The position numbers and the translations under genes were made by a program. Of a DNA stretch of 64,000 bases, positions 1 through 64,000 are shown in pieces (the stretch's first letter is position 1; every line of letters starts with the position of its first letter). The stretch lies in contig NZ_CP012410.1 in assembly GCF_001274535.1 (NCBI RefSeq), positions 1,399,126 to 1,463,125 of the forward strand. Reading direction: 5' to 3'. The notes below the pieces were generated by a model. That model was not told where the DNA came from. It did not search any database and saw only the letters and a list, made by a program, of their open reading frames with translations. Source of the DNA: Leptotrichia sp. oral taxon 212 (GTDB lineage Bacteria > Fusobacteriota > Fusobacteriia > Fusobacteriales > Leptotrichiaceae).

Positions 1-3000
1 GACTGTCAGAAGATGCTGCCGATGAAATTGATATATTTCCACTATTTTCCAATGTATAGTTTCCTGCATCTGAATATTTTCCAAACATTCCTGCCGAACT
101 TCCTTTAGTAACTGTTATCTTTCCATTTACAGCATTGGATGCATTACTGTTTTCAGTGTAAACTCCTGCTGAACCTGTTCCGTTCATTGTAATTACACTG
201 TTGTTTGTAACTTCTGAACCATTCTGTGCAAATATCCCTGCCGAAGCATTTCCATTCATGCTAATAGTTCCGTCATTTGTTACACTTCCCTTACTTGAAA
301 GAATTCCTACTGATGAAGCCTCTGAACCACTTATTGTTCCTTTATTATCAGCTGTAATGTTTGCAACAGTTCCAGTGTTATTTAAAATATACATTCCTAC
401 AGAGCTTGCAGTTCCTATATTTATATTTTTAGTATTTTCAAGGGCAAGCTTGTGTCCAGCTGTTGCAGTCAGTTCTCCATACATTCCGACACTCTGGTTG
501 TAAGTCGTCCCTCCTGTAAGATTTACAGTTCCGTTATTTGTCAATTTATAATCTTTTGCAGTATCAGCATCTACTTTTCCAAAAATTCCTGCTGAACTTC
601 CTTTAGATACTGTAACAGTTCCATTGGAATCATTTACTGCCTCACTGTTTTCTGCATATATTCCTGCTGAACTTGTTTCAGATACATTTATATCTTTAGA
701 ATTTGTTATAAGGGAATCATTTTTCCCATAAATTCCTGCTGAACCTGACCCAAGTATATTCAGTATATTTAAATTTGTAACAGTTCCCTTATTTGCAAGT
801 ATTCCTACAGAACTTGCCTTTTTAGTTTCTATTTTTCCTGCTGTGTCATTTTTAACAACCGCTTTTGATTTATCTGCTGTATTATTCAGTATATACATTC
901 CTACTGAATTTCCCTGATCTACTGTTATGGTATTTTCATTTTTCAACGTTGTTGTTCCTGTAGCCGCCGTTGCAATCTCCGCATACATACCTACACTTTT
1001 TTCAGGTGTTCCTGATACTGTATTCAGATTTATTGTCCCTTTATTTGTTATGTTATAGTTATCAGCCGAAGAGTTTTTAGCAAACATTCCTGCTGACTCT
1101 TTTCCTGTAACTGTTACAGTTCCCTCATTAGAAGATGTACTATTTTCTGTATAAATTCCTGCTGATTTTTCTCCGTTCATTGTTACTGAACCTGAATTTG
1201 TTAATGTAGCACCATTCTGACCCAGCATTCCTGCAGAGCCTCCGCCTGCCATTGTTATATTTCCTGTATTTACAGCTGTTCCTTTGTCAGATATTATTCC
1301 TACTGATTTTGAATCAGCTGCACTGTTTGTAGCATTTATATTTCCTGAATTTGTTATTTCAGAATCATTTTTCCCAAATATTCCTACAGAAGTTTTTCCT
1401 TGTAAAGTTACTGTTCCTGAGCTTGTCACAGTAGATTTTTCAGATAATATTCCTACTGAATTTTCTTTTTTCGCCGTTATAGTTCCTGTATTACTTACTG
1501 TCAGGTTTCCTGCTGAACCTGTTCCATTTTTAGCAAATATTCCTACAGATCCATTCAAATCAATATTTATATTTGATGTATTTCCTATTGCCAGAACACC
1601 TGTTCCACCGGAAACAACTTCTCCATATATTCCTGCTCCCTGAGTATCAGTAGTGTTTGCAGCAGTTCCTACATTTATAGTTCCCACATTCTGTATACTT
1701 TTTGCATCTTTCACTTTAGCATAAATTCCTGCTGAAGTTCCTTTTTCTGCTGTTATTACACCTGACGCTTTATTTTCAGCATTACTGTTATCAGAATAAA
1801 TTCCTGCCGATCCTGTTTCCTCTGCAGTTATAGTTCCCTCATTGCTTATCGTAGAATTTTCTGAACCATAAATTCCTGCCGATCCTGTTCCTTCAGTTGT
1901 AATAGTTCCTCCGTTTTTATTTGTGACGGAAGAATTTTGAGCCAGCAGACCTACAGATTTCTGTTTTTTCATAGTCACAGTACCACTGTTCTCTATAACA
2001 GAGTTTTCTTTCCCAAATATTCCTATAGATGAATCTTCATTTGCTGTTATAGTCGCTCCTGCAGAATTTTTACCTGTTGCTTCTGAAAGGTATATTCCTA
2101 TTGCTTTCTGTGTTCCAGTTAAATTCAATGTTCCTTTATTTTCAGCGTTTCCTCTTGTTCCTCCGTTAGTTCCCAGAGCCGATATTGTTGTCTTGAGGTT
2201 TGATGTTATAACTTTTCCTGTACCGATTGTTGCTGTACCGTCTTTAGTTACAAGAAGCTGTGCATCTGTACTGATATTGGAAAATTTAGAATTTCCTACA
2301 AGATTTATACTTTCTCCAAGTGTTACTTTTGAACCTGTAGCACCATAGAATAATGCAGAATTTTTACCCATCTTAGTAACAGTAAGGTTATTTATACTGT
2401 TTCCTGAAATAGTTACTTCATTTTCAGAAGCTGTAGGCGAATCCCCTTTAAAGTAAGCCAGTACTGCATTATCATCAAGACTTGCCTTTAAGTCATTTAT
2501 AACAAATGTATTGTTAAATTTGCTTGTCTTTGCTGAAAACAGTCCTACTGTTCCATTTCCTAACAGAAGTTCTGCTCCTGTATTGAAAATATTAACCGAT
2601 TGACCATCAGAATATACTCCAATTCCTGTTTTAGATGCTGTAGAACCTTGTACTTCAATAGGAGCTGCTATTGTTCCTGTTGTACCTGTACCTATACTAT
2701 ATATACCCACAGCTCCGTTGCCTGCTATTATTTTCCCTGATGTATGATTAAATGTCGCACCATCTTTCACATACAATGCAACTGTTCCTTCTGTGTTTGT
2801 AATCAAATTTCCAGTATTATTAAATATTAAGTTACCTGTTCCCTTTTCAAGAACTACGGCATTGCTTCCTGTTCCTGTAGATGTTATAGTCCCTGTATTT
2901 TCAAATTTTCCTGTTTTTCCATAAAATCCTAAGGCATTCTGTGCATTCACAGTTACATTTCCGGCATTTGATCCTTCTCCCTGAACTAATATATATCCTA

Positions 3001-5353
3001 CCGAATTATTTCCGTTTACATTAACTTTTCCTGTACTTGTTATATCCACTCTTCCAATTTTATCTTCTTCAAGCCATGTAGCAGCTACTTTTCTGTAACG
3101 TCTTTTATAAGATGTTCCTTCTGTAACAATACCATAGTTTTCTTCTGCCCCTGTCTGAATATCTATTGTTCCGCTTACAGTTATTGTTCCTTTATTTTTA
3201 ACTCTGGCTCCTGAAACTTTTTGAGAATACTTTCCAATAGTTACTGTCCCTGTAAGATTTATTCCATCAGTTCCTACAATATTGTTTGTACTGTTCATCT
3301 GTGCAAAATCATCCAGTTCACCTTTTTTTACCGGTCTTGTCTCCACTTCTGCATATACTCCCACTGCTTCTTCTACTTTTCCTGTATCAGATCCTGAATT
3401 TGCATAAGTATGAGATGAAGGATTTTCAGTTCCTATTTTTATATTTCCTCCTGCATACACTCCCTGTATATTGTGTATCAGTCCTATCCCTATTGATTTA
3501 TCTCCTGAAATATTAATAGTTCCCTTATTTTCCATTTTACTTTCAAAAGTCGGATTAAAATGACTGGCAATCTGACCTCCGGCTGTTGTAGTTATTCCAT
3601 AATTACTATATGTTTTTGTACTTGTAGCATTTATATTTTTTACTGTCAGCATTCCAAAACTTCCAAAACTGTTCAGATTTACAGTTCCCTTATTTTCTGC
3701 AGACATCATGTTTAATCCTAACTTCTCATTATTTCCTGAAGCATTAGGATTCTCAGGTCTCAACTGTATACCTGCACTTTCAGGTGCTTTCAATGTTATC
3801 GTTCCCTGAGTATCATTAATCATTTCATTTCTTGTATTATTAGTTGAACTGTCAAAGTTATTAAATCCAAATGCCACCTGATTCTTTATTGTATTGGCTC
3901 CTGTTCCTCCACCATTTCCATTTATTGTTCCGGCATTTATAACTTTTATATTAGCAACTTTATCCATAGAATTAAAATTGGGATTCAAAGAACTTGATGA
4001 ATATCCAGTATGTGTTCCCTGAACATCAATCCCTGCATTTTTTGAATTATTCAAATTTATAGTTCCTATATATCTAAAAGGGTTTCTAATTGTCCCATCC
4101 ACTCCCTCATCTATCATAAATGCTCTTGTATCCTGAGCGTTTACTTCAACATTTGTATTTACATTATTTAAATTTGAAATCGTTCCCCATGTGGAAATAA
4201 AACCATTCTGTGCACTTACAGTAACTGTTTTGTCATTTAAATTATAATTTGTATTTCTTCCAAATGAAGCAAAATTATATTGACCAATCCCACTTAATCC
4301 TGATGCTGATAATGTAAAATCAACTGGATTTACAGCAGTAAAACTTATATTTGGTGCCGTTACCTGTGCAGGTGCTGTTACATTCAATGCATTTACTGTT
4401 GGTACACCGGGAGCATCTATACTTATACCTATATTAGGTGAGCTTGGTGCTGAAACAGCCATATTCAATGTCGGTGGCACAATATTTAATGTAACTGTAG
4501 GCTTAGTTAAGCTAATATTTACAGTGGGTGCTGTTGCCAATGCCGGAGTATCGGGATTAGCAGGATTCTGTACATTTATGTTTACCGGTGTTACTTCAGG
4601 AAATATTATGCTCGGTGCTTCCAATGGAGAATTTACCCCTATCTGAATTTCCGGTCTTGCTATAGTTCCCGGTGTTTCAATTTGCTGATTAATATTAATT
4701 TCCTGCTTATTTATAGATTTTGGATTTACATTTGCAAGAACCTGCAGTTCCACATCAGGCTCACTGATATCCCTCAAAGGAAGAAATCCGTAATCCAAAT
4801 TTTTATTTGTTGAATAAGGTGTTCCTTCTGATGTAAACCTAAATGGAGCTATTTCACTTAATGATCTTTCATTTGTAACTAAAGTACTTCTTTCCATCCA
4901 TGAAGCTCTGGCATATTTTCCCTGAAAAGGATATCTTTTCTTTCTATCTTCAAATCCTTTATATGGCTTTCCTTGTCTGCTGAAAAAATAATTTGCACCA
5001 TATTGCCATGAACTCCAAGGAGATTTCACCACATGATCTCCCTGCTCCATAAGCTGTACTAATTCTAAATTTGAACCTTTCATTAATTTGTTATTTTCTT
5101 TTCTGGCTTCTCTAAAAACTTTATTTATATCACTTATTGAATTTCTAATTTCTGTTCTTTCCTGATTTATTGAAGTTTCAATATTTTTGACTTCAGGTGT
5201 TGTTCCTGCTACATTTGAATTTGAAAAAGATAAAGTTCCTGCTATTAAAAATCCTAAAAGCAGACCTTTCGTATATTTTATATCTTTACATTGCTTAGCT
5301 AATCTTCTTAGCCCTTTTTCCATTTTTTTCAGTATATTATTTATTGTTCTCAC
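1..5353 (-). CDS. Giant autotransporter adhesin, 5' part (C-terminus beyond window)
   Basis: The leftward frame is open from a GTG at 5353 to the window edge, about 1,784 codons, with no stop. Residues about 1-45 (K/R-rich, then YTKGLLLGFLIAG) resemble the N-terminal region typical of Leptotrichia/Fusobacterium autotransporters and include an extended signal peptide. A charged segment follows, then a Pro-rich stretch at about residues 220-325, then a long passenger of repeated units with the pattern N-x-G-T-I/V-x-x-x-G-x-x-S-A/V-G-I-Y/F, more than twenty in view, which predicts a parallel beta-helix. The C-terminal beta-barrel must lie outside the window. The start is uncertain. AAGGAG directly abuts the GTG, which is too close; an in-frame ATG lies at 5323, and a stop lies just upstream of the GTG. 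Role inferred: surface adhesion. Composition matches the rest of the window, so recent transfer is not indicated. Confidence 0.85.
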   Translation of the reverse strand, partial: MRTINNILKKMEKGLRRLAKQCKDIKYTKGLLLGFLIAGTLSFSNSNVAGTTPEVKNIETSINQERTEIRNSISDINKVFREARKENNKLMKGSNLELVQLMEQGDHVVKSPWSSWQYGANYFFSRQGKPYKGFEDRKKRYPFQGKYARASWMERSTLVTNERSLSEIAPFRFTSEGTPYSTNKNLDYGFLPLRDISEPDVELQVLANVNPKSINKQEININQQIETPGTIARPEIQIGVNSPLEAPSIIFPEVTPVNINVQNPANPDTPALATAPTVNISLTKPTVTLNIVPPTLNMAVSAPSSPNIGISIDAPGVPTVNALNVTAPAQVTAPNISFTAVNPVDFTLSASGLSGIGQYNFASFGRNTNYNLNDKTVTVSAQNGFISTWGTISNLNNVNTNVEVNAQDTRAFMIDEGVDGTIRNPFRYIGTINLNNSKNAGIDVQGTHTGYSSSSLNPNFNSMDKVANIKVINAGTINGNGGGTGANTIKNQVAFGFNNFDSSTNNTRNEMINDTQGTITLKAPESAGIQLRPENPNASGNNEKLGLNMMSAENKGTVNLNSFGSFGMLTVKNINATSTKTYSNYGITTTAGGQIASHFNPTFESKMENKGTINISGDKSIGIGLIHNIQGVYAGGNIKIGTENPSSHTYANSGSDTGKVEEAVGVYAEVETRPVKKGELDDFAQMNSTNNIVGTDGINLTGTVTIGKYSQKVSGARVKNKGTITVSGTIDIQTGAEENYGIVTEGTSYKRRYRKVAATWLEEDKIGRVDITSTGKVNVNGNNSVGYILVQGEGSNAGNVTVNAQNALGFYGKTGKFENTGTITSTGTGSNAVVLEKGTGNLIFNNTGNLITNTEGTVALYVKDGATFNHTSGKIIAGNGAVGIYSIGTGTTGTIAAPIEVQGSTASKTGIGVYSDGQSVNIFNTGAELLLGNGTVGLFSAKTSKFNNTFVINDLKASLDDNAVLAYFKGDSPTASENEVTISGNSINNLTVTKMGKNSALFYGATGSKVTLGESINLVGNSKFSNISTDAQLLVTKDGTATIGTGKVITSNLKTTISALGTNGGTRGNAENKGTLNLTGTQKAIGIYLSEATGKNSAGATITANEDSSIGIFGKENSVIENSGTVTMKKQKSVGLLAQNSSVTNKNGGTITTEGTGSAGIYGSENSTISNEGTITAEETGSAGIYSDNSNAENKASGVITAEKGTSAGIYAKVKDAKSIQNVGTINVGTAANTTDTQGAGIYGEVVSGGTGVLAIGNTSNINIDLNGSVGIFAKNGTGSAGNLTVSNTGTITAKKENSVGILSEKSTVTSSGTVTLQGKTSVGIFGKNDSEITNSGNINATNSAADSKSVGIISDKGTAVNTGNITMAGGGSAGMLGQNGATLTNSGSVTMNGEKSAGIYTENSTSSNEGTVTVTGKESAGMFAKNSSADNYNITNKGTINLNTVSGTPEKSVGMYAEIATAATGTTTLKNENTITVDQGNSVGMYILNNTADKSKAVVKNDTAGKIETKKASSVGILANKGTVTNLNILNILGSGSAGIYGKNDSLITNSKDINVSETSSAGIYAENSEAVNDSNGTVTVSKGSSAGIFGKVDADTAKDYKLTNNGTVNLTGGTTYNQSVGMYGELTATAGHKLALENTKNINIGTASSVGMYILNNTGTVANITADNKGTISGSEASSVGILSSKGSVTNDGTISMNGNASAGIFAQNGSEVTNNSVITMNGTGSAGVYTENSNASNAVNGKITVTKGSSAGMFGKYSDAGNYTLENSGNISISSAASSDS

Positions 5354-5476
5354 TCCTTCATTATTTTATTATTTCCTTTTCTTTATAAATTACTTATAGA
5401 AAATTATATTTTAAAATTAAAGTTACTTTATTACTATCTAAATAAACCATAATTGTATGCAAAAATAACAACGTAT

Positions 5477-5505
5477 AGTATAGCATTTTTTCTTTAAATT
5501 TAAAA
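5477..5505 (-). promoter_or_regulatory. Predicted promoter of the giant autotransporter gene
   Basis: On the minus strand a TATACT -10 box (5482-5477) is preceded by TGC, an extended -10, and by TTTTAA at 5505-5500 with a 17-bp spacer. It leaves a leader of roughly 115-120 nt before the GTG. The -35 is weak. The left end of the IS30-like element begins 25 bp upstream. Confidence 0.5.
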
Positions 5506-5515
5506 TATCTTTTTT

Positions 5516-5530
5516 ATTATTTCTCAGATA
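5516..5530. repeat. 15-bp direct repeat flanking the IS (left copy)
   Basis: ATTATTTCTCAGATA occurs here and identically at 6701-6715, immediately outside the two inverted repeats of the IS30-like element. This is the arrangement expected of a target-site duplication. It is longer than the 2-3 bp usual for IS30 elements. Confidence 0.85.
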
Positions 5531-6700
5531 GGTAAATTGCAATAGTAAATGTCACTTTTTTATGAAATATTATGAAATGTACTGTTTCAGTTCAATATCA
5601 TACATTTCTTTTGAGCTTTTTCCATTAAAAAGTTTTCTCGGATAATTATTCATCCATTCCTCTATACTCTTTAGTTCTTCTTCCGTTATTTCTGTTATAT
5701 CTGTCCCTTTTGGTATAAATCTTCTTATCAGCTTATTATTATTTTCGTTACTCCCTCGTTCCCACGAACTGAAGCTGTGTGCATAAAAATATCCTACTCC
5801 CTGTCCTTCTATCTCATCAACCTTCATAAATTCACTCCCATTGTCACTCGTAAGTGTCTTTATTGAATCTGGATATTCCTCTATTAATCCCTTTATTCTT
5901 CCTTCTGTATGTAATGCTATCCTGTTTTCAAGCTTCCTTATCAGTTGAAGCCTTGTCTTACGTTCTGTCAGTACAAGAAGACATGCCAATGTCCCCTTCT
6001 TACCTAATACTGTATCCACTTCCCAGTGCCCATGCTCTAACCGTTCTCCTATCCTTTCGTCTCTTTCCTCTATACTTCTCCCTCCCTGCTTCCTTATACG
6101 TTTCCTTAACTCAACCTTCTTCTTTCTCCTCTTCCTATAGGGCATGTCATCCTCACTATATTCCAGAAACAGTCCGCTATGTATATAGTTATACAGTGTC
6201 TTCAGTCCTATGTTTACTTCCTGTCCTTCCCTTTTTGCTTGCTCCAGTGCAGCATACGGGGAATTCTTTCCCCGTTTCATCGAATCTTCAAGATATTTTA
6301 CCAGTTTGAGGTTCTTCCCTATCTTAAGTTCTCCTTCTTTCCCCTTCTGTGCCTTGTTATACTTTGACTGGGCAAATTCCGCAGAATATACTCCCCTTGT
6401 CGATAAATCTGTATTCAGAAGCTCCACCATGCCCCTTTTAATTTCCCTGTGGAGGGTCCTCACACTTATTCCCAGCTCCTGTGCTATTTTCACTTTTGAC
6501 ATTCCTATTTTAAGAAATGCTTCTATTTTTCCTCTCTCTATTAATTTTAAGTGTTGCCCTTTTCTTCTTTTTGTTGTATACTGTTCTTGAACCATATCTG
6601 TTTTCTCCTTTGATTGTTTGTGGTGAATTAATCATACCATAGAAAACTTTTATGGTTCTTATTTTTTCCCATATAGTGACACTTTATTTTACAACTTTTA
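5531..6700 (-). mobile_element. Complete IS30-like insertion sequence, 1,170 bp
   Basis: The element is bounded by imperfect inverted repeats of 26 bp (5531-5556 and 6675-6700, 18/26 matching with no gaps; the inner 7 bp, TGTCACT, are identical). It is flanked by identical 15-bp direct repeats. It contains one intact transposase gene occupying most of its length, as usual in IS30 (about 1.0-1.2 kb). No degradation is visible, so it looks recently inserted and possibly active. It sits between the autotransporter promoter and the terminator of the next gene, and its transposase reads toward the autotransporter. Confidence 0.9.
5570..6595 (-). CDS. IS30 family transposase
   Basis: This 341-aa protein catalyses cut and strand transfer of its own element. 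Residues about 15-55 form a helix-turn-helix (KVKIAQELGISVRTLHREI) for end recognition, and a second basic region lies at about 150-180. The catalytic DDE core is visible as D194 (HWEVDTV), D251 (TLTSDNGSEF) and E284 (ERGSNENNNK). The D251-E284 spacing of 33 is characteristic of IS30. The length is normal and there is no frameshift. The ATG at 6595 is preceded by AAAGGAGA at good spacing. The several long plus-strand frames inside it are antisense shadows. Confidence 0.95.
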   Translation of the reverse strand: MVQEQYTTKRRKGQHLKLIERGKIEAFLKIGMSKVKIAQELGISVRTLHREIKRGMVELLNTDLSTRGVYSAEFAQSKYNKAQKGKEGELKIGKNLKLVKYLEDSMKRGKNSPYAALEQAKREGQEVNIGLKTLYNYIHSGLFLEYSEDDMPYRKRRKKKVELRKRIRKQGGRSIEERDERIGERLEHGHWEVDTVLGKKGTLACLLVLTERKTRLQLIRKLENRIALHTEGRIKGLIEEYPDSIKTLTSDNGSEFMKVDEIEGQGVGYFYAHSFSSWERGSNENNNKLIRRFIPKGTDITEITEEELKSIEEWMNNYPRKLFNGKSSKEMYDIELKQYIS

Positions 6701-6715
6701 ATTATTTCTCAGATA
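6701..6715. repeat. 15-bp direct repeat flanking the IS (right copy)
   Basis: Identical to 5516-5530 and directly adjacent to the right inverted repeat of the IS30-like element. Confidence 0.85.
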
Positions 6716-6742
6716 AATATATATGCTTTTTTTTTAATAGTC

Positions 6743-6772
6743 CAATATAAAAAGAAGGCCTTATAGCCTTCT
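6743..6772 (-). terminator. Rho-independent terminator of the exported-protein gene
   Basis: Stem AGAAGGC/GCCTTCT with a 6-nt loop (6753-6772), followed on the minus strand by a T-rich run (TTTTTATATT). It lies between the stop at 6818 and the IS. Confidence 0.8.
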
Positions 6773-6817
6773 AAAATATAGATGTTTAGCTCTATTTCCT
6801 TTACAATTTAATTACTA

Positions 6818-7327
6818 TCAAATCTCTTTTCCTTCTTCAAGTACTTCAACAATATCTGAATTTTTATCCAAAATGACAATTTTTTTCAGTTTGCTGTCAT
6901 ATCCAAAATAAAGATAGTCATATTTTTCTCCCTTAAGATCTGCATAATCTTTCACATAATATACATTTTTTCTGAAATCTGGATAAATTCTGTATCTTTT
7001 CAGTTTGCCTTCTTTTTCTCCCTTAGATATCTCATCCTTTGAATAAGGCTGATTTATATATCTTTTTATTTTTTTCGCATGGCATGTACATTCAAAATCC
7101 AGTTCCGGTTTCCACTGAATAAGATATTCCTTATTATTTTCCTCTATAATCTGAAAATTATGTTTCCCGTTTTCTTCATTAAAATATTTTTCAGAATCCG
7201 CACTAAACCATGAAACTTTTTCTACTTCATTAAACACTTCTCTTTTTTTCTGTATACCAGAAGTAAATTTTTCAGCCATTATACTTATTCCAAGCACAAA
7301 AAACAGCAATAAAATTATTTTCTTCAT
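6818..7327 (-). CDS. Small exported protein of unknown function
   Basis: This is a 169-aa protein I do not recognise. Residues 1-18 form a clear signal peptide (MKKIILLLFFVLGISIMA, then EK), so it should be periplasmic or secreted. The mature part is highly charged (K/E-rich) and contains one C-x-C motif (ECTCHAKK) at about residues 80-83 and a Tyr-rich middle. It has no paired downstream cysteines, so a disulfide or metal role is only a possibility. It is a single-gene unit with its own terminator. Similar short exported K/E/Y-rich proteins stand at 10193-10633 and 10671-11876. Confidence 0.75.
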   Translation of the reverse strand: MKKIILLLFFVLGISIMAEKFTSGIQKKREVFNEVEKVSWFSADSEKYFNEENGKHNFQIIEENNKEYLIQWKPELDFECTCHAKKIKRYINQPYSKDEISKGEKEGKLKRYRIYPDFRKNVYYVKDYADLKGEKYDYLYFGYDSKLKKIVILDKNSDIVEVLEEGKEI

Positions 7328-7435
7328 TCAATATCCTTCTTTCTAAAATATTATATAATTCCACTTACTACTATTTTACCTCAATTCTTAAAGATTTCAA
7401 TAGAAATTATATAATTAATCTTTTCTCATGAAAAA

Positions 7436-8698
7436 TCATTTTATCTGTCCTATATCTTTCCTAAAATACATATTGTTGAAATGTATTTTTTTCATTGAAC
7501 TGTAAGCATGTTCCCTTGCCTCTTCCAAAGTTTTTCCAAATCCTACAATATTTAAAACACGTCCTCCCGAAGTGACGAAATCATCGTTTTCCTTTTTTGC
7601 ACCACATATAAATAATATTTCTCCATTTTTTCCTATATCTGACAGTCCTGATATTTTATCTCCTTTATTGTACTTTTCAGGATAACCTCCTGCCACTGCC
7701 ACTACACAGCATGAATATTGTTTTTTCCACTCAATTTTAACTTCCGATAATTTTTTATCAAATGCGCTTTTTATCATTTCAACCATATCTGTTTCAAGTA
7801 ATGGCAATACTGCCTGAGTTTCAGGATCACCAAGTCTCATATTATATTCAAGCAGGTATACCCCTTTCTTTGTAATCATCAGTCCAAAAAATATTACTCC
7901 CTCAAAGTCCATTCCTTCGTTCTGAATTCCTTTCAGGGTAGGAGCCATTATATTCTTTTTAAATTCTTCAAATACTTCATCAGTCACATATGGATTTGGA
8001 GAGATTACTCCCATTCCTCCTGTATTAAGTCCAGTTTCATTTTCTCCTATTTTTTTATGATCCTTTGCAGAAAGTAGCGGAAGAATTACATTACAGTCAG
8101 TAAAAGACAATATCGAAGCTTCTACTCCATCCAGATATTCTTCAATTACAACTTGACTTCCAGCGTTTCCAAATTTTTCATCAACCATTATATCTTCCAC
8201 AGCTTTGATTGCCTCATCCAGATTTTGAGCGATTATAACTCCTTTTCCTGCTGCCAGTCCGCTCGCCTTTATAACTACAGGAAAGTCTTTCCAGTTGTTC
8301 AAAAATTCCTTAGCTTTCCCAGAATTATCAAAAATTTCATAAATAGCTGTCTTAATTCCATATTTTTTCATAAAATCTTTAGAATATGCCTTACTTCCTT
8401 CAAGAATTGCAGCTTTTTTATCAGGCCCGAATATCTTCAGTCCATTCTTCTTAAATTCATCAACTATTCCCTGAACAAGAAGTTCTTCACTTCCTACAAT
8501 AGTCAAATCAATTCCGTTTTTCTTTGCAAAATCAATATATTCCTGTATACCTTTTAAGTCAACATTCTCTGCAATTTCAATCAGTTCAGCTCCTGCATTT
8601 CCCGGTGCAATAAAAATCTTCTGAACATCCTTGTTTTGTGACATTTTCCATGCAATGGCATGTTCCCTCCCACCAGCTCCGACTATTAGAATTTTCAT
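7436..8698 (-). CDS. purD: Phosphoribosylamine-glycine ligase (GAR synthetase)
   Basis: PurD joins glycine to 5-phosphoribosylamine using ATP, the second step of IMP synthesis, in the cytosol. The protein has 420 aa, the normal length. It shows the N-terminal GAGGREHAIAW motif, the ATP-grasp segment VIKASGLAAGKGV, EEYLDGVEASIL, and the metal/ATP-site motif EYNMRLGDPETQ. I place the start at the ATG at 8698 because GGAGGAGG lies just upstream. A frame six codons longer would put that Shine-Dalgarno inside the gene. It is separated from the main pur operon by about 5 kb of accessory genes and a tRNA. A possible promoter with TGA-TAAAAT lies in the upstream spacer. Confidence 0.95.
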   Translation of the reverse strand: MKILIVGAGGREHAIAWKMSQNKDVQKIFIAPGNAGAELIEIAENVDLKGIQEYIDFAKKNGIDLTIVGSEELLVQGIVDEFKKNGLKIFGPDKKAAILEGSKAYSKDFMKKYGIKTAIYEIFDNSGKAKEFLNNWKDFPVVIKASGLAAGKGVIIAQNLDEAIKAVEDIMVDEKFGNAGSQVVIEEYLDGVEASILSFTDCNVILPLLSAKDHKKIGENETGLNTGGMGVISPNPYVTDEVFEEFKKNIMAPTLKGIQNEGMDFEGVIFFGLMITKKGVYLLEYNMRLGDPETQAVLPLLETDMVEMIKSAFDKKLSEVKIEWKKQYSCCVVAVAGGYPEKYNKGDKISGLSDIGKNGEILFICGAKKENDDFVTSGGRVLNIVGFGKTLEEAREHAYSSMKKIHFNNMYFRKDIGQIK

Positions 8699-8819
8699 TT
8701 TTTCCTCCTCCGGCATTTTAGACTTTTGATTAGCCTATTTTCTTATATCTGTTTAGTATATTTTATCACATTTTCCCCTAATATTAAATGTAAAAATCTT
8801 TAAATTCTTTCATAATTTT

Positions 8820-9929
8820 TTAATCCAATTTCTGATGTCGTGGACAATCTATCAAAAAACAGTCATACAAAAATTTAGGATAAATTTTTACTTCTGGTTT
8901 ATAATCCGTTTTCAAAATTTTCTCATACTCCGCCTTCAATCGCTTTGCTTGTCGTCTTATCTCCTTAATTTCTTCTTTTTTCTCAGCCTTTGTCCATTCT
9001 TTCTTAAATTCCCCATTTTTAACATCTTCTATTTCTTCATTTTTAAATTTCAATGCTCTTTTAAAAGATTTTTCCAATTTGTTCATTTTATTTAATTGTT
9101 TTAGTGAATAAAAATAAATTGAAAGTTCTTCATCTGGTACTCGACAATCCTCTTGAGCTTCTATTTTTAAATAAATCTCTACAAGTTTTTTATAATTCTC
9201 AGACAAATAATACAGACTTTCTAAATCACTACAAAAAAAATAATCATTATCAATATTTTCTAACATCAATTCATCAATTTTAGACTCAATATTTTCAAAT
9301 TCCTTCAATCGAATCCTATTCACAATATAACTATATTTTATCTTAGCAAAATCCTCTTTTCCAAACTCAAAATCTTTTTTTATTAATTCTTCCAAAATTA
9401 TTTTTGCCTTTTCATATTTTTTATTAACCATTAGCAAATTCGCATATTCAAACTTATAAATTGGATTATTTTCTAATTCACAAGCTCTTTTATACATTTC
9501 TTCCGACTTATCATATTTCCCAGCACCATAATAATTCGCCCCAAGCCCATAATAAGCCTTATAATTATTTGGATTAAATGCCACAGCTTTTCTCAAAGTT
9601 CTAATTGCTCTCTTAATGCCATTTCTCTGATCATCATAATAAAACCCTAAATTAGTATAAATCCTTGATTTTTCCTCATCAGTCACTTCATTTTCATATT
9701 TTTTTATAAATTCATTCAATAATTTATAAATATCCTCCCATTGATAGGTTAATTCATTGTAAACTGCCGCTAATTGACATATCTTTTCTACATCTCGTGG
9801 GTTTTCCAAAAGACATTTCTCCAAATAATCCTTATATTCAATAAACGCATGCCTATAATTATCGTAACTATCATTTTTTTTGATTTCATCCTGAATATAT
9901 CTTGCCCATTCTTCTTGTGTTTGCTTCAT
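8820..9929 (-). CDS. Tetratricopeptide-repeat protein
   Basis: This 369-aa protein has no signal peptide and is predicted cytosolic. TPR units are visible at about residues 85-190 (for example KAVAFNPNNYKAYYGLGANYYGAGKYDKSEEMYKRA), giving a superhelical protein-binding scaffold. The C-terminal third is a charged coiled-coil-like helix rich in K/E, ending in a short cysteine-containing tail (DCFLIDCPRHQ). The start is set at the ATG at 9929, preceded by AAAGGA at ideal spacing; a TTG nine codons upstream is less likely. A 21-codon remnant of a paralogue's C-terminus lies directly upstream, which points to duplication and loss. The partner is unknown. Confidence 0.8.
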   Translation of the reverse strand: MKQTQEEWARYIQDEIKKNDSYDNYRHAFIEYKDYLEKCLLENPRDVEKICQLAAVYNELTYQWEDIYKLLNEFIKKYENEVTDEEKSRIYTNLGFYYDDQRNGIKRAIRTLRKAVAFNPNNYKAYYGLGANYYGAGKYDKSEEMYKRACELENNPIYKFEYANLLMVNKKYEKAKIILEELIKKDFEFGKEDFAKIKYSYIVNRIRLKEFENIESKIDELMLENIDNDYFFCSDLESLYYLSENYKKLVEIYLKIEAQEDCRVPDEELSIYFYSLKQLNKMNKLEKSFKRALKFKNEEIEDVKNGEFKKEWTKAEKKEEIKEIRRQAKRLKAEYEKILKTDYKPEVKIYPKFLYDCFLIDCPRHQKLD

Positions 9930-9952
9930 AATTTTATTCCTTTCATATTTCT

Positions 9953-10018
9953 TCAATTATCATCAATTACTAAATGCTGTGGACAATCCAGTAACCGACA
10001 TTCATTTTCAAAAAACAT
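9953..10018 (-). pseudogene. C-terminal remnant of a paralogous TPR-protein gene
   Basis: The minus-strand frame ends MFFENECRLLDCPQHLVIDD-N-stop. Its tail matches the C-terminus of the neighbouring TPR protein (CFLIDCPRHQKLD): both share the C-x3-L/I-D-C-P-x-H core. Upstream of it the frame is closed and no further similarity is visible, so only the last roughly 20 codons of a tandem copy survive. Confidence 0.6.
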
Positions 10019-10192
10019 AAAAAACTATCTCATAAGTATAAATAATTACTCAACTGTAAATTAAATATATATTTCAAAGTTATAAATATACTTAATTTAT
10101 TATTTTATATATTTTTATACTTTCTGAAATAGTTTCTTTTTATTTATTTCTCTTTTTAATAAATTTTATTAGCTATTCTACAGACTTCATTT

Positions 10193-10633
10193 CTAATCTT
10201 CCCACACTTCACTTCCTTCATAATCCGTTAATCTGTTTTCATTGGCAATAATCTTTCCAGAAGGATCTATATATCTTATTAGATTTTCATGATTATCATA
10301 GTAATATCTTTTTTCCTCTTTTTTATTTCCATTATAAAAATATGTAGTTAAAAGATATTTAAAATATGTTTTTCCATTTTTTATGTAATATTCTGCATAT
10401 TGTTTTGTGTGTCCAGTATAAAATTCAGTTACTACCTTCCGTAAAACATTATTTTTATAATATCTTCTTATTTCTCCACCTTCACTGAGATCAATTCTTT
10501 CTTTTTCTATCCTGTAACTCTTATAGCTATTTGTTTCAGCATAATCTTTTTTTATTTCTGTAATTCTTTGTCTAATGGTTGAAAAACTGCATATTCCAAT
10601 CATTAGGAATAACGATAACAACATCTTTTTCAT
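10193..10633 (-). CDS. Small exported protein of unknown function
   Basis: This 146-aa protein begins with a typical signal peptide (MKKMLLSLFLMIGICSFS). The mature region has regularly spaced Tyr-rich strands (RRYYKNNVLRKVV, EYYIKNGKTYFKY, KRYYYDNHENLIRY). These resemble antitoxin/MORN-like or YD-type short beta-repeat proteins, but I cannot assign a family. It is 37 nt from the next exported-protein gene upstream (10671-11876) in the same direction, so the two may be co-transcribed. Confidence 0.7.
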   Translation of the reverse strand: MKKMLLSLFLMIGICSFSTIRQRITEIKKDYAETNSYKSYRIEKERIDLSEGGEIRRYYKNNVLRKVVTEFYTGHTKQYAEYYIKNGKTYFKYLLTTYFYNGNKKEEKRYYYDNHENLIRYIDPSGKIIANENRLTDYEGSEVWED

Positions 10634-10670
10634 TTTTTCCCCCTTTAAAAAACAGATAATGCAATTTTTT

Positions 10671-11876
10671 CTATTTTTTTCTGCTTTTCATAATCTTCTC
10701 AACATCTTTAATAACTTCATAGTCATTTTCATATAATTCCACATTTTTTCCAATAGGAACATACCACAAAAATTTTGAGAAATAATCTTTCAGTTTTTTA
10801 TCTGAAAAATCATAACCTTTCAACGCATAAGGATAATTTTTCATTATGTTCAGATCAGCATCAGAAATCTTCTTTAATTCATCTTCTTTTAATAATCTTG
10901 CGTTATAAGCTGCCTGCATCAAATCATCTGTATATCTAAAACCTTTTTCAGTTTTTTCAGGAAAATAGTCCTCAAGGTTCAGAGTACGTATTTCTCTTAA
11001 TCTAAATTCATCTTTAGGACTAAAATCCTTTGTCTTGAAACGTAAATACCCTTTTTTTAATTTTGCATAAAGAACTCTACTTTTTACATTATCACCATCA
11101 TATTTTTTATATCCGTAATCAATATTTCCTTCCCCAATTAATTCCCAATCCACTCTTTTTCCATTTTTCATTTTTATCTCCGGTATTTCAATGAAAGCAT
11201 TTCCTGGCTCGACAATCACTTCAAAATCATCCACTTTCTGATTTTTCCATTTTGAAATAGTCGTCCATACATAGTTAAAATCATTAGAAATGGAACCCAC
11301 GATTCCACCATAATGATAGCTATGCTCAACTACATTTTCACCCTTCTTAAAATTTGCTTTAAAAAAATAAACATAGCTCTTTCTATAGTAATCAGCATCC
11401 GCTTTTGCTTTTGCTTTATCATATTCCTTAAAATATTTCTTTATTTCTTCAAGCTGTTTTATATCTTTGGGAAGAAAATCTGTCAATTTATACATCTTCA
11501 TACCTACATTTTTTCCATTTACAGAAGTTTTAAAATTTCTGAAATTATAATCTTCGTTTGCTTCTTCTCTGTTCTCCGGATCACTAAGCCATTCTTCCTG
11601 TGCGCTTTCAGGTGTAATAAATCCAATATACCTCTCACCGGCCTCAGGACTGTCAAATACAAATTTTACAGTTACTGTCATTCCCTCTGCCATTTCATAG
11701 TCAGCTTTAACACTTTCCATTTTAAAATGAATTTTTTCACTCTTTATGACTATATCTGATACATTCATCGGAACAATATGTCCACCTTGAGATCTAAATT
11801 CATAATCATTTGCCGCCAAATTTACACTTATAAGAAACATTAAACAAAGTAATAAAAATATTTTCATTTTTTTCAT
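10671..11876 (-). CDS. Exported protein, possibly DUF4424-like
   Basis: This 401-aa exported protein has its signal peptide at residues 1-23 (KIFLLLCLMFLISVNLAA). The start is set at the ATG at 11876, which has GGAG nine bases upstream; a 13-codon-longer frame lacks a ribosome site. The mature N-terminus (NDYEFRSQGGHIVPMNVSDIVIKSEKIH) followed by a predicted beta-rich domain is reminiscent of DUF4424 proteins. This family call comes from memory of the pattern and is tentative. No catalytic motif is visible. It probably acts in the periplasm or at the envelope, near other exported proteins of the same accessory block. Confidence 0.65.
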   Translation of the reverse strand: MKKMKIFLLLCLMFLISVNLAANDYEFRSQGGHIVPMNVSDIVIKSEKIHFKMESVKADYEMAEGMTVTVKFVFDSPEAGERYIGFITPESAQEEWLSDPENREEANEDYNFRNFKTSVNGKNVGMKMYKLTDFLPKDIKQLEEIKKYFKEYDKAKAKADADYYRKSYVYFFKANFKKGENVVEHSYHYGGIVGSISNDFNYVWTTISKWKNQKVDDFEVIVEPGNAFIEIPEIKMKNGKRVDWELIGEGNIDYGYKKYDGDNVKSRVLYAKLKKGYLRFKTKDFSPKDEFRLREIRTLNLEDYFPEKTEKGFRYTDDLMQAAYNARLLKEDELKKISDADLNIMKNYPYALKGYDFSDKKLKDYFSKFLWYVPIGKNVELYENDYEVIKDVEKIMKSRKK

Positions 11877-12154
11877 GGTGACCACTCCACTTTCTATTAT
11901 TTTTTTACTTTTCAATATAAGTATACCTCGTATATCAATATTTTTCCAATATTTTTCTATGAAAAAAATACTCCAAAACTAATTTTTTTGTAAATTATCT
12001 AGTTGTCACTGATACCCAATTAAATAATTTAGCAGACCTGTTCGATAACTATATAAATTTAGAAATATAATGGAATAAATATTACTAGCAAGTTGTTAAA
12101 TACAAAAAATATTAGGTTACTGAGGTCTATTGTCAACTGCAAAAATAATAATTA

Positions 12155-13525
12155 TTATTTTATAATCTTACAATATTCATATTTATGATTTTTATCCTGT
12201 GCTGTAATTGAACTCTTTTTAGTTTCATTGCTTTTTTCTAGTGAACTAAAAGCGTCAAAAATATTTTCCAAAGTATCTATAAATTGATCCATTGCTTCAT
12301 CCTTGTCATTTCCTACCAGTTCAAAAGTTTTTACATCAGCACCTTTTATCACTTTGTCATTACAATAAACATTATTTCTATCTTTATAATAATTTTTACT
12401 AAGTATTTTTACACTATCCTTATCTACGTTCAATTTTACAACCTTATTTTTCGTCAAATCAAAAGGATCTTCAATTAACAGCTTAAATACTCCATCCTTA
12501 TTTTTAAAAAATATTGCATACGCAACATTAGCATTTTTACTCATATACAGTGTCTGAAATTCAATCGGGCTTACGTTTTTTAATTTATGTTCTTTATAAA
12601 AAACATTATTTCTATCTTTTTCAAAGAAATTGTCTACTATTTGAAAAGTTTTTGCTTCTGCTCCTTCAATTTTATTTTTTTTAAAATAAACATTATTTTT
12701 ATCCTTTGAAAAACCATTTCCTATTAATTGAAAAGTTTTTACATCTATATTCTTAAATTTTTCATTATTGTAGTAAATGTTATTTTTGTCTTTTGAATAT
12801 CCCTCTCCAATATTCTCAAAGCTCTCTTTATCAACATTTTCCAACTTTGAAATATTATATGCATCATCACTATCATAAAAAATTACTTCTGCATCTCTAT
12901 AAATACCATTCTTATCCTTTATATATCCATCACCAATATGTTCAAAACTTTCCCTGTCTATATTTCTCAATTTCATTTTTCCAGAATAAATCCAGTTTTT
13001 ATCTCTCCCAAAGCCTCCACCTAAATCTTCAAAAGTCCTTTTATCCACATTATCAACTTTTTCTGCATATATTCCTTCCATAACATAGATGTCATTTTTA
13101 TTTCTAAAATAATACATTTTACCCTTAGAATTCTCATAAAAAGTAACTTTTTTCATATCTACTGGTTCGCCACTATTTTCATACCGTACAGTCTCCCCAT
13201 ATAAATAAATATAATTTTTGTCTTTTCCAGTATCTTCATCCAATATTTCAAAACTATTTATATCTGCCTCCAAAATATCATATTCCTTATAATAAATAGC
13301 ATCCTTGTCTTTTGCAAAATTCTCATTCAAAATTTTAAAACTCTTTAAATCAGGACTTTTTGTTAAATATTTTTCACTTTTTTCATCATCTATCCGCTTT
13401 ACAACCAAAGTTTTATGATAATCCTCATTATAATAAATTTTTTCCCCTTCAGTAACATATTCAGCAAACCCTAAATTAGCAACAAAAATTAATGATATTA
13501 ATATTTTAAAAAATCCTTTTCTCAT
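12155..13525 (-). CDS. Exported DKNYY-repeat protein
   Basis: This 456-aa protein has a signal peptide (residues 1-21, ending LGFA). It is built from about ten imperfect units of roughly 30-40 residues with the core K-D-K/R-N-x-I/V-Y/F-Y and a downstream D-x-K/E-S/T-F-E/Q-x-I/L. This is the hallmark of the DKNYY family. Repeats run from about residue 45 to 415, with a short charged tail. The function of the family is unknown; the repeats suggest a beta-rich, possibly adhesive or ligand-binding envelope protein. It lies 3' of the tRNA-Lys gene and starts an accessory block of exported proteins. Confidence 0.85.
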   Translation of the reverse strand: MRKGFFKILISLIFVANLGFAEYVTEGEKIYYNEDYHKTLVVKRIDDEKSEKYLTKSPDLKSFKILNENFAKDKDAIYYKEYDILEADINSFEILDEDTGKDKNYIYLYGETVRYENSGEPVDMKKVTFYENSKGKMYYFRNKNDIYVMEGIYAEKVDNVDKRTFEDLGGGFGRDKNWIYSGKMKLRNIDRESFEHIGDGYIKDKNGIYRDAEVIFYDSDDAYNISKLENVDKESFENIGEGYSKDKNNIYYNNEKFKNIDVKTFQLIGNGFSKDKNNVYFKKNKIEGAEAKTFQIVDNFFEKDRNNVFYKEHKLKNVSPIEFQTLYMSKNANVAYAIFFKNKDGVFKLLIEDPFDLTKNKVVKLNVDKDSVKILSKNYYKDRNNVYCNDKVIKGADVKTFELVGNDKDEAMDQFIDTLENIFDAFSSLEKSNETKKSSITAQDKNHKYEYCKIIK

Positions 13526-13715
13526 AGGAAATCAGAAATCCTTTCATTTAAATCTTATATTTTTCACAATTATATAAATTACTCTTATTTAAAAATTATC
13601 TCATATTCTTAATAATTTGTAAATGTTTTACAATAAGCTTTATCATATTTTTTTCTTATAAAATACTTAGATAAAAAATTGTAAATATGGCAAAACTGTA
13701 TTTAGATGACTTTTT

Positions 13716-13742
13716 ACAAAAAAAAGAGCTCAAACAACTCTT
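13716..13742 (-). terminator. Terminator of tRNA-Lys
   Basis: Stem AAGAG/CTCTT (13724-13742) followed on the minus strand by eight T residues, about 20 nt beyond the tRNA CCA end. Confidence 0.75.
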
Positions 13743-13763
13743 ATGTAAAAAATATTATTTGAA

Positions 13764-13840
13764 TGGTGGGACTGGTGAGGATCGAACTCACAACCTACCG
13801 ATTAAGAGTCGGTTGCTCTGACCAATTGAGCTACAGTCCC
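13764..13840 (-). tRNA. tRNA-Lys (anticodon CUU)
   Basis: A 77-nt cloverleaf on the minus strand. The acceptor stem is GGGACTG/CAGTCCC, the D-arm contains AGCTCAATTGGTCAGAGC, the anticodon loop is CTCTTAA (anticodon CTT) closed by ACCGA/TCGGT, the T-arm contains GTTCGATCC, and the 3' end ACCA is encoded in the DNA. It decodes AAG. Confidence 0.97.
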
Positions 13841-13857
13841 TCTCCTTTCTATTAATA

Positions 13858-13886
13858 GGTCTATCACATTTTTTTCTATTTGTCAA
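13858..13886 (-). promoter_or_regulatory. Predicted promoter of tRNA-Lys
   Basis: Perfect TTGACA at 13886-13881, 17-bp spacer, then TAGACC with a TG extension. The -10 is weak, but the spacing places the start about 10 nt before the mature tRNA. Confidence 0.55.
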
Positions 13887-13982
13887 GTATTATTTTAGGA
13901 CACGTACTCTCTTGGTTTTCTCAAACTTTTAACCCTATTTTCACATTTTATTTTCAGTACATGCCCTAAATACAAATTTCAA

Positions 13983-15503
13983 TTAATGCTTAAAATGTCT
14001 TATTCCAGTTAATGCCATACTTATTCCATGTTCATTACAAGCCTGTATTGACTCCTCATCCCTTATTGATCCTCCAGGCTGAACAATAGCTTTTATTCCA
14101 TATTTTGCAGCTTCATCCACACAGTCTCTGAAAGGGAAGAAAGCATCTGAAGCGAGAACTGCACCTTCCAGTGTTTCCAGATCTCCTTTTGCATGCTCTA
14201 AAGCATGTGCAGTAGCCCATATTCTATTTGTCTGTCCTGTACCTATTCCTGTTGCGGCACCATCTTTAACTACCACTATTGCGTTTGATTTTACATGCTT
14301 TACGACTTTCATTCCTAAAATCATATCCTGTTTTTCCTGCTCAGTAGGCTGTTTTTCCGTTACAATTTTCATTTCATCTATCATTTTTCTGTTTGCTTCC
14401 TGTACGAGTATTCCACCATCAACTTTAATGTACTCAAATTTATCCTGAGGTTTTGGTACTTCGCACTGGATAATTCTTAAATTCTTCTTATTTTTAAATA
14501 CTTCAAGAGCTTCCGGAGAATAAGAAGGAGCAATCACTATTTCAAGAAATATTTTATTCAGTTCTTCCGCTGTTGCCACATCTATTTCCCTGTTAATTGC
14601 AACAATTCCACCAAAGATGGAAACAGGATCGCAGTCATGTGCCTTTTTATAAGCTGTAAATACATCCTCTGCAATTGCCACACCACATGGTGTCGAATGT
14701 TTCACTGCACAGCATGCGATTTCATCAAATTCGTTTGCAACCTTCCATGCAATATCCATATCCCTTATATTGTTAAATGACAGTTCCTTTCCATTCAGCT
14801 GGACAAAATCCTTCATACTTCCTTCTTCCGTCGTTGAAACATAGTAAGCAGAAGTCTGATGAGGATTTTCCCCATATCTCAGGTCAAATTTCTTCTTATA
14901 GGATACATTCAGATATTTAGGATATTCCTCATCAAGAAGAAATCCCGATATTGCCGCATCATAAGCCGAAGTCAGATTGAAAACTTTTCCTGCCAGTCTT
15001 TTTTTAGTTTCAAATGACACTTCACCTTTATTCTGAATTTCCTCAGTTACTTTTCCATAGTCTTCAGGATCACATATTACAGTTACATCCTTAAATGACT
15101 TTGCTGCCGATCTCAGCATTGTAGGCCCACCTATATCTATAAATTCTATTTTTTCATCAAAAGTTTTATCTGTCTGAACTTCCCTGAAGAAAGGATAAAG
15201 ATTCACTACTACAAAGTCTATCGTTTCAATCCCTTCTTTTTCAATTGTTTCCATATGTTCCTTATTATCTCTTATGGCAAGTATTCCACCATGTATATTT
15301 GGATGCAATGTCTTAACCCTTCCATCAAGCATTTCCTTAAATTTTGTAACTTCTGAAATTTCAATTACTTCAAGTCCATTTTCTTTGAGATATTTATAAG
15401 TTCCTCCTGTTGATACTATCTCTATATTTTTCTCCTTAAGAAACTTTGCAAACTCAAGTATTCCAGTCTTATCAAAAACACTTATCAAAGCTCTTTTTTT
15501 CAT
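13983..15503 (-). CDS. purH: AICAR transformylase / IMP cyclohydrolase
   Basis: This bifunctional 506-aa enzyme carries out the last two steps of IMP synthesis: formyl transfer from 10-formyl-THF to AICAR, then ring closure. The N-terminal MGS-like cyclohydrolase domain covers about residues 1-195 ([37 protein letters not shown]). The transformylase domain follows, with YGENPHQ, the catalytic KHSTPCG segment and FFPFRDCVD. The ATG at 15503 has AAGGAG seven bases upstream. It is the last pur gene of the operon, 51 nt after purN. A wobble-rich long hairpin (13898-13966) downstream may contribute to transcript ending. Confidence 0.97.
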
Positions 15504-15554
15504 TTCACCTGCTCCTTTCACATATCTGCTTTTTAATCTATCTAATTAGTATGT

Positions 15555-16142
15555 CTAATCCTCTAATATTTTTTCAAGTCCCTTTACCAGAAGCAGATGT
15601 TCCTTTTCAAGAACTCTTTTCTGAAGTGTTTCCGGTGTATCTCCTTCAAGTACGGGTACTTTCATGCTCATTATCGGTTCACCTGTGTCTATACCCGAAT
15701 CCACATAATGAACTGTGCATCCGCTCTCTTTCTCGCCTGCCTTCAGAACTGCTTCATGAACTTTAAGACCATACATTCCCTTCCCTCCAAATTTTGGAAG
15801 AAGCGAAGGATGCATATTTATAATTTTTCCCTCCCATTTTTTTACAAATTTTTCTGAAAGTATTGATAAATAACCTGCAAGCATAATATAGGAAATTTTT
15901 TCATTGCCACTTAAAATCATATCAATTTCATCTGAAAGTTTTTCTCCGAACAGTTTTCTATCCAGCATGATAGACTTTATATTATGATTTTCAGCCCTTT
16001 CCAGTGCATAACATGGCCTGTCGGCTATAACACAGGCAATTTCACAGTTCAGTTTTCCAGATTCTATACTGTCTATTATTGCTTGTAAGTTGGATCCTGA
16101 ACCTGAAACAAAAACTGCTATTTTTTTCTTTATTTCAGACAT
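15555..16142 (-). CDS. purN: Phosphoribosylglycinamide formyltransferase (GART)
   Basis: This 195-aa enzyme transfers a formyl group from 10-formyl-THF to GAR, the third step of the pathway. Diagnostic motifs: the phosphate-binding GSGSNLQAI near the N-terminus, the catalytic NMHPSLLP with its Asn and His, and HYVDSGIDTGEPI carrying the catalytic Asp. Length is normal. Its first codons overlap the end of purM by 13 bp, which implies translational coupling. Confidence 0.96.
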   Translation of the reverse strand: MSEIKKKIAVFVSGSGSNLQAIIDSIESGKLNCEIACVIADRPCYALERAENHNIKSIMLDRKLFGEKLSDEIDMILSGNEKISYIMLAGYLSILSEKFVKKWEGKIINMHPSLLPKFGGKGMYGLKVHEAVLKAGEKESGCTVHYVDSGIDTGEPIMSMKVPVLEGDTPETLQKRVLEKEHLLLVKGLEKILED

Positions 16143-17128
16143 AATTTATTCTCACCTTTACTTATATATCCTATTTCATAGGCATTTTCTCCGTTTTCCT
16201 TCAAAATACCTATAGTTTTTTCTACATCTTCCTTCTTAACAATAACCACAAATCCTACACCCATGTTAAATGTTCCCCACAGTTCATCCTCAGTTACCTT
16301 TTTAAAATACCCATGTTTAAATATAGGATGGATTTCAATTTTTTTCCTGTCAATATTTGCACACAATCCTTCAGGTATTGTTCTAGGAACATTTTCTATC
16401 AGTCCACCACCTGTTATATGTGCCATTCCATTTATTTTTACACTTTCCATAAGTTTCTGAATGGATTTTACATAAATCTTTGTCGGAGTTAGCAGATGTT
16501 CCCATATTCTTTTATTTTCATATACTTCGTTTAAATCAACAAAAAGTTTTCTTATGAGGGAAAAACCGTTACTGTGAGGCCCGCTTGAAGAAATGGCTAT
16601 TATAGTATCGCCTTCTTCAATTTTTGAACCGTTCACTATTTCATCCTCTTCTACTGCACCCACTGCAAATCCTGCAATATCATATTCTCCTACTGTGTAG
16701 AATCCTGGCATTTCAGCTGTTTCTCCCCCTATGAGGGAAGCTCCCGCCTGAAGACATCCGTCTGCAACCCCTTTTATAATTTCTGACGAAACATCTGAAT
16801 CAAGCTTTCCACATGCCAGATAATCAAGAAAAAACAGAGGTTTTGCACCATGACATAAAATATCATTTACACACATTGCCACGCAGTCAATCCCAACTGT
16901 ATCATATTTCCCAGTTTCAAAAGCAATTTTGAGTTTTGTTCCCACTCCATCAGTTCCTGATACAAGAACAGGCTTTTTATAATCTCCCAGCTTATAAAGT
17001 GCTCCAAAGCTTCCAATTTCATTCATAACATTTGCACTGTATGTACTTTTTACCTTATCTTTTATTTTTTCTACTGTTCTATATCCTTCTTCCTTATCTA
17101 CTCCTGAATCTTTATAAGAAATCGTCAT
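16130..17128 (-). CDS. purM: Phosphoribosylformylglycinamidine cyclo-ligase (AIR synthetase)
   Basis: PurM closes the imidazole ring by ATP-dependent conversion of FGAM to AIR. The 332-aa protein has the ATP-binding GTDGVGTKLKIA, GGETAEMPGFY and SSSGPHSNGFSLIR motifs and the usual length. GGGAGG precedes the ATG at 17128. It overlaps purN downstream and lies 39 nt after the second purF copy. Confidence 0.96.
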   Translation of the reverse strand: MTISYKDSGVDKEEGYRTVEKIKDKVKSTYSANVMNEIGSFGALYKLGDYKKPVLVSGTDGVGTKLKIAFETGKYDTVGIDCVAMCVNDILCHGAKPLFFLDYLACGKLDSDVSSEIIKGVADGCLQAGASLIGGETAEMPGFYTVGEYDIAGFAVGAVEEDEIVNGSKIEEGDTIIAISSSGPHSNGFSLIRKLFVDLNEVYENKRIWEHLLTPTKIYVKSIQKLMESVKINGMAHITGGGLIENVPRTIPEGLCANIDRKKIEIHPIFKHGYFKKVTEDELWGTFNMGVGFVVIVKKEDVEKTIGILKENGENAYEIGYISKGENKLCLK

Positions 17129-17167
17129 TTTTTTCCTCCCTGCATACTTTTTTTAACTTTATTGAAA

Positions 17168-18538
17168 TTATTTATCATCTTTCTTAAAACAATCCATGTA
17201 AAAGTCATCTCTTCCAAATATCTTTCTTAAATTTTCATAAGATAGATATCCCAGTGTTGTTGCTCCAATTTTATCCCTGATTTCATCCAGAGTCAAGTAA
17301 TTTCCAATTAGATGTGCCTCAGGATTTACATTCACTCCGAAAAAATCTTCCTTAATAACTATAGGGGATGCTGCCCTGAAATGTACTTCTTTTGCTCCTG
17401 CTTCATATAGCATTTTTACTAATTTTTTTGATGTAGTTCCACGTACGATTGAATCATCTACAACTACCACTCTTTTCCCATCCAGCAGGCTTTTTATCGG
17501 ATTCAATTTTACTTTTACTGCCTGTTCCCTGAGTTCCTGTATTGGAGTGATAAATGTTCTTCCAATATACTTATTTTTTACTAAAGCCGGTCTATATGGA
17601 ATTCCGCTTTCCTGTGCATATCCTATGGCTGCAGGAACTCCTGAATCAGGAACTCCTATAACAATATCCGCCTCTATAGGATTTTGTCTATACAGATATT
17701 TCCCTGTTTCATGTCTAAACCCATAAACATCTATTCCATCTATTACACTGTCAGGTCTTGCAAAATAAATATATTCAAATGCACTTACCTGCTTTTTCTC
17801 CTTGTTGTTATATTTTATTGATTCAATTCCTTTTTCATCGATTATTACAATTTCTCCAGGTTCTATTTCCCTTATAAATTCCGCTCCCATTGCATCCAGT
17901 GCACAGGTTTCTGATGCCAGCACTAGGATCTCTTTACCTATTTTTCCAAGGGAAAGAGGTCTCAATCCTCTAGGATCTCTCACTCCCACAAGTTTATCAT
18001 TCAGGATCATTGCAAGGGCAAATCCGCCTTTAAGTTTATTCACTGTATTTAAGGCACATTCTTTTACTCCATGCACTGCATTCTTACCAATCAGTTTTAA
18101 AATAACTTCCGTATCAATTGATGTATGGAAAAGATCACCTTCTCCAAGTAGTTCCTGTTTCAATTCCTTATAATTACTCAAATCCCCATTATGTACAATA
18201 GAAACTTTTCCCAATGAAGTTTCCCCTTCCAGAGGCTGACAATTTCTCATTGATGAATAACCTTCTCTTCCATATCTTACATGGCCTATTAGAATATTTC
18301 CTATATAGCTGTTTAAATCTTCCAGAGAAAATACATCAGCTACAAGTCCAGGCTTTTTTATAGTTCTATGTCTCACTTTATTTTCAGTAACAGTGTCACA
18401 TATTGTAAATCCTGCACTTTGCTGACCTCTATGTTGTAATGCAAACATACCGTAGTAGGCAAGTCCACCTAAATCTTTTCTTACTTCCTTTGAATGTATT
18501 GCCAAAATTCCCATTTTCTTTTTTTCCTCCATTTTCAT
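17168..18538 (-). CDS. Degenerate PurF paralogue lacking the glutaminase Cys
   Basis: This 456-aa protein aligns along its whole length with the PurF encoded just upstream but has lost key residues. The nucleophile Cys13 of PurF is Met9 here (KKKMGILAIHS against EEECGVIAFHS). The RYATTG glutamine-site motif is RYGREG (R88-G93). The Fe-S cysteines 263, 409 and 474 are Ser252, Asp398 and Tyr447; only Cys450 remains. The phosphoribosyltransferase half is intact, including VIGVPDSGVPAAIGYA and the PRPP loop VVVVDDSIVRGTTS (357-370). GGAGG lies upstream of Met9, so translation may begin at 18514, putting the initiator Met where the Cys should be. It may be an ammonia-dependent transferase or a regulatory subunit; both are inference. 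Confidence 0.85.
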   Translation of the reverse strand: MKMEEKKKMGILAIHSKEVRKDLGGLAYYGMFALQHRGQQSAGFTICDTVTENKVRHRTIKKPGLVADVFSLEDLNSYIGNILIGHVRYGREGYSSMRNCQPLEGETSLGKVSIVHNGDLSNYKELKQELLGEGDLFHTSIDTEVILKLIGKNAVHGVKECALNTVNKLKGGFALAMILNDKLVGVRDPRGLRPLSLGKIGKEILVLASETCALDAMGAEFIREIEPGEIVIIDEKGIESIKYNNKEKKQVSAFEYIYFARPDSVIDGIDVYGFRHETGKYLYRQNPIEADIVIGVPDSGVPAAIGYAQESGIPYRPALVKNKYIGRTFITPIQELREQAVKVKLNPIKSLLDGKRVVVVDDSIVRGTTSKKLVKMLYEAGAKEVHFRAASPIVIKEDFFGVNVNPEAHLIGNYLTLDEIRDKIGATTLGYLSYENLRKIFGRDDFYMDCFKKDDK

Positions 18539-18619
18539 AATCTTTCAAAAATATTCCGCTCTGTAAAAATGTTTTTTAAATTATTCATTTCATATTAGAA
18601 TCAGTTAAAATAAATTTTT

Positions 18620-20083
18620 TTAATAGTCCACTATAGGATACTTTCCTGAAAAACATCCCACACAGAAATCATTTTTACAAGTATGGTAACTGTTTTCATT
18701 CATATCAGATCTGATACTTTTTTCCCTTAAAATTTTCAATAAATTTTCTAGTGACAGATATTCCAATGTATTAGCTCCAATCTCATGGCAAATTTCTTCA
18801 GTAGTCATGTAACTTGCCACCAGTTCCTTTTTATTGGCAATATCTACACCAAAATAGCATTCGCTCAGCACTTTCGGCGAGGCAGACCTGAAATGTACTT
18901 CCTTTGCTCCTGCATCACGCATCATTTTTATAAGTTTTTTCGATGTAGTTCCCCTCACCAGTGAGTCATCCACTACAACTACTCTTTTTCCTTCTATCAT
19001 TTTTCTTATGGGATTCAGTTTTACCTTTACTGCCTGTTCTCTAAGTTCCTGTGTTGGATAAATAAAGCTTCTTCCAATATATTTATTTTTTACCAGTGCC
19101 TTTGCAAAAGGAATTCCGCTTGCTTCAGCATAGCCTATTGCCGCAGGGATACCTGAATCTGGGACTCCTATTACAATATCAGCTTCTACAGGATGCTGTT
19201 CATACAGATATCTTCCTGCATCATGCCTTACCTGGTACACATCAATTCCGTTTATTATACTGTCTGGTCTTGCAAAGTATACATATTCAAAGGCACATGA
19301 AGCTTTTCCCTCATTTTTTCTATTATTTTCCAGAAGTTCTAAATATTTTATTGATTCAATTCCATTTTCATCAATAATAATCATTTCTCCGGCATTTATA
19401 TCCCTGATATATTTTGCATTTACAGTGTCCAGTGCCACCGTTTCAGAAGCAAGTACATAAGTTCCGTCTTTTCTCTGTCCCATACATAATGGTCTTATTC
19501 CTCTCGGATCTCTGATTCCAATCAGTTTATCATTTATAATTATTACTAATGCAAAAGCTCCTTCAATGACATCAAGAGTTTTTAACAGGGCTTCCCTCAT
19601 TCCGTATTTTGCATTTCTACCTAACAGCTTTAAAATTACTTCCGTATCAGAAGTTGCGTGAAAGGTAATACCATCCTTCATCAGTTTCTCTTTTAATTTT
19701 TCAATTTTTATGAGATTCCCGTTATGTGCAAGAGAAATATTACCCATTCCGGAATCTCCGCTAAATGGCTGTGCATTATCAACAGTAACTATTCCGGTTG
19801 TTGCATATCTTACATGACCTATCAGGATATTTCCTTTATATTTTAACAGTTCGTTTATTGAAAACACTTCAGAAACTAATCCCATATCCTTCAATGTCTT
19901 ATGTCTTATCTTATTTTCTGTAATACTGTCACAAATCGTCATTCCTGCACATTCCTGACCCCTATGTTGTAAAGCCTGCATTCCAATATATGCCAGTGAT
20001 GTCAGATTTTCACGTATTTTATTTGAATGGAAGGCGATCACTCCACATTCTTCCTCCATTTTATCTGACTTTTCTAAAAACAT
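18620..20083 (-). CDS. purF: Amidophosphoribosyltransferase
   Basis: PurF makes 5-phosphoribosylamine from PRPP and glutamine, the committed step of purine synthesis. This 487-aa copy appears fully functional. It has a 12-residue propeptide followed by the nucleophile Cys13 (EEECGVIAFHS), the glutaminase motifs R92-YATTG, N121-G122 and D146, and the PRPP loop VVVVDDSLVRGTTS (368-381). All four Fe-S ligands of the Bacillus-type enzyme are present (C263, C409, C474, C477). GGAG lies nine bases before the ATG. It is followed after 81 nt by a degenerate paralogue. Confidence 0.97.
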   Translation of the reverse strand: MFLEKSDKMEEECGVIAFHSNKIRENLTSLAYIGMQALQHRGQECAGMTICDSITENKIRHKTLKDMGLVSEVFSINELLKYKGNILIGHVRYATTGIVTVDNAQPFSGDSGMGNISLAHNGNLIKIEKLKEKLMKDGITFHATSDTEVILKLLGRNAKYGMREALLKTLDVIEGAFALVIIINDKLIGIRDPRGIRPLCMGQRKDGTYVLASETVALDTVNAKYIRDINAGEMIIIDENGIESIKYLELLENNRKNEGKASCAFEYVYFARPDSIINGIDVYQVRHDAGRYLYEQHPVEADIVIGVPDSGIPAAIGYAEASGIPFAKALVKNKYIGRSFIYPTQELREQAVKVKLNPIRKMIEGKRVVVVDDSLVRGTTSKKLIKMMRDAGAKEVHFRSASPKVLSECYFGVDIANKKELVASYMTTEEICHEIGANTLEYLSLENLLKILREKSIRSDMNENSYHTCKNDFCVGCFSGKYPIVDY

Positions 20084-20111
20084 GAAATTCTCTCCTTCTC
20101 ATTCCTCATTA

Positions 20112-20819
20112 CTAGGCTTCCAATCTGTTTAAAATCTCAATATATGCTTCTTCTATTCCACCTAAATCCTGTCTAAATCTGTCTTTATCCAGTTTCTTTC
20201 CTGTTGCCTTGTCCCACAGTCTGCATGTATCAGGTGTTATTTCATCTGCAAGAAGTATTTCTCCCTTGCTATTTTTACCAAATTCTATCTTGAAGTCCAC
20301 TAATGTAATTCCTTCTTCATCAAATACTTTTTTCAGAAGATCGTTTATTTTTGAAGTTGTTTCATAAATATATCTCAGCTCATCAAAAGTAGCAAGTCCC
20401 ATAGCTACCGCATGATAGTCATTTATCAATGGATCTCCATATTCATCATTTTTATAGCAGATTTCAAATATTGTAGTCTTGGGCACAGTTCCATCAGCAA
20501 TTCCAACTCTTTTTGCCATGGAGCCTGTTATTACATTTCTCACAATCACTTCAAGAGGAACTATTTCAAGCTTTTCACAGAGCTGATCCCTGTCATTAAG
20601 CATTTCCTTAAAGTGTGTTCTTATTCCATTTTTTTCAAGTACTGAAAATAATTTGGCAGTAATTTTGTTATTTATAATTCCTTTATCTTTAATAGTTCCT
20701 TTTTTTACTCCATTTCCTGCTGTTGCATCATCCTTATAATGAATAATTACTAAATTTTCATCATCCGTTGAGTATACCTGTTTTGCTTTTCCTTCATAAA
20801 TAAAATCTTTTTTTTGCAT
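20112..20819 (-). CDS. purC: SAICAR synthetase
   Basis: PurC condenses CAIR with aspartate using ATP. The 235-aa protein starts [15 protein letters not shown] and carries [14 protein letters not shown]-like ([14 protein letters not shown]), LVDFKIEFG and [13 protein letters not shown], all diagnostic. The length matches the short bacterial form. It sits between purE (33 nt upstream) and purF (28 nt downstream). Confidence 0.97.
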
Positions 20820-20852
20820 TTTTAATTCCTCCTGATTTTTTATAATTCTTAT

Positions 20853-21332
20853 CTAAAATTCCACTTTTTCATCATTTTCTTTAATAAATTTTTCCTTCAT
20901 TTCTTTTCTGAATTTTACAAGTTTTTCCTTGATTTCAGTATACTTTAAAGCTAGAATCTGTACAGCCAGCATAGCCGCATTATATGAATTGTCTATTCCT
21001 ACAGTTGCAACAGGAATTGATTTTGGCATCTGTACAATCGAATAAAGGGCATCGAGTCCTCCTATAGCTCCGTTTAAAGGTACTCCCACTACAGGAAGTA
21101 CTGTTTTTGATGCAATAACTCCTGGAAGATGAGCCGCCAGACCTGCTCCAGCTATTATCACTTCAGCTCCTCTTTTTTCAACATCTGCAAGAACTTCTTC
21201 TAATTTTTCAGGAACTCTGTGAGCAGAAAGTACATAAGCTTCATATTCTATTCCAAATTCCTTAAGACAGTTTGCAGCTCCTTTCATTTTTTCCGTATCC
21301 GATTTACTTCCAAAAAATATTGCTACTTTCAT
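20853..21332 (-). CDS. purE: N5-carboxyaminoimidazole ribonucleotide mutase
   Basis: This 159-aa class I-type PurE rearranges N5-CAIR to CAIR. Motifs: FFGSKSDTEKM, the active-site SAHRVPEKL and IIAGAGLAAHLPGV. Its partner PurK is not in this window. The GGAGG for its ATG lies inside the last codons of the frameshifted lipoprotein ORF upstream, so the two were probably coupled. Confidence 0.95.
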   Translation of the reverse strand: MKVAIFFGSKSDTEKMKGAANCLKEFGIEYEAYVLSAHRVPEKLEEVLADVEKRGAEVIIAGAGLAAHLPGVIASKTVLPVVGVPLNGAIGGLDALYSIVQMPKSIPVATVGIDNSYNAAMLAVQILALKYTEIKEKLVKFRKEMKEKFIKENDEKVEF

Positions 21333-21334
21333 TA

Positions 21335-21677
21335 TTATTTTTCCTCCTTAATAGTTAATTTTATTATCGTATCTCCTATCTCAAGATTTTGCCGCTTTAA
21401 AATAAAATTATTTTCATTTACTTTTTCATAATTATTATTTTCTATGTCAGATATTATTTCATTCAATAATTTTAATTCCTTTTGATATTCACCAACAACT
21501 AAAAAATACATTTTTTTATCTATTGATACTTCTGAAGTATTAAAGCTATATTTTTTTTCTTTTATTTCCTCTAGTATTCTTATGATTTCACTTTGAATTT
21601 TTTTCAGTTTTTTGACAATTTGATAAAAATAATAACAACAAAATAACTAAAAGTAGAAATTTATTTATTTTTTTCAC
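21335..21677 (-). pseudogene. Small lipoprotein ORF interrupted by a one-base frameshift
   Basis: A GTG at 21677 with AAAGGAAG upstream begins a lipoprotein signal peptide (MKKINKFLLLVILLLLFLSNC), but the frame stops nine codons after the lipobox Cys. A second frame takes over in the A-runs just after the Cys (A6 and A7 tracts). It continues as KKLKKIQSEIIRILEEIKEKKY to a stop at 21335, which overlaps the purE ribosome site. Removing one A joins the two into a 113-aa lipoprotein. The interval is 343 nt, one more than a multiple of three. Possible explanations are decay, a sequencing error, or phase variation by slippage. I do not recognise a family. Confidence 0.65.
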
Positions 21678-21775
21678 ATCAAACTTCCTTTACAAAAAAC
21701 AAATTTATTCAAGGTACGAAGATAGAAATAATATAAATCAAAATTCTATCTCTGTAATATAAAATTTTTTTTTTC

Positions 21776-24700
21776 TTATTTGAAAAATTTTACTCCATTT
21801 CTGAATATATTCTGATCCTTGTTTCCATATATATTTTTATATAAATTTTTTCCAGTTCTTTCAGAATGTGCCATCTTTCCAAATATTCTTCCTTTATGAG
21901 CAAGCATTCCCTCTATTGCATAATATGAACCGTTAGGGTTAAATTTCGGATCCATGCTTGGCTTTCCATCAAAATCTACATATTTTGTAGCTATCTGATT
22001 ATTTTTATACAGTTTTTTATATTCTTCCTCAGTAATGACAACTCTTCCTTCTCCGTGTGACATCGGAATGGCGTGTATATCTTCTTCATCCATTCCCATC
22101 AGCCATGGAGAATTGTTTGAAATAATTTTAGTCATTACTATTTTCGACATATGCTTATTTATATTGTTAAATGTCAATGTAGGAGAATCTTCGTTCAGTC
22201 CCCTTACTTCGCCATATGGTAACAGACCTGATTTTATGAGTGCCTGAAATCCGTTACATATTCCAAGTATCAAACCATCACGTTTCAGAAGATTATTTAT
22301 TGCTTTCTTAATTTTTTCGTTTTTCAGCACTGCAACCATGAATTTTGCTGATCCATCAGGTTCATCTCCGGCACTGAATCCTCCTGGAAGCATTAATATC
22401 TGAGAGTTCTCTATTTCCTTGACAAAATTATCTATGGAATCCAGTATATTACTCTGAGAAAGATTATTAAACACACCTATCTTAGTGATTCCACCTTCCC
22501 TGTTAAAAGTCCTCTCAAGGTCATACTCACAGTTAGTACCTGGAAATACAGGTATAAATACTCTTGGTTTTGCTATACTGTTGGAAAAACTGCTTATTAC
22601 ATTTTCTCTTTCAATAAGTTCTATTTTTTTGTATTTAACACTACTACAGTGAGTCATTATGCAACTATTCTCAACTTCCTTTCTTGTAGGAAAGATTTTT
22701 TCCAGAGGTTTTTCCCATTCTTCTATCAGTTCATCCAGAGTAATTTCAAATTTATTATCAATTACTATTTTTCCTTCTGAAACTACATTTCCAAGAAGAA
22801 CAGCATTTTCATAGTCAAGATTATAAGGAGATTCCAGTATAAATGTTCCATATCCTGCCTTAAACCATTCATTTTCCCCTATTATTCCATCTGACTTTAT
22901 ATCTAAACCTAACTTATTTCCAAAAGTCATTTTTGCAACTGCTTCAGATATACCACCATTTTTCACTGCTGATGCCGATACAATCTTTTTATTTTTAATA
23001 TTTTCAGTTATAAAATCAAAATTTTTCTTTAATTCCTTTAAGTCAGGTAAATCATTCCTATCATAGGCTGTCCTTACAAGATAAATATTGTTTCCCGCCT
23101 TCTTAAATTCAGATGAAATTACATTTTCAGCAGTTGTCATACTCACCGCAAATGAAACCAGTGTAGGCGGTACAGAAATATCGTTGAAAGTTCCGCTCAT
23201 GGAATCCTTCCCCCCTATTGAAGGCAGTCCAAATTCCTTCTGGATATGAAATGCTCCTAACAGTGCCGATAAAGGTCTTCCCCATTTTTTTGAATCCTTA
23301 CCTAATCTTTCAAAATATTCCTGAAAAGTAAATCTTATATTTTTATAATCTCCACCAGATGCCACTATTTTAGTCATAGATTCTATTACAGCGTATGCTC
23401 CTCCATGGAATGTTGACTGTTTTGCCACAAAAGGATTGTATCCGTAACCTACCATTGAAGCCACATCTGTTTCGGCATTTTCAACAGAAACTTTCTGAAC
23501 AGACACTTCTGAAGGTGTCAACTGATATTTTCCTCCATAAGGCATCAGTACAGTTGTCGAACCGATTGTTGAATCAAATGTTTCCATAAGTCCTCTTTGT
23601 GAGCATACATTCAGATCCTTAAGATTGTTAATAAATTTTTCCTTAAAGTCTGCTCCGTCAATTTTTCTTTCCAGATTAAGTTTGGCTGTTTTTTCTATTT
23701 CTATGTCTATATTTGATTTTGCACCGTTTGTATTTAGAAAATCCCTTGAAATATCAGCTATAACTTCATTTCTGTATTTCATTACAAGTCTTCCTGTATC
23801 ATTTACTTCAGCCACTTTATATGCTTCAAGATTTTCCTCTTCAGCAAGTTTTATAAATTTTTCTACATTTTCCTCTCTCACAACTACTGCCATTCTTTCC
23901 TGTGATTCTGAAATAGCAAGTTCAGTACCTGTAAGACCGACATATTTTACTCTTACCTTGTCCAGATCTATTTCAAGTCCGTCAGCAAGTTCCCCGATTG
24001 CTACGGAAACTCCTCCTGCACCGAAATCATTACATTTTTTTATAAGCTTTGTAACTTCCTTGTTTCTGAACAGTCTCTGAATTTTTCTCTCAGTTACCGC
24101 ATTTCCCTTCTGAACTTCGGCACTGCATTTTTCTGATGATTCTGTCGTATGTTCCTTCGAGGATCCTGTTGCTCCTCCAATACCGTCTCTTCCTGTTCTT
24201 CCTCCTAAAAGAATAACTACATCACCTTTTTCAGGCTTTTCCCTGATGATATTTTCAGCAGGTGCAGCTCCCACTACAAGTCCCAGTTCCAATCTCTTAG
24301 CCTTGTATCCTTCATCATATATTTCATTTACATATGTCGTTGCCAGCCCTATCTGATTACCATATGAGGAATATCCGTGTGCAGCCTTCTGAGTAATTAC
24401 CCTCTGAGGGAGTTTTCCTTCAAGCGTATCGTTCAGTTTTTCGGTTGGATCTCCCGAACCACTTATTCTGACTGCCTGATATACAAATGTTCTTCCTGAT
24501 AACGGATCCCTTATAGCACCACCGATACATGTAGATGCTCCTCCAAATGGTTCTATTTCTGTAGGATGATTATGTGTCTCATTTTTAAACTGTAAAATCC
24601 ATTTTTCTATTTTCCCTTTCACGGGCACATCAATATATATTGAACATGCATTTATTTCATCTGAAACTTCCAGATCAGGAAGTTCTCCTCTTTTTCTCTG

Positions 24701-25564
24701 TTCCTTTCCAAATACTGTTGCCAGATCCATCAGTGTCATCGGTTTTGCAGAAATTTTTTCTCCATGTACATATTCCCTGCTTTTTACATATTCCTTCAAT
24801 GTCTTTTCTATTATATCCCTGTACACTTCATTTTCTATCTTTACATCATCTATTATCGTTTCAAATGTAGTATGTCTGCAATGATCAGACCAGTATGTGT
24901 CGAGAACTCTTATTTCAGTTTCAGTAGGATTTCTTTTTTCCTCATTTTTAAAATATTCCTGAATAAAAAGCATATCATCTGCAGTCATTGCAAGTTCAAG
25001 GCTTTTTCTCATTTCTTCTATCTCTTCTGAAGTCTTATTTATAAAGTTTTCATAAACCGGAACTTTTTCCATATTTTCCTGCTCAGGATTTTCTTCAAGT
25101 ATATCTAAATTTTTCTCTCTCATTTCAACTTCATTTATATAATATTTTTTTATTTTACTCAGCTCTTCAGTAGTCACATTTCCATAAAGAATTATCAGCT
25201 TTCCGCTTTTCACATTGAAATTTTCGTTATCTGCCAGAAGATTTATACATTGAACTGCAGAATCAGCCCTCTGATCATACTGTCCAGGTATAAATTCAAC
25301 TGCAAAATGTATATTTTCCCTATTTTCCACGACAGAAAATACTTCTTCCAATGAATTATAAACTCTGTCCACATTTACTTCGGAAAAAACAATTTTTTCC
25401 ATTTTTTTCAGATCTTCCTTGCTTAAATTAAAAACATCATAGATATTTAAGATTCTCAGGAAATCCAGTGATTCAATCCCTACATTTTCCTTTAAATCAT
25501 TCATCAGATTCTGTGTTTCTACTCTAAAATCTTCTCTTTTTTCCACAAAGATTCTATAATTCAT
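21776..25564 (-). CDS. purL: Phosphoribosylformylglycinamidine synthase (large single-chain form)
   Basis: This 1,262-aa enzyme converts FGAR plus glutamine to FGAM. It is the large single-polypeptide type, with an N-terminal PurS-like part, two AIRS-like halves (FKNETHNHPTEIEPFGGASTC, GGRTGRDGIGGATGSS, GGKDSMSGTF) and a C-terminal class I glutaminase (FPGTNCEYDLERTF, nucleophile in GICNGFQALI, H1233/E1235 in MAHSERTG). AGGAGG precedes the ATG at 25564. It is the first structural gene of the pur operon and lies behind a guanine-type riboswitch, a leader ORF and two terminators. Confidence 0.97.
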   Translation of the reverse strand: MNYRIFVEKREDFRVETQNLMNDLKENVGIESLDFLRILNIYDVFNLSKEDLKKMEKIVFSEVNVDRVYNSLEEVFSVVENRENIHFAVEFIPGQYDQRADSAVQCINLLADNENFNVKSGKLIILYGNVTTEELSKIKKYYINEVEMREKNLDILEENPEQENMEKVPVYENFINKTSEEIEEMRKSLELAMTADDMLFIQEYFKNEEKRNPTETEIRVLDTYWSDHCRHTTFETIIDDVKIENEVYRDIIEKTLKEYVKSREYVHGEKISAKPMTLMDLATVFGKEQRKRGELPDLEVSDEINACSIYIDVPVKGKIEKWILQFKNETHNHPTEIEPFGGASTCIGGAIRDPLSGRTFVYQAVRISGSGDPTEKLNDTLEGKLPQRVITQKAAHGYSSYGNQIGLATTYVNEIYDEGYKAKRLELGLVVGAAPAENIIREKPEKGDVVILLGGRTGRDGIGGATGSSKEHTTESSEKCSAEVQKGNAVTERKIQRLFRNKEVTKLIKKCNDFGAGGVSVAIGELADGLEIDLDKVRVKYVGLTGTELAISESQERMAVVVREENVEKFIKLAEEENLEAYKVAEVNDTGRLVMKYRNEVIADISRDFLNTNGAKSNIDIEIEKTAKLNLERKIDGADFKEKFINNLKDLNVCSQRGLMETFDSTIGSTTVLMPYGGKYQLTPSEVSVQKVSVENAETDVASMVGYGYNPFVAKQSTFHGGAYAVIESMTKIVASGGDYKNIRFTFQEYFERLGKDSKKWGRPLSALLGAFHIQKEFGLPSIGGKDSMSGTFNDISVPPTLVSFAVSMTTAENVISSEFKKAGNNIYLVRTAYDRNDLPDLKELKKNFDFITENIKNKKIVSASAVKNGGISEAVAKMTFGNKLGLDIKSDGIIGENEWFKAGYGTFILESPYNLDYENAVLLGNVVSEGKIVIDNKFEITLDELIEEWEKPLEKIFPTRKEVENSCIMTHCSSVKYKKIELIERENVISSFSNSIAKPRVFIPVFPGTNCEYDLERTFNREGGITKIGVFNNLSQSNILDSIDNFVKEIENSQILMLPGGFSAGDEPDGSAKFMVAVLKNEKIKKAINNLLKRDGLILGICNGFQALIKSGLLPYGEVRGLNEDSPTLTFNNINKHMSKIVMTKIISNNSPWLMGMDEEDIHAIPMSHGEGRVVITEEEYKKLYKNNQIATKYVDFDGKPSMDPKFNPNGSYYAIEGMLAHKGRIFGKMAHSERTGKNLYKNIYGNKDQNIFRNGVKFFK

Positions 25565-25612
25565 TTTCTCCTCCTACTATTTATTTCAATTAATTTAATA
25601 ATAAAATCGATA

Positions 25613-25645
25613 TAAAAAAATCTAAGTAAGGGGACACTTAGATTT
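25613..25645 (-). terminator. Second leader terminator before purL
   Basis: A perfect 10-bp stem, AAATCTAAGT/ACTTAGATTT (25645-25636 with 25627-25618), with loop GTCCCCTT, followed on the minus strand by a T-run. The stop codon of the upstream leader ORF (25640-25638) lies inside the 5' arm, so a ribosome terminating there would prevent the hairpin from forming. Confidence 0.85.
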
Positions 25646-25763
25646 TGGGTGTATTTAAATTTTTCTCTGAAAAAATATATTTTTTGGGCATAAAAAACTG
25701 AGAAGACAAAAAATTATGTCTAAAAATCGTTATTTTTGAAATGATAAATAGAAAATTTTTCAT
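25638..25763 (-). CDS. 41-codon leader ORF of the pur operon
   Basis: This short ORF (start MKNFLFIISKITIFRH, end NTPKI) has one of the strongest ribosome sites in the window (GAAGGAGGAATA before the ATG at 25763). It lies between the riboswitch terminator and a second terminator and ends inside the 5' arm of the latter. It is rich in Phe, Lys, Ile and Asn codons, with no obvious run of a single regulatory amino acid. Its first third is enclosed by a potential long-range RNA helix (25783-25790 with 25701-25708, extended by 25775-25780 with 25713-25718). I infer a cis-acting leader peptide coupling translation to antitermination. A genuine small protein is the alternative. Confidence 0.6.
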   Translation of the reverse strand: MKNFLFIISKITIFRHNFLSSQFFMPKKYIFSEKNLNTPKI

Positions 25764-25793
25764 TATTCCTCCTTCATAATTCTGTCTTCTACA

Positions 25794-25843
25794 ACAAAAA
25801 ATCTGATTTCATTACACTACAAAAGCGAAATAATAATCAGATT
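25794..25843 (-). terminator. Riboswitch expression-platform terminator
   Basis: Arms AATCTGATT (25843-25835) and AATCAGATT (25808-25800) are followed by a T-run. Part of the 5' side (25833-25823, TTATTTCGCTT) can instead pair with the 3' strand of aptamer helix P1 and the bases just downstream (25866-25856, AAGTGAAATAA) with one G-U pair, giving an antiterminator. Confidence 0.85.
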
Positions 25844-25862
25844 ACAATTTCCTATTTATTTC

Positions 25863-25927
25863 ACTTATAGTTAGCAATTTATGGTTGCCTGTAGAAACAA
25901 TTCGCCTTATTCGAAAAATATATAAGT
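25863..25927 (-). promoter_or_regulatory. Purine riboswitch aptamer, guanine-type
   Basis: On the minus strand P1 is ACTTATA/TATAAGT. P2 is TTCG/CGAA with loop AATAAGG, J2/3 is the invariant GTTTCTAC, and P3 is GCAA/TTGC with loop CCATAAA, giving the GG/CC loop-loop contact. J3/1 is AACTAT, whose C at the specificity position predicts guanine or hypoxanthine rather than adenine. Ligand binding should stabilise P1, release the terminator at 25794-25843 and switch purL and the rest of the operon off. Confidence 0.92.
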
Positions 25928-25950
25928 TTTGTTTTATTTTTATATTATAA

Positions 25951-25979
25951 AGTATATCAGATATTAAGTTATTTTTCAA
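25951..25979 (-). promoter_or_regulatory. Promoter of the pur operon
   Basis: TTGAAA at 25979-25974, exactly 17 bp, then TATACT at 25956-25951, placing the start about 15-20 nt before the aptamer. Confidence 0.85.
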
Positions 25980-25991
25980 GGATTAATCTGA

Positions 25992-27929
25992 TTAAATCTC
26001 CTTCTGCTTTATTAATCCTGTCTTATAGGATATAAGCAGCTTCTTCAGATCATCTATCTGCTTCTGAAGTTCTTTTCCTATGTCAGTGTCTTTTACCTTA
26101 GTTATTTCACGTATTTCGTCAAAAACTACCGTTGAAGAAAGAATATCCGCACCTTCTTTTATTGCCTTTTCCTGAGATTCAAAAGGTGCAAGGGAAATAA
26201 TCTTTATCCCATAAGAATTGTATACTAATGTATATCCGGCTATTCCTGTTGTTTTACGGTATGCCTTTGAAAATCCTCCATCAATCATGAAAAGCTTTCC
26301 ATCGGCTTTTACAGGTGATTCCCCTTCCTTTACTTTCACAGGAACATGTCCATTTATTATATGCGAATTTTCCGGATTTAGTCCAAATTCCCTTAAAATC
26401 ATGACACATGTTTCCTTTTCATTAATAAACGTATAATAAGGATTCTTATTTTCCTTATGTATTTTTTTATCATCTATAAAATATCTTTCAAATGTTCTCA
26501 TTATATCTTTTCCAAATAATGGGGAATTTTTTCCGCACCACAGATACCATACAAAATCCCTGTTCCGTTTATCCTTTTCATTATTTTCCCTGTTAAAAAA
26601 GCTTTCCCTTATTATGGCTTCTATCTTATCAAAATAGGACTTTCCTTTGTAGCTTATTCCATCTATGTTTACTTCAACAAGTTCTCCTTCACTGTCAAGA
26701 GGAATGCACCCGTGATAGAGCAGATTGGAGTTACATTTTAAGTACATCGAACCTTTATTCAGCAGAAATTTCAGATGTCTCTGGAGTTTTTCACTGTTCA
26801 TAAAGGAATTTTTCAGTTTATTCAGAAGAACAACTTCTTCTTTAGTAAGTTCCAAAGGATTGTCAGGATTTACAGTAGGAAAATGAGTGTCATTCAGCTG
26901 ATATTCCTTTCCTCCTATAGTAACTGTTCCCTTGTGATAATCTATATTTTTCAGCAGTTCCTTGTCTTCCATTTCAAATTGGGGATTACGTTCTGAAAAT
27001 ATCCCTTCAACTTTAAACTGTATTATGGAAATAGCCTTATGCATCTGTGCTATCAGATCGTTATCCACTCCCTCCTTTGGACGGAAATTTCTGCATGGGT
27101 CCTTTCCATAATATTTCATTGCAAAAGTTGCAAGAGGAAGAAGATTTATTCCATATGCTTCTTCAAGAATATCATGATTGTTATATCTTGAACATATTCT
27201 TATTACATTTGCGATGCATGCCTTATTTCCAATTCCTGCTCCAATCCACAGCAGATCATGGTTTCCCCACTGTATATCAACATTATGATACTCCTGCAGA
27301 CAATCCATTATCAAATGAGGGGCAGGACCTCTGTCATAAATATCGCCAACAACGTGTAATCTGTCAATTGCAAGTCGCCGTATCAGCTCCCCCATTGCCT
27401 TCATAAAATCTTTTGTATACTTTATAGATATTATTGTATCTATAATCGCATCTACATAGTCTCTCTTATTCTCTTCTTCATTTCTTTCATACAGAAGTTC
27501 CTGTATAATATATTCAAAATCTTTAGGCATTGCTTTTCTCACTTTTGAACGAGTATATTTTGTCGATGCATGTTTACAAACTTTTACAAGTCTATATATA
27601 TTTTTTTTTGACCATTCTTCGATATTTCTGTTTTTCTTTTCCTCAAGGTTATATTTAGCTTCAGGATAATAAATTAGTGTGGCCAGTTCCTTCTTTTCAA
27701 CTTCATCTAATGTTTCTCCAAATATATCTTCTATTTTCTGTCTTATGCTTCCCGAACCGTTTCTAAGCACATGTGTAAAAGCCTCGTATTCACCGTGTAT
27801 ATCCGAAAGAAAATGCTCCGTTCCTTTTGGAAGATTAAGTATTGCTTCTAGATTAATAATCTCTGTAGAAGTTTCTGCGATGTTCCTAAAATTTTTAGAT
27901 AGTAATTCCAAATATTTTAATTCCGACAT
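25992..27929 (-). CDS. fbp: Fructose-1,6-bisphosphatase, class III
   Basis: This 645-aa enzyme dephosphorylates fructose 1,6-bisphosphate for gluconeogenesis. It has the Firmicute-type class III metallophosphatase pattern: SDIHGEYEAF, VVGDIYDRGPAPH, WGNHDLLWIGA and NGHVPVK, with metal-binding Asp and His residues. The length, about 640-670, is normal for the class. The start is set at the ATG at 27929 because GAGGTGG precedes it; a GTG four codons upstream overlaps that site. It ends 13 bp before the pur promoter and is a separate transcription unit. It is opposed in metabolism by pfkA at 53051-54013. Confidence 0.95.
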   Translation of the reverse strand: MSELKYLELLSKNFRNIAETSTEIINLEAILNLPKGTEHFLSDIHGEYEAFTHVLRNGSGSIRQKIEDIFGETLDEVEKKELATLIYYPEAKYNLEEKKNRNIEEWSKKNIYRLVKVCKHASTKYTRSKVRKAMPKDFEYIIQELLYERNEEENKRDYVDAIIDTIISIKYTKDFMKAMGELIRRLAIDRLHVVGDIYDRGPAPHLIMDCLQEYHNVDIQWGNHDLLWIGAGIGNKACIANVIRICSRYNNHDILEEAYGINLLPLATFAMKYYGKDPCRNFRPKEGVDNDLIAQMHKAISIIQFKVEGIFSERNPQFEMEDKELLKNIDYHKGTVTIGGKEYQLNDTHFPTVNPDNPLELTKEEVVLLNKLKNSFMNSEKLQRHLKFLLNKGSMYLKCNSNLLYHGCIPLDSEGELVEVNIDGISYKGKSYFDKIEAIIRESFFNRENNEKDKRNRDFVWYLWCGKNSPLFGKDIMRTFERYFIDDKKIHKENKNPYYTFINEKETCVMILREFGLNPENSHIINGHVPVKVKEGESPVKADGKLFMIDGGFSKAYRKTTGIAGYTLVYNSYGIKIISLAPFESQEKAIKEGADILSSTVVFDEIREITKVKDTDIGKELQKQIDDLKKLLISYKTGLIKQKEI

Positions 27930-28232
27930 ATTCCACCTCACTTATGATTTATTTTCTATTTATAAAAATTTTTTATCTATTTAAAGCCAAGTTGAAAATT
28001 CCAGTTATTTTAATCCACCTATTTCATATTAGAACAGTTTTACTTTTCAAATAATATTTATAACTTACCTGCAAATAAAAACAGAACTGCTTCAAAATCA
28101 AAATTATATTTAATGACACACTAAAAAAACTTATTATTTATTTTACTTTTTGTCATTTCATAATTTTTAATTTTAAAACAGCCCCATTTTAATTCTGTTA
28201 ATATTTTATTTCTTTTACATTATACTCTAGTA
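27930..28232. other. Intergenic stretch, no gene seen
   Basis: About 300 bp of very A+T-rich spacer between two leftward genes. I see no ORF with a ribosome site, no RNA gene and no convincing terminator; it probably holds the fbp promoter. Confidence 0.5.
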
Positions 28233-29879
28233 TTATACTCTGTTTTCTAAAACTTTTTCTGCTATATTTCTTGTATGATCCGCTATTCTTGTAAAGTGCA
28301 GCACTAAATCGACAAAAGATAGTCCAGCCTTTATTTCACAGCTCTGTTCGCTTAATCTTTTTATATGGCTCTTTCTTATCTTCTTTTCTTTTTCTCTTTC
28401 CTTATTATGTAAATCTATAACCTCTACGGCCTTGTCAACACTTGATTCCTTTAAAGCAGCTGTTGCAGTTTCAATCATATTTTCCACTATTTCTTCAAGC
28501 TCCTTTATTTCTTCGTAAGCAGCATCAGAGAACTTAAATTTCTTACTTATTCCATATTTTACATCTTTTACAATACCATGGGCATGATCCCCTATTCTTT
28601 CAATATCTCTGCAAAGGTCGAGATAAGTCGCTATTTCTTCCCCTTCCTTTTCCCCAAAATCCTGCTTAGATAAAAGTGCCAGATATTTTGTTATTTCCTG
28701 ATCTACCGTATTTATCTTTTCTTCCCTTTTCTCAACTATTCCAAACATTTTTTCATCTCTGTCAAAGAAGAAGGAAACTGAATTTTTGAAATTTTTCAAA
28801 GCAAAACCTGACATTGTAAGAAGTTCCTGCTTCACTTGCCCTAATGCAATGACCGGTGCAGTTATAAGCGCCATATCAAGTCCTGTTTTATATGCTTCAT
28901 CTTCGTCCTCTTTTTTCTCCCTGATCAGCTTAACAACAAGAAATTCAAGAACTCCTATAAACGGAAACAGAAGAACTGTTGTAAATATATTGAATGATCC
29001 GTGGGCAAATGCTATTGTCATCTTTGGATTCAGATGAAGAATCTGCTCCATTTTCGCAATAAACATTGCAAAAGGAGAAAGAAATATCAAAAATATAAGT
29101 GTTCCAATTACATTAAACATTACATGTGAAGCCGCAAGTCTTTTTGCCGATGTATTTGAACCTATTACAGCTATTATCGCTGTAATTGTAGTACCTATAT
29201 TATCCCCAAATAATACAGGTAATCCAGCCTTTAACGGTATAAGGCCTTCCTGATATATATTCTGCAGTACACTTATTGTTGCACTCGAAGCCTGTACCAT
29301 TACTGTTACCGTAGTTCCTATAAATACACCTAGAATAGGACTTTTGCTGAGACTTACCATAACATTCTTAAATTCAGGCAGATATTTCAGTGGTGCCATT
29401 GCTCCGGACATAAGCGTCAATGAAAAGAATACTCCCCCAAATCCAAACAAAATACGTCCTATATTATTTACCTTTTCAATTTTTACAAAAAATAGACAGA
29501 AGGCTCCGACAAATAATATTGGCAATGCATATTTAGAAATATTGAATCCTATTATAAATGTAGTTATCGTAGTTCCAATATTTGCACCCATTATAATTCC
29601 TATAGCCTGTCTTAATGTAAGCAGTCCTGCACCTACAAGCCCTATAGTTATAACGGAAGTTCCTGAACTCGACTGTATCAGTGCAGTTACAAAAATTCCT
29701 ACAAGGACTCCTAAAAAAGGAGAGGTTGTATATTTATCCAGAATATATTTCAGTCTATCACCGGCAGCTATCTGTAATCCATCCCCCATGTATTTGATAC
29801 AGAATAAAAACAGACCTAATCCTCCAAGAAATGTGAAGGCCATCTGTTGAAAATTAATTGTACTTAGTGCCATTTCCAT
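28233..29879 (-). CDS. Na+/phosphate cotransporter family protein (YjbB/NptA-type)
   Basis: This 548-aa inner-membrane protein has two inverted Na/Pi-cotransporter repeats marked by QSSSGTSV with GANIGTT (first half) and QASSATIS with GDNIGTT (second half), about nine membrane segments, and a cytosolic C-terminal PhoU-like helical domain from about residue 360 (DICRDIERIGDHAHGIV). It probably moves phosphate coupled to sodium. The direction (uptake or efflux) is not decidable here. The ATG at 29879 is chosen for the GGAG upstream. The 29-codon longer frame starts with an unlikely basic extension. No phoB or pst genes are nearby. Confidence 0.88.
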   Translation of the reverse strand: MEMALSTINFQQMAFTFLGGLGLFLFCIKYMGDGLQIAAGDRLKYILDKYTTSPFLGVLVGIFVTALIQSSSGTSVITIGLVGAGLLTLRQAIGIIMGANIGTTITTFIIGFNISKYALPILFVGAFCLFFVKIEKVNNIGRILFGFGGVFFSLTLMSGAMAPLKYLPEFKNVMVSLSKSPILGVFIGTTVTVMVQASSATISVLQNIYQEGLIPLKAGLPVLFGDNIGTTITAIIAVIGSNTSAKRLAASHVMFNVIGTLIFLIFLSPFAMFIAKMEQILHLNPKMTIAFAHGSFNIFTTVLLFPFIGVLEFLVVKLIREKKEDEDEAYKTGLDMALITAPVIALGQVKQELLTMSGFALKNFKNSVSFFFDRDEKMFGIVEKREEKINTVDQEITKYLALLSKQDFGEKEGEEIATYLDLCRDIERIGDHAHGIVKDVKYGISKKFKFSDAAYEEIKELEEIVENMIETATAALKESSVDKAVEVIDLHNKEREKEKKIRKSHIKRLSEQSCEIKAGLSFVDLVLHFTRIADHTRNIAEKVLENRV

Positions 29880-30020
29880 CTCGTTTTTTCTCCACTTCTT
29901 TTTATTTTTTAAATAAAAATTTTGTATTTTATGATTTCTAAAATATATGGAAATCATAATTCGCACTTATGATACATCATATCAAAGAAAATATCAAGTT
30001 TTTTTTACAAAAACTCTAAA

Positions 30021-30752
30021 TTATTTTCCCCTATTTTTAACATCTTCCTCAATTTCTTTTTTCCATGAATCCTTCAGTTCATTTCCGGATCTTACTTCTT
30101 TAATAGCTTCATTCAGTACTTCATAATTTTTTACTGTTCCCTGCTTGTCTGATTTATACTGGGCAGCCCTTGAAGAATCTATCCCCAATCTTCCTGCTGT
30201 TCCTATTGCATCAATATTTGCACCTAGAAATAGAAATTCCCATTTATCTTTTTCTTTTCTTTCTTCTATTAATTTTTTTACTGTATCTAATCTATACTCA
30301 CGACTTGCATTTTCCATTCCATCTGTTATTATTACAAATAGAACTTTTTCGCTGTTACCTTTCTTCTCCTGATTTGCCTTTATCTGCATTATAGTTTTCC
30401 CTATTGCATCAAGTAATGCTGTACTTCCCCTCACATAATATTCCTTTTCTGTCATAGGAGCTATTTTATCAATCGGAACCTGATTATAAAGAAGTTCATA
30501 CTGATCATCAAATAGCACAGTTGTTACAGAAACTTTTCCTGTCTTTTCTTTTTTCTGTTTTAAAAGCATTGAATTATATCCACCAATGGTATCTGATTCA
30601 AGTCCCTGCATTGAACCACTTCTGTCGAGAATAAAAACGAGCTCTACATCTTTAAGTTTATTATTTTTACCTCTTTGAACTTTTTTATCTGAAACTTTTG
30701 AAAACGCCAGTACTGACAATAAGATAAATATTCCTGATAAAATTCTTTTCAT
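30021..30752 (-). CDS. Exported von Willebrand factor type A domain protein
   Basis: This 243-aa protein has a signal peptide (residues 1-18, MKRILSGIFILLSVLAFS) followed by a VWA domain from about residue 36 to 200. The MIDAS metal site is complete: DRSGSM, a downstream Thr in the RGSTALLDAIG segment, and ITDGMEN. A domain with a full MIDAS normally binds a protein or ligand through Mg2+ or Mn2+. Its location is periplasmic or extracellular. It is divergent from the ABC-F gene and has no recognisable partner nearby. Confidence 0.85.
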   Translation of the reverse strand: MKRILSGIFILLSVLAFSKVSDKKVQRGKNNKLKDVELVFILDRSGSMQGLESDTIGGYNSMLLKQKKEKTGKVSVTTVLFDDQYELLYNQVPIDKIAPMTEKEYYVRGSTALLDAIGKTIMQIKANQEKKGNSEKVLFVIITDGMENASREYRLDTVKKLIEERKEKDKWEFLFLGANIDAIGTAGRLGIDSSRAAQYKSDKQGTVKNYEVLNEAIKEVRSGNELKDSWKKEIEEDVKNRGK

Positions 30753-30939
30753 AAAATCACTTCCTTTGATATTTTTATTTATATTTAAATCAAATAAATA
30801 TTTTCAGATTTATCAGTTTATTTTTTTATGTTTTCATATTTATTTCCTATTACTATTATAAACTAAAAAAAATTATTTCACAACACAAAAAACTTTTTCT
30901 TTTAATCTTATTACTTTTTTAAATATATTTCTTTTTCGT

Positions 30940-30968
30940 TTGTCATTTGTGCCTTTTTTTGCTATAAT
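30940..30968 (+). promoter_or_regulatory. Promoter of the ABC-F gene
   Basis: TTGTCA at 30940-30945, 17-bp spacer, TATAAT at 30963-30968, about 27 nt before an AAGGAGG ribosome site. Confidence 0.85.
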
Positions 30969-31001
30969 GTATAGAATAATTAATTTTAAGGAGGAATTTT
31001 T

Positions 31002-32624
31002 TTGATTTCAACAAGTAATTTATCAGTCCAGTTTGGAGGAAGAAAACTTTTTGATGAAGTGGACATAAAATTTACGCCAGGTAACTGTTATGGAATAATT
31101 GGACCTAACGGTGCCGGAAAATCAACATTTTTAAAAATACTAACAGGCGAAGCCGAATCTACTTCAGGAGAAGTAATCATTGATAAAAATAAAAGACTGT
31201 CATTTTTAAAACAGGATCACTTTGCATATGAAGATGAGCAGGTTTTAAACGTAGTAATGATGGGACACACTAAACTTTATGACATTATGATGAAAAAAAA
31301 TGAACTTTATTCAAAAACTGAATTCACAGAAGAAGATGGCGAGCTGGCTGCAGAGCTTGAAGGAGAATTTGCCGAACTTGATGGCTGGGAAGCTGAAACT
31401 AATGCGGAAAAATTTCTTATAGGCCTCGGTATAGGTGCTGAACTGCATCACAAACTCATGAAGGAGCTTACAGAACCTGAAAAGGTAAAAGTTCTTCTTG
31501 CTCAGGCAATATTTGGAAATCCTGATATTCTTTTACTTGATGAACCTACAAATGGACTTGATCTTAAAGCTGTAAAATGGCTTGAAGAATTTTTAATGAA
31601 TCTTGAAAATACTACTGTACTTGTCGTATCTCATGATAGACACTTTTTAAATAAAGTGTGTACACATATTGCAGACATTGACTACGGAAAAATTAAAATG
31701 TTCGTAGGAAACTATGACTTCTGGTATGAATCAAATCAGCTGATGCAGGATCTGATAAGAAACCAGAACAAGAAACTTGAACAGAAAAGAAAAGAACTGC
31801 AGGATTTTATTGCACGTTTCTCTGCAAATGCCTCAAAATCAAAACAGGCTACAAGTCGTAAAAAACAGCTTGAAAAACTTCAATTTGAAGATATGCAGGT
31901 TTCAAATAGAAAATATCCATATATAGAGTTCAAGCCTGAAAGAGAAGCAGGTAACAACATGCTTAAAGTGGAAAATCTTTCTAAAACAATAGATGGTGAA
32001 AAAGTTCTGGATAATATTTCATTTACTGTAAATACAGGAGATAAGGTAGTTATCCTTTCAAATAATGATATTGCTAAAACTACACTTTTTCAGATATTGG
32101 CAGGAGAAATAGAACCTGATTCAGGAACTTATGAATGGGGAATGACTACATCACAGAGCTATTTCCCAAAAGATAATTCAGAATATTTTGAAAATGTGGA
32201 TTTATCACTTATAGACTGGATGAGACAGTTTTCTACAGACCAGCATGAAGAGTACGTAAGAGGATTTTTGGGAAGAATGCTCTTTTCCGGTGAAGAAGCA
32301 AGAAAAATGGCAAAAGTTCTTTCAGGAGGAGAAAAAGTAAGATGTATGCTTTCAAAAATGATGCTTTCAGGAGCAAATGTACTTCTTCTTGATAACCCTA
32401 CAGACCATCTTGATCTTGAATCTATTACTTCTTTAAATAAATCTCTTATAAGATTTCCTGGAACAGTTTTATTTACCACTCATGACCATGAATTTATTCA
32501 GACAGTGGCAAATAAAATAATTGAAATTACTCCAAATGGAATACTTGAAAAGGAAATGGAATATGATGACTACATAAATGATGAAAATGTACAGCAGAGA
32601 CTTTCTGAACTGTATGGAAAATAA
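31002..32624 (+). CDS. ABC-F family ATPase (YkpA/YbiT-type)
   Basis: This 540-aa soluble protein has two nucleotide-binding domains joined by a charged linker (about residues 235-300) and no membrane segments, as in ribosome-associated ABC-F factors. Domain 1 has Walker A GPNGAGKST and Walker B LLLDEPTNGLD but a weak signature (LTEPEKVK). Domain 2 has the signature LSGGEKVR but a degenerate Walker A (SNNDIAKTT) and Walker B LLLDNPTDHLD, with Asn replacing the catalytic Glu. The Bacillus YkpA group also deviates in the second site, so this is probably a family trait. The start is a TTG at 31002 behind AAGGAGG. The terminator follows at 32645-32719. Confidence 0.9.
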   Translation: MISTSNLSVQFGGRKLFDEVDIKFTPGNCYGIIGPNGAGKSTFLKILTGEAESTSGEVIIDKNKRLSFLKQDHFAYEDEQVLNVVMMGHTKLYDIMMKKNELYSKTEFTEEDGELAAELEGEFAELDGWEAETNAEKFLIGLGIGAELHHKLMKELTEPEKVKVLLAQAIFGNPDILLLDEPTNGLDLKAVKWLEEFLMNLENTTVLVVSHDRHFLNKVCTHIADIDYGKIKMFVGNYDFWYESNQLMQDLIRNQNKKLEQKRKELQDFIARFSANASKSKQATSRKKQLEKLQFEDMQVSNRKYPYIEFKPEREAGNNMLKVENLSKTIDGEKVLDNISFTVNTGDKVVILSNNDIAKTTLFQILAGEIEPDSGTYEWGMTTSQSYFPKDNSEYFENVDLSLIDWMRQFSTDQHEEYVRGFLGRMLFSGEEARKMAKVLSGGEKVRCMLSKMMLSGANVLLLDNPTDHLDLESITSLNKSLIRFPGTVLFTTHDHEFIQTVANKIIEITPNGILEKEMEYDDYINDENVQQRLSELYGK

Positions 32625-32644
32625 AAATATTTAAATACTAATAA

Positions 32645-32719
32645 AAAATGACATTTTTCTTAAACTTTAAAACTGCAGAATAACTTCCAGTCTTAAAAAT
32701 TTGAAAATGTCATTTTTTT
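32645..32719 (+). terminator. Terminator after the ABC-F gene
   Basis: Long-looped hairpin with 13-bp arms AAAATGACATTTT/AAAATGTCATTTT (32645-32657 and 32704-32716), followed by T residues. Confidence 0.7.
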
Positions 32720-32729
32720 ATTCATTTTT

Positions 32730-32926
32730 TTAATTTAACGGGTAATCATGAGTAATCATATGTAAATTTCTATATCCTTCTCCTCTGAAATGTACTACAT
32801 AGGCTACTCCTTTATCCATATCCTGATATGCAAAATCACTTATATTTACAAAATTGAAATGCTTTCCTGTGGCACGACTGATACAGTTAAAAACACCAAT
32901 AAACTTGCTAAAATTAATTTTTTCAT
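32730..32926 (-). pseudogene. Small lipoprotein-like ORF with a one-base frameshift
   Basis: The ATG at 32926 (AGGAG upstream) opens a signal peptide, MKKLILASLLVFL. In a T5 run the reading then continues well only in another frame: CISRATGKHFNFVNI to HDYPLN and a stop at 32730. One additional T would give ...LLVFFNC-ISRATG, a plausible lipobox, and a 65-aa lipoprotein. The interval of 197 nt is one short of a multiple of three. It is the second frameshifted lipoprotein in this window. Decay, sequencing error or slippage-based switching cannot be separated here. Confidence 0.55.
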
Positions 32927-33054
32927 TATTTTATCATTCTCCTGTCTAATTTGCATTCATTATACAATATTAAACTGAAAACTTACATTTTAAAAAATGT
33001 ATGATGTTTGTAATAATGATATCAAAAATAAATAGAAAGAAATCATTATACAAA

Positions 33055-33084
33055 AATAAGGCATTGAAAAATCAATACCTTATT
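33055..33084. terminator. Bidirectional terminator-like hairpin after the cold-shock gene
   Basis: Stem AATAAGG-ATTGA/TCAAT-CCTTATT, followed on the minus strand by TTATTTTT, about 20 bp beyond the csp stop codon. Confidence 0.75.
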
Positions 33085-33105
33085 AATTAATAATATTTAG
33101 TTAAA

Positions 33106-33303
33106 TTATTGAGAAACAACGTTTGTTGCCTGAGGTCCTTTTGGTCCTTCTTCTACATCAAAACTTACTTCTTCCCCTTCATTAACTGATTTGAATCCTT
33201 CTTTGTTTATTTTAGAAAAATGTAAGAAATAGTCATTTCCATCTTCTCCTGAAATAAATCCAAATCCTTTTTTGTCGTTAAACCATTTTACTTTACCTAA
33301 CAA
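33106..33303 (-). CDS. Cold-shock domain protein (CspA family)
   Basis: This 65-aa single-domain RNA chaperone has both RNA-binding motifs: KGFGFI (RNP1) and DYFLHF (RNP2, the usual V-F-V-H-F type). It binds single-stranded RNA and DNA in the cytosol. The start is taken as TTG at 33303, seven bases after AGGAGG, which gives the canonical length and N-terminus ([16 protein letters not shown]). A frame with ten more codons begins without a ribosome site. The promoter lies about 100 nt upstream, so the mRNA has a long leader as is common for csp genes. Confidence 0.95.
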
Positions 33304-33703
33304 AGTGCTACCTCCTAAATTTTTACACCTCAAACAACTTGTTACAAATTACTTTTTAATATTTTGCTACATTCACTTGCTCTTGGTTTTCTATGTATAT
33401 TATACCACATTTTTTTAAAATTTAAAGTTTTTTTTTAACTATATTTCCTTTTTACTTCAAAAACCTAGTGTTATTAATGTTTTTTGATACTAATATTTTT
33501 TCATTTTATATAATATTAATATAATATATACATTATTGAGAAATATATATAATTATATTATTAAATATTTTACAAGATATATTGAATTTGTAAGCAAAAT
33601 AGTATATTATATTATGGTATATTTTGGGTATAGGTTCCCATTTAAACCTAAATTTAGAAAAAGGAGAAGATGATACAATAAATTAGTATTATCAATAATT
33701 AAC
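33304..33703. other. Divergent spacer between csp and lysC
   Basis: About 400 bp without a gene. On the minus strand an extended -10 (TGG-TATAAT, 33404-33399) should drive csp with a leader of roughly 90 nt. On the plus side a small hairpin (AGGTT/AACCT near 33630-33650) and AAAAGGAG followed by a three-codon ORF (ATG ATA CAA TAA, 33671 onward) precede lysC. The main Shine-Dalgarno is therefore about 35-40 nt from the lysC ATG. No lysine riboswitch core was recognised. Confidence 0.5.
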
Positions 33704-34924
33704 ATGGCATTAATAATACAAAAATATGGAGGTACTTCTGTAGCGGATGCTGAAAGAGTAAAAGAAGTTGCCAAAAGGGTTTTAAGATATAAAGAAGAAG
33801 GGCATGATGTCATTGTTGTAGTTTCAGCTCCAGCAGGTACGACTGATTCTTTAATAAGACGTGCATATGAACTTTCTGAATCTCCTAATAAAAGAGAGCT
33901 TGACATGCTTCTAACATCTGGAGAACAGATTTCAATTGCATCTTTAGCTATTGCCATTGAGAATCTTGGTAAAAAAGCTGTTTCATTGAATGCTTTTCAG
34001 GTTGATTTTAAAACTACTGATGAACATACAAAAGCTACTATACTTGGTATTAATACTGATATTATCAAAGAAAAGTTGTCTGAAGGAAATGTTGTAGTTT
34101 TTGCAGGTTTTCAGGGAATTACAGAAAACAACGAAATTACTACTCTTGGAAGAGGAGGTTCAGACACTACGGCCGTTGCACTGGGAGCAGCATTAAAAGC
34201 TGATGAAGTAGAAATATATACCGATGTTGACGGTGTTTATACTGCTGACCCTAGAGTTGTAAAAAATCCAAAAAAACTTAATACAATATCTTATCAGGAA
34301 ATGCTTGAAATGGCAGCTTCCGGTGCTAAAGTACTGCATCCAAGAGCAGTAGAAATTGCAGCAAGATATGGAATAAAAATTCATTTAAGATCATCATTTG
34401 ATGACTCAACTGGAACTATAGTTAAAGAAAAAGGAGACGAATCAATGGAACAAGTTAAGATTATAGGAATTACATCAACAAAAAATGAAGGTAAAATCAC
34501 TCTTTCAGGAGTACCTGATAAACCTGGAATTGCAGCTAAAGTTTTTTCAAAACTTGCTAAAGCTAAAATAAATACAGACATTATACTTCAAAGTTCAAGT
34601 GTCACTAAAGAATTTAATAATATATCATATACTGTAAGTATTGATGATTTAAAGGAAGCTGTGGATATTTCTCAGGAATTGAAAGAAGAATTGGGTGCTG
34701 AAGGTGTTTCATATGATGCAAATATAGCTAAAATTTCTGCTATTGGAATAGGTCTGAAAACTCATTATGAAACAACTGCTGAAATATTTGATACACTTGC
34801 TGAAAATGGTATTAACATAGATATGATTTCATGTTCTGAAATAAATGTTTCATGTATAATTAAGGAAGAAGATGTAAACAAGGCTGTAAGAGCTCTTCAT
34901 GAAAAATTTGTTGAAGAAAATTAA
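33704..34924 (+). CDS. lysC: Aspartate kinase
   Basis: This 406-aa enzyme phosphorylates aspartate, entering the Lys/Thr/Met pathway. The kinase domain starts IIQKYGGTSVADAERV, with TTLGRGGSDTTAVALGAAL and EIYTDVDGVYTADPR. Two C-terminal ACT domains (about residues 265-400, including SGVPDKPGIAAKVF and GIGLKTH) predict feedback control by Lys and/or Thr. The ATG at 33704 lacks an adjacent Shine-Dalgarno. It is followed after 24 nt by hom. Confidence 0.95.
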   Translation: MALIIQKYGGTSVADAERVKEVAKRVLRYKEEGHDVIVVVSAPAGTTDSLIRRAYELSESPNKRELDMLLTSGEQISIASLAIAIENLGKKAVSLNAFQVDFKTTDEHTKATILGINTDIIKEKLSEGNVVVFAGFQGITENNEITTLGRGGSDTTAVALGAALKADEVEIYTDVDGVYTADPRVVKNPKKLNTISYQEMLEMAASGAKVLHPRAVEIAARYGIKIHLRSSFDDSTGTIVKEKGDESMEQVKIIGITSTKNEGKITLSGVPDKPGIAAKVFSKLAKAKINTDIILQSSSVTKEFNNISYTVSIDDLKEAVDISQELKEELGAEGVSYDANIAKISAIGIGLKTHYETTAEIFDTLAENGINIDMISCSEINVSCIIKEEDVNKAVRALHEKFVEEN

Positions 34925-34948
34925 GAATTTTAAGTTCAGGAGGTTGAT

Positions 34949-36148
34949 ATGAAAATAGGAATTATAGGATTAGGGACAGTTGGGGAAGGTGTTTTAAAAG
35001 TTTTAACCAAAGAAAAAAACAGTATTTTTGAAAAATCTCAAGCTGACATTGAAGTAAAATATGCCTGTGACTTAAATATAAACAGGGAATTTTCTTTTGA
35101 ATTTGATAAATCAATTCTTGTTGATAATTATAAAAAAATACTTGAAGATTCTGAAATTAAACTTGTTGTTGAGCTTATAGGTGGAGAAATGCTTGCAAAA
35201 GATATTATTATTGAAGCTTTCAAAGCTAAAAAAAGTGTTGTTACTGCAAACAAGGCTTTAATTGCTAAACATGGGGTGGAATTATTTCAGATAGCTAAAG
35301 AAAACGGAGTTTCATTCTTATTTGAAGCTGCAGTTGGTGGAGGAATTCCTATAGTAACACCTTTAATGGAAAGTCTGGTTGCAAATACTGTAACTGAAAT
35401 AAAAGGTATTATGAACGGTACTTCAAATTATATCCTTACAAAAATGAAAAATGAAAATTTATCTTTTAATGAAGCTCTTTCAATTGCATCAGCAAAAGGT
35501 TATGCAGAAGCTGATCCAACTTATGATGTTGATGGAATAGATGCCGGGCATAAAATAAATATCCTTGCTTCACTTGCTTATGGAGGTTCTATTAAATTTA
35601 AGGATATGCAGATTTCAGGAATTAGAGAAATTAATACACTTGATATTTTCTCGGCAAATCAGTTAAATTCTACAATAAAACTGGTTGCAAGTTCAAAACT
35701 GATTACAGAAGATACTGCTCAGATTTCTGTAGAGCCTGTTATTATTTCAAATAATGAAATACTTGCTAAAGTAGATGATGTTTACAATGCCATTGAAACA
35801 ATCGGTTCATATACAGGAAAAACTTTATTTTATGGAAAAGGTGCAGGAATGGATCCAACAGCATCTGCCGTTGTTGCAGATATCGTAAAAATAGCTACAA
35901 GAAATCACATTGAATCTGATTATTTCTTTAATTCCACTAAAATAATCAATATAATAGATTCAAATGCTGTAAAAGATAATTACTATATAAGAGTTTCTGA
36001 TGATTTTAATGTAGAAAATTCGCCTTTTAATGTCTATAATAAAATTGATAATTTCTTTATTATTTTAGCTGAAAATATTTCAAGAAATGAAATAAATGAA
36101 TATTTGAAAGATGTCCAGGAAAAAATAATATTAAAAATAATCAAATAA
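34949..36148 (+). CDS. hom: Homoserine dehydrogenase
   Basis: This 399-aa enzyme reduces aspartate semialdehyde to homoserine. N-terminal Rossmann motif GIIGLGTVGEGVL; catalytic segment with GGGIPIVTPLMESL, GIMNGTSNYILTKM and AYAEADPTYDVDGIDAGHK-like sequence (GYAEADPTYDVDG). The C-terminal segment (about 345-399) is shorter than a full ACT domain, so allosteric threonine control is uncertain. AGGAGG precedes the ATG. It is co-transcribed with lysC and ends at a strong terminator. Asd and thrC are not in the window. Confidence 0.95.
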   Translation: MKIGIIGLGTVGEGVLKVLTKEKNSIFEKSQADIEVKYACDLNINREFSFEFDKSILVDNYKKILEDSEIKLVVELIGGEMLAKDIIIEAFKAKKSVVTANKALIAKHGVELFQIAKENGVSFLFEAAVGGGIPIVTPLMESLVANTVTEIKGIMNGTSNYILTKMKNENLSFNEALSIASAKGYAEADPTYDVDGIDAGHKINILASLAYGGSIKFKDMQISGIREINTLDIFSANQLNSTIKLVASSKLITEDTAQISVEPVIISNNEILAKVDDVYNAIETIGSYTGKTLFYGKGAGMDPTASAVVADIVKIATRNHIESDYFFNSTKIINIIDSNAVKDNYYIRVSDDFNVENSPFNVYNKIDNFFIILAENISRNEINEYLKDVQEKIILKIIK

Positions 36149-36150
36149 AC

Positions 36151-36178
36151 AAAAGCCCTGAAATTCAGGGCTTTTAAC
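36151..36178. terminator. Bidirectional terminator between hom and ferredoxin
   Basis: Stem AAAAGCCCTGAA/TTCAGGGCTTTT at 36151-36174, directly after the hom stop and also suited to end the convergent ferredoxin transcript. Confidence 0.9.
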
Positions 36179-36241
36179 TTTCTATATTCAAAATTTTCTC
36201 TCCAAAAAACATTGAATACTTTCAAAATTAGTCTTTATTAA

Positions 36242-36418
36242 TTAACTCATTTGTGATATAGCTTCTACTGGACAAACACCTTCGCATGCTCCACAATCTA
36301 TACAAGTTGTTGCATCAATTTCATATTTTCCTTCTGCTTCAGAAATTGCTTCTACTGGGCAAACTCCTTCACATGCTCCACAAGCTATACAAGTTTCTTT
36401 CTCTATTGAAAATGCCAT
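36242..36418 (-). CDS. 2[4Fe-4S] ferredoxin
   Basis: This is a 58-aa clostridial-type ferredoxin. It consists of two near-identical halves, each with C-I-x-C-G-x-C-x3-C-P (CIACGACEGVCPVEAIS and CIDCGACEGVCPVEAIS), giving eight cysteines for two [4Fe-4S] clusters. It is a low-potential electron carrier for anaerobic metabolism (for example pyruvate:ferredoxin oxidoreductase or hydrogenase, neither in this window). AGGAGG precedes the ATG at 36418. It is a single-gene unit, convergent with hom. Confidence 0.97.
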   Translation of the reverse strand: MAFSIEKETCIACGACEGVCPVEAISEAEGKYEIDATTCIDCGACEGVCPVEAISQMS

Positions 36419-36680
36419 AATATATTCCTCCCAAGTTTTTATTTTTTATATTTTTTCTTGATAATAAAATACCATTTTTTTTGTTATAAGTCAATAAAAA
36501 ATATTCATTTGAAAGTCATAATTTACAGTGATTTGAATAGTTTTTATTTTGAAAGATCAAATGTTTTTTATTTTGGTTATGGAAATAAAAAATACTTTGT
36601 ATATAAAACAATATTTTTAAAATCTTTTAAAGACTCTAAAATACAAATCTTCTTTTCTAACTAATGTTATAAATATGATT

Positions 36681-37658
36681 TTAAAAAATTATACTATCTC
36701 CTGATTTTGGATAAAAAAACTTTATTTTATAAATATTTTCTTTGTCTATTTCTTTTTTTATTATTTCTTCAGGATTAGAATCTTTTAAAAAATTAGGTTT
36801 TATATGGTTAATTATTACATTTAATTTTTTCAAATTTTCTGTCCCACCACTATACTCTGATAAAACCTTCATTTCATCTATTAGCCATTTTGCATTCAGA
36901 TGTCCAAATAAATTTTTATCTTCTACTGAGTTTGGAAATGACACTTCCAAAATAATTCCTTTTAACTTTCCATCTTTTAGTTTCTGACCTAACTCCTTCC
37001 ATACATTTCTTAATAAATCAGACTTTTCAACTTTATCTGCTCCTGTATCACCAAAAAAAGCAAAATATTCATCTCCACTACGTATTATTAAAACTGATGA
37101 CTCATAATTACTATGACTTAAAGGAAATATTCTACCATATAATCCTGTCTCTTCTATTTCAAATTCTTTACCTACTTCCATTTTTTTATATGAATATGTT
37201 CCCAATTTAAATCCTTCTCCTGAATCTCCAAAATTTGGCCATACTCTCCAGTTAAAGACATTTTTTTCAAGAATATCTATTACTGAAGGTAATGCATATA
37301 TATTTTTCTTTGTGTCTTCAGTTGACGACATCACAAGACCTGCAATATGGTCTATGTGTGCATGACTTAAAAAATATCCCTTTATTGAATCTCTAAATAT
37401 ATAACCTAATTTAGTGTATTTAGAATCTTCAGGAACTCTTATATCCTTAAAATTTCCTTTTTTCAATGCCATTTCAAGTCCATTAACTGTACTTCCAGCA
37501 TCTAATCCTAAATAGAATTTAGACTTTATATCTCTTATAATATAGGATGTTGTTGTTCCCACAACAACTCCGCCACTATTTCCTAAAGTTATAACTTCAA
37601 AATTTGCAAATAAATTCCATGAAAATATTGATAAAAATAAAAATAATATTTTTTTCAT
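36681..37658 (-). CDS. Exported class II 3',5'-cyclic nucleotide phosphodiesterase
   Basis: This 325-aa protein has a signal peptide (MKKILFLFLSIFSWNLFA). The mature protein has the order of motifs of the PDE class II/CpdP family: TLGNSGGVVVGTTTSYII, LDAGSTVNGL, the metal site LSHAHIDHIAGL, PLSHSNYESS and FFGDTGAD, then ILEVSFPN and INHIKPN. These enzymes hydrolyse cAMP/cGMP with a metallo-beta-lactamase fold. The signal peptide implies a periplasmic location, as in the Vibrio enzyme, so it may scavenge external cyclic nucleotides. It is a monocistronic gene downstream of treC (53 bp gap, same strand). Confidence 0.85.
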   Translation of the reverse strand: MKKILFLFLSIFSWNLFANFEVITLGNSGGVVVGTTTSYIIRDIKSKFYLGLDAGSTVNGLEMALKKGNFKDIRVPEDSKYTKLGYIFRDSIKGYFLSHAHIDHIAGLVMSSTEDTKKNIYALPSVIDILEKNVFNWRVWPNFGDSGEGFKLGTYSYKKMEVGKEFEIEETGLYGRIFPLSHSNYESSVLIIRSGDEYFAFFGDTGADKVEKSDLLRNVWKELGQKLKDGKLKGIILEVSFPNSVEDKNLFGHLNAKWLIDEMKVLSEYSGGTENLKKLNVIINHIKPNFLKDSNPEEIIKKEIDKENIYKIKFFYPKSGDSIIF

Positions 37659-37711
37659 TTTATTCTCCTTTTCTATATAAAATTTATATCTATTTTTGCA
37701 TTTAAAACTCT

Positions 37712-39415
37712 TTAGTTATCATTTCTTTTAAATATAATAGATTCGTAAGGTTTCAGAATAATTTTTCCATCTTTGATTTCAGGTTCTGTTTCATAGTTTG
37801 ATAATAAAACTTGAGCATTTTCCAGTCCTGTAACTCCGTTTCCTTCCAGTTCAAATTCCACTTCAGGTTCATAGAAGTTACTGATTACAACTAATTCTCC
37901 ATTTTCTCCAACACGTTTGTAGGCATAAACACTTTTATTTTCCAAATCAATGTCTTCATATCTTCCTGTTATCATTAATTCTTCATTTCTTCTTAAATCA
38001 ATTAATTTTTTGTAATGATAGAATACTGAATTTTTATCTTTTAAAGCCACTTCAGCATTAACTGTCCTATAATTTTCAGGTACTCCGATCCACGGAGTTC
38101 CGGTTGTAAATCCTGCATTGTCAGAATCATTCCATTGAACAGGCGTTCTGGAATTATCTCTTGATTTCTGCATTAAAATTTCAATAGCTTCTTCTTCAGA
38201 ACATCCTTTATTGAGTAAAATTTTGTAATTATTGGTTGATTCAACATCACGATATTTACTAATATCATCAAAATATGGATTTGTCATTCCAAATTCTTCT
38301 CCCTGATAAATATAAGGCGTCCCTTGCAGTCCATGAAGAACTGTGGCAAGCATTTTAGCCGACTCCCTATGATATTCCTTATCATTTCCAAATCTTGACA
38401 ATGCCCTTGGCTGATCGTGGTTATTCCAGAAAGTCGCATTCCAGCCATTTCCTTCATACATTCCAATTTGCCATTTAGAGAATATCCTTTTTAACTCCAC
38501 AAAATCAAATGGTGCTTTTGACCATTTTTCTCCATTTGGATAATCTACTTTCAAATGATGAAATGAAAATGCCATTGATAATTCCTTTTCATCAGGATTT
38601 GAATATCTGATACAGTTATCAAGGCTTGTAGAAGACATTTCTCCAACCGTAATAAGTTCTCCTCCACCAAATGCCTCCCTATTCATCTCCTTCAAAAATT
38701 CATGAATTCTAGGCCCATCTGTATAAAATCTTCTTCCATCAGGTACGAATCTTGTATCACTTCCATCATCATTCGGAAATCTCTGATCCTTTGATATAAG
38801 GTTTATAACATCCAGTCTAAATCCATCTACACTTTTATTCAGCCAAAATTTTATCATTTCATACACTTTTTTTCTTACATTTTCATTTTCCCAGTTTAAA
38901 TCAGCTTGTGTAACATCAAACAGATGTAAATAATATTGCCCTCTCTTTTTTGAATATTGCCAGGCATTTCCTCCAAATTTTGATTGCCAGTTTGTAGGCT
39001 CTTTTCCATCAACTGCATCTTTCCATATATAGAAATCTTTATATTCAGTATCTCCGGCTTCAGACTTTTTAAACCATTCATTTTCAGTGGAAGAATGATT
39101 TACAACAATATCCATCACTATTTTCAGCCCTCTTTTATGTGCTTCAGACAACATTTCCTCAAAATCTGCCATTGTTCCATAATTAGGATCGATATCATAA
39201 TAATCGCTTATATCGTATCCATTATCATTCTGTGGAGATTTATACATTGGAGTAATCCAGATTACTTCCACTCCAAGTTCCTTCAGATAATCAAGTTTCT
39301 CGATAATTCCCCTTATATCTCCTTCTCCACTTCCAGTCGTATCATTAAAGCTTTTTGGATAAATTTGATAAACTACCGATTTATGCCACCATTTCTCTTC
39401 AAAATTTTTTTTCAT
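37712..39415 (-). CDS. treC: Trehalose-6-phosphate hydrolase (GH13)
   Basis: This 567-aa cytosolic alpha-glucosidase splits trehalose 6-phosphate into glucose and glucose 6-phosphate. It follows the TreC pattern closely: WWHKSVVYQIYPKSFNDTTGSGEGD, the nucleophile in GFRLDVINLISKD, the acid in TVGEMSSTSL, WNNHDQPR, and FNFHHLKVDYP-like sequence (FSFHHLKVDYP). Oligo-1,6-glucosidase is the nearest alternative, but the ISKD/SSTSL signatures favour TreC. It stands alone; the trehalose PTS permease and regulator usually beside it are absent. Confidence 0.88.
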   Translation of the reverse strand: MKKNFEEKWWHKSVVYQIYPKSFNDTTGSGEGDIRGIIEKLDYLKELGVEVIWITPMYKSPQNDNGYDISDYYDIDPNYGTMADFEEMLSEAHKRGLKIVMDIVVNHSSTENEWFKKSEAGDTEYKDFYIWKDAVDGKEPTNWQSKFGGNAWQYSKKRGQYYLHLFDVTQADLNWENENVRKKVYEMIKFWLNKSVDGFRLDVINLISKDQRFPNDDGSDTRFVPDGRRFYTDGPRIHEFLKEMNREAFGGGELITVGEMSSTSLDNCIRYSNPDEKELSMAFSFHHLKVDYPNGEKWSKAPFDFVELKRIFSKWQIGMYEGNGWNATFWNNHDQPRALSRFGNDKEYHRESAKMLATVLHGLQGTPYIYQGEEFGMTNPYFDDISKYRDVESTNNYKILLNKGCSEEEAIEILMQKSRDNSRTPVQWNDSDNAGFTTGTPWIGVPENYRTVNAEVALKDKNSVFYHYKKLIDLRRNEELMITGRYEDIDLENKSVYAYKRVGENGELVVISNFYEPEVEFELEGNGVTGLENAQVLLSNYETEPEIKDGKIILKPYESIIFKRNDN

Positions 39416-39474
39416 ACATCTTCCACCTTTCAGTTTTATATAATTATTTTTTATTTAAAATCCCTTTTCAAAAA

Positions 39475-39921
39475 TTACAACTTAACAAGTTCAAATTCTT
39501 CACATAAAACTTCCATATCTTCATTAAATTTATCTCCAAATTCTTCCTTAAAAAACTTTATATGTACTTTTCTCCAATAATCAAGAGACTTATCTCCCTC
39601 TCCTTCCATAAAAGCATGGTTTTCAGATACTTCTCTAAATGGAACTGAATAAATTCTTGTATTTCTTGTCACACATACCTCATTTCCCTTGCTGTCCAAT
39701 ATTATATTTAAATCACCTTTTTCAGGAATTCTCTCATTATCAGGGTCGTATAATGCAAGTAGTGAAGTTGTCGCTTTTTTCTCACCTTTTGCTACAAGCA
39801 GTGCAAGTTCATCTTCCATTTCCGTAGTATTACCAAAAGAATACCTTTCAATATGAGTATTTTCCCTTTCTTCTTCACTTAGAGATTTTAGATATGTCTC
39901 TATTATCTGATTTATGTTCAT
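39475..39921 (-). CDS. ASCH domain protein
   Basis: This 148-aa cytosolic protein matches the ASCH fold pattern: a short helical N-terminus, FGNTTEMEDELALLVAKGEKKATTSLL, then PEKGDLNIILDSKGNEVCVTRNTRI and the C-terminal EGEGDKSLDYWRKVH-FFKEEF segment. ASCH proteins are thought to bind RNA or act on modified nucleosides; the specific role here is unknown. The ATG at 39921 has GAGGTGG upstream. The longer frame overlaps the membrane-protein gene and is rejected. Confidence 0.85.
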   Translation of the reverse strand: MNINQIIETYLKSLSEEERENTHIERYSFGNTTEMEDELALLVAKGEKKATTSLLALYDPDNERIPEKGDLNIILDSKGNEVCVTRNTRIYSVPFREVSENHAFMEGEGDKSLDYWRKVHIKFFKEEFGDKFNEDMEVLCEEFELVKL

Positions 39922-39976
39922 ATTTTCCACCTCTTTCTTTTTTAATGAGCTATTTAGTAGAATAGTCATCGTAATC

Positions 39977-41125
39977 TCAATATTCATCTGAATTTGTACA
40001 AATTTCAGAAATAGTGTATTTTACACTGTCAACGATTCTTATAGAAGTCAGGTACGGTTCTTTTTCTGAATATTCAAGTTCAATTCCGTCGTTTTCCACT
40101 CTAAAGCCTTCATTTGCATTTTCTCCCATGTGGTCAGGCAGATATTTATTTATATAGCCTAATGACTTTTCACTCTGACCATCTTCTCCTGTTACCACAC
40201 TGGAATAAGTTCCATTTACATTACTGACTTTAAAGCTTTTATTATTTAGTTCCGCTACCTGAAAATAAAGTTTAAATCCCTTCAGTTTTTCTATTTCTTT
40301 CTTTGTCTTTTCATCATAGAATATTCCATTTTTATAAATAATGTTTGCTGTTTCATCTTTCTTATCAGTTCCGTTTCCATAAAATTCCAGTCTATAAGTT
40401 CCTCTCCATACATTTTCCTTTTTATCCTTAGTGAGCTTTATATGGAGAATTTCTCTACGTGTAACAAGAAGAAGCTTATATTTATTATCGTTTCCACAAA
40501 ATTTATCCAATGTTTTTTTATTATTATATGCACTGATAATTTTCTTATTTGTGCTATTAATCTTTTCTATATTATTTTTTCTTGTAAAGAATGATAAAAT
40601 AATAAAGAGTCCAATTATAACACTGAATAATCTACCTACATATACTTTTTTTATTTTTATATTCTTTTTCCAAATTAAAATTCCAACAATAAATATTATT
40701 AGCTGAAAAATCATAAAAGCCACTATTAAAACAATATTGTCAAATAAGAGAAGTTTCCACATAAATAATAACAGATTTTTTGAATAATAACTACAGATAG
40801 TAACTAAGCTGCTTAACATTACAGAAATAGATATTATTCTTTTTTCACTTATATTTTTTAATATACATCTTATTTTATAGCCAAATACAAAGTTCATTAT
40901 TGTAAAAATGATTATTTCAAAAAAATACGCTACTGTTAAAAATGCAAATTCTTCTTCAACTTTTATCCATGAGTAATAAGAATTTATAGCATTATCATTC
41001 AAAGGAATAAGTACAATTAAAAGAATTGCTGTTAAAAAATATGGAAATACAAATTGAAACAGTAAATATAAAATTGAAAATTTTACTGTTTCCTTATGTA
41101 TCACATTATTATTACTATTTTCCAT
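39977..41125 (-). CDS. Membrane protein of unknown function
   Basis: This 382-aa protein has five to six predicted membrane helices in residues about 15-185, then an extracytoplasmic or cytoplasmic soluble domain (about 200-382) rich in K, N and E. The soluble part has beta-strand patterning (ILHIKLTKDKKENVWRGTYRLEFYG) but no motif I recognise. AAAGGA precedes the ATG. It is 42 bp downstream of azlD on the same strand and 56 bp upstream of the ASCH gene, so it may be part of a loose operon, but no functional link is evident. Confidence 0.7.
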   Translation of the reverse strand: MENSNNNVIHKETVKFSILYLLFQFVFPYFLTAILLIVLIPLNDNAINSYYSWIKVEEEFAFLTVAYFFEIIIFTIMNFVFGYKIRCILKNISEKRIISISVMLSSLVTICSYYSKNLLLFMWKLLLFDNIVLIVAFMIFQLIIFIVGILIWKKNIKIKKVYVGRLFSVIIGLFIILSFFTRKNNIEKINSTNKKIISAYNNKKTLDKFCGNDNKYKLLLVTRREILHIKLTKDKKENVWRGTYRLEFYGNGTDKKDETANIIYKNGIFYDEKTKKEIEKLKGFKLYFQVAELNNKSFKVSNVNGTYSSVVTGEDGQSEKSLGYINKYLPDHMGENANEGFRVENDGIELEYSEKEPYLTSIRIVDSVKYTISEICTNSDEY

Positions 41126-41166
41126 TTTTTTCCTTTCATAACTTGAAAATTATCGTGTCTATTCTG

Positions 41167-41499
41167 TTACATTCTAAACACCAGTTTTATAATATCAAAT
41201 GCAAGAATTGTAACCATAGATACGAGTATTACTCCCCCCAGCCCCATTTTTTTCAATGAAAAATATACAATTACACCTATTCCTGCAAAAACCTTAATCA
41301 GCCCAAATGCTCCTATTCCTGTTGAAGTAAATATATCAGGAAAAATTAGCAGTATTAGTACAGTATAGGGCAATGCCTCAAAAAATTTATTTATAAACGG
41401 ATTATTTTCAGGTAATTTTACAAACAACGGTAATAATTTAAACGACAAAGTTATTAACGCCGTTATTATAAGTAATTGAACTAATAAAATTTCACTCAT
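41167..41499 (-). CDS. azlD: AzlD-type small membrane subunit
   Basis: This 110-aa protein with four hydrophobic segments matches the small AzlD subunit that pairs with AzlC in branched-chain amino acid (or analogue) export. Its first codons overlap the end of azlC by 8 bp, the classic azlCD arrangement, and support co-translation. Confidence 0.85.
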   Translation of the reverse strand: MSEILLVQLLIITALITLSFKLLPLFVKLPENNPFINKFFEALPYTVLILLIFPDIFTSTGIGAFGLIKVFAGIGVIVYFSLKKMGLGGVILVSMVTILAFDIIKLVFRM

Positions 41500-42226
41500 T
41501 TTCTACTGTCTCCTTTTCACTTTCTTCCTTATAATGTCTCAACGCATATAGCGAACTTGCTGTAATCATAATTATTATTAAAGTCCATCCCTTGCTTATA
41601 TCCTTCAGTACAGGGGCAAACATGAAAAGAAGCTTTAATCCTATAGCCGTAATAATTACTTCTGCATATTTGAGACTGTTTGTTAATGAACTTACAAGAA
41701 GGCTTAAAAATGTGGCATATAGCATAAAATTCAAACTTGCCGCAAAAACTTCCGGAATCAGATTACCAAAAAGCGATCCTGCAATTGTTCCTACACCAAA
41801 AAGAACATAAGGCATTGTATTGACTCCTATTACATACCACGCATTTGTAGCCTTTCTTATTGTAAGATATGCGACAGCTTCATCGGTAAGTCCTATTCCC
41901 ATCAATATTTTTTCAAATAGAGTGGTCTTATTTGAAATTTGTCTGAACATTATTATATTCAGCAACGTATATCTTAAATTTATTACAAAAATCGAAACTA
42001 TTATTTCAACAGGTGTGGATTTCAGTTCATACACCATTTTTAAAAAAGCTGTCTGTGCGCTTCCGGCATAGAGTCCAAATGACATTACTATAGCCGTAAA
42101 CAACTTCATTCCAAAGTTTTTTGAAATAAGTCCTATCGTTATCCCAAAAGGAGTATAGGCAATACCTATACCCATTCCATCCCTTAACCCCTTTAAATAA
42201 TTTTCTAACTTCCCATTATGTGCCAT
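41492..42226 (-). CDS. azlC: AzlC-type branched-chain amino acid permease
   Basis: This 244-aa inner-membrane protein with about seven to eight helices shows the AzlC N-terminal pattern GLRDGMGIGIAYTPFGITIGLI, followed by YAGSAQTAFLKM and NLRYTLLNIIM. It probably exports branched-chain amino acids together with AzlD. The ATG at 42226 opens the azlC-azlD pair. The direction of transport and substrate are inferred from the family. Confidence 0.88.
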   Translation of the reverse strand: MAHNGKLENYLKGLRDGMGIGIAYTPFGITIGLISKNFGMKLFTAIVMSFGLYAGSAQTAFLKMVYELKSTPVEIIVSIFVINLRYTLLNIIMFRQISNKTTLFEKILMGIGLTDEAVAYLTIRKATNAWYVIGVNTMPYVLFGVGTIAGSLFGNLIPEVFAASLNFMLYATFLSLLVSSLTNSLKYAEVIITAIGLKLLFMFAPVLKDISKGWTLIIIMITASSLYALRHYKEESEKETVENE

Positions 42227-42329
42227 TTTCTATTTTATAACTCCTTATCTAAATTAACTTTATAACTTTTATTTATACTTTTCTCTCAAAATTGTTTTAC
42301 TCCTCAACATTTAAAATTTTTAATATTTT

Positions 42330-42404
42330 CCCGCATTGTCGTAGTCGACTTCAGTCGCGAAGACCGCGGGTAGCGGGAGCATGAGGGCGGCAATGAGCCC
42401 TCAT
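42330..42404. repeat. GC-rich palindromic element of unknown nature
   Basis: About 75 bp, roughly 60% G+C in an A+T-rich background, directly after the polA stop. It contains a perfect 8-bp stem (ATGAGGGC/GCCCTCAT, 42381-42404) and the nested short palindromes CGAC-TGAA-GTCG, CTTC/GAAG and CCCGC/GCGGG. No T-run follows, so it is not an ordinary terminator. It could be an interspersed repeat, a structured RNA or part of a mobile element; only one copy is in this window. Confidence 0.6.
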
Positions 42405-42409
42405 AAAGT

Positions 42410-45136
42410 CTATTTCAATAACCCCCAATTCTTCGCCAAACTTCCATTTGCACTCAGTTTTATATCCTCAAACTTTATTGTTCCTTCCATTATTTCCTTG
42501 ATTTTTTCCATATATTTTTCAGAAACTTCATCTTTTACCTCAAAAATAAGTTCATCATGAACCTGAAGCAGCATTTTTATATCATCATTATTCTTAAATT
42601 CATCATATAGCTTTATCATAACTTTTTTTATAATATTCGCAGCTGTACCTTGAACAACTGTATTTACTGCCATTCTATTTGCCTGTGCCTGAAGATTTTT
42701 ATTGCTTGAATTTATGTTGTTAATATATCTTCTCGTTCCGTAAAGTGTTTCTACAAAACCATTCTGTCTTGCATTTTCTAAAACATTTTCAAGAAATTTC
42801 TTTACTTTCGGATATTGTTCAAAGTATGTTTTTATATATTGGGAAGCATCAGCCACTGGTATTTTCAGCTCCTTTGAGAGCCCAAAAGGTGTTTTCCCAT
42901 ATAAAATACTGAAATTTATTACCTTCGCTATACTTCTTTGCTCCCTCGTCACCTGCTCTTCATCTGTCTTGAAAAATATTTTTCTTGCTGTCAGATCATG
43001 CAAATCCTTATCTTTTTTATACGCAAGAAGAAGATTTTCATCCTTTGACAGCTCAGCCAGAACTCTTAGCTCAATCTGGGAATAGTCAAATGAAACCAGA
43101 CTCCATCCATCTTGAGAAATAAAGCCTTTTCTTATTTTAATTCCTTCATCCGTTCTTACAGGAATGTTCTGAATGTTAGGATTTGCAGAAGACAGCCTTC
43201 CTGTCGATGTTCCATTCTGATTAAATGTAGTATGAATTCTGTCATCTTCATCTGCAAGTTTAGGTAATGGTTCTACATAAGTTGAAAGAAGCTTAGTAAA
43301 TCCCCTGTATTCTAACAGTTTTTCAGCTATTTCTATCCCTCTTAATGCCAGAACTTCCAAAACCTCCACATCAGTAGAATATCCTGTCTTAGTTTTTTTG
43401 ACCGGCTCTATCCCCATTTTTTCAAATAATATTTCTCCCAGCTGTTTTGGTGAACCTATATTAAAGGTTTCTCCCGAAAGGGAATATATTTCCTTCTCTA
43501 GTTTTTCAATATTTTCCTGCAATTCTTTCTTATAATTTTCAAAATATTTTTTATCAATTTTTATTCCAAAATTTTCCATACTTGCCAGAACAGGTACAAG
43601 CTTATTTTCCAGATTTTCAAAAATATCATGTAAATCTTCTGTTCTTAATCTGTCTTCCAGTATTACTTCCAGTCCCTTTATATAAAAGGCTCTTTTCCAT
43701 AAAAATTCAGCTTTTTCTTTATTATCAACTTCAACTATTTTTCTTTTCTTAAACTGTTCCTCAAATTTTTCAAGATTTACTCCCAATTCAGAAAAAATTA
43801 TATTTTCAAGATCCTGTGAGCTTTCAGTTCCAAGAACATACCACGCCAGCATGACATCAAAATATTTTTCACAGTTAATTCCTATTTTTATGTATTCTTT
43901 TACATTATAGGCTGTTATTATTTTTAAACTTAATATTCTGTATATTTCCTCAACAGTATTACCAGTAGCTTTTTCATCATTTAATAAAACTATATTTTTA
44001 CTGCTGTCACATACTGCAAGTCCAAATTCATTTCCGAATAATGCTATTTCATTATCCATTTCTGATAGAACTTTTGCCGCCTCATTCCATTCTATTACTT
44101 CCCCCGTAATTTCAGTCAGATTTTCCTTCAAAATTTCTTCTGAATTTGCACTTTCACTATTTCTGTGCGGATGATTGGCAACTCCTCCAAATAATGAATT
44201 TTCTTCAGTATCATTTTTTTGACTACTTACTGAACTGTCAGCTGACTTTTTCAGCTGATTTTCAATAGCTGCGGCAAACTTTTTAAATTCCATCGCCCTG
44301 TATACTTCAAGTAATTTATTCAAATCTTTATTTTCAAGCTTTAATTTATTCTTGTCATATTCTATTTCTATATCCCTGTATACAGTTGCAAGCTTTCTGC
44401 TAAGAAAAGCATTTTCCTTATTCTCAATAAGTTTTTCTTTTCTTTTTCCCTTTATTTCATCAATATGTTCATAAAGTCCTTCAAGATTCCCATATTTTTT
44501 TATTAGTTCAACTCCTGTTTTCGGGCCTATTCCTGAAACTCCCGGAATCCCGTCTGAAGAGTCCCCCATCAGACCAAACAGATCAGGAATTTTATCAGGG
44601 GTAACTCCCAGATATTCTATAACATCCTCATCTGTTCTTATATATTTAAATAATGAACTTTTCTTATCTCCTTTTCCTAACAGGGCAATATTTATTTTTC
44701 CATTTACAAGCTGTGCCAGATCTTTATCTCCTGTCACAACATAAACTTCTATTTCCTCTTCAGTATCTTCAGAAAATTTTGTGGCAAGTGTAGCCATGAC
44801 ATCATCAGCCTCATAGCCATCTATTTTATATTTCGGTATTTTATATCCTTCAAGTACAGACATTATGTATTCCTGCTGTACCACAAGATCCTCAGGCATA
44901 CTTTCCCTATGCGCCTTATATGTTTCCAATTCTTCAGATCTTTTTAACTCGCTTCTTTTTATATCGAGACAGGCAACAAGGTAATCAGGAGAAAATTCCT
45001 TTAATACCCCTTCCAGAGTATTTACAAACCCATAAGTTGCTCCTGTTGCCAAGCCTTTTGAATTTCTCATTCCCATTAGAGCAAAATGAGTTCTGTACAT
45101 AATCGCACTTGTATCCAGAATAACTGCTTTTTTCAT
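42410..45136 (-). CDS. polA: DNA polymerase I
   Basis: This 908-aa repair and Okazaki-processing polymerase has an N-terminal 5'-nuclease (about residues 1-290: DGYEADDVMATLA, VTGDKDLAQLV, GDSSDGIPGVSGIGPKTG). The middle region (about 335-510) has the 3'-5' exonuclease fold but lacks the DxE catalytic motif, so proofreading is probably absent, as in many Gram-positive PolA. The C-terminal polymerase is intact (SFDYSQIELRVLAEL, RSIAKVINFSILYG, QVHDELIFEV). The ATG at 45136 is chosen for the AAAGGA upstream. Confidence 0.96.
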   Translation of the reverse strand: MKKAVILDTSAIMYRTHFALMGMRNSKGLATGATYGFVNTLEGVLKEFSPDYLVACLDIKRSELKRSEELETYKAHRESMPEDLVVQQEYIMSVLEGYKIPKYKIDGYEADDVMATLATKFSEDTEEEIEVYVVTGDKDLAQLVNGKINIALLGKGDKKSSLFKYIRTDEDVIEYLGVTPDKIPDLFGLMGDSSDGIPGVSGIGPKTGVELIKKYGNLEGLYEHIDEIKGKRKEKLIENKENAFLSRKLATVYRDIEIEYDKNKLKLENKDLNKLLEVYRAMEFKKFAAAIENQLKKSADSSVSSQKNDTEENSLFGGVANHPHRNSESANSEEILKENLTEITGEVIEWNEAAKVLSEMDNEIALFGNEFGLAVCDSSKNIVLLNDEKATGNTVEEIYRILSLKIITAYNVKEYIKIGINCEKYFDVMLAWYVLGTESSQDLENIIFSELGVNLEKFEEQFKKRKIVEVDNKEKAEFLWKRAFYIKGLEVILEDRLRTEDLHDIFENLENKLVPVLASMENFGIKIDKKYFENYKKELQENIEKLEKEIYSLSGETFNIGSPKQLGEILFEKMGIEPVKKTKTGYSTDVEVLEVLALRGIEIAEKLLEYRGFTKLLSTYVEPLPKLADEDDRIHTTFNQNGTSTGRLSSANPNIQNIPVRTDEGIKIRKGFISQDGWSLVSFDYSQIELRVLAELSKDENLLLAYKKDKDLHDLTARKIFFKTDEEQVTREQRSIAKVINFSILYGKTPFGLSKELKIPVADASQYIKTYFEQYPKVKKFLENVLENARQNGFVETLYGTRRYINNINSSNKNLQAQANRMAVNTVVQGTAANIIKKVMIKLYDEFKNNDDIKMLLQVHDELIFEVKDEVSEKYMEKIKEIMEGTIKFEDIKLSANGSLAKNWGLLK

Positions 45137-45253
45137 ATGTATCCTTTCATTTTTCACAATATTAATAATTACATTTCCATTATTATAACATATTTGCTAA
45201 AATACTTGATATATAATTTTATTTATTTTTTTAAAAAACAACCGTTTTTCGCC

Positions 45254-45282
45254 TTGACTATTTCGCTTTTTTAAGGTAAAAT
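45254..45282 (+). promoter_or_regulatory. Promoter of psuK-psuG
   Basis: TTGACT at 45254-45259, 17 bp, TAAAAT at 45277-45282. The leader of about 170 nt to the ATG contains an imperfect inverted repeat (GTTAGTTTTAAT near 45395 and ATTAAAATTAACTAAC at 45419-45434) that could be an operator. The remainder of the 45137-45459 spacer shows no gene. Confidence 0.65.
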
Positions 45283-45459
45283 TATTTTGACATATAAATA
45301 TTTTATATCATATATCCACAATATATCGTTAATCTATTTATAATTTAATGTTATAGCAATTTTTTTAATTTATAAACTTATTTAAATTACTTAAGTTAGT
45401 TTTAATAGAGTTTCTTAAATTAAAATTAACTAACAAAGAGGAAAAGGAGAAGAAAAAGT

Positions 45460-46551
45460 ATGACAGAACGAGAAAAGCAGATTGTTAATCTTATTAAAGA
45501 GAATCCTCTTATTACACAAGAGGAAATTGCTGCAAAATTAAATTGTGCAAGAACTTCTATTGCAGTCCATATCAGTAATCTTATGAAAAAAGGTGTTATT
45601 CTTGGAAAAAAATATATCATCAATGAAGACCCTTATATTTTAACTATTGGGGGAACAAATGTTGATATTCAGGGAAAATCACACACAAATGTTGTCCGTT
45701 ATGATTCAAATCCTGGGATGATAGGTATTTCATTTGGAGGAGTTGGAAAAAATATAGCAGAAAATATATCTAGACTAGGTATAAGTTCAAAACTGATAAC
45801 AGCCCTCGGAGACGATCTTTATGGAAATGATATCATGGAATATCTGAAAAATCAGAACCTCGATATCAGTGATATATTGTTTCTTAAAAATCAGCCTACT
45901 TCAATGTACCTATCTATTTTAAACGATGATAAGGAAATGGAAATGGCTATTTCTTCTATGGATATCTGTAAAAATATTACACCTAAGTATCTTGATACTA
46001 TTAGAAAAAGAATTGTTAATTCTAAACTCATTATTCTTGATACAAACCTTGAGGAAGAAACTCTTAGATATCTGGCATTTCTTAGAAGAAAGCCACCTTT
46101 GATGCTTGATACCGTTTCTACTAAAAAAGCAATAAAAGTAAAAGATTTTATTGGAAGGTTCCATACTATAAAACCTAACAGAATGGAAGCAGAAATACTT
46201 TCAGGTATTTCAATTTACTCAAAAGATGATATGAAAAGAGCCGGTGATTACTTCTTAAATAAAGGAGTTAAAAAAGTGTTTATTTCATTAGGTTCAGACG
46301 GTGTCTTCTTCATGACAGAAAACATAGCCGAAACTATTAAAATTCCTCGTATCAATCCTGCAAGTTCAACAGGTGCCGGAGATGCATTTGTTGCTGGAAT
46401 TGCATATGGTGAATATCATGACTATGACATTAAATCTGCTGCTAAAATTGGATTAGGAGCAGCAATCCTTACTTCTTTAAGTGACAAGACAGTAAGCGAA
46501 CAGATGAGTATTAAAAATGTAGAAAATATAATAAGGGAGATGGAAATATAA
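45460..46551 (+). CDS. psuK: Pseudouridine kinase with N-terminal DNA-binding domain
   Basis: This 363-aa protein has a winged helix-turn-helix at residues about 1-52 ([23 protein letters not shown]) followed by a PfkB-type sugar kinase (about 58-363) with [16 protein letters not shown] and the catalytic [17 protein letters not shown]. PsuK phosphorylates pseudouridine. The next gene, psuG, 1 bp after the stop, splits the product and fixes the substrate assignment. The fused HTH suggests that the kinase also regulates its own operon, possibly through the inverted repeat in the leader. GAGGAAAAGGAG precedes the ATG. Confidence 0.88.
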
Positions 46552-46552
46552 A

Positions 46553-47476
46553 ATGTTGAAAAAATATCTTGAAATTAATCCGGAAGTAAAAAACGCACTT
46601 GAAAATAATGTTCCTGTTGTGGCATTGGAATCTACAATTATCTCACATGGAATGCCTTATCCACAAAATGCTGAAACTGCATTGAAAGTGGAAAGCATAG
46701 TAAGAGAAAATGGAGGAATTCCTGCAACAATTGGAATAATAAATGGAAAACTTAAAGTTGGATTATCTCCAAATGAAATTGAATTATTAGGAAAAGAAGG
46801 GGAAAAAGTTGCAAAAGTAAGTAGAAGAGATATTCCTTACATTGTGGCAAATAAATTAAATGGCGCAACTACTGTGGCGTCTACCATGATAATAGCAAAT
46901 ATGGCAGGAGTTAAAATATTTGCAACAGGTGGAATAGGAGGTGTCCACAGAGGAGCTGAAACTACAATGGATGTTTCTGCCGATTTAGAAGAATTGGCAA
47001 ACACAAATGTTGCTGTTATCTGTGCAGGAGCAAAATCAATCCTTGACCTAGGTCTTACTCTTGAATATCTTGAAACTCATGGAGTTCCCGTTTTAGGATA
47101 CAAAACTAAGGAATTACCTGCATTCTATACTAGAAAAAGCGGATTCAACTTAGATTATAAAATTGATTCTCCTGAAGAAATTGCTGAACTGTTACATACA
47201 AAATGGGAGTTGGGATTAAATGGAGGAGCTGTTATTGCAAATCCTATTCCTGAAGAGTATTCAATGGACAGTGAAGTTATAAATAAAGTTATAGAAAATG
47301 CTATTTTAGAAGCTGACAAGTTAGGAATAAAAGGAAAGGATACTACACCATTCCTTCTTGATAAAATTCAAAAACTGACAGAAGGTTCAAGCTTGAAAGC
47401 CAATATTGAACTGGTATTTAATAACACTAAACTTGCAACTCAGATAGCAAAAGAACTTGCAAACTTGGAAAAATAA
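46553..47476 (+). CDS. psuG: Pseudouridine-5'-phosphate glycosidase
   Basis: This 307-aa enzyme cleaves pseudouridine 5'-phosphate to uracil and ribose 5-phosphate. The family signatures are clear: [16 protein letters not shown] at the N-terminus, [33 protein letters not shown] in the centre, and [13 protein letters not shown] near the C-terminus. It follows psuK by one base, so translation is coupled. The pair recycles RNA-derived pseudouridine. The ribose 5-phosphate can pass to rpiB. Confidence 0.96.
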
Positions 47477-47552
47477 TTTTAAAAAGGAATAAAAAAAGTC
47501 ATATTTGTTTTATTTATCAAAATTTTACTGATATAAGACAGTTATTCATAAA

Positions 47553-47597
47553 GAAAAAAGCACAAACTTGCCTATTGGCTATGACAGTGCTTTTTTC
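47553..47597. terminator. Bidirectional terminator between psuG and the binding protein
   Basis: Arms GAAAAAAGCAC/GTGCTTTTTTC (47553-47563 and 47587-47597), with T-tracts on both strands and a 23-nt loop. Confidence 0.75.
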
Positions 47598-47741
47598 TAA
47601 TATTCATTTCCTATTTGAATTGTAAAATTCTAAATAATTTATAAATATGGTTTTTTTAATATTTTTCAATTTTTTTGAAACAGTCTCTTTTACATTAATT
47701 TTTATAGTCTTTTTAGATAATTTCTTTTTACAATTTAAAAA

Positions 47742-49352
47742 CTACTTTTCCATATACCCGTAATTGAAATCTGTTATTCCAGTAATACTTCTTCTAATAA
47801 TTCCTTTTATATCTGGATTTCTATAGTGATTTTCAACAGAAAAATATAAAGGAGCAATAACAGCTTCATTTACAAGTATCATTTCTGCCTCATTTGTTTT
47901 TTTATCTCTTGCATCTCCTGAAGACATTTTTGAAATTTCATCAACAAGTAAGTTATACTGTTTCTTTGACCATATATTTTCATTCTTTCCATCATCTTTT
48001 TTCCATCTTTCAAGATACGAAAGTGCATCATCAAATTTTGGAGACCATGTATTTAAAACTATATCGTAATCTCCTGTTCTTGTTTTATTCAGTCTTTCTT
48101 TAAAAGAAACTACGGTAACATTTGTTTCCAGTCCTAATTTTGTTTTTAATTCTTCCTGCAGAAACTGAATTTCAAGTTTTTCAGGATCTGAATTTCCAGA
48201 TAAAAGATTTAATTTTAATGTTGTAATACCTAATTCCTTTAATGCTTCAGAATAAAGCTTTTTTGCTTCTTCTATATCATTATCCTTAAAATTATCAGCG
48301 TCAGGATATTTTTCCCTATATTTTTTAGAATATCCAGAAATCATACTGCTTATTAGAGATTTTGCAACTACTGAACCATCTTTTTTTATTTCTTCTACGT
48401 ATTTTTCCCTGTCTATTACAAGTGATATTGCCTTTCTTAATTTTTTATTCTGCAAATATTTATTACTTAAATTAAAATCCAGATACCATATTCTTCCATT
48501 AAGGAATGTATCTACAGTCCCTTCTTTTCTGTATTTTTCCAGATTATAATTTTCAATTCTGGACATATCTATTTCCTTATTTTTTATAAGATCATCCACT
48601 ACCTTGAAATCTTTTGAAATAACATATTTTATATCAGGTATTTTTATACTCTTACTATTCCAGTAATGCTCATTTTTTTCAAGTAATATTTCATTTTCCT
48701 TAAGGGAAACTATTTTATACGGACCATTAAAGAGAAAACTATCCTGTTTTACAGCATATTTCTCTTTATGAATATTGTAAAACTCCTCTTTTAATGGAAC
48801 TGTAATCGGTAATGTCAATATATATTTAAAATACGATACCGGATTTTCCAGAGTGATTTCCAAAGTCCTTTCATCAATCACTTTTATTCCAAGTTCATTT
48901 TCCTGTACTTTTCCTTCATAATATGCCTCTGCATTTTTTATTGGAAACAGCATCTCTGCAAACTGTGCTGCTGTTTTAGGATTCAGAACTCTCTTGAAGG
49001 CAAATAGAAAATCATTTGCAGTAATTTTGCTTCCATCACTCCATTTTGCATTTTCCCTGATTTTAAATGTAAGCTTATTTCCCTCTTCTTTAAAGCTTTC
49101 AGCTACTCCACCTGTATAATTTCCATTTTCATCTAATCTCAGAAGTCCTTCATAAATAGAAGAATCCACTTGTGCAGCAATCATTTCACTGAATAAATGA
49201 GGATCCAGAGTTTTATAGTCACTCCCAAGATTAAATATTATAGGATCTTTTTCCTTATTCTTTTTTGTATTTCCATTATTTTTTGAAAAACATCCCGATA
49301 TTAATAACACTGCTGCTATTATAAAAAACAGTATACTAGTATTTCTTCTCAC
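47742..49352 (-). CDS. ABC transporter substrate-binding lipoprotein (peptide-type, SBP_bac_5)
   Basis: This 536-aa lipoprotein has a signal peptide with lipobox LISGC (Cys21). The mature chain follows the OppA/DppA family 5 pattern (NLGSDYKTLDPHLFSEMIAAQVDSSIYEGLLRLDENG, WSDGSKITANDFLFAFKRVLNP). It is anchored at the inner membrane, facing the periplasm, and delivers peptides to an ABC permease that is not in this window. It starts with GTG 20 bp after metK. It therefore probably shares the SAM-riboswitch transcript, which hints at methionine-containing peptides as substrate. The substrate is inference. Confidence 0.88.
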   Translation of the reverse strand: MRRNTSILFFIIAAVLLISGCFSKNNGNTKKNKEKDPIIFNLGSDYKTLDPHLFSEMIAAQVDSSIYEGLLRLDENGNYTGGVAESFKEEGNKLTFKIRENAKWSDGSKITANDFLFAFKRVLNPKTAAQFAEMLFPIKNAEAYYEGKVQENELGIKVIDERTLEITLENPVSYFKYILTLPITVPLKEEFYNIHKEKYAVKQDSFLFNGPYKIVSLKENEILLEKNEHYWNSKSIKIPDIKYVISKDFKVVDDLIKNKEIDMSRIENYNLEKYRKEGTVDTFLNGRIWYLDFNLSNKYLQNKKLRKAISLVIDREKYVEEIKKDGSVVAKSLISSMISGYSKKYREKYPDADNFKDNDIEEAKKLYSEALKELGITTLKLNLLSGNSDPEKLEIQFLQEELKTKLGLETNVTVVSFKERLNKTRTGDYDIVLNTWSPKFDDALSYLERWKKDDGKNENIWSKKQYNLLVDEISKMSSGDARDKKTNEAEMILVNEAVIAPLYFSVENHYRNPDIKGIIRRSITGITDFNYGYMEK

Positions 49353-49372
49353 ATTTTCTCCTTTAACATTTT

Positions 49373-50521
49373 TTATAGATGACTTTTTATTTCATCCACT
49401 TTATCCAGCCTTTCCCAAGGCAAGTCTATATCTGTTCTTCCAATATGTCCAAATGCTGCCAAATCCTGATATCTGAACTTAGGATTTCTCAATTCAAGCT
49501 CTTTTTCTATTCCCCTTGGAGTAAGATCAAATATCTTTTCTACAATCTCTTCAATTTTACTTTCTTCAACAGTAGATGTTCCAAAAGTTTCCACTCTTAC
49601 AGAAACAGGTTCTACTACTCCTATTGCATACGAAAACTGAACTTCACATTTTGTAGCTATTCCTGCTGCAACTATATTTTTTGCAATCCATCTTGCAGCA
49701 TAGGCGGCCGATCTATCAACCTTTGAAGGATCTTTTCCTGAAAATGCTCCTCCTCCATGTCTGAAATATCCTCCATAAGTATCGATTATTATTTTTCTTC
49801 CTGTCAGTCCAGAATCACCATGAGGACCACCTATTACAAATCTTCCTGTCGGATTTATATGATATTTTCTGACCTTATCATAATCAAGATTATATCTTTC
49901 CAATACAGGTTTTATAACCTGTTCTTTCAAATCACTTTCTATTTTTTCCTTTGTCACATTTTCATCATGCTGAACTGAAAGAACAACTGTATCAACACCT
50001 TTAATTTTACTATTTTCATCATAAATCAGTGTCACCTGTGCTTTTGCATCCGGTCTTGTCCACTTCAGTACCTTTTCTCTTGTAAGCTTAGTAAGTCTTA
50101 TTATTATTTCCCTTGCAAGTACCATCGCTAAAGGCATCAGCTCCTCAGTTTCATTTACAGCTCCACCAAACATGATTCCCTGATCTCCTGCTCCTCCAGT
50201 ATCTACTCCCATTGATATATCAGGTGACTGGGAATGAATAGTATTAAGTACTCCACAGTCAGAATCAAATCCCATTCCAGGTTTATACCCTATTTCATTA
50301 ATTTTATCCCTCACAATCTTCTGCACATCAACATATGTTGTTGTAGTTATTTCTCCTCCTACAATTACAAGTCCTGTTGTTGCAAATGTTTCACAAGCCA
50401 CTCTGGCATTTACGTCCTCTGCAAGACATGCATCTAATACTGCATCTGAAATCTGATCACATATTTTGTCAGGATGTCCTGGTGATACAAATTCCGATGT
50501 AAAATAAATGTTTTTTGACAT
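49373..50521 (-). CDS. metK: S-adenosylmethionine synthetase
   Basis: This 382-aa enzyme makes SAM from methionine and ATP. Motifs: [27 protein letters not shown], and the phosphate loop [16 protein letters not shown]. Normal length. AGGAGG precedes the ATG. Upstream is a SAM-I riboswitch with terminator and a consensus promoter, so excess SAM should stop transcription. Confidence 0.98.
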
Positions 50522-50583
50522 TTTTTTCCTCCTTAAATTTAGTTTTAAAATTTTAGAGTTTTTTATATCAGGTAATTACTTAT

Positions 50584-50609
50584 AAAAAAAAACTCTTCAC
50601 AAAGAAGAG
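50584..50609 (-). terminator. Terminator of the SAM riboswitch
   Basis: Stem CTCTTC/GAAGAG with a 5-nt loop (50593-50609) followed by nine T residues on the minus strand, directly after the aptamer. Confidence 0.9.
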
Positions 50610-50620
50610 AATTACAAATT

Positions 50621-50721
50621 CTTATCTTCGCATCTTTTATGCCGGGAATTGGCACCTTATACTTTCATATAGGTTGCCGGATACTAATAACGGGCCCGTC
50701 CCTCGTATCTCTCTTGATAAG
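50621..50721 (-). promoter_or_regulatory. SAM-I (S-box) riboswitch
   Basis: On the minus strand the aptamer has P1 CTTATC/GATAAG, the conserved AAGAGAG, GAGGGA, the GGCCCG and CCGGCAACC blocks, AAGGTGCCAATTCC and a closing AAGATAAG. These are the invariant S-box segments in order. It lies in front of metK. Confidence 0.97.
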
Positions 50722-50743
50722 TTGCATATTTAACTGTAAACAC

Positions 50744-50772
50744 ATTATAAATTATTTTTTCGATTCTGTCAA
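50744..50772 (-). promoter_or_regulatory. Consensus promoter of metK
   Basis: Perfect TTGACA (50772-50767), 17-bp spacer, perfect TATAAT (50749-50744). It starts transcription about 15-20 nt before the riboswitch. Confidence 0.95.
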
Positions 50773-50870
50773 TTTTTATTTGATAAAGTTCTAAAATTTT
50801 TTAACCAGTATTTTTTACATAGAACTTTCAAATACAGTAATTTATATTTTCCCATTCGTAAATAAATTAT

Positions 50871-51461
50871 TTATTCTATTTCCCTTCTTCCTTCAAGAGA
50901 TCTTCCCAATGTTGCCATATCAGTAAACTCAATATTTCCACCCATAGGAATTCCACTTGCAATCTGAGATACTTTTATATCCTTATTTTTTATCATCTTT
51001 ATAAGGTAAAGTGCTGTTGTTTCTCCTTCCATATCAGGATTTAAAGCCAGTATTACTTCTTGCACATCTTTTTCATCAAGTCTTTTTATCAGTTCTGATA
51101 TATTTAAATCTTCTATCGTTACTCCATTAAGAGGATCTATTTTTCCACCAAGTACATGATAAAGCCCGTTATATGTTTCTGATTTTTCAAAAGCAATTAT
51201 ATCCTTTACGCTCTCTACTACACATATAATACTTTTATCTCTTTTCTCACTTGAACATATTTCACAGATTTCACCTTCACATAAGTTTCCACAGATTGAA
51301 CAGTGTTTTATGTTAGTATATGCATCCCTAATAGTCGAAAGCATACTTTCAATTTCGATTTCACTTTTTTCAAGTATGTCAAAAGCTATTCTCATAGCAC
51401 TTTTTTTTCCTATTCCAGGTAATTTCCCAAAAACTTCTATAAGCTCATCTAATTTTTTCAT
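50871..51461 (-). CDS. recR: Recombination mediator RecR
   Basis: This 196-aa RecFOR-pathway protein helps load RecA at gaps. N-terminal helix-hairpin-helix (KLPGIGKKSAMRIAFD), a four-Cys zinc site (CSICGNLCEGEICEIC), and a TOPRIM domain (IICVVESVKDIIAFE, ALNPDMEGETTALYL). Normal length. It is 105 bp after pyk on the same strand. Confidence 0.97.
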   Translation of the reverse strand: MKKLDELIEVFGKLPGIGKKSAMRIAFDILEKSEIEIESMLSTIRDAYTNIKHCSICGNLCEGEICEICSSEKRDKSIICVVESVKDIIAFEKSETYNGLYHVLGGKIDPLNGVTIEDLNISELIKRLDEKDVQEVILALNPDMEGETTALYLIKMIKNKDIKVSQIASGIPMGGNIEFTDMATLGRSLEGRREIE

Positions 51462-51491
51462 TGTTTCACCTTTTATTATAATTTTTATAAA

Positions 51492-51528
51492 TAAAGAGGA
51501 GCTTCACACTCCGCAGCTCCCTTTATTT
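51492..51528. terminator. Possible terminator hairpin between pyk and recR
   Basis: Imperfect stem AAAG-GGAGCT/AGCTCC-CTTT around 51494-51523. The minus-strand T-run is poor, so termination after pyk may be partial. Confidence 0.4.
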
Positions 51529-51566
51529 TATTTCTTTATATACTTTTTTATTTAATCTGAAATTTA

Positions 51567-52997
51567 CTATTCTCCGATTCTTTCAATTTTGAATGTATTT
51601 GTTGTTCCAGTTTCAGAAATTCCTGTAACAAGTACTACTAAATCTCCATTTTTAACTTCTTCATGAACTGAAGCAATTTCTTTAGCTTTTTTGAAGAAAT
51701 CATCAGCTACATCAAGATTTTTTTCAACATATGCTCTGACTCCTCTTACTAAAGCCAATTGTCTTGCTGTCTGTTCGCTGTCAGTAAGAGCAATTATTGG
51801 TACCGTAGGTCCATATTTTCTTATCATTCTTGCTGCTCTTCCTGTTTTAGTCCAACAGATAATTAATTTTGCGTCCAGTATTTCTGATGAACTTACTGCT
51901 CCTCTAGAAATTGCTTCCGTTACAGTTATATTCGCTGATTCAGGAATTTCAATATTTTTATATTTCTTAAATTCGTCAGTTCTTTTTGAAATATCCGCCA
52001 TCATTTTAACAGCTTCTACAGGATACTTACCTTTTGCAGATTCTCCTGAAAGCATTACAGCATCAGTACCATCTAAGATAGCATTTGCAACATCTCCTGC
52101 TTCTGCTCTTGTAGGTCTTGGATTTCTAATCATTGAATCAAGCATTTGTGTTGCAGTTATAACAGGTTTTCCTGCTTTGTTACATTTTCTTATCATCATT
52201 TTTTGCATAAATGGAACTTCTTCAGCAGGTATTTCTACTCCAAGGTCTCCTCTTGCTACCATTATCGCATCACTTAATTCAAGAATTTCATCAAAATTGT
52301 CTACACCTTCCTGATTTTCTATTTTAGAAATAATCTGTATTTTTGATCCTCCATTGTCATCTAGAACTTTTCTAACTTCAGCAACATCTGATGCTTTTCT
52401 TATAAATGAAGCCGCAACAAAGTCAACTCCCTGTTCACAACCGAACTTTAAATCAGCTATATCTTTTTCAGCTAATGCAGGCAATCCTACAGAAACTCCT
52501 GGAAGGTTAACTCCTTTAGTTTCTCCTAATTCTCCTGTATTCTTTATTTCACATAATATTTCGTTACCTTTTATTTCCAGTACTTCAAGTCCAACAAGTC
52601 CATCATCTAAAAGAACTGTATTTCCTGGTTTCAGATCATTTACGATTCCTGGATATGAAACTGATATTTTATCCTTATTACCTATATGAGAATAATCTGT
52701 TGTAATTGTTATTTTATTTCCAGCTTCCAGTACGATGTCATTTCCACCTTCTAATTTTCCTGTTCTTATTTCAGGTCCTTTCGTATCAAGTAATATTCCT
52801 ATATATCTTCCTGTGTTATCTGTTACCTGTCTAAGTCTTTCAATTCTTCCTCCATGCTCTTCATAATCCCCGTGAGAAAAATTCAATCTCATTATGTTCA
52901 TTCCATTTTGAACTAATTTTTGTAGCATTTCTGCACTTTCACTTTTTGGTCCTATTGTACAAATGACTTTTGTCATTTTTATTTTCATATGTTTCAT
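51567..52997 (-). CDS. pyk: Pyruvate kinase
   Basis: This 476-aa glycolytic enzyme converts PEP and ADP to pyruvate and ATP. Motifs: TKVICTIGPKSESAEM, MRLNFSHGDYEEH, and the active-site MVARGDLGVEIPAEEVP with KPVITATQMLDSM. It is the short form without the extra PEP-utiliser-like C-terminal domain found in Bacillus. AGGAGG stands close to the first ATG at 52997; the ATG three codons later is a possible alternative. It lies 53 bp after pfkA, forming a glycolytic pair. Confidence 0.97.
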   Translation of the reverse strand: MKHMKIKMTKVICTIGPKSESAEMLQKLVQNGMNIMRLNFSHGDYEEHGGRIERLRQVTDNTGRYIGILLDTKGPEIRTGKLEGGNDIVLEAGNKITITTDYSHIGNKDKISVSYPGIVNDLKPGNTVLLDDGLVGLEVLEIKGNEILCEIKNTGELGETKGVNLPGVSVGLPALAEKDIADLKFGCEQGVDFVAASFIRKASDVAEVRKVLDDNGGSKIQIISKIENQEGVDNFDEILELSDAIMVARGDLGVEIPAEEVPFMQKMMIRKCNKAGKPVITATQMLDSMIRNPRPTRAEAGDVANAILDGTDAVMLSGESAKGKYPVEAVKMMADISKRTDEFKKYKNIEIPESANITVTEAISRGAVSSSEILDAKLIICWTKTGRAARMIRKYGPTVPIIALTDSEQTARQLALVRGVRAYVEKNLDVADDFFKKAKEIASVHEEVKNGDLVVLVTGISETGTTNTFKIERIGE

Positions 52998-53050
52998 TTT
53001 TCCTCCTATAAATATCTTAAGTTTATAAAAATAATTCCTGTTGCCAGTAA

Positions 53051-54013
53051 TTATAATGACAACATGTTAGCAATTGCATAATCAGCAAATGAACTTTTTG
53101 AGTAATTCTCCCATGCATACGATAATGGATGAGTCGTAACTTTTTCACTTTGAATTCCTACCATCAGTCCACCTTCACCTGCTACTAACAGTTCAACTGC
53201 TTTTACTCCCATTCTTGTTGCAAGTATTCTGTCAAATGCTGTAGGCGAACCTCCTCTTTGAACGTGTCCTAATATTGTAACTCTTATACTTGTATTTACT
53301 TTTTTTGAAAGTTCCTTTTGAATTTCTACAACATTTCCTACTCCTTCAGCCACTATGATTACATCATAAAGTTTTCCTTCTTCTCTTCTGAATTTAATAA
53401 CTTCAGCCAAATCATCTATTGAAAATTCAACTTCAGGAATAAGAACTCCACTTGCTCCTCCTGCTATTGCAGAATATAATGCAAGATCTCCGCAGTTTCT
53501 TCCCATAACTTCTATAAGATATGTTCTTTCATGCGAAATTGCCGTATCTTTTATTTTTGATATTGCATCAAGTATTATATTTAAGGCGGTATCATATCCA
53601 ATTGTATAATCTGTTCCTGCAACATCATTATCTATTGTTCCAGGTATTCCTATTGTTTTTATTCCATGTTCTGTATATAAGTAATGAGCTCCATGAAATG
53701 AACCATCTCCACCTATTACAACTAATCCGTCTATTCCTCTTTTTTTCAAGTTTTCTGCTGCTTTAGCCCTTACCTCAGGATCTTTAAATTCCGGTAATCT
53801 TGCTGACAGCAAAATTGTTCCACCTTGATCTGCAATTCCACTTACATTAAGTGATGTCATCTGGAATATCTGGTCTTCATACAGACCTTTGTATCCCCTC
53901 TTTATACCATAGACATCTATTCCTTTAGTAATTGCAGTTTTTGCCACTGCTCTTACAGCAGTATTCATCCCCTGCGAATCTCCTCCACTTGTCAAAATTG
54001 CAATTTTTTTCAT
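53051..54013 (-). CDS. pfkA: ATP-dependent 6-phosphofructokinase
   Basis: This 320-aa enzyme phosphorylates fructose 6-phosphate, the committed step of glycolysis. Motifs: LTSGGDSQGMNTAVRAV, GGDGSFHGAH, and the catalytic GTIDNDVAGTDYTIG. ATP rather than PPi use is suggested by the GGDGS loop (Gly before Asp-Gly-Ser). Length is the classical bacterial PfkA size. It is probably co-transcribed with pyk. Confidence 0.96.
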   Translation of the reverse strand: MKKIAILTSGGDSQGMNTAVRAVAKTAITKGIDVYGIKRGYKGLYEDQIFQMTSLNVSGIADQGGTILLSARLPEFKDPEVRAKAAENLKKRGIDGLVVIGGDGSFHGAHYLYTEHGIKTIGIPGTIDNDVAGTDYTIGYDTALNIILDAISKIKDTAISHERTYLIEVMGRNCGDLALYSAIAGGASGVLIPEVEFSIDDLAEVIKFRREEGKLYDVIIVAEGVGNVVEIQKELSKKVNTSIRVTILGHVQRGGSPTAFDRILATRMGVKAVELLVAGEGGLMVGIQSEKVTTHPLSYAWENYSKSSFADYAIANMLSL

Positions 54014-54121
54014 AAATTTTCTCCTTCTATCTTTTCCACTTTTCTATATCTGATAAATAATAGCATTTTTTTTACTTTTTTTCAATGCCTATTTTAAAAT
54101 TTGTTACTTAGACCTGCGTCC

Positions 54122-55375
54122 TTAAAAATTATTATTATACACAGGCTCAGCGTGAATTAAAACTCTTTTTATATTTTTATACTTATGTTTTATAAACTTT
54201 GAAATCTTATTTGTTATCTCATGCGCTTCATCTATCGTCAATGACTTATCCATACGTACATCTATAAATAAATATATATTTTTCCCTGATGTTGTCATTC
54301 TGAAGTCGTGTGCATTCTCTATTTCATCAAATTCCGAAAGATCTTTCCTTACATTTTCCAGAAGTTCTTCATCCTGTGAATCAAGAAGTATCAATGCATT
54401 GTCCTTTATTAGGTTATAACCTGAATACATTATATATATCGCCACTGAAATCCCTACAAATACATCAAATACAGGATTTATTTTTGAAAGCAGAATTCCT
54501 GCAAGAACTGAAATTGAAATAACTATATCTGCCTTATAATCTTCCAGAAGTGAATTTATAAGTGCTCCTCTATAATCCTTTGTATTATTTTTCATAAAAA
54601 TAAGTTGAAATACTTTTATAATTATTACTATAACTGTTATAATTACAGGCATTGGAGAGGTAATAACTTCTCCTTTCATCTGAAAAATACCCATTATATT
54701 TTCTTTTATTATATCAAATGCCGTAATCATTATAAAAGTACCGATAATAACACTAAAAACTGACTCTATCTTTCCATGGCCAAAGGGATGTTCCTTGTCT
54801 TCAGGATTTTCTCCGACCTTTAGACCAATAATTACCAGTATATTCGTTATAAGATCTGAAAGCGAATTCAGTCCATCTGAAATAAGCGACACACTTTTGA
54901 AAATATTTCCTGAAATTATCTTCAATAATGCAAGTACTATATTTATAACTATTGCAAATTTTGAGACAAACATCATCTTCTTATTCAGTTTTCTTTCTTC
55001 GCTGAAATTTCCAAGCTCATAAAATCCATCACTATTTTTTACAAAACGCTGCTTTTCCAGAAAATTGTTCATCTGCTTATGTTTTTCCACAACAAGTGAA
55101 TCAAAATTATTATTCATAAGCCAGTTTATAATATATTTTAGGAGTATTGAGCCAAAACCATTATTTCTAAGCTTTTTATTAACAAATATTTTTTTTAGGC
55201 ATGCTTTTTCAGCAAGTTCAATCACTGCATATCCTAAAATTTTTTCATCTTCAATAATATAAAAAAGTCTACTTGAATCATTGTCTTTCTGAAATATAAA
55301 ATCAAAATCCAGTACTTTCAGCTGTTGAAACAACTTCTTATTATCTTTCGTTTTTTCCAATTGTAATATTTCCAT
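54122..55375 (-). CDS. GNAT acetyltransferase-CDF cation transporter fusion
   Basis: This 417-aa protein has two parts. Residues about 1-120 have a GNAT N-acetyltransferase pattern (YIIEDEKILGYAVIEL, IFVNKKLRNNGFGSILLKYIINWL, with N-N-G-F-G-S as acetyl-CoA loop). Residues about 130-415 are a cation diffusion facilitator with six membrane helices (SLISDGLNSLSDLITN, HPFGHGKIES, LLEDYKADIVIS) and a cytosolic C-terminal dimer domain (DFRMTTSGKNIYLFIDVRMD). The CDF half should export divalent metal (Zn, Mn or Fe) by proton antiport. No stop or ribosome site separates the halves, so the fusion is real in this sequence. The acetyl acceptor is unknown. Confidence 0.85.
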   Translation of the reverse strand: MEILQLEKTKDNKKLFQQLKVLDFDFIFQKDNDSSRLFYIIEDEKILGYAVIELAEKACLKKIFVNKKLRNNGFGSILLKYIINWLMNNNFDSLVVEKHKQMNNFLEKQRFVKNSDGFYELGNFSEERKLNKKMMFVSKFAIVINIVLALLKIISGNIFKSVSLISDGLNSLSDLITNILVIIGLKVGENPEDKEHPFGHGKIESVFSVIIGTFIMITAFDIIKENIMGIFQMKGEVITSPMPVIITVIVIIIKVFQLIFMKNNTKDYRGALINSLLEDYKADIVISISVLAGILLSKINPVFDVFVGISVAIYIMYSGYNLIKDNALILLDSQDEELLENVRKDLSEFDEIENAHDFRMTTSGKNIYLFIDVRMDKSLTIDEAHEITNKISKFIKHKYKNIKRVLIHAEPVYNNNF

Positions 55376-55412
55376 ATCAAATTTTCTCCCTAATAAATCA
55401 AATCAAACGTGA

Positions 55413-55448
55413 TAAAAAAATAGCAATGAGGAATTCCTTTCTTGCTAT
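55413..55448 (-). terminator. Terminator downstream of SRP RNA
   Basis: Hairpin ATAGCAA/TTGCTAT with inner GAGG/CCTT, followed by seven T residues on the minus strand. Confidence 0.8.
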
Positions 55449-55492
55449 GTTGTAATAATATTGTCTTTTGTTATTTTAATCAATTATGAGTT

Positions 55493-55763
55493 TTTGTCAT
55501 ACATCAGGCTCTCGAAAGAATTTTACCACCTGTTTCTTACTTTAAAAACTCAAAAACAGCTACCCTGTAAACCTAGAGAAATCAACTTAGTGCTGCTTCG
55601 TTCCCGCCCTGACACGGTTCGCTGACTCTCTACAATACAGGACTATTTTCTCAACATCTTTAAAGTAAGGCGTTGATACTAAAATTTCCCTCAAGCCTGA
55701 CATCACCTCTACTAAAGCGGATTGTAGATACAGGGCACCGCTAACTCCCCGGCTAGTATGACA
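55493..55763 (-). ncRNA. ffs: Signal recognition particle RNA, large (Alu-containing) type
   Basis: About 270 nt. The 5' part carries the Alu-domain block (GGGGAGTTAGCGGTGCCCTGTA then ATCCGCT) matching Bacillus scRNA. The S-domain carries CCGTGTCAGG and GAAGCAGC around a GGAA tetraloop whose closing pairs are swapped but still complementary (GCG/CGA against the usual TCC/GGA). The 5' TTTTGTCATAC pairs with the 3' GTATGACAAAA. It targets membrane and secreted proteins through Ffh. End positions are approximate. Confidence 0.92.
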
Positions 55764-55769
55764 AAAAGT

Positions 55770-55798
55770 ATTTTACCATTTTTTTTTATTATTGTCAA
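55770..55798 (-). promoter_or_regulatory. Promoter of SRP RNA
   Basis: TTGACA (55798-55793), 17-bp spacer ending in TGG, TAAAAT (55775-55770). Confidence 0.9.
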
Positions 55799-55898
55799 TG
55801 TTTTAAAAATAATTTCATCACAGGATATTCTTTATTTTGAAATAATAAATTATTTTTAATATAAATTAAAAAATATTTAATTAATTGTAAAAATATGA

Positions 55899-55904
55899 TA
55901 TAAT
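55899..55904 (+). promoter_or_regulatory. Toxin promoter (extended -10)
   Basis: TATAAT preceded by TGA (extended -10) and a weak upstream A/T hexamer. The predicted start is near 55911. The short leader then folds a GTTC-TTTT-GAAC hairpin (55918-55929) directly before the ribosome site. Confidence 0.7.
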
Positions 55905-55937
55905 AAACTAGACTTTCGTTCTTTTGAACAGAGAGGA

Positions 55938-55960
55938 GGTTTTGCCATGTCATATATTAT
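55938..55960 (+). repeat. Direct repeat DRa over the toxin start codon
   Basis: A 23-bp segment containing GGTTTTGCC and ATGTCATATATTAT spans the end of the toxin ribosome site and the first codons. It recurs at 56079-56100 with a single C missing. Confidence 0.9.
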
Positions 55961-56045
55961 GACAGAAGTTTTTATCAACATTCTTTCAAGTTTGATTGTA
56001 TATTTTATAATCAAGTTAATTGAAAAGAACAGAGACAAAAACTAA
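55947..56045 (+). CDS. Fst-like type I toxin peptide, 32 aa
   Basis: The short ORF has an exceptional ribosome site (GAGAGGAGG) and encodes a single hydrophobic helix followed by a charged tail: MSYIMTEVFINILSS, then LIVYFIIKLIEKNRDKN. This is the architecture of Fst/TxpA/Ldr membrane toxins. Context is the stronger evidence. A convergent antisense RNA starts from a near-consensus promoter, both transcripts share one bidirectional terminator, and direct repeats at both 5' regions give the antisense RNA complementarity to the toxin start, as in the par locus of plasmid pAD1. An internal ATG at codon 5 would give 28 aa. Toxicity is inferred. Confidence 0.8.
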   Translation: MSYIMTEVFINILSSLIVYFIIKLIEKNRDKN

Positions 56046-56050
56046 AATAA

Positions 56051-56078
56051 AATCCCCTGCTGCAACAGGGGATTTTTT
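56051..56078. terminator. Shared bidirectional terminator of toxin and antitoxin
   Basis: Stem AATCCCCTG/CAGGGGATT with a 6-nt loop, T-run GATTTTTT on the plus strand and TTTTATTTTAG on the minus strand. Confidence 0.92.
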
Positions 56079-56100
56079 GGTTTTGCATGTCATATATTAT
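56079..56100 (+). repeat. Direct repeat DRb at the 5' end of the antisense RNA
   Basis: 22 bp, identical to DRa (55938-55960) apart from one missing C, lying between the shared terminator and the antitoxin promoter. Confidence 0.9.
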
Positions 56101-56109
56101 ATTCAAGTT

Positions 56110-56138
56110 ATTATAACATATCTTATATTTTTTATCAA
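56110..56138 (-). promoter_or_regulatory. Antitoxin RNA promoter
   Basis: TTGATA (56138-56133), 17-bp spacer ending in TGT, perfect TATAAT (56115-56110). It is clearly stronger than the toxin promoter. Confidence 0.9.
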
Positions 56139-56178
56139 TACTTAATTTAAAACTATAAGTTATTCCATATGAAATAAC

Positions 56179-58176
56179 TTACATCTCCAAAGAATAAGAC
56201 ACCTTAAATGCACCATTCTTTGTATTCAGCATTTCATACTCCAGACCTATATTTGAAGACGGAGAAATCTTATATTTAGCTCCTATTCCAAGATTAATTG
56301 CGGATTTTGAATATTTCAATGCCTTCATTTCATAATCTGTACCGTAATCCCTTTTACCATGATAGGAATTTCCGCTTAGTTTTCTTTCGTATTCAACATT
56401 TCCAAACAGATCAAATTTTCCAAGTTCAATCTGACCATACACTCCTAAAACTCCATTTACAGATGTTTCAGATGATTTACCTGCGTTTATCTTTGTTATT
56501 TCTCCTTCATGTACTGAAGTTATTCCAACTCCTACATACGGCTTCAGATACCCTTTTTCACCTCTATATTTATATCCAAGTCTTGTATCAAAATCCCATA
56601 TTGTGGAATTATACTGTGCATCCTGCATAAACACTCTTCTATCCTGATTTTTGAATTTATGCTTGTTTGCAGAATATGTCATAACACCCATTAAATCAAT
56701 ATTTTCATTAAAATTATACTTTCCATTTAAAATAAACTGGTAGGAATCTATTTTTTCTTCTATTCCATCAAATTCTCTTTTATACTTGATTTTTGATTTC
56801 TGATATCCAAATCCTCCACCTAGTGAAAATTTATCAAAATTTTTCATTGCAGAAATAAGTATACCATTACTTGTAGAAGAATAGTTTACATTACTTCCTT
56901 TATCCTTGTAGTCTGTTCCAAAATTTCCAATATAAACTGCATTGAGATTCATTCCTTTTGAAGAAGAATTTTCCATGCTTCTATATATTGAAGATTTGCT
57001 ATTTTTCATCAAATCCATATCTACTTTTGATCTTGGAATTTCAAGTTCAATTTTAGGTTTTGCAGAATTTCCTAAAGCTGTACTATTTCCATTTCCAGTA
57101 CCTCTACTTCCATTATTTCGACTTCCACCACCTATAGTTGGAGGAACTGTTCCATTCAGGTTATTAATAACAGCCACCATTCTTCTAAAATCTGTAGGCA
57201 ATCCATCATAAGGATTTGGCTGTACGTCATCAGTTATCATAAGCCATCCGGCATTTCTCTCCCTTGAAAGACGTATTATTTCATCATACTGCTCAGGTCT
57301 TGCTGCATAAACAATATGCATTATATGCTGTGCGTTTGCAGAATTATTTTCAAATGAAGATTTTGGAGCACTGAATCTGTTTATATACTCATCTGCACTG
57401 ATTTCACTTGTTACAAACACATCAGCATAAGGTGCAAGCCCATCATTTATCTGTCTTCCAGGATTCCCAATTATAAATGCATCCGGTGATTTACTTTTGG
57501 CATAATCATAGATTGTCTTCATGTATCCAGGCTGATTACTGTAGTCTACTCCCACTTCATCAAAAAAGAAACCATTAATATTATTTTGACCATATAAATT
57601 GTAATACTGATCAACATCAGCCATTACTTCTGCTACAGAACGACGCTGATATTCTGTTTTAATATACCCGATATTTTTTATTCCTGCATTCATATTATCA
57701 CTAATCTGCTTTACATAATTTGAATCGATTCTTTTTCCAGGTCCATTACTCGGATTAACTATAACATAAGGTATCTGGCTTCCACCTATTGATGTAACTG
57801 TGCTCCAGTACTGATCTCCTGTTCTGTGATCATCAGGATAGTTATAGGAAGGCAGTATAACCGACTGTCTATCTGCCTGAAAAGTTTTCCTTTCAATTTT
57901 AGAAAATTCATTTTTCTTTTTTATTCCTTCATCTTTAAATATAGCAATATTTCCATGTACCTCTTCTCTTGCTGTTTCATCATAATTTATGTTATTTTTT
58001 TCTGAAAATTTTCTGTTTTCCTTTTCAAAATCAGAATTATAATCATTCCCTATATTATAAGAACTTGATGTATTCCTAACTGTTTCAAAGTTATTATTCC
58101 TGCTTGTACTGTCTAAATACGCCGCAAATGCTCCTGAAGTTAACACAATTTCTCCGACAAGTAATAATTTCTTCAT
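56179..58176 (-). CDS. Autotransporter with spherulin-4 (GH135-like) passenger
   Basis: This 665-aa outer-membrane protein has a signal peptide at residues 1-19. A low-complexity N/S/K segment leads to a spherulin-4-like domain at about 105-345 (ILPSYNYPDD, IPYVIVNPSNGPG, NGFFFDEVG, FVTSEISADEY). D206, E207 and E258 correspond in order and spacing to the catalytic acidic residues of the Aspergillus GH135 enzyme Sph3 (D166, E167, E222). A G/N/S linker (about 348-375) and a beta-barrel (about 410-665, alternating strands ending KVSYSLEM) follow. I infer a surface-displayed glycosidase acting on a galactosaminoglycan-like polymer. It is 42 bp downstream of a barrel-less paralogue. Confidence 0.85.
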   Translation of the reverse strand: MKKLLLVGEIVLTSGAFAAYLDSTSRNNNFETVRNTSSSYNIGNDYNSDFEKENRKFSEKNNINYDETAREEVHGNIAIFKDEGIKKKNEFSKIERKTFQADRQSVILPSYNYPDDHRTGDQYWSTVTSIGGSQIPYVIVNPSNGPGKRIDSNYVKQISDNMNAGIKNIGYIKTEYQRRSVAEVMADVDQYYNLYGQNNINGFFFDEVGVDYSNQPGYMKTIYDYAKSKSPDAFIIGNPGRQINDGLAPYADVFVTSEISADEYINRFSAPKSSFENNSANAQHIMHIVYAARPEQYDEIIRLSRERNAGWLMITDDVQPNPYDGLPTDFRRMVAVINNLNGTVPPTIGGGSRNNGSRGTGNGNSTALGNSAKPKIELEIPRSKVDMDLMKNSKSSIYRSMENSSSKGMNLNAVYIGNFGTDYKDKGSNVNYSSTSNGILISAMKNFDKFSLGGGFGYQKSKIKYKREFDGIEEKIDSYQFILNGKYNFNENIDLMGVMTYSANKHKFKNQDRRVFMQDAQYNSTIWDFDTRLGYKYRGEKGYLKPYVGVGITSVHEGEITKINAGKSSETSVNGVLGVYGQIELGKFDLFGNVEYERKLSGNSYHGKRDYGTDYEMKALKYSKSAINLGIGAKYKISPSSNIGLEYEMLNTKNGAFKVSYSLEM

Positions 58177-58218
58177 ATATTCTCTTTATTATTCCTTTCA
58201 TTTATATAATTTGGTATA

Positions 58219-59010
58219 TTACTTTTTCCCATTAACTATATTAATAATTCTTTCAAATTCTTTTGGCAAATCATCATAAGGATTTGGCTGTACATCATCT
58301 GTTACCATAATCCATCCTGCATTACGTTTTTTTGAAAGTTTTATTATCTGCTCATATTGCTCAGGCTTTGCTGCATATACAATATGCCAGATACGATAAG
58401 AGTTATCCTCATTATTCTCAAACTCAGATTCAGGCTCAGTAAACCTGTTTATATACTCATCTGCGCTGATTTCGCTTGTTACAAAAACATCCGCATATGG
58501 AGCAAGTTTATCAGTAATCTGTCTTCCTGGATTTGCAACTACAATATTATCCTTTCCTTTACTCTTCACATATTCATAAATTGCTTTCATATAGGCAGGC
58601 TGACTTTTATCATCTACACCCACTTCATCAAAGAAAAATCCGTTTAGATTATTTTTTCCATACAATTCATAATATTTATCAATATCTGCCAACACTTCTG
58701 TTAATGGACGTTTCTGATAATTTGTTCTTATATATGCAATATTTTTAATCCCTTCCTTCATATTTTCCTTCAGCTGTCTCGCATAATTTAAATCTGCTTC
58801 AGCTCCAGGACCGCTATTAGGATTAATTATTACATAAGGTATATTTTTACCGCCTTTTTTAATAACCGCTTTCCAGTAACTACTTTCAATAGAAGGATAG
58901 CTATATGCCGCCAAAACAACAGATTGCTTTTTTTCCATTTTTTTCTTTATATATACTGCAAATGCACATATTCCTGCTAGTACAACTGCCGCTAATATTA
59001 TTTTTCTCAT
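58219..59010 (-). CDS. Spherulin-4 (GH135-like) family protein, signal-anchored
   Basis: This 263-aa protein starts with a hydrophobic signal or anchor (residues 4-20) followed directly by a spherulin-4 domain over the rest of the chain. It is strongly similar to the passenger of the next gene: NGFFFDEVGVD, FVTSEISADEYINRF and VTDDVQPNPYDDLP are nearly the same in both. The putative catalytic acids are D128, E129 and E180. Lacking a barrel, it is probably periplasmic, membrane-anchored or secreted. The ATG at 59010 follows AAAGGA; a TTG six codons upstream is rejected. It and the autotransporter are likely one operon after nfo. Confidence 0.85.
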   Translation of the reverse strand: MRKIILAAVVLAGICAFAVYIKKKMEKKQSVVLAAYSYPSIESSYWKAVIKKGGKNIPYVIINPNSGPGAEADLNYARQLKENMKEGIKNIAYIRTNYQKRPLTEVLADIDKYYELYGKNNLNGFFFDEVGVDDKSQPAYMKAIYEYVKSKGKDNIVVANPGRQITDKLAPYADVFVTSEISADEYINRFTEPESEFENNEDNSYRIWHIVYAAKPEQYEQIIKLSKKRNAGWIMVTDDVQPNPYDDLPKEFERIINIVNGKK

Positions 59011-59035
59011 ATTGTTATTCCTTTTCAATTTTTTA

Positions 59036-59944
59036 TTACTGTTTCTTTATTTTTTCAAGTACATCTTCATTAAATTTACCATTTTTCAGCATTTCTATTT
59101 CAAATTTATATGGCGGTACTGTTTTTGCACCTTTTTCAGGTGTCAATGCCACATAAGGTGTTTCAAGTATTTTCGGTAAATGTGAAAACTTTTCATAATG
59201 CGCTATCTTATTTAATGCTTCAAATCCTATTGTTCCAAATCCCAGATTTTCATGCCTGTCCTTCATTGCTCCTCTCGGATTTTTACTGTCATTCAAATGA
59301 ATTACAGATATTCTGTCAATTCCTACAATCCTGTCAAAGTCCTTCATAACACCTTCAAAGTCGTTTACAATGTCATAACCTGCATCATTTACATGACAGG
59401 TGTCAAAACATACAGAAAGCTTATCCTTAAGCTTTACTCCATCTATTATTTTTGCAATTTCTTCAAAGTTTCTTCCACATTCACTTCCTTTTCCTGCCAT
59501 AGTTTCAAGTGCCACCGTTGTTTTCTGATCTTTTGTCAAAACTTCATTCAGTCCTTCAACTATTTTTGCAATTCCTGTTTCTGCCCCTTCTCCTACATGG
59601 GCTCCCGGATGTAGAACTATTCTAGGTGCACCTATTGCATCCGTTCTTTCTATTTCCGTTCTCAGAAACTGTACTGCAATTTCAAAAGTTTCAGGTTTTA
59701 CAGCATTTCCCAGATTTATTATATATGGTGCATGGACAACAATATCCTCCACTGAAATGTTATTTTCCTTCATCAGTTTTAATCCTGCATCTATATTCAA
59801 TTCTTCTATTGGTTTTCTTCTGGTATTCTGTGGTGCTCCTGTGTATATCATAAAAGTATTTGCTCCATAGGAAAGCGCCTCTTCCACTGACCCAAGAAAC
59901 ATTTTTTTCCCGCTCATTCCTACATGTGATCCTATTTTAAACAT
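59036..59944 (-). CDS. nfo: Endonuclease IV (AP endonuclease)
   Basis: This 302-aa base-excision-repair enzyme cuts at abasic sites. Zn-binding and family motifs: [81 protein letters not shown] and ILETPY. AGGAGG precedes the ATG. It is 26 bp upstream of the spherulin-4 genes. Confidence 0.97.
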
Positions 59945-59973
59945 TTTTCCTCCTGCTTTATTTATATTAAAAG

Positions 59974-60075
59974 TTATTTATATCCCTTACTATTAAAGTA
60001 GATAAACTTATTCATAATATAATAACACATTAAAAATACAATTACAACTATGGCAATTAAATATACTATATCCAT
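59974..60075 (-). CDS. Candidate 33-aa membrane peptide
   Basis: A short ORF with AGGAAAG upstream of its ATG (60075). It encodes [20 protein letters not shown] followed by [12 protein letters not shown]: one membrane helix and a basic tail. It ends about 30 bp before nfo on the same strand. It could be a genuine small membrane protein or chance; there is no antisense RNA arrangement like that at 55899-56138. Confidence 0.4.
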
Positions 60076-60135
60076 TGACTTTCCTAAAAAATATAATATA
60101 CTATTATTGATGAATACAATAAAAATAAAGGAGAA

Positions 60136-61020
60136 ATGAAATTGAAAAAAATTTTACTATTGCTATTCCTGATTTTATCAGTATTTTCATGCGGAAAAAA
60201 AGAAAATTCTGATACATCAGCCAGCAAAGAAAAAGAAGTTAAAAAAGAAAAAGCGGTGAAAACAGAAGATGAATCAAAAAAAGAAGAAACCGTAGAAGAA
60301 CAAATAATAAAAATGGTAAATATCTGGAATGATGCCTCCAGTAATGCTGATTTCGATACTTTAGAAAAAATCCTGGGGAATAAAATCGAATATTACCAGT
60401 CATCTGTCACAAAAGACTATTATATTTCTGATCAGAAGAAATTTTTTGCAAAAAATCCTGTTTATGGGCAAAAAATAAAAGGTGATATTACCGTTACGCA
60501 GATTTCAAACAAGCAGGCAAAAGCTGAATTTATAAAGGAAGTAACAACAAAAAAAGGTACAAAAGATTATCCTTCATATTTGATTTTTGCAAATGTAAAT
60601 GGAGAATGGAAATTAATTCTGGAAAGTGATTTAATTTCTGATAAGAACATAGAAAATAAGCAGAAACAGGCTAATGAAAATCCTAATAAATCTAAATATA
60701 AATATGATGAACCTGTCACAATTGTTGGAACTTTTGGAATTAAAAAATTTGAAACAGAAAATGGATCCGCCAGACCTTATATAATAACTTTGAATACTCC
60801 TATTACAGTTGTTGCAAATGGAGAAAATGATTTTGATGAAACTGAAACTAATCAAAATTTGATTCAACTGGCTCTTTCAGAAGAACAGCTCAAATATTTA
60901 AAATCAAAAAATGCTTTTGGTAAACGGATTCAAGTTACAGGTACATTTTTCCACTCACACACTGGACATCATTTTACACCTGTATTAATGACTGTCTCAG
61001 AAGTTAAAATTTTAAATTAG
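60136..61020 (+). CDS. Lipoprotein with C-terminal DUF4431-like domain
   Basis: This 294-aa lipoprotein has a signal peptide and lipobox SVFSC (Cys19). After a K/E-rich linker (about 25-55), residues about 55-170 look like a small ligand-binding (NTF2-like) domain (IIKMVNIWNDASSNADFDTLEKIL, FANVNGEWKLILE). The C-terminal part (about 190-294) ends QVTGTFFHSHTGHHFTPVLMTVSEVKIL, typical of DUF4431. The function is unknown. GGAG lies only two bases from the ATG at 60136, so a TTG at 60142 (eight-base spacing) may be the true start. Confidence 0.75.
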   Translation: MKLKKILLLLFLILSVFSCGKKENSDTSASKEKEVKKEKAVKTEDESKKEETVEEQIIKMVNIWNDASSNADFDTLEKILGNKIEYYQSSVTKDYYISDQKKFFAKNPVYGQKIKGDITVTQISNKQAKAEFIKEVTTKKGTKDYPSYLIFANVNGEWKLILESDLISDKNIENKQKQANENPNKSKYKYDEPVTIVGTFGIKKFETENGSARPYIITLNTPITVVANGENDFDETETNQNLIQLALSEEQLKYLKSKNAFGKRIQVTGTFFHSHTGHHFTPVLMTVSEVKILN

Positions 61021-61034
61021 AATAAAATAATAGA

Positions 61035-61066
61035 ACCGTTTCACAAAATTACTTCCGTGAGACGGT
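61035..61066. terminator. Hairpin between convergent lipoprotein and methyltransferase genes
   Basis: Stem ACCGTTTCAC/GTGAGACGGT with one G-T pair. The T-rich flanks are modest on both sides. Confidence 0.6.
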
Positions 61067-61077
61067 CTCTAAAAATT

Positions 61078-61854
61078 TTAAATTATTTTCTCAATTCTTT
61101 TTTCCCTCATCTTATAAAGAAAAATCCCTGTCGCTACACTCACATTCAATGATTCTATATTCCCGTAAATCGGAATAATCGCCTTTATATCAGAATTTTC
61201 TATTAGATATTCAGACACTCCGCCACCTTCGTGTCCAAAAATAAACGCATTATTTTCTTGCAATTCTATTTTTTCATAAGAAATGGAATCTTCATGTAAA
61301 GCAGTTGCTATTTTTAAATAATTTTTATTATTCAAAAATTCCACAATTTTTTCAGGTGTTTCATAAATTATGTTTAACTTGAAAATCCCGCTCATTGTAG
61401 CACGTACTGTCTTTGGATTATAAACATCTACTGAACCCTTTGTCAGAATTAAATTCTGAAAGTTTGCAGCAATCATTGTTCTAATGATAGTTCCAGCATT
61501 TCCCGGATCCTGAATATCATCCAGAATTACAACATCACCCTGTATATCCTCAATTGTATTTAAATTTTTAGAATACAGGAATATTATTCCCTGACTATTT
61601 TCCTGAGTTGAAACTTCATCAAACAGATTATCCTTCAAAATTGTCAAGTTATCATGTCTAGAAATTTCATATTTTTCATCAAAATATTCAAATTTCGATT
61701 CCTTTACAATAATTTTATTAAAATTGATATTCTCGTTCAGAAATTTTTCACCTTCAGCCTTAAAAATACTGTTTTCATCACGATACTTCTTTTTATCCAG
61801 CTTTTTCAACAATTTATAAAATTTGTTATCTGGACTTGCTATTACATCTCTCAT
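61078..61854 (-). CDS. SpoU/TrmH-family RNA 2'-O-methyltransferase
   Basis: This 258-aa enzyme methylates a ribose in rRNA or tRNA with SAM. The N-terminal L30e-like substrate-binding part (about 1-100) is followed by the SPOUT knot with motif 1 DDIQDPGNAGTIIRT, motif 2 IFGHEGGGVSEYLIENSD and motif 3 IPIYGNIESLNVSVATGIFLY. The exact target (for example a 23S rRNA position) cannot be set from sequence. Confidence 0.92.
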   Translation of the reverse strand: MRDVIASPDNKFYKLLKKLDKKKYRDENSIFKAEGEKFLNENINFNKIIVKESKFEYFDEKYEISRHDNLTILKDNLFDEVSTQENSQGIIFLYSKNLNTIEDIQGDVVILDDIQDPGNAGTIIRTMIAANFQNLILTKGSVDVYNPKTVRATMSGIFKLNIIYETPEKIVEFLNNKNYLKIATALHEDSISYEKIELQENNAFIFGHEGGGVSEYLIENSDIKAIIPIYGNIESLNVSVATGIFLYKMREKRIEKII

Positions 61855-61887
61855 TTTCTATTTTCCGCTTTCTAATTTTAACTACTT

Positions 61888-62229
61888 CTACTTCAATTTA
61901 ACTGGCAGTTTTTCCCCACCTAAAATATGATAATGAATATGGAAAACTTCCTGTCCACCATTGTTACCTATATTAGTTATAACTCTATATCCTTCTTCAT
62001 TTATTCCAAGTATTCTTGCTACCTTTGCCACAGTCAGCTGCAGTTTTCCCAGCAGTTCCAGATCTTCTTCTGTAGCCGCATCAAGATTTTTTATTTCTTT
62101 TTTAGGTATTACAAGAACGTGTACTTTTGCTGCAGGATTTATATCATGAAAAGCTAAAAATTCATCATCTTCATAAACTATATTGGCCGGAATTTCCTTA
62201 TCTATTATTTTTTTAAATATTGTTGACAT
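61888..62229 (-). CDS. HIT family nucleotide hydrolase
   Basis: This 113-aa protein has the histidine triad FHIHYHILGG near the C-terminus and the N-terminal DDEFLAFHDINPAAKVHVLVIPK. It is of the Hint type, hydrolysing nucleoside phosphoramidates or dinucleotides. The ATG at 62229 has GGGAGG upstream; a longer frame would include that site. Confidence 0.95.
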   Translation of the reverse strand: MSTIFKKIIDKEIPANIVYEDDEFLAFHDINPAAKVHVLVIPKKEIKNLDAATEEDLELLGKLQLTVAKVARILGINEEGYRVITNIGNNGGQEVFHIHYHILGGEKLPVKLK

Positions 62230-62280
62230 TCTGTTACCTCCCATTTCATAATTTATCCATTCATGAAATCTGTAAATTAA

Positions 62281-62715
62281 TTATACCTCTTTTTCTATTT
62301 TCCCAACTCTTCTTGCATGTCTTCCACCTTCAAATTCAGTGTTTATAAAAGTTTCCACACATGCAATTGCCAATGAATCTCCTAAAACTCTGGCTCCAAG
62401 TGCTATAATATTTGCATCATTATGCAGTCTTGAAAGCTTTGCAGTAAATTCGTTATGTGCAAGGGCAGCCCTTATTCCTTTTATTTTGTTTGCAGAGATT
62501 GAAATTCCTATACCTGTACCACATATCAGTACCCCGAACTGTGCTTCTCCGCTTAAGACTTTTTCGCTTGCAAGTGCAGCAATATCAGGATAATCTACAG
62601 AATCAAGAGTATCTGTACCTACATTAATAACTTCATGACCTTTTTTTCTCAGTTCCTCTTTTACTTTATTCTTCAAGTCAACTCCCGCATGATCATTTCC
62701 GATTACTATTTTCAT
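62281..62715 (-). CDS. rpiB: Ribose-5-phosphate isomerase B
   Basis: This 144-aa enzyme interconverts ribose 5-phosphate and ribulose 5-phosphate. Motifs: GNDHAGVDLKNKVKEEL, the catalytic-Cys loop LICGTGIGISISANK, and the closing GGRHARRVGKI. It links the pentose phosphate pathway with PRPP supply for the pur genes and with ribose 5-phosphate from psuG. Confidence 0.95.
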   Translation of the reverse strand: MKIVIGNDHAGVDLKNKVKEELRKKGHEVINVGTDTLDSVDYPDIAALASEKVLSGEAQFGVLICGTGIGISISANKIKGIRAALAHNEFTAKLSRLHNDANIIALGARVLGDSLAIACVETFINTEFEGGRHARRVGKIEKEV

Positions 62716-62765
62716 AAGTTTCGTTAGGGATAAAAATAAAATCCCTGTCTCCTTCCTTTATAAAA

Positions 62766-63173
62766 TTACTGTCCTGCTATTTTTTCCAATATTTCCTTAT
62801 TTACCCTTTTTAATTTTCCTTTTTCATCAGTAAATACATTTATTGTTTCTGCTGTTACTTTTAATTCCTTCTCTGAATTATAAATTTCATAGTAAAATCT
62901 GATTTTTATGCTGTTAATCTCCTTTATTTCTACAAATACTTCTATCTCTTCATCATATCTGGCGGAACTTATATATTCTATATTTAAAGTTTTTACAGGT
63001 AAAATAAATCCCATGTCCTCTATCTGCTTATATGGAAAAATATCTCTAAAATACTCCGTTCTTGCCATTTCCATCCATTTCAGATAATTTGAGTGATATA
63101 CAACTCCCATTTTATCTGTATCATAATAATAAACTCTCAATTTACAGCTTTTTCTCATAAGATTTTTTTTCAC
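62766..63173 (-). CDS. YbgC-like hotdog acyl-CoA thioesterase
   Basis: This 135-aa protein has the 4HBT-type hotdog fold with the catalytic-Asp segment YYYDTDKMGVVYHSNYLKWMEMARTEYF. It hydrolyses acyl-CoA; the chain length is not predictable. The start is probably GTG at 63173 (AAGGA nine bases upstream), almost touching the khpA stop, which implies coupling. An ATG five codons later is possible. Confidence 0.9.
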   Translation of the reverse strand: MKKNLMRKSCKLRVYYYDTDKMGVVYHSNYLKWMEMARTEYFRDIFPYKQIEDMGFILPVKTLNIEYISSARYDEEIEVFVEIKEINSIKIRFYYEIYNSEKELKVTAETINVFTDEKGKLKRVNKEILEKIAGQ

Positions 63174-63175
63174 AA

Positions 63176-63418
63176 TTATAATTCCTTCACTTCAATTTTT
63201 ACTATTTTCTTTTCTTTTTTAGCAATTGAAGAAACAAGCGTTCTAAGGGATGTTATTACCCTTCCGTTTCTACCTATGATTTTACCCATGTCTTCCTGTG
63301 CCACATTTATTATTATATCCACGTACTTTCCTTTTTCATTGCTTTCTATTGTATAGTTTTCAACTGAATCCAGTAAATTTTCCATCCAAAAATTAACTGT
63401 TTCAAAATATTTGCTCAT
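63176..63418 (-). CDS. khpA: KH-domain RNA-binding protein KhpA
   Basis: This 80-aa single KH domain has the GxxG RNA-binding loop in MGKIIGRNGRVITSLRTL. KhpA pairs with KhpB in many Firmicutes to bind RNA globally and affect cell division. GGGAGG precedes the ATG at 63418. It is followed by the thioesterase gene. Confidence 0.92.
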   Translation of the reverse strand: MSKYFETVNFWMENLLDSVENYTIESNEKGKYVDIIINVAQEDMGKIIGRNGRVITSLRTLVSSIAKKEKKIVKIEVKEL

Positions 63419-63519
63419 TTTTCCTCCCATAATTTGTATATTTTTAATCTTCTGTTTTATATTTATTATTTTTATCCATTTATTTCCTAATAAACTTTAT
63501 ATTTAAAAAATTTCTGATT

Positions 63520-63759
63520 TTACAATATTCCCAGCCATTCCCTCTTTTCAAGTATTTCTATATGAATATCCTTTTTCCTCAATCTTTCGATTGCTTTATC
63601 CATATCTTCAACAAAATAGGAATTTGTAATTATTTTTATCAGTCCTTCATTATTATCAAGTGTTCTGACATTACCCAGACCATCATATGCTTCTACTATT
63701 TTATTAATAAAGTCAATATGTTCTTTCCTAGTCTGAATTATATATTCCCAGCTTTTCAA
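63520..63759 (-). CDS. Small DUF4911-like protein
   Basis: This 79-aa cytosolic protein (SWEYIIQTRKEHIDFINKIVEAYDGLGNVRTLDNNEG) resembles the short DUF4911 family, a compact alpha-beta fold of unknown function. The family call is from pattern memory. The start is a TTG at 63759, seven bases after GGAG. It follows rsmA by 28 bp, so the two are probably co-transcribed. Confidence 0.7.
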   Translation of the reverse strand: MKSWEYIIQTRKEHIDFINKIVEAYDGLGNVRTLDNNEGLIKIITNSYFVEDMDKAIERLRKKDIHIEILEKREWLGIL

Positions 63760-63787
63760 TTTTTTACTCCATTCCTTCTGTCATCTT

Positions 63788-64000
63788 TTATTTTTTCAAT
63801 TCTTCTATTAAATTTATGAATTCCTGAACAGAAAATTCTTCTGTTCTTGCAAGTCTTGTTTTTCCAAGTTTCTCAAGGATATCTCCTGTCACTTCCTTAC
63901 TATATCCTTCTCCTGACAGATTATTTGCTATACTTTTTCTTTTATTCGAGAAAGCCGTCTTCAGATATTTAAAATATTCTTCCTCAGAAATCTGTTTTTC
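63788..64000 (-). CDS. rsmA: 16S rRNA dimethyladenosine transferase, C-terminal part
   Basis: The frame is open from the window edge to a TAA at 63788 (70 codons). It shows the RsmA/KsgA C-terminal helical domain: EEYFKYLKTAFSNKRKSIANNLSG, then KLGKTRLARTEEFSVQEFINLIEEL. The usual counterparts are the FxxRRKxLxNxL and RxEELs motifs. The catalytic N-terminal Rossmann domain lies outside the window. Confidence 0.85.
   Translation of the reverse strand, partial: EKQISEEEYFKYLKTAFSNKRKSIANNLSGEGYSKEVTGDILEKLGKTRLARTEEFSVQEFINLIEELKK

Follow-up and report, generated by a model that had tools for sequence, protein, structure and literature searches.

In the guanine riboswitch stage of purine leaders, transcription ends at a terminator when guanine or hypoxanthine is high. 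Leaders of the xpt-pbuX type (RF00167) build this stage from an aptamer, an antiterminator and a terminator, usually with the gene directly after them. A guanine aptamer can also share its leader with a second control element ahead of purine genes, as in the tandem guanine-PRPP riboswitches (PMC5912903), and in Mycobacterium tuberculosis the B12 riboswitch leaders of metE and ppe2 continue into a uORF whose translation modulates the gene behind it (PMC11260477). Other leaders depend on the ribosome. In the UTP-sensitive pyrBI leader of Escherichia coli (pyrL), the terminator overlaps the end of a translated leader ORF, lying inside the 135-bp leader gene, and the hairpin is kept from forming when a ribosome trails the polymerase at short distance (PMC4824070, PMC5021804). 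The mgtCBR leader of Salmonella has two control elements in series, mgtM responding to ATP and mgtP to proline, and the mgtM peptide is not conserved (PMC3641672).

Work in E. coli has defined what a ribosome does to an intrinsic terminator close to a stop codon. With a stop codon 5 bp before the terminator, termination falls from about 90% to less than 10%, an effect that is abolished once translation is removed, and a terminator within 100 bp of the ORF start often escapes repression, the ribosome not having caught up unless the polymerase pauses; in amino-acid attenuators, leader gene and terminator are separated by more than 20 bp (PMC4824070).

The purL leader in the window

The window, that is the whole stretch of 64,000 nucleotides analyzed here, carries on its minus strand a purine operon with the gene order purL-purE-purC-purF-purF-purM-purN-purH. 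The first gene, purL (FGAM synthase, TIGR01857, NCBIfam 1832 bits), occupies positions 21776 to 25564 (minus strand), and the downstream genes purE, purC, purF, purF, purM, purN and purH, assigned by NCBIfam equivalogs, lie between 13983 and 21332 (minus strand). The two adjacent purF genes (17168-18538 and 18620-20083, minus strand) both score above the NCBIfam purF cut-off and are an unusual duplication within an operon, and the interval between purL and purE (21336-21680, minus strand) contains a short lipoprotein-like ORF and an apparent gene remnant. Elsewhere in the window there are a SAM riboswitch (50619-50723, minus strand) and a bacterial large SRP RNA (55497-55761, minus strand). 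The upstream neighbor of the purL leader is fbp, coding for a class-3 fructose-1,6-bisphosphatase, with its 3' end at 25992.

A consensus scan found a promoter-like sequence, TTGAAA-17-TATACT with TG before the -10 element, at 25951-25979 (minus strand); the assignment is a match to consensus only, and this promoter would make the aptamer the 5' end of the transcript. The purine riboswitch aptamer itself (25848-25945, minus strand) matches the covariance model RF00167 with 58 bits, against a gathering score of 37 (E 2e-7). Direct reading of the sequence (AACUAUAAG) gives AACUA for J3/1, hence a C at the ligand-pairing position, and the riboswitch is therefore predicted to be of the guanine type. 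Its expression platform is the terminator T1 (25796-25843, minus strand), which has a U-tract, folds with -14.1 kcal/mol and consists of a 9-bp stem (25843-25835 with 25808-25800) plus a 5-bp inner extension. A first-pass annotation of this DNA had described a well-formed antiterminator, and we recovered it as an 11-bp helix with one G-U pair and -9.8 kcal/mol (25866-25856 with 25833-25823, minus strand). In silico folds show that it overlaps the 3' strand of P1 and is mutually exclusive with both P1 and T1.

Downstream of the riboswitch there is a second stage, consisting of a leader ORF (uORF) and an intrinsic terminator (T2). The uORF (25638-25763, minus strand) has 41 codons and is preceded by the Shine-Dalgarno sequence (SD) AAGGAGG, in agreement with the very strong ribosome site that had been claimed for it. 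Its stop codon, TAA at 25640-25638, does lie, as also stated in the first-pass annotation, within the 5' arm of a perfect 10-bp terminator: T2 (25613-25645, minus strand) has a U-tract, a folding energy of -11.5 kcal/mol and a stem of 10 perfect bp, or 11 if one wobble is counted. The start of purL follows 53 nt past T2. A cmscan search of the leaders detected no Rfam riboswitch family besides the purine riboswitch, and hence no second aptamer downstream; the second stage matched no RNA family known to Rfam, the weak microRNA and sRNA matches below gathering being taken as chance.

Recurrence and conservation of the second stage

The uORF-T2 layout, either with the riboswitch or as the second step alone, was found in 46 related genomes of 13 genera. 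The window's genus is represented by the window's genome alone, and the comparison within its family (f1) covered the purL leaders of 33 genomes in both orientations. The overlap between uORF and T2 stands before purL in 20 f1 genomes, 13 of them without riboswitch. The order aptamer-uORF-T2-purL occurs in G000, G002, G003, G004, G018, G020 and G021; within genus g6, 13 genomes lack the riboswitch and retain the uORF and T2, and in genus g9 there is a riboswitch and no uORF. Of the 19 f1 leaders measured by script, 16 have the uORF stop within T2 (5' arm, loop or 3' arm), two have it 6 nt past T2 and one 9 nt before it; in three genomes that form part of a single g6 clade the uORF reads through T2 entirely, as it does in L302 from the second family described below. 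The 20th f1 genome, G012, was read directly, outside the script-measured set, and in its leader (L188, G012:C1:372138-374700) an insertion of about 1.6 kb, which may be a mobile element, separates T2 from purL.

In a second family (f2), the layout precedes purL in five genomes (G047, G048, G049, G069 and G070; genera g14 and g17) and purE in 21 genomes (genera g12, g13, g16 and g22), where it is the pur gene that comes first after the riboswitch. The ORFs and T2 stems of f2 show barely any relation, or none, to those of f1, and the stops, reached in different frames, nearly always fall inside T2, in its loop or one of its arms, and otherwise just past it. T2 without a uORF was seen in none of the purL and purE leaders inspected. 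The second stage is missing in the riboswitch genera g9, g18, g19, g20, g24 and g25, and also in G034, where purE lies directly behind one terminator; the second stage is therefore dispensable. The T2 loops of L166, L173, L261, L302, L169 and L301 contain the recurrent motif GGG-(A/T)(T/A)AGTGT(A/G)-CCC or ATAGTTGTAACC, independently of the reading frame. Among 40 sampled loci of the order with other genes behind purine riboswitches we found one further case only, in G085 (L277, G085:C2), where the riboswitch is of the guanine type and a 47-codon uORF, which runs into a terminator at its end, separates it from a non-purine gene, glutamine synthetase III (PF12437). Outside the order, the same kind of scan was applied to 75 purL leaders and found the layout in none.

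When the uORF of the window is shuffled by dinucleotides, 10% of the shuffles retain an open frame as far as the stem; taken alone it is unremarkable against chance, whereas the recurrence is not. For the purL leaders the probability of a frame open to the stem is 0.01-0.10 each (dinucleotide shuffles of the ORF body), and multiplying them for 12 representatives gives 5e-18, a value that assumes independence and is indicative only. The corresponding probabilities for the purE leaders are 0.02-0.19 (mononucleotide shuffles), with open-frame counts that are partly conditioned, as the uORF starts of this set were picked by a rule demanding overlap with T2. The other two frames are open in 0/43 and 2/43 leaders, a control partly conditioned by the choice of ORF. 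Within 1.26 Mb, half of the window's genome, the purL leader alone brings together, in the manner of a leader, a short ORF behind an SD, a terminator that overlaps it and a gene downstream; the three other matches are rpmF, the apparent 3' end of another gene and an unidentified 27-codon ORF.

What has been kept in these leaders is not the peptide. The pN/pS of the uORF is 0.76 in g6, versus 0.12 for the start of purL, and about 0.66 in g13 (codons 2-22), versus 0.14 for purE. The C-terminal part of the g6 uORF differs among subclades as though frame-shifted, and codons 16-27 are conserved including their synonymous sites (pS 0.06, versus 0.26 in the first 15 codons); in g13 not one synonymous change occurs in the final 11 codons, the part of the uORF that overlaps T2 and the sequence leading up to it. 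The conserved core forms a local hairpin, AGACA..TGTCT in the window (25698-25722, minus strand; family consensus AGACAA..TTGTCTACTTTG), and AGACAA..TTGTCT followed by ACTTTG is present in nearly all f1 leaders tested; we consider it a candidate RNA polymerase pause element. Exact matches to the core nucleotide pattern across the family are all at the purL leader. The T2 stems vary yet keep their pairing: A-U, G-U and G-C all occur at a single position, and between genera AATCT..AGATT alternates with AGTCT..AGACT. At the protein level, a core [RG]QIxxLS[TA]L[LF] recurs in f1, degenerate in the window (RHNFLSSQFF) and not found in G004 or in the f2 leaders, and the uORF peptides have no Pfam match. 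A conserved bioactive peptide was rejected on the pN/pS of 0.76, the unrelated peptides of different genera and the lack of Pfam matches. It is thus the translated reach and the hairpins that are retained, while the peptide drifts. Conservation in relatives of the overlap between ORF end and terminator had been left to comparison by the first-pass annotation; the overlap is kept across the 13 genera, and the sequence of the ORF is not.

Probable translation-coupled termination and its alternatives

This conservation favors the arrangement proposed from the single sequence, serial control of the pur operon by a guanine riboswitch and a translation-coupled terminator. We put at about 0.72 the probability that ribosomes reaching the end of the uORF block T2, in the manner of pyrBI and in series with the guanine riboswitch; uORF translation very probably decides readthrough into the operon. 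In the first stage, high guanine or hypoxanthine would cause termination at T1. A polymerase that passes T1 would transcribe the short ORF with its strong ribosome site, and a ribosome following closely would cover the 5' arm of T2 when it reaches the ORF end, so that the hairpin would not form and purL would be transcribed. If the uORF were untranslated, or the ribosome lagged or stalled upstream, T2 would form and transcription would stop. The decisive event would be translation reaching T2, the peptide itself being of little weight. Because the uORF stop is in or beside T2, the leaders are clearly placed on the side of pyrBI and not on that of the amino-acid attenuators. The distance from uORF start to T2 stem is 53-153 nt across leaders, and the model consequently needs a polymerase pause, for which the core hairpin is the candidate: in the window's family it may hold RNA polymerase and let the ribosome catch up. 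Several observations weigh against the model: the uORFs that read right through T2 (in the three g6 genomes and L302), the riboswitch genera and G034 that do without a second stage, and the six g6 genomes with a long interval between T2 and purL. The sequences show the anatomy and its conservation directly, and from these we infer uORF translation, T2 blocking and polymerase pausing alike.

The leader of G018 (L025, reverse complement about 1280-1500) shows how closely the two stages may be joined. T1 is missing there, and the 3' strand of the aptamer P1 abuts the uORF SD, which is itself unpaired in P1. Since T1 is absent and the P1 strand adjoins the SD, the riboswitch could act only through the uORF, and the effect of guanine would have to run via uORF translation and T2, a reading based on adjacency. 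A wider proposal, which we regard as speculative, is an order-wide dual sensor in which the guanine riboswitch reads the nucleobase, the pyrBI-like uORF-terminator reads nucleotide supply or translation by way of ribosome-polymerase coupling, and in some lineages (G018) the riboswitch works solely through control of uORF translation, so that the uORF would relay the aptamer's state to the terminator.

Translation-coupled termination could take the narrower form of an attenuator that senses nucleotides, as pyrBI and mgtM do, in which low NTPs would slow the polymerase, the ribosome would catch up, T2 would be blocked and purL would be made. The anatomy matches that of pyrBI, with its terminator inside the leader gene (PMC4824070), and mgtM offers a precedent for an ATP signal read via conserved adenines by a leader with an unconserved peptide (PMC3641672). 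The uORFs of g13 are mostly A-rich (0.54-0.60 in eight, versus 0.35-0.38 in purE), and the uORF in the window has four T5 runs, a number reached by 0.12% of the coding windows of its genome; the adenines of g13 bring mgtM to mind, and the T runs pyrBI. However, no tract is common to all leaders, the uORF in the window is not A-rich, and the f1 and g16 ORFs lean to T where those of g13 lean to A. We hold this version as a tentative possibility. Sensing of ATP through A-tracts, as a general rule, was unsupported in the window and clear mainly in g13, and was set aside.

The uORF could also be constitutively translated and T2 nearly always silent, serving as a quality gate that ends only transcripts uncoupled from ribosomes. 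The strong SD of most leaders and the general biology of coupling (PMC5021804) are consistent with such a role, but its repeated upkeep in essentially one pathway is easier to explain by a signal related to that pathway, which makes the gate unlikely.

Slightly less probable again is a ribosome-stalling leader peptide, with a stall on a charged tRNA or a small molecule deciding whether T2 forms. The recurrence of the peptide core in f1 would fit, but this core is kept at synonymous sites too, which points to a nucleotide signal, and it is absent from G004 and f2 and degenerate in the window. Moreover, there is no run of one regulatory codon, the folds show no antiterminator competing with T2, and the spacing of more than 20 bp between leader gene and terminator in amino-acid attenuators (PMC4824070) is not that of these leaders. 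An attenuator of the trp or his type does not match these leaders, whose peptides have no run of regulatory codons and whose stop is in or beside T2.

We consider it very unlikely that the uORF stands on its own as a gene for a small protein, closed by an ordinary terminator, purL being expressed from a separate promoter or by leakage. Terminators overlapping gene ends do exist, as at rpmF in the same genome, and in six g6 genomes the gap between T2 and purL is 430-795 nt, with room for another promoter. However, the constraint on the protein is weak, peptides are unrelated between genera and none has a Pfam match. In 34 of 43 leaders, moreover, the gap from the end of T2 to the gene start is 16-65 nt, which leaves little space for another promoter, and the promoter-like matches in these gaps reach at most 9/12, except for L298 with 10. 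Other promoter-like sites were observed in the long T2-purL intervals of the g6 subclade comprising L007, L008, L009, L012, L013 and L015.

The weakest alternative, highly improbable in our view, is that a long-range helix acts as the real switch by sequestering the uORF ribosome site: the helix claimed by the first-pass annotation (25783-25790 with 25701-25708) exists in the MFE fold and is longer than claimed, with 16 bp and a 2-nt bulge (25790-25775 with 25718-25701, minus strand) and -18.9 kcal/mol for the segment, but it is marginal versus shuffles (about 0.02), has no counterpart in relatives, the nine other leaders tested pairing over 5-10 bp at about shuffle level, and would not outlast the passage of the first ribosome to translate the uORF. 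As a conserved switch it was rejected, and on this sequence comparison it should be dropped as a general feature of these leaders.

Comparison with known systems

In the open-access literature, to which the search was limited (subscription papers being outside its scope), we found no guanine riboswitch followed by a terminator overlapping a uORF. The layered control that had been called unusual is so in the wider literature searched but is common within this bacterial order. If the preferred reading, ribosome-dependent blocking of T2 behind a guanine riboswitch, is true, a riboswitch and a ribosome-coupled attenuator would act serially on one operon, with a second stage kept in 13 genera while its peptide drifts, and transcription-translation coupling in Fusobacteriales-like bacteria would become experimentally accessible. 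The 46 leaders would provide a natural set in which to study what the silencing of an intrinsic terminator demands of a translating ribosome; they would bear as well on how a cell combines nucleobase signals with nucleotide or translation signals.

The first stage of these leaders resembles the xpt-pbuX type, from which they differ in the second terminator and the ORF that intervene before the gene. They share with the guanine-PRPP tandem a further control element behind the guanine aptamer, which in the tandem is another aptamer and here is an ORF with a terminator, no aptamer being found by cmscan. The ppe2 leader likewise places a translated uORF after a riboswitch, but it works by translational coupling at a stop/start overlap rather than by way of an intrinsic terminator, and it responds to B12, not to purines. 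The serial organization recalls mgtCBR, as does the unconserved peptide, although there both stages are ORFs with alternative stem-loops, high ATP raises expression and the genes belong to another class. The overlap of terminator and ORF end is that of pyrBI, which is by contrast a pyrimidine operon without an upstream riboswitch and has a U-tract pause that finds no consistent counterpart here. Judging from these sequence comparisons, the two-stage purine leader is real and conserved; the kinds of attenuator that it joins are known, and their combination is, in the literature searched, new for purine genes.
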